A stretch of DNA of 10,945 bases from an uncultured Methanobrevibacter sp. (GTDB lineage Archaea; Methanobacteriota; Methanobacteria; Methanobacteriales; Methanobacteriaceae): contig CAMODR010000017.1 in the NCBI GenBank assembly GCA_946611495.1, forward strand, positions 1-10,945, given 5' to 3'. Position numbers and translations under genes: made by a program. Position 1 is the stretch's first letter. Each line of letters begins with the position of its first letter. Under the pieces are notes generated by a model. It searched no databases and was not told the DNA's origin. It saw only the letters and a program-made list of their open reading frames with translations. Below are positions 1 to 10,945 of this stretch, piece after piece.

Positions 1-77
1 ATTTTTATTCCATTTAGAATCTATTTTTATTCCATTTAGAATCTATTTTTATTCCATTTAGAATCTATTTTTATTCC
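1..77. repeat. 22-bp tandem repeat, three full copies plus a partial one
   Basis: Three identical 22-bp units occupy 1-22, 23-44 and 45-66, and a fourth begins at 67 and diverges after about 11 bases. The array starts at the window edge, so more copies may lie to the left. Each unit contains a short dyad, ATTC-N6-GAAT. The array lies just beyond the 3' end of the secreted-protein gene on the minus strand. There are no spacers between the units, so it is not a CRISPR array. Its function is unknown. Confidence 0.9.
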
Positions 78-121
78 TTTTAATAAAAAATTATTAAAAA
101 AATTTTACTTTCTTTTTTTTA
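78..121 (-). terminator. Probable T-tract terminator of the secreted-protein gene
   Basis: Read on the minus strand just after the stop codon, the sequence gives several T-rich runs (A-runs around 86-102 on the plus strand), with no strong GC hairpin. Archaeal RNA polymerase commonly terminates at such T tracts. The call rests on position and composition only. Confidence 0.35.
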
Positions 122-781
122 CTAACGACTATTTCTTTGGCCTAATTTATAGAAGAAATAATATCCAAATATGCCTCTGCCGCTATGTCTCTCGTCACTT
201 TGGCCTTGATAGTATCCTTGACGATAAGCTTCCTCATATTGGTATTCCCTTTCAAATTCCTCTTGTTCTTCAATATAGTCTTGTTGGGCTTGGTTTAATT
301 TTTCATTAAACTCATTTTCGCTCCATTTGGACTTAGGGCTGGAAGATACGATTTCTTTTATGGTTTTATTTACATCATCTCCATTATAGGATAGGGCATA
401 TACTGTTCCATTTGTTTCAAAGAATATGTAGGTTACCGGATGCTCTACAATGCTCCTATTTGAAAAATAAGCCACTGCATTATGGCCATTGATGTTCATT
501 TCCTTAACGTCATAAACCTCTTCATTTGTAGATTCATAGCCATAGTTGCGTCTAAGGTTTTTATCGTCTTCTAAAGTCAATAGTCCGAATTCAAAAACGT
601 TTGTTAAAGAATAGGAACTCTCTTTCAATTCTCCTCCATCAAATTCTGGAGGGATTTTAAAGTCTATTCCCCCTACATTCTTAGTTGTCCAATTAGAATT
701 ATCTGCTGCAATTGCGCTTGGAATCATTGCAATTAAGATAATTGTAATTAAGCCAATTAAAATTATGTTTTTTCTTGTCAT
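122..781 (-). CDS. Secreted protein of unknown function
   Basis: This 219-residue protein is not a family I can name. Residues 1-25 form a clear export signal: a basic start (MTRKN), a hydrophobic core from about 6 to 20, and a small-residue region (PSAIAA) suitable for cleavage near residue 25. The protein is therefore probably exported or anchored outside the membrane. The middle (about 30-150) looks like a small folded domain beginning GGIDFKIPPEF, with alternating hydrophobic segments suggesting beta strands and several N-x-S/T sites (for example N108, N124 and N138). Residues 153-185 are highly charged and rich in Glu and Gln, probably helical. The tail is rich in Tyr, Gly and Gln. No catalytic motif or C-terminal sorting signal is visible. 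The gene is divergent from the S2P-type protease gene and shares a 249-bp promoter region with it. No good Shine-Dalgarno sequence precedes the ATG, but the signal peptide supports this start. Confidence 0.75.
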   Translation of the reverse strand: MTRKNIILIGLITIILIAMIPSAIAADNSNWTTKNVGGIDFKIPPEFDGGELKESSYSLTNVFEFGLLTLEDDKNLRRNYGYESTNEEVYDVKEMNINGHNAVAYFSNRSIVEHPVTYIFFETNGTVYALSYNGDDVNKTIKEIVSSSPKSKWSENEFNEKLNQAQQDYIEEQEEFEREYQYEEAYRQGYYQGQSDERHSGRGIFGYYFFYKLGQRNSR

Positions 782-946
782 GGTTTAGTTTATTTTCTTT
801 TTAGTTATTATTTTTATTTATTTATTTTCTTCAGTAATTTCTTAAGTCATTTTTTCTAGTATTTTTTAAAAGTAATTTTTTTATATTATGAAAATTAACT
901 ATTATTTACTAAAGAATTTTATAAAAATTATTTATATTATTTATAA

Positions 947-984
947 GTCTTTGATTTTTAGACTATTTGTCTTGATTTTTAGAT
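947..984. promoter_or_regulatory. Direct repeat beside the S2P gene promoter (candidate operator)
   Basis: The 12-mer TTGATTTTTAGA occurs at 951-962 and again at 972-983, exactly 21 bp apart, which is two helical turns. Each copy is preceded by GTCT (947-950, and overlapping at 969-972), so the first copy also reads as a short dyad, GTCT...AGAC. The second copy abuts the likely TATA box. This suggests a protein-binding site, but no regulator is known from the window. Confidence 0.35.
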
Positions 985-990
985 TTATAA
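983..990 (+). promoter_or_regulatory. Candidate TATA box for the S2P-type protease gene
   Basis: TTTATAAA-like sequence lies about 45 bases before the ATG at 1031. A start site about 25 bases downstream would leave a short leader of about 15-20 nt. Other TATA-like strings (for example near 930-938) exist in this AT-rich gap, so the choice is tentative. Confidence 0.35.
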
Positions 991-1030
991 ATTAAATTTT
1001 GATTATTAAAATTATTATTAAAGTGTTAAT

Positions 1031-2188
1031 ATGAACGGTATTTATTATTATGTAATAGCCTTTATTGTCATATGGGTTGTTGCAATCGTATTTAAAAGTC
1101 AGCTTACTAATCATGGAGTGGAAGTTAACTTTCCTCTTTTGATGTGGAAAACCAGTCGTTTACATGGTTTCATTGATAGATTAGCTAATCGGGCTCCTCG
1201 TTTTTGGAAATGGTATATGAATATTGGAATTGTAATATCTGCCGCTTTTATGGTTATCATGGCAGTTTCCTTAATCTATTCCCTTAAGACATTAATGGAT
1301 GCTCCTTCAGTTAGTCTCATTGTTCCAGGTGTTGAAGTTCCAGGATCTCCAATATTTATTCCTTTATTGTCTGGTCTCATTGCACTTGCAACTGTTTTGA
1401 TTGTTCATGAGTTTAGTCATGGAATCTTGTCTCGTGTGGAAAAAATCAAGGTTAATTCTATAGGTTTGCTCTTATTTGCAATTATTCCAGGTGCTTTTGT
1501 AGAGCCTAATGAAGATGAATTGAAAGAATTGGATCGTCCCGCTAAAATGAGGATTTATGTTGCAGGTTCTATGGCTAACTTGTCTCTTGCAGCTGTTGCA
1601 TTGATAATAATGATGCTCTTAAGTTCATTTGTTATTCCAGCAGTCTTTGACCAAGATGGTATGGAAGTGACCAGATTGACTGATGACGGAAATGCAATAA
1701 ACTACTTGAAAGAGGGAATGGTCATTAGAGAAGTTAATAATGTATCAGTCAACGATTCTGCATCCTATCAAAAAGGTATTTCTACATTAAAACCGAATCA
1801 AACGGTAGATATTCTTACAGACCAAGGGCATGTTAGCTTTATGCTAAAGGAGAATCCAAACAATAAGTCTTTAGGTTATATGGGAGTTCAAGCCCAAGCC
1901 CATAATGTTATCGTGGATAGCTATGATAATCAGTTTTACACTCCTTTATTATGGATTATAATGCCTTTAAATGAGCTATTGTTCTGGATAGGATTCCTAA
2001 ACTTTGCTGTTGGAACTTTTAACTTGCTCCCTATGAAGCCATTGGATGGAGGTCACTTATTAGAGAATATATTATCTTATATAGCTCCTGAAAATGTCTA
2101 TAAGCCAATTGTAACTTTTATGTCATTCTTTATGGGAATTATAATTGTTGTTAGTTTAGTTGTTGGCTTTACAGGTGGTATATTCTAA
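1031..2188 (+). CDS. Membrane zinc metalloprotease, site-2 protease type (M50) with PDZ region
   Basis: This 385-residue protein is a polytopic intramembrane metalloprotease of the S2P/M50 family, which cuts membrane-spanning substrates such as anchored regulators or leftover signal peptides. The zinc-binding HExxH motif is HEFSH at 126-130, inside a hydrophobic segment. The second family motif is NLLPMKPLDG at 331-340, with D339 the expected third metal ligand. Hydrophobic segments lie at about 3-21, 65-88, 108-127, 141-157, 176-204, 305-332 and 358-382. The soluble loop at about 205-292 has the layout of a PDZ domain (LKEGMVIREVNNVSV is typical of its core), which in this family gates substrate access. 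It lacks the CBS domains of some archaeal S2Ps. The gene stands alone between a divergent secreted-protein gene and a convergent fprA, so the neighbours do not identify its substrate. The start has only a weak ribosome site (GTG), but the N-terminal membrane helix supports it. Confidence 0.9.
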   Translation: MNGIYYYVIAFIVIWVVAIVFKSQLTNHGVEVNFPLLMWKTSRLHGFIDRLANRAPRFWKWYMNIGIVISAAFMVIMAVSLIYSLKTLMDAPSVSLIVPGVEVPGSPIFIPLLSGLIALATVLIVHEFSHGILSRVEKIKVNSIGLLLFAIIPGAFVEPNEDELKELDRPAKMRIYVAGSMANLSLAAVALIIMMLLSSFVIPAVFDQDGMEVTRLTDDGNAINYLKEGMVIREVNNVSVNDSASYQKGISTLKPNQTVDILTDQGHVSFMLKENPNNKSLGYMGVQAQAHNVIVDSYDNQFYTPLLWIIMPLNELLFWIGFLNFAVGTFNLLPMKPLDGGHLLENILSYIAPENVYKPIVTFMSFFMGIIIVVSLVVGFTGGIF

Positions 2189-2261
2189 TAATTGACTTTA
2201 ATCTTTTCTTTTCTTTTTTATTTTTTTTAAAAGTAGTTTTTTGACTTTTTTTATTTTTTGA
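2189..2261 (+). terminator. Probable T-tract terminator after the S2P gene
   Basis: Starting about 12 bases after the stop, the plus strand carries successive runs of T (around 2203-2228 and again to 2256), without a stable hairpin. This is a normal form of archaeal termination signal. The assignment is by composition and position. Confidence 0.4.
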
Positions 2262-2431
2262 GTTTATTTCTTTTTAAAAGGAGCTATTTTTTTTATTAAT
2301 TGAGTTATTTTTTTTAAAAGCAGTTATTTCTTTTTAAAAGTAGTTATTTTTTTTATTAATTGAGTTATTTTTTTTAAAAGTAGTTATTTCTTTTTAAAAG
2401 TAGTTATTTTTTTTATTAATTAAGTTATTTT
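2262..2431. repeat. 60-bp tandem repeat, about 2.8 copies
   Basis: The sequence repeats with an exact 60-bp period: 2281-2340 and 2341-2400 are near identical, 2262-2280 matches the end of the unit, and 2401-2431 matches its beginning. Differences are single bases (for example GAGCTA in place of TAGTTA). Within each unit the T-run plus AAAAG plus AGTTA string occurs twice, so the unit itself may derive from a shorter duplication. Related single strings flank the array (around 2221-2238 and 2437-2455). It lies in the 409-bp gap between two convergent genes, which holds no open reading frame I can support. Confidence 0.9.
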
Positions 2432-2545
2432 ATTATTTTTTTTAAAAGTAGTTTTTTGCTTATATTTAAACAGAATTAAATAATTATTTCAAATAGTGAT
2501 GTTTTTTATTAAATAAAATAAAAATAGTGGCGGTTTATAAAAAAG

Positions 2546-2579
2546 AAGTATTTATAAGAAAAAATTCTTACAAATACTT
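2546..2579 (-). terminator. Hairpin terminator of fprA
   Basis: Two 15-base arms (2546-2560 and 2565-2579) with a 4-base loop form an almost perfect inverted repeat. On the minus strand, which is the fprA transcript, the one non-identical position becomes a G-U pair, so the stem is fully paired. The same position would be an A-C mismatch on the plus strand. On the minus strand the stem is followed directly by CTTTTTT. It begins about 18 bases after the fprA stop. Structure and strand preference both indicate a terminator for fprA, and hence that fprA is not cotranscribed with anything downstream. Confidence 0.8.
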
Positions 2580-2597
2580 GTTTCGATTTAAAAAAGT

Positions 2598-3824
2598 TTA
2601 AAGTTCTAATTTTTTAGCTTCTTCTACTAATTTTTGACCTAATTTGAAACTGGTTTCATCATCATCAGCTGCAGGTACATAGTAGATTTCTTGTTGGTCG
2701 ATTACTTCGAATCCACATTCGGTTAATTCGTTTGCGATGAATTCGACAGATCCACCTCTTCCTCCCATGGAACCAAAGGTTACAGCAGGTCTTTTAAATC
2801 CTGTTCTGTTGAAGTGGAGACCTTTTAAGTAATAGATAATATCTCCCATACTTGGGAATGGGAAGTCGTTAATGGTAGGAATACCGAAAGCAACAGCTTT
2901 ACTGGTTAAGATACTCTTAACGATTTCACTTCTTTCGTCTTCGTGTAAGAAGAACATTTCTACATCATATCCTTCAGCGATAATACCTTCAGCAACTTCA
3001 TGAGCCATTTTTTGGGTAGAGTAGTGCATAGTGTCGTAAACGATAGTTACTTTATCTTCTGCAGCTTTACCGGTAGCCCAGTCACTGTATGCACCAATGA
3101 TTTTCATTGGGTCAGTCCAGATTTGTCCGTGGGAAGGAGCAATCATTTTTACTTGTTCTAAAAGGCCTAATTCGATGATTTCATCAAATTTGTTAAGCAC
3201 TTTTTTGCTTAATGGAGTAATTAAGTTACCATAGAATTTTTGAGCTGCATCCATAAGGACAACTTCAGGAATGTCAGTGTCAAATCTTTTTGCGAAACAT
3301 AAGTGTTGACCAAATGCATCGTTAGGGAATAAGATTCCGTCTTCTGCAAGTAAGGTAAACATGCTGTCAGGCCAGTGGAGTAAGAATGCATCTAAGAATG
3401 CTAAGGTTTTTCCACCTAAGTCGAGGGAGTCACCAGTTCCTACAATGTTAAAGTCAGCACCTTCTAATTTAGGGTAGTGTCTGAGTAATCCGCCTTCTGC
3501 AATTTTACTGCAGTAAATAGGAGCATCGAATTTTTTCCATAAGTCGTATAAAACACCACTGTGGTCTTTTTCTACGTGGTTTTGAACAATGTAGTCGACT
3601 TTCATTTCTCTGCCTTCTTGTTCAAATGCATCTTCGATACGTGCCATCATTTCTTCAGTTTTTCCAGGATATGCGTTATCGATGATAGCTACCTTTTCAC
3701 CAAATACAATGTATGCATTGTAAGTGGTTCCGTCTAAGGTATATCCGTGGTAAGATCTTAAGTCCCAGTCGAGTACACCGATCCAGTATACTCCATCACC
3801 TATTTTTTCAGCTTTTGCTTTCAT
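2598..3824 (-). CDS. fprA: F420H2 oxidase (flavodiiron protein)
   Basis: This cytoplasmic enzyme oxidises coenzyme F420H2 and reduces O2 to water, protecting methanogens from oxygen. It is 408 residues, normal for the methanogen FprA/FpaA flavodiiron proteins. The N-terminal metallo-beta-lactamase-like domain (about 1-250) holds the diiron ligands H83, E85, D87 and H88 (NHVEKDHSG), H150 (LLHWPDSM), D169 (PNDAFG) and H232 (APSHG). The C-terminal flavodoxin domain (about 257-405) has an FMN phosphate loop at about 263-270 (VYDTMHYST) and [10 protein letters not shown] at 351-360. There is no rubredoxin or flavin-reductase extension, which fits direct use of F420H2. It is divergent from msvR across a 657-bp region with regulatory boxes, the arrangement described for Methanothermobacter. 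No rubredoxin gene follows, and a strong terminator suggests a single-gene transcript. The start is set by a good ribosome site. A distinction from NO-reducing members cannot be made from sequence alone. Confidence 0.95.
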
Positions 3825-3831
3825 TTTATTT

Positions 3832-3838
3832 CCTCTCG
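3832..3838 (-). promoter_or_regulatory. Ribosome binding site of fprA
   Basis: On the minus strand CGAGAGG lies seven bases before the ATG at 3824. This is a good match to the archaeal anti-Shine-Dalgarno complement and fixes the fprA start. Confidence 0.7.
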
Positions 3839-3940
3839 TTTTTTAATTTACCTATTAAATAATTAAATTATTATAATGTTTAATTCCATTAATATGAGTG
3901 ATTAATATTATTAAAGCGATTATAAACTTTCTTTATTTAA

Positions 3941-3951
3941 AAATATAAATT
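3941..3951 (-). promoter_or_regulatory. Candidate TATA box of fprA
   Basis: On the minus strand this reads AATTTATATTT, close to the methanobacterial TATA form. It would start transcription near 3918 and leave a leader of roughly 90-95 nt. An alternative, GTTTATAATC (minus, about 3917-3926), lies closer to the gene. The nearest GTTCGT dyad (3994-4011) would sit about 45 bases upstream of this TATA box. Confidence 0.35.
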
Positions 3952-3993
3952 AAAATTTTTTATTAAAAACTAATATTTCTTTGAAATATTATT

Positions 3994-4011
3994 GTTCGTT
4001 GATATTTGAAC
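3994..4011. promoter_or_regulatory. Candidate MsvR-binding dyad upstream of fprA
   Basis: GTTCGTTGATATTTGAAC has matching GTTC/GAAC outer arms. Its inner 16 bases (TTCGTT-GATA-TTTGAA) follow the spacing of the TTCGTA-N4-TACGAA motif that I recall being reported for MsvR in Methanothermobacter, with three mismatches. It lies just upstream of the likely fprA promoter. Binding is inferred from motif and context. Confidence 0.45.
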
Positions 4012-4060
4012 ATTTAATTATTTGTCCATTTGTCTATATATAGTTTTGGTTTCACATATA

Positions 4061-4066
4061 ACGAAC
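4061..4066 (-). promoter_or_regulatory. Inverted GTTCGT box (ACGAAC on the plus strand)
   Basis: This is the only exact GTTCGT copy on the minus strand in the fprA-msvR region. It lies mid-region, about 67 bases from the 3994 box. A near match on the plus strand, ATTCGT, is at 4109-4114. A role as an MsvR half-site is inferred. Confidence 0.3.
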
Positions 4067-4248
4067 TATTTATCTGGCATATTTTCCATTCATTTGCATG
4101 ATTTTATTATTCGTTTGGCTTATTTATTTATCTGAATGATTAATTAATCAATGTTCATTTTTTACTTGAGTCAGTAAAGTTTTAATAATTTTCCCAATAT
4201 TTTTAATAATTTAGTTAAAATTCATTGAAACTAATTATTTTTTATTTT

Positions 4249-4338
4249 GTTCGTTTATTTTTCCTTGTTTTTTATAGTTTTATACTAAATGTTCGTATTT
4301 TTTCTTAAAAAAACTTATATTTTTTATAAACTGTTCGT
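4249..4338 (+). promoter_or_regulatory. Three GTTCGT boxes at exact 42-bp spacing upstream of msvR
   Basis: GTTCGT occurs at 4249-4254, 4291-4296 and 4333-4338, each start exactly 42 bp from the last, or about four helical turns. The last two share TGTTCGTATTT and a TATA(C/A)ACT-like lead-in. They lie 30-120 bases upstream of the probable msvR TATA box. Such same-face, phased boxes suggest cooperative binding of a regulator, most simply MsvR itself, whose known targets contain TTCG half-sites. The spacing is seen directly; the binding is inferred. Confidence 0.5.
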
Positions 4339-4369
4339 ATTTGAATCTAAAAAAATAAAACATTTTGTA

Positions 4370-4392
4370 TTTATAAGAACAAGTATATATAT
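4370..4392 (+). promoter_or_regulatory. Candidate TATA region of msvR
   Basis: Two TATA-like strings stand upstream of msvR: TTTATAAG at 4370-4377 and TATATATAT at 4384-4392. A start site about 25 bases on would give a leader of roughly 65-80 nt. A small perfect hairpin (arms AAATGAA 4421-4427 and TTCATTT 4433-4439, 5-base loop) would then lie in the leader. Confidence 0.4.
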
Positions 4393-4470
4393 GAAAAAGG
4401 TCATAATAATAACTATAGTGAAATGAATAATTTTCATTTTTTATCATTTTTTTTAAAAGATTTTTTATTC

Positions 4471-4475
4471 GAGGG
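4471..4475 (+). promoter_or_regulatory. Ribosome binding site of msvR
   Basis: GAGGG lies six bases before the ATG at 4482, a good archaeal Shine-Dalgarno site that supports this start. Confidence 0.65.
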
Positions 4476-4481
4476 TTTATT

Positions 4482-5279
4482 ATGGAGAAGGAAGAAACTG
4501 TTACTCAACAAAAAGCAATTCAAATTTTTGCAAAGGCTCCTGGTGAGCTTGGTGTAAATGTTGTTAAAAGCCCAGTAAAATTAACTATTCTTTCTATGTT
4601 AAAAGATACTGATATGGAATTTGATGAAATCGTTAAAAACACTGGTAAATCTAAATCAACTATTTCTGTCCATTTAAAATCTTTAAGAGAAGATGGAATT
4701 GTAAGCTACAGATTTGATGCAAATGACCACAGAAAGAAAATCTTCTATATCAGTTCCAAATTCTTAGGAGAAGTTCAATCTGGAGATGAAAAGGAATTGG
4801 AAGAAAGACAAGCTGAATTCTTAGTCAAAAATATTTTAGATGTAGATAACTTCAAATTCTCTTTCCTTTTATTCCACACCTTAAGATCTAACTTAATCCA
4901 AGAAGGAATTAATATTAACCCAGTTTTAAATCAGACTGGTAAGAATATTGGTGCAGCAATGTATGAAAAGCTCTATGATGAGGACATCAATGTATTCTGT
5001 GACAATATTTGTGAATTCTGGGAAGATAATGGTTTAGGTAAACTTGAAATCAAATTAGGCGATATCATTGATATTACTGCATTTGAATGTTTCGAATGTA
5101 GCTTGCTTCCTAAGAAAGGTAAACCTGCTTGCTACTTAGATGCAGGTATCTTTGAAGCTTTATTCACTAATTACCTTAAAAAGGACATAGAAGTAACTGA
5201 AGTCAAATGTTTCACTATGGGTGATGACTGCTGTAATTTCTTAGTGGAATCCCCTGACGGAACCGCTTTAGCTTACTAG
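4482..5279 (+). CDS. msvR: MsvR-type redox-sensing transcription regulator (ArsR-like HTH plus V4R domain)
   Basis: This is a methanogen-specific V4R regulator, 265 residues. Residues about 28-95 form a winged helix-turn-helix of the ArsR type (PVKLTILSML, then KSKSTISVHLKSLREDGIV as recognition helix, then a basic wing DHRKKIFYI). Residues about 115-258 form a V4R (4-vinyl reductase) domain rich in cysteine: C173, C177, C203, C206 (CFEC), C217, C243, C250 and C251. In characterised MsvR proteins V4R cysteines sense redox state and alter DNA binding. In Methanothermobacter, MsvR represses its own gene and the divergent fpaA oxygen-detoxification operon. Here it is also divergent from fprA, with GTTCGT boxes between the genes, so autoregulation and control of fprA are the expected roles. 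The gene has its own ribosome site and a following hairpin terminator, so it is probably transcribed alone. The family call is strong. Which cysteines react is not knowable from sequence. Confidence 0.9.
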   Translation: MEKEETVTQQKAIQIFAKAPGELGVNVVKSPVKLTILSMLKDTDMEFDEIVKNTGKSKSTISVHLKSLREDGIVSYRFDANDHRKKIFYISSKFLGEVQSGDEKELEERQAEFLVKNILDVDNFKFSFLLFHTLRSNLIQEGININPVLNQTGKNIGAAMYEKLYDEDINVFCDNICEFWEDNGLGKLEIKLGDIIDITAFECFECSLLPKKGKPACYLDAGIFEALFTNYLKKDIEVTEVKCFTMGDDCCNFLVESPDGTALAY

Positions 5280-5302
5280 ATTGTTAAAAAAAACATTATT
5301 CT

Positions 5303-5332
5303 AAGTTATTTATTTTAATAACTTTTTTCTTT
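5303..5332 (+). terminator. Hairpin and T-tract terminator of msvR
   Basis: Arms AAGTTATT (5303-5310) and AATAACTT (5317-5324) pair perfectly around a 6-base loop. The stem is followed at once by TTTT-CTTTTTTT. It starts 24 bases after the msvR stop. Confidence 0.65.
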
Positions 5333-5364
5333 TTTTATTTTTTATATTTCATTTATTTAACTTA

Positions 5365-5515
5365 TTTTTTAATTTTGCTTATTTTGTTGGTGTTTATTTT
5401 TTTTCTTTTGAATTATTTTTTTTTATTTTGCTTATTTTGTTGGTGTTTATTTTTTTTCTTTTGAATTATTTTTTTTTATTTTGCTTATTTTGTTGGTGTT
5501 TATTTTTTTTCTTTT
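5365..5515. repeat. 53-bp tandem repeat, about 2.85 copies
   Basis: The string TTTTGCTTATTTTGTTGGTG recurs at 5373, 5426 and 5479, exactly 53 bp apart, with the following T-rich stretch and CTTTTGAATT also repeated. Copies are almost identical in the core and decay at the edges. The array lies in the 451-bp gap between msvR and the helicase gene, right after the msvR terminator. The rest of the gap (about 5516-5690) is AT-rich with no reading frame I can support. Confidence 0.9.
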
Positions 5516-5700
5516 TCAAGTTATTTTTATTCATTTTAGTAATTTTTATTAAGGCTTATTAATTCTTATTTCAAGTAAATTTATCATTATCATAACAATT
5601 TTGCTAATTTAAGTCAATTTTATAATATAAAATCAATTTAACACTCTTAAATGACTTTTTTAATATAAATATTATTTTTCAAGTGCTATAATTAAAAATA

Positions 5701-5708
5701 TTTATATA
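5701..5708 (+). promoter_or_regulatory. TATA box of a probably leaderless helicase gene
   Basis: TTTATATA is a consensus methanobacterial TATA box, preceded by an A-rich stretch (AAAAATA). Its centre is about 26 bases before the ATG at 5731, so transcription should begin at or within a few bases of the start codon. No ribosome site lies at the proper distance: GGGTG at 5713-5717 is 13 bases away. Both facts suggest a leaderless mRNA. Confidence 0.6.
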
Positions 5709-5730
5709 AGATGGGTGTAATATAATTGTA

Positions 5731-7833
5731 ATGTCAAATTCAATATTCTGTCCCAACTGTGGGATGCTTAAAACAAATTGTGTATGTGGAAGGTATAAGG
5801 CCAAACGTGATAATATAAAGTACACTAAAGGCACAAGAGAAAATCCACAAAATAAGTATAATAGAAGATATTCTAAATCTGGACAATATAATTCTTCTAA
5901 TAATTCAAACAGGTATGGTAACGGAAATAATCGAGATAACCGTTTTACTAAAAGAAATAATAATTATACTAATGGAAAAAGAGCAGATAAAATGAAAAAC
6001 AATACATCATCCAAAAAAGGCTTATATCAATATGAAGAGTCTAATAAAGGTTTATATCAAAATGAAGAGTCTAAAAAAGGTCTCTATCAATACGAAAACC
6101 GTGAACCTGTTCGTATAGTTGAGGAAGAGGACTATGGAACTTCAGAGGTATATGACATAGCAGAGCATGATTTGCCTCAAGAAATTATTGAACAGTTAAA
6201 GGAAGATTATCCAGACATTCAAGAAAACATTATAGAGAACTTCCCATTTGAAAGTCCAAGGGAAGGTCAATTGGAAATCATTTCAGACATTGAAGATGCT
6301 ATTTCCAAAGGATTCAAATATATCATTTTGGAAGCAGGTACAGGTACCGGAAAGTCTGCTGTAGCAACCACTCTTGCGAGAATGTATGAATCAGCATATA
6401 TTCTAACCATGACCAAACAGCTTCAAAAGCAGTATGCAAATGAATTCGATTTTCCACTTGTAAAGGGTAGAGCTAATTTCAACTGTATTAAGGACGGCTT
6501 TGAAGTCACTTGCGATATGGGAGCATGTAAGACTGCACCAAAATCATCTAAATTCTTCTGTCCATATGGAATAAGTAAAAATCCGACTCTTACAGGAGAC
6601 TTGGCTTTTCAGGACTCATTTGGTGGAGACATCTTCTTCCAAACTGATGATCACTGTTATTATTGGCAACAGAAGGCTAATGCAATAAATTCTCCAATCA
6701 CATTAATGAATTATGACTATGCCATTTTAGAGTTGAATTATGTGAAACACTTTGGCAAAAGGTCTTTGCTCATATTGGACGAGGCTCATAACATTGAAGA
6801 TAAGCTAATGAAGACTATGGAAATAAATCTCTATAATCGTCAGCTTGAAAAGGACATTAAAAAGGTAATAAGCCCTCAAACTCTTGCAAGCAAGGAAGTT
6901 GGAGAGTGGATTATGGAAATTGAAGCTATTCAAGGCCATTATTCAGATATTGAAATAAAGGACCTTCCTACCAATAAGGCTGATAGGATTCGCTCCACTT
7001 CAGCAAGGCTTAAGGACTTAAAGACCAAGCTTGAGCAAGAGCCAGGAAACTGGGTAATAGACTCAAATGAAAGTGGAGTTTCATTCAAGCCACTTAAGGT
7101 AAATCATTATGCTAAGGATTACTTATTCAGGCATGGGGATGTTGTCATCTTCTTAAGTGCTACAATACTTTCAGCTAAAATGTTTTCAAGATGGTTAGGC
7201 CTTGATCCAAGAGAGGTCTATCATATCAAAGTGGACAGTCCATTTTCTGTAGAGAAAAGGCCAATTGAATTGAATCTTGCTGGAAAAATGTCTAAAAGCA
7301 GAGTTAAGCAATCTGCACCAAAATCAATTGAGATATTGAATAAGATTCTAAAAAGGCATGAGGGAGATAAGGGCCTCATTCACACCCATTCCTATAAGTG
7401 TCAGCAGTACATAACAAATAATTTATACAACAGCAGATTGATTTCTCATGGTACAAATAATAGGGAAAGAGTGCTTAAATACTTTGAAGAAGATGAAAAT
7501 CCTCTTGTTTTGGTCAGCCCATCAATGAGTGAAGGTGTTGACCTTCCATATGACAAGTGCAGATTCCAAGTCATCTATAAGATTCCTTTCCCATATCTTG
7601 GTGATTTGCAGATAAATATGAGAAGAAAGAAAGATCAAAGATGGTATGCTTATAAGACTGTAATGACATTGATGCAAGCTTATGGAAGAGGAATGAGAGC
7701 AGAAGACGATTCATGTGTGACTTATATTCTTGATTCAGACATTAAGATGCTTCTTAAGAGTCCATTGTACAAGTCACTAATTCCAGAATTCTTTAAGGAA
7801 GCTATTGTTATTAATGATGATCGTATTATCTAA
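5731..7833 (+). CDS. XPD/DinG-family iron-sulfur DNA helicase with N-terminal zinc finger and low-complexity linker
   Basis: This 700-residue protein is a superfamily 2 helicase expected to unwind DNA 5' to 3' in repair or replication. The helicase core starts near residue 170. It has Walker A at 202-209 (AGTGTGKS), four to five cysteines between motifs I and II that fit a 4Fe-4S cluster (C252, C261, C266, C277, also C309), the DEAH box at 350-353, SAT at 476-478, SPSMSEGVDLP at 596-606, and QAYGRGMR at 649-656 with the arginine fingers of motif VI. The N-terminal 130 residues are unusual. A CPNC...CVC cluster (C7, C10, C17, C19) looks like a small zinc finger. Residues 28-92 are rich in Asn, Arg, Tyr, Gly and Lys and probably disordered. 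Residues 95-124 are three 10-residue repeats of the KKGLYQYEES type. The gene is probably leaderless and ends in a strong hairpin. The exact member (XPD or DinG-like) is uncertain. Confidence 0.88.
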   Translation: MSNSIFCPNCGMLKTNCVCGRYKAKRDNIKYTKGTRENPQNKYNRRYSKSGQYNSSNNSNRYGNGNNRDNRFTKRNNNYTNGKRADKMKNNTSSKKGLYQYEESNKGLYQNEESKKGLYQYENREPVRIVEEEDYGTSEVYDIAEHDLPQEIIEQLKEDYPDIQENIIENFPFESPREGQLEIISDIEDAISKGFKYIILEAGTGTGKSAVATTLARMYESAYILTMTKQLQKQYANEFDFPLVKGRANFNCIKDGFEVTCDMGACKTAPKSSKFFCPYGISKNPTLTGDLAFQDSFGGDIFFQTDDHCYYWQQKANAINSPITLMNYDYAILELNYVKHFGKRSLLILDEAHNIEDKLMKTMEINLYNRQLEKDIKKVISPQTLASKEVGEWIMEIEAIQGHYSDIEIKDLPTNKADRIRSTSARLKDLKTKLEQEPGNWVIDSNESGVSFKPLKVNHYAKDYLFRHGDVVIFLSATILSAKMFSRWLGLDPREVYHIKVDSPFSVEKRPIELNLAGKMSKSRVKQSAPKSIEILNKILKRHEGDKGLIHTHSYKCQQYITNNLYNSRLISHGTNNRERVLKYFEEDENPLVLVSPSMSEGVDLPYDKCRFQVIYKIPFPYLGDLQINMRRKKDQRWYAYKTVMTLMQAYGRGMRAEDDSCVTYILDSDIKMLLKSPLYKSLIPEFFKEAIVINDDRII
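6013..6102 (+). repeat. Three in-frame 30-bp repeats in the helicase linker
   Basis: Residues 95-104, 105-114 and 115-124 of the helicase read KKGLYQYEES, NKGLYQNEES and KKGLYQYENR. Several synonymous third-base differences (GGC, GGT and GGT for Gly; TTA, TTA and CTC for Leu) show that the copies are not brand new, and that the peptide sequence has probably been kept. Confidence 0.85.
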
Positions 7834-7883
7834 TCAAGCTTTTTTAAGCCTTCGGCTTAAAAAACCTTGACCAAAATTTTTTC
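7834..7883 (+). terminator. Long hairpin terminator of the helicase gene
   Basis: Arms 7840-7850 (TTTTTTAAGCC) and 7854-7864 (GGCTTAAAAAA) pair perfectly around the loop TTC. Beyond one C-C mismatch the stem continues with TCAAG (7834-7838) and CTTGA (7866-7870). The structure begins on the first base after the stop codon and is followed by a run of six T at about 7878-7883. It is unusually like a bacterial intrinsic terminator. Confidence 0.75.
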
Positions 7884-7949
7884 ACGGTCTTTTGTCACTA
7901 GGAACTATGTATTTTTTTTATTGATTTTTTTTAATCTTATTTTAATCTA

Positions 7950-8660
7950 ATGAGTTTTATTATGGTAATTAAGGAAACATTGGAGATTGAAGGGCTTCTC
8001 ATAAACTTAGAGAGAAAAAGAATAAAAAATATGTATCTGCGTATTTTGCCAGATGCAACTATTCGCTTATCTGCTCCAGAGAGAATATCTGAAGATTATA
8101 TTAGGGATTATATTCTATCAAATTTGGATTGGATTAAAGATACTCAAGCTAAAATGCTTAAAAATCCGCCTAAACCTAAATTGATGTATAAGACTGGTGA
8201 GACACATTATATTTGGGGAGAGGAATATACAATTCAGCTAATCTCAAATGATACAGTTAAGAAGCCTTATTATGATGCTGAAGAATCTGTAATTTACCTT
8301 CCAGTTAGAAAAAGGTCTACAGTTAAGGAAAGGGAAAAGGCATTGATGGAGCTCTATAGGGCTGAAATGAATAGGAATATTGATTATTTCTTAAGCAAGT
8401 GCGTTTCAATAGTGGGAAAGGAACCTAGTGAAATCAAATTCAGAAACATGAAGAATTGGGGAAACTGCAGAAAGGATAAAAGAATTACACTAAACATTAA
8501 GTTGGCAAAGAAGCCTCCAATTTGCACTGAATATGTTTTGATTCATGAGTTATGCCATTTGATTGAGTTTAATCACAGTCCTAGATTTAAGGCTTTAATG
8601 GACCAGTTCTGTCCAAACTGGAGAGAAATAAAAAAGTTATTAAACAGTGATGATTATTAA
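7950..8660 (+). CDS. YgjP-type (DUF45) zinc metallopeptidase
   Basis: This 236-residue cytoplasmic protein belongs to the YgjP/DUF45 family of small SprT-like zinc metallopeptidases, whose substrates are mostly unknown. The family's signature region is clear: MKNWGNCRKDKRITLN at about 167-182, then the zinc site HELCH at 199-203, then the third ligand H209 in NHSPRF. The N-terminal part (about 15-120) is the usual beta-rich family region (RKRIKNMYLRIL, then APERISEDYIRDYI). The length is normal. The start is uncertain. The ATG at 7950 has no ribosome site, whereas the in-frame ATG at 7962 (MVIKETLEIEG) is preceded by GAG at a spacing and context like that of msvR (GAG...TTTATTATGG), so 7962 may be the true start. 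It follows the helicase after 116 bases that include a terminator, so it is probably a separate transcript. A role in protein quality control or DNA-protein crosslink repair is only a guess from the fold. Confidence 0.85.
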   Translation: MSFIMVIKETLEIEGLLINLERKRIKNMYLRILPDATIRLSAPERISEDYIRDYILSNLDWIKDTQAKMLKNPPKPKLMYKTGETHYIWGEEYTIQLISNDTVKKPYYDAEESVIYLPVRKRSTVKEREKALMELYRAEMNRNIDYFLSKCVSIVGKEPSEIKFRNMKNWGNCRKDKRITLNIKLAKKPPICTEYVLIHELCHLIEFNHSPRFKALMDQFCPNWREIKKLLNSDDY

Positions 8661-8716
8661 ATCAGTTATGCTCATTTTAATTAAGTTTTAGAATTTAGGC
8701 TCTTTATATTTTCAAT

Positions 8717-8723
8717 TAAAAAA
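8717..8723 (-). terminator. T-run terminator after tRNA-Arg
   Basis: On the minus strand TTTTTT follows the tRNA 3' end by about nine bases (A-run 8718-8723 on the plus strand). A short T-run just after a tRNA is the usual archaeal stop signal. Confidence 0.45.
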
Positions 8724-8731
8724 TAGTATAA

Positions 8732-8807
<76 letters not shown>

Positions 8808-8823
8808 AAAAGTTATTGTAAAA

Positions 8824-8842
8824 AATAAGTAATTTACTTATT
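8824..8842. promoter_or_regulatory. Perfect palindrome in the tRNA-Arg promoter
   Basis: AATAAGTAATTTACTTATT is a perfect 9-base inverted repeat around one central T. It lies 17-35 bases before the first base of the tRNA, just where its TATA box should be, and about 85 bases before the hisF TATA box. It could be a dimer-binding site, or it could be chance in AT-rich DNA. No regulator is indicated. Confidence 0.35.
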
Positions 8843-8925
8843 ATAATTTATTTCTTATCTTTTTTAAAACTTGCCTTTATAGTTAAAAATATTGATGGAA
8901 GATATTAATAAAAAATATTAATGAA

Positions 8926-8934
8926 TTTATATAA
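8926..8934 (+). promoter_or_regulatory. TATA box of hisF
   Basis: TTTATATAA is a consensus archaeal TATA box. Transcription would begin near 8953-8958, which is downstream of the in-frame GTG at 8946. This rules against that GTG and leaves a leader of about 35 nt for a start at 8991. Confidence 0.6.
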
Positions 8935-8990
8935 AAATAGTTTTAGTGAAACTATATCTAATTTTTATAGTTATTTATTATGTGATTGTT

Positions 8991-9824
8991 ATGCTTACAA
9001 AAAGAATTATTCCTTGTCTTGATTGCGACCTCCAAGTTCCAGAGGGCAGAGTGGTAAAGGGAGTTGAATTTAAACAGATACGGTATGCTGGAAATCCAGT
9101 GGAACTTGCCACTAAATATTACGAAGATGGAGCAGATGAGATAGTCATTTTGGATATTACAGCTTCTCATGAGCGTAGAGGAACTATGGTGGATGTAATT
9201 GAAAGACTTACTGAAAACGTATTTATTCCTATCTGTGTTGGAGGAGGAATAAGAAAAGTTGAAGATTATACTCGCATGCTTAAGGCAGGTGCAGATAAAT
9301 GCTCTACAAACACTGCAGCTATTCACAACCCTCAGCTTTTGACAGATGCATCCAAGGTTGTAGGTTCACAGGCTGTTGTCATTGGAATAGATGCAAAGAG
9401 AAGATACGTGGAAGATGATAAGGAAGCGGCTCGAGGAAAAACCATAGTTGATACAGATAAAGGTGAAGTATGGTTTGATTGCAGCATCTATGGTGGAAGA
9501 GAGTTTACAGGCATGGATGCAATTGCTTGGGCTCAAGAATGTCAGGACAGAGGTGCAGGTGAAGTTTTACTCACTTCTATGGATGGAGACGGCACAAAAG
9601 ATGGATATGACCTTGTTCTTACAAAGGCAATTAATGATAATGTGGATATTCCGGTAATTGCATCTGGCGGTGTTGGAAATCCTCAACATATCCTTGAGGC
9701 TTTTGAAGTGGCTGATGCAAGTGCAGCCCTTGCAGCAAGTATTTTCCACTTTGATGAGTATCCTGTGCCAGTCGTTAAAAAATACCTAAAGGAAAAGGGT
9801 GTTCCAATTAGGGAAACCTTTTAA
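8991..9824 (+). CDS. hisF: Imidazole glycerol phosphate synthase, cyclase subunit HisF
   Basis: HisF, with the glutaminase HisH, converts PRFAR and ammonia into imidazole glycerol phosphate and AICAR in histidine synthesis. The protein is a cytoplasmic (beta/alpha)8 barrel of 277 residues from the ATG at 8991. It starts [13 protein letters not shown], which puts the catalytic Asp at D11 as in other HisF proteins. The second catalytic Asp is D134 (IGIDAKR). Phosphate-binding loops are GGGIR at 84-88 and ASGGVGN at 224-230, and [11 protein letters not shown] (197-207) is a family hallmark. A longer frame exists from GTG at 8946, but its extra 15 residues are not family-like and the probable transcription start lies after that GTG. 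A partial ribosome site (GTGAT) precedes 8991. No other his gene is in the window. The last nine codons and the stop lie in a 35-bp unit that is repeated downstream. Confidence 0.95.
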
Positions 9825-9890
9825 ATCAAAAGGGTGTTCCAATTAGGGAAACCTTTTAAATCAAAAGGGTGTTCCAATTAGGGAAACCTT
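9793..9890 (+). repeat. 35-bp tandem repeat built from the 3' end of hisF
   Basis: Units 9793-9827 and 9828-9862 are identical in all 35 bases. A third, 9863-9890, matches for 28 bases and then diverges. The first unit is the coding end of hisF (its last nine codons and the TAA at 9822-9824); the other two are noncoding. Each unit can fold into a small hairpin, GGT(G)TTCC with GGAAACC around the loop AATTAG, and in the first two units it is followed by TTTT. Copy number can change without changing the protein. Confidence 0.92.
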
Positions 9891-9917
9891 CTAATCATTA
9901 GCATTAAGACAATCATT

Positions 9918-9923
9918 GGTGAG
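9918..9923 (+). promoter_or_regulatory. Ribosome binding site of the ogg gene
   Basis: GGTGAG lies three bases before the ATG at 9927 and is the best Shine-Dalgarno match in the window. With no clear TATA box in the 102-bp gap after hisF, it suggests translation from a transcript that reads through from hisF. Confidence 0.6.
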
Positions 9924-9926
9924 AAC

Positions 9927-10945
9927 ATGTCTGATTTAAAATTTAATTCATTAATCAATCTTAAGTTAACCCAAGAATCTGGTCAAACTTCACAGCCTCC
10001 TTGGAGGTATGATTTGAAGGAAAATATTGAAAGCTTTGAAGATATGATTTTCTTAAAAGTTCCTTCAATTATTGATGGACTTGATATTAAAGATGTTAAT
10101 TTAAACAGACTTCCGGTTCTTTTAAAGCTATCTCAAGATAATTCCAATTTAAATGAATTTTCCTATATGTATCAGTTTCCTGAAAAAGTGAATAAAATGG
10201 AATTTTCTATGGAAAATCTTTCAAGCTCTGAAAATAAAACTGTGGAAAAAGAGATTGAAAAAGAGATTTCCAGAATTTATGACTTGGATTTTGATTTGGA
10301 AAAGTTTTATGACTTTCTATTGGATGATGATAAGTTGGCTCCATCTGTTGAGTTTTGCAATGGATTGAGGCTATTTATTGCAAAGGATCCTTTTGAATGC
10401 ATCATATCATCTATCTGTTCAGCTAATAATTCCATTGCCCGATGGACTAAGTCTGTTGATAAGATAAAATCCAATTGGGGCAATTCATTTGAGTTTTCAG
10501 ATGGCAGATTTTATGATTTCCCAAGGCCTCATCAGTTTTTAGACTTTTATGAAACTCCTATTGAAGAGGCTGATGCAGATGGACACTCCTATGCTATCGA
10601 TTGCTATACTCATAATCTTAAGTCCTGTGGTGTAGGATATAGGGCTCCATATATGAAAAAGGCAAGTAAGATCTTGATTGAGGATATTGATATTGAGGAT
10701 ATATTCTCTATGGATTATGATGAGGCATTTGAATTGGTCTTATCTCTACCAGGAGTAGGTCCTAAAGTGGCTGACTGTATTTTATTGTATGGTTTTGGAT
10801 TCCAAGAGGCTTTTCCATCTGATGTTTGGATAAAAAGAATAGTTTCTCATCTTTATTTTGATGGAGAAGATATTTCTGCAGATAAGACTAGAGAGTTTGG
10901 AATTGAGCACTTTGGTGATTATGCAGGTTATGCTCAACTTTATTT
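9927..10945 (+). CDS. ogg: 8-oxoguanine DNA glycosylase, OGG1 family (3' end outside the window)
   Basis: The first 339 residues are present and the frame is open to the window edge, so the gene is cut by the window, not broken. OGG1-family enzymes remove oxidised guanine (8-oxoG) from DNA and nick the strand. The helix-hairpin-helix GPD core is clear: SICSANNSIARWTK (about 162-175), CGVGYRAPYMKKASKIL (234-250), then LPGVGPKVADC (274-284) with catalytic Lys K280 and the conserved C284, then FPSDVW (297-301, W301) with catalytic Asp D299. These segments match the eukaryotic-type OGG1 pattern better than AlkA or MutY, and no iron-sulfur cysteine loop is seen so far. The N-terminal 120 residues are the family's extra domain, with a charged Glu/Lys/Asn stretch at about 97-116. 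It follows hisF by 102 bases with a strong ribosome site and may be cotranscribed with it. A role in oxidative damage repair fits the fprA/msvR locus nearby. Confidence 0.88.
   Translation, partial: MSDLKFNSLINLKLTQESGQTSQPPWRYDLKENIESFEDMIFLKVPSIIDGLDIKDVNLNRLPVLLKLSQDNSNLNEFSYMYQFPEKVNKMEFSMENLSSSENKTVEKEIEKEISRIYDLDFDLEKFYDFLLDDDKLAPSVEFCNGLRLFIAKDPFECIISSICSANNSIARWTKSVDKIKSNWGNSFEFSDGRFYDFPRPHQFLDFYETPIEEADADGHSYAIDCYTHNLKSCGVGYRAPYMKKASKILIEDIDIEDIFSMDYDEAFELVLSLPGVGPKVADCILLYGFGFQEAFPSDVWIKRIVSHLYFDGEDISADKTREFGIEHFGDYAGYAQLY

Follow-up and report, generated by a model that had tools for sequence, protein, structure and literature searches.

MsvR is one of the few described redox regulators in strictly anaerobic methanogens. 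In Methanothermobacter thermautotrophicus, the published MsvR boxes have the form TTCGTAN4TACGAA, and same-direction half-sites already belong to the described operator, whose boxes in the msvR/fpaA promoters include one partial direct repeat (PMC3729527). According to the sections of that report drawn on here, fpaA is a target of the protein, MthMsvR, and gel shifts suggest that its units add sequentially (PMC3729527). The MsvR of M. acetivorans tolerates N7-9 between half-sites, and a dyad alone is insufficient for it, as a motif-bearing rpoK fragment was not bound; the fpaA-homologue promoters tested were also unbound (PMC3729527, same sections). Thus, a promoter cannot be taken as an MsvR target just because it contains the word or belongs to an fprA gene. 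Among the titles and opening parts of abstracts of the MsvR literature, no paper on a Methanobrevibacter msvR operator was found; PMC3729527 names Methanobrevibacter in its reference list only, and comparison with PMC7278568 concerns its MsvR passages.

The window analysed here, a 10,945-bp stretch of DNA from an uncultured Methanobrevibacter sp., carries the following features in and around the 657-bp gap between fprA and msvR:

2598..3824, minus strand: fprA, F420H2 oxidase-like, with ODP beta-lactamase and flavodoxin domains, divergent from msvR
3994..3999, plus strand: downstream box of the fprA promoter (ACGAAC in fprA orientation), part of a conserved pair
4035..4052, minus strand: likely fprA BRE and TATA (AAACCAAAAC, TATATATA), conserved between the two fprA boxes
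4061..4066, minus strand: upstream box GTTCGT of the fprA promoter, paired with 3994-3999 at 67 bp
4249..4254, plus strand: box 1, GTTCGT, less conserved than the other two boxes and variable in its spacing
4291..4296, plus strand: box 2, GTTCGT(AT), the middle box of the array
4333..4338, plus strand: box 3, GTTCGT(A), with CTAA then at 4347-4350
4364..4379, plus strand: degenerate MsvR dyad TTTGTA-N4-TAAGAA, a core operator candidate with 10/12 positions of TTCGTAN4TACGAA
4384..4391, plus strand: likely msvR TATA, TATATATA, placed by archaeal promoter convention
4482..5279, plus strand: msvR, 265 aa, with an ArsR-type HTH and a V4R domain

The identification of the downstream gene as msvR in the original prediction was borne out, its product scoring 303.1 bits against the NCBIfam MsvR equivalog (cut-off 220) and carrying HTH_5 and V4R. 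The divergent gene was named fprA by homology, as would be expected from the fpaA/msvR neighbourhood in the described system (PMC3729527, in the sections used). We confirmed the three exact same-strand copies of GTTCGT starting at 4249, 4291 and 4333, with gaps of 42 and 42 bp, in a place where a described MsvR operator has at least two boxes. Of the six copies of GTTCGT in the window, one is at 6109 and five lie in the gap, where all can be placed: three at msvR and two at fprA (3994, plus strand, and 4061, minus strand). The fprA pair and the near-dyad at 4364-4379 had been omitted from the original prediction. Searches for an RNA element at Rfam gathering thresholds matched only a tRNA (8732-8807) in the window, and a search by sequence for a solved structure found none.

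Like boxes 1-3 of M. thermautotrophicus, which read TTCGTA/TACGAA, the boxes of the window adjoin msvR, and the two loci share several half-sites and a nearby fpaA/fprA gene; M. thermautotrophicus has boxes at the msvR BRE/TATA, a place next to which the window has only its degenerate dyad (PMC3729527, in the sections used). The window differs in having distal boxes and a TATA-proximal dyad without CG steps. Its likeness to boxes A and B of M. acetivorans lies in an autoregulatory role, probable in the window, in a position upstream of TATA and in TTCG half-sites in AT-rich DNA, whereas M. acetivorans has a single TTCGN7-9CGAA dyad and no upstream array is described for it in the sections of PMC3729527 used here.

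We estimated conservation across 19 genomes of the genus. MsvR was found in 18 of them, and promoter counts leave out G014, which gave no MsvR match, and G010 (L016), with only 105 bp upstream. Loci that duplicate assemblies of these genomes were not counted again. Thirteen close congeners encode an MsvR 89-92% identical to that of the window, and the array is present upstream of msvR in every one of them, or 14/14 with the window. The TTCG core is kept in 10/14 at box 1, 13/14 at box 2 (TTCC in L011) and 14/14 at box 3. Box 1 is degenerate in four promoters (L002, L006, L008 and L013) and box 2 in L011; TTCG is intact across all three boxes in 9/14, and three boxes are recognisable in 12/14. 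Boxes 2 and 3 are 42 bp apart in all 14, box 2 having been looked for at exactly that distance and its presence being read from the words found there (GTTCGTAT in 12, ATTCGTGT in L007 and ATTCCTAT in L011). The core of this 42-bp spacer has pairwise identities of 0.48-0.90 (mean 0.67), so length is conserved more strongly here than sequence. When the promoters are aligned, all 14 share one length in the 42-column blocks that separate boxes 2 and 3, and the 5' leader blocks have 4-10 lengths; the region upstream of box 1 is at least as variable in block length, in part owing to ragged input starts.

The remaining distances are less uniform. From box 1 to box 2 there are 40 bp in nine promoters, 41 in two and 42 in the window only, with box 1 too decayed to be located in L002 and L013; from box 3 to the dyad there are 30 bp in 11, 29 in two and 41 in L006, whose 11-bp indel, roughly one turn, is the only large one from box 1 to TATA. 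Every box distance that could be read is 29-30 or 40-42 bp, that is 2.8-2.9 and 3.8-4.0 turns; the distances are unequal yet deviate from whole turns of 10.5 bp by no more than roughly a quarter turn, which loosely supports the idea that the boxes share a helix face. The expectation that boxes and spacing would be kept in close relatives therefore held for the boxes and for the 42 bp between boxes 2 and 3, but not for equal 42/42 spacing, which among the genomes compared is special to the window; strict 42/42 phasing is rejected as a shared trait of the 14 carriers. In the family tree the window falls inside the 14-row array clade (98/96), within which either 42 or 40 bp may be the ancestral distance. 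No array was found in the more distant congeners L015, L017 and L018, whose MsvR is 72-76% identical to the window's and whose promoters have isolated TTCGT or ACGAA words only.

What abuts the msvR BRE/TATA is the degenerate dyad, 4 bp from TATA, with boxes 1-3 lying 51-135 bp upstream of the likely TATA. In the window the dyad reads TTTGTATTTATAAGAA, with both CG steps lost. It is the single window match to TTCGTAN4TACGAA with at most two mismatches, and 61/200 whole-window shuffles also gave at least one such match. Nonetheless, the dyad is credible because it stands 4 bp before TATA and is conserved: all 14 array carriers keep it (with TTTGTC in L002 and L010), as do L015, L017 and L018. 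AAGTATATA begins 17 bp from the dyad start in 14/14, a fixed dyad-TATA distance, and the distance from TATA to the msvR start ranges from 89 to 179 bp across the carriers. Upstream of msvR there is no exact TTCGTAN4TACGAA or TTCGN7-9CGAA, the described dyad forms. The array does not stand here in place of a dyad, since the degenerate dyad sits by the likely msvR TATA.

The fprA gene has promoter boxes of its own. In this clade, fprA promoters carry GTTCGTA before and TACGAAC after AACCAAAACTTTATATATA, the likely BRE/TATA. The two boxes are 67 bp apart in 10/12 readable attached promoters, the window included, and 62 bp (G002) and 66 bp (G018) apart in the others; this count leaves out G012, with the pair on a separate contig, and G004, with an unreadable fprA start. 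One box copy is GTTCGC in G005. A search for the fprA-type pattern in the 19 genomes gave 14 places, 12 of them fprA-type promoters (G012 included) and the other two at G007:C21 and G013:C22; at G007:C21:54839-54912 the pair also flanks an AACCAAA stretch. Gene orientation flips within the genus: fprA is divergent from msvR in the window, L015, L017 and L018, and in the 13 close congeners it precedes msvR on the same strand, adjoining it in ten and lying farther away in L002, L007 and L008. In the close congeners each gene keeps its own promoter boxes through these changes. We therefore rejected the array as an fprA element, since it stays with msvR when fprA is elsewhere and fprA has its own pair.

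Half-sites of the same kind occur at msvR promoters beyond this clade. Methanothermobacter-like msvR promoters carry GTTCGTAT or TACGAAC, equal to the window box and in agreement with the published TTCGTAN4TACGAA boxes (PMC3729527, in the sections used), but L168 and L170 have compact half-sites 12 and 18 bp apart, as against same-strand boxes 40-42 bp apart in the window. Upstream of msvR in L166 and L167 are two tandem three-half-site modules (12/18 bp inside), 54 bp apart, and in L164 the second module is incomplete. Other Methanobrevibacter msvR promoters (millerae, thaueri and uncultured) resemble the window in their GTTCGTA half-sites, same-strand pairs among them. We examined 64 other promoters of the family with at least 300 bp upstream, 3/67 having been dropped as shorter. 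A same-strand GTTCG/CGAAC pair at 23-24 bp was present in 20/64, usually with ACGAACAGTTCGT, so same-strand half-sites are common at msvR promoters; within 320 bp of the start, such a pair at 40-42 bp was present in 0/64. Among the promoters compared, the 40/42 array was seen only in this Methanobrevibacter clade. The layout had been put forward as different from known MsvR operators, and this stands for the array, which is unusual, and fails for same-direction half-sites, which are already described (PMC3729527, in the sections used) and occur elsewhere at other spacings.

Our combined findings suggest that the three boxes are probably auxiliary MsvR sites added to the core autoregulatory operator in msvR's own promoter. 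This reading is favoured by the presence of the array in 14/14, by the constancy of the 42 bp while the spacer drifts and the TATA-start distance varies, by the way the array accompanies msvR regardless of what lies upstream, by the identity of the box to Methanothermobacter-like half-sites and by its sharing with fprA promoters. It is weakened by a core dyad without CG steps, by the lack of CGAA partners at N7-9, by the restriction of the array to one clade, by the absence of count enrichment and by mixed neighbours elsewhere. We infer MsvR as the binder, as well as cooperativity and the sign of regulation. Under such a scheme, reduced MsvR dimers would sit on the weak, CpG-less core dyad by the msvR TATA and block TBP/TFB. 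Three stronger upstream half-sites, with successive distances of about 40, 42 and 30 bp down to the dyad and on roughly one helix face, would recruit further dimers, and these may stabilise the complex at the core dyad, giving stepwise repression. Oxidation of V4R cysteines would then loosen the complex, allowing msvR to be transcribed. The inverted box pair 67 bp apart around the fprA TATA may place fprA under MsvR too. As judged from its sequence, the array is real and looks functional, a new layout within a known kind of operator.

It is quite possible, though short of probable, that the boxes are instead imperfect dimer sites (TTCG-N9-CTAA, and CGAA-N2-TTCG at box 2), in which case they would form three weak tandem MsvR dyads and no new layout. 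This alternative is compatible with MsvR as the binder and competes only with a reading of the boxes as lone half-sites. At the partner place, C at +14 is found in 11/14 and T at +15 in 13/14 for box 2 and 14/14 for box 3, followed by A-rich DNA, and N7-9 is a spacing that M. acetivorans MsvR tolerates (PMC3729527, in the sections used). AACGAAT precedes box 2 in 11/14, which gives CGAA-N2-TTCG, with a one-base shift in L011 and absence in the window and L007; AACGAATGTTCG stands at box 2 in 11/14. The perfect ACGAACAGTTCGT also recurs in other Methanobrevibacter msvR promoters. However, the partner reads CTAA rather than CGAA, the partner place at box 1 holds no more than a loose CC/CT, and the partner lies one base farther in L009 and one base nearer at box 2 of the window. 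No CGAA partner at N7-9 was found for any of the three boxes in the window, with CTAA at box 3 instead.

Returning to auxiliary MsvR sites as the preferred reading, the fixed distance between boxes 2 and 3 might alternatively stem from tandem duplication of a 42-bp box-bearing unit, the spacing being a copying relic without a role. Tandem Repeats Finder reported 4272-4355 as a repeat of period 42 (2.0 copies, 81% matches), and the flanks of boxes 2 and 3 are alike beyond shuffles, at p < 0.05 uncorrected, in 6/14 promoters (the window, L004, L005, L007, L010 and L014). However, period 42 over boxes 2-3 was detected in 1/14 upstream regions, the window, and L004 and L005 instead give a weak period 20 over boxes 1-2. 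Flanks are also more alike between orthologues (means 0.67-0.77) than between units within a genome (0.29-0.65), so any copying would predate the clade, with boxes and 42-bp distance still in place after the units had decayed. We thus consider a mere relic unlikely.

Binding of the boxes by a regulator other than MsvR seems similarly improbable. In its favour, genomes of the genus have 2-7 matches each to the MsvR-family profile, of which, among the matches listed, at most one per genome is above the cut-off. Against it, the word is the described MsvR half-site, msvR promoters of several genera contain it again, and it is also found at fprA, the kind of gene controlled by MthMsvR.

In favour of auxiliary MsvR sites, the exact two-box pattern at 38-44 bp matched 20 places in the 19 genomes; msvR promoters account for 16 of these, in 12/14 array genomes, and the other four are G002:C52 and G017:C9 (identical in sequence), G003:C1:2268386 and G010:C328. 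A broad regulon with an identical array is rejected on this distribution. Counts show no enrichment across the 19 genomes: reversed-pattern controls gave about 82 matches against 20 for the two-box pattern and 55 against 14 (forward) for the fprA-type pattern, and TGTTCGTAYT (forward and reverse) was below its reversed-pattern control in 19/19. It is therefore the places, not the numbers, of the patterns that carry the argument.

Neighbourhoods of TGTTCGTAYT were sampled in 80 stretches, comprising sites away from msvR and fprA in the 14 array genomes (minus G016:C23 and G017:C3), four sites of G013, 3/6 of G010, 2/5 of G014 and the odd places of the two-box and fprA patterns, with none from G009 and G011. 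These stretches hold 77 matches, 30 of them inside ORFs as drawn by a crude ORF caller. Recurrent neighbours, recognised by eye, are an acyltransferase-like gene in eight, with a UDP-galactopyranose-mutase-like gene on the other side in four, an asparaginase/GatD-like gene in four, a UPF0147-like small protein in three, and anaerobic ribonucleotide-reductase-like and surface-protein-like genes in two each; in the sampled stretches they form no clear oxidative-stress set. TGTTCGTAYT lies about 26-36 bp from the acyltransferase-like start, on the opposite strand, in L222, L223, L231, L239, L248, L260, L264 and L271.

Lastly, the copy number and spacing of GTTCGT were compared with shuffled DNA. 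The six copies in the window, both strands counted, compare with 1.02 expected, and 0/200 shuffles reached six; bare TTCG, with 33 occurrences in the window where 35 are expected, shows no enrichment. Among 20,000 dinucleotide-preserving shuffles of the 657-bp fprA-msvR gap, none reached five copies, and a single one carried three copies on the same strand. When every hexamer with at least two G/C was allowed, an evenly spaced triple appeared in 20/20,000, so the probability is about 0.001 even after allowing for the choice of word. Chance in very AT-rich DNA (543/657 positions of the gap are A or T) is thus exceedingly improbable and is rejected, as GTTCGT occurred as an evenly spaced triple (step 10-119) in 0/20,000 shuffles, in line with the original expectation, and the array is kept in 14/14. 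The three-box array is correct as described and is not a product of chance.

A further, rather doubtful extension is conceivable, in which MsvR autoregulation has been rebuilt in this clade: after decay of the TATA dyad, its part would have passed to a distal array of three same-strand half-sites on one helix face, with an ordered MsvR oligomer over about 130 bp providing graded redox control rather than an on/off switch. Lineages of the MsvR family share the half-site but arrange it in differing numbers, directions and spacings, a natural series of variants that can inform the way in which an archaeal ArsR-type/V4R dimer builds up on its operators. For testing, this clade offers concrete constraints of 42 bp and 67 bp.

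The window also contains other repeats. Just downstream of msvR is a 53-bp tandem repeat (5365-5537, 3.2 copies, 95% matches), and a 35-bp tandem repeat (9793-9894, 2.9 copies, 98% matches) lies over the 3' end of an ORF that is hisF-like by eye. Two tandem repeats are outside the listed ORFs, at 2264-2431 (60 bp, 2.8 copies) and 1-82 (22 bp, 3.7 copies). A 30-bp in-frame repeat (6013-6096) encodes GLYQYEES repeats near the N terminus of an ORF that is helicase-like by eye.
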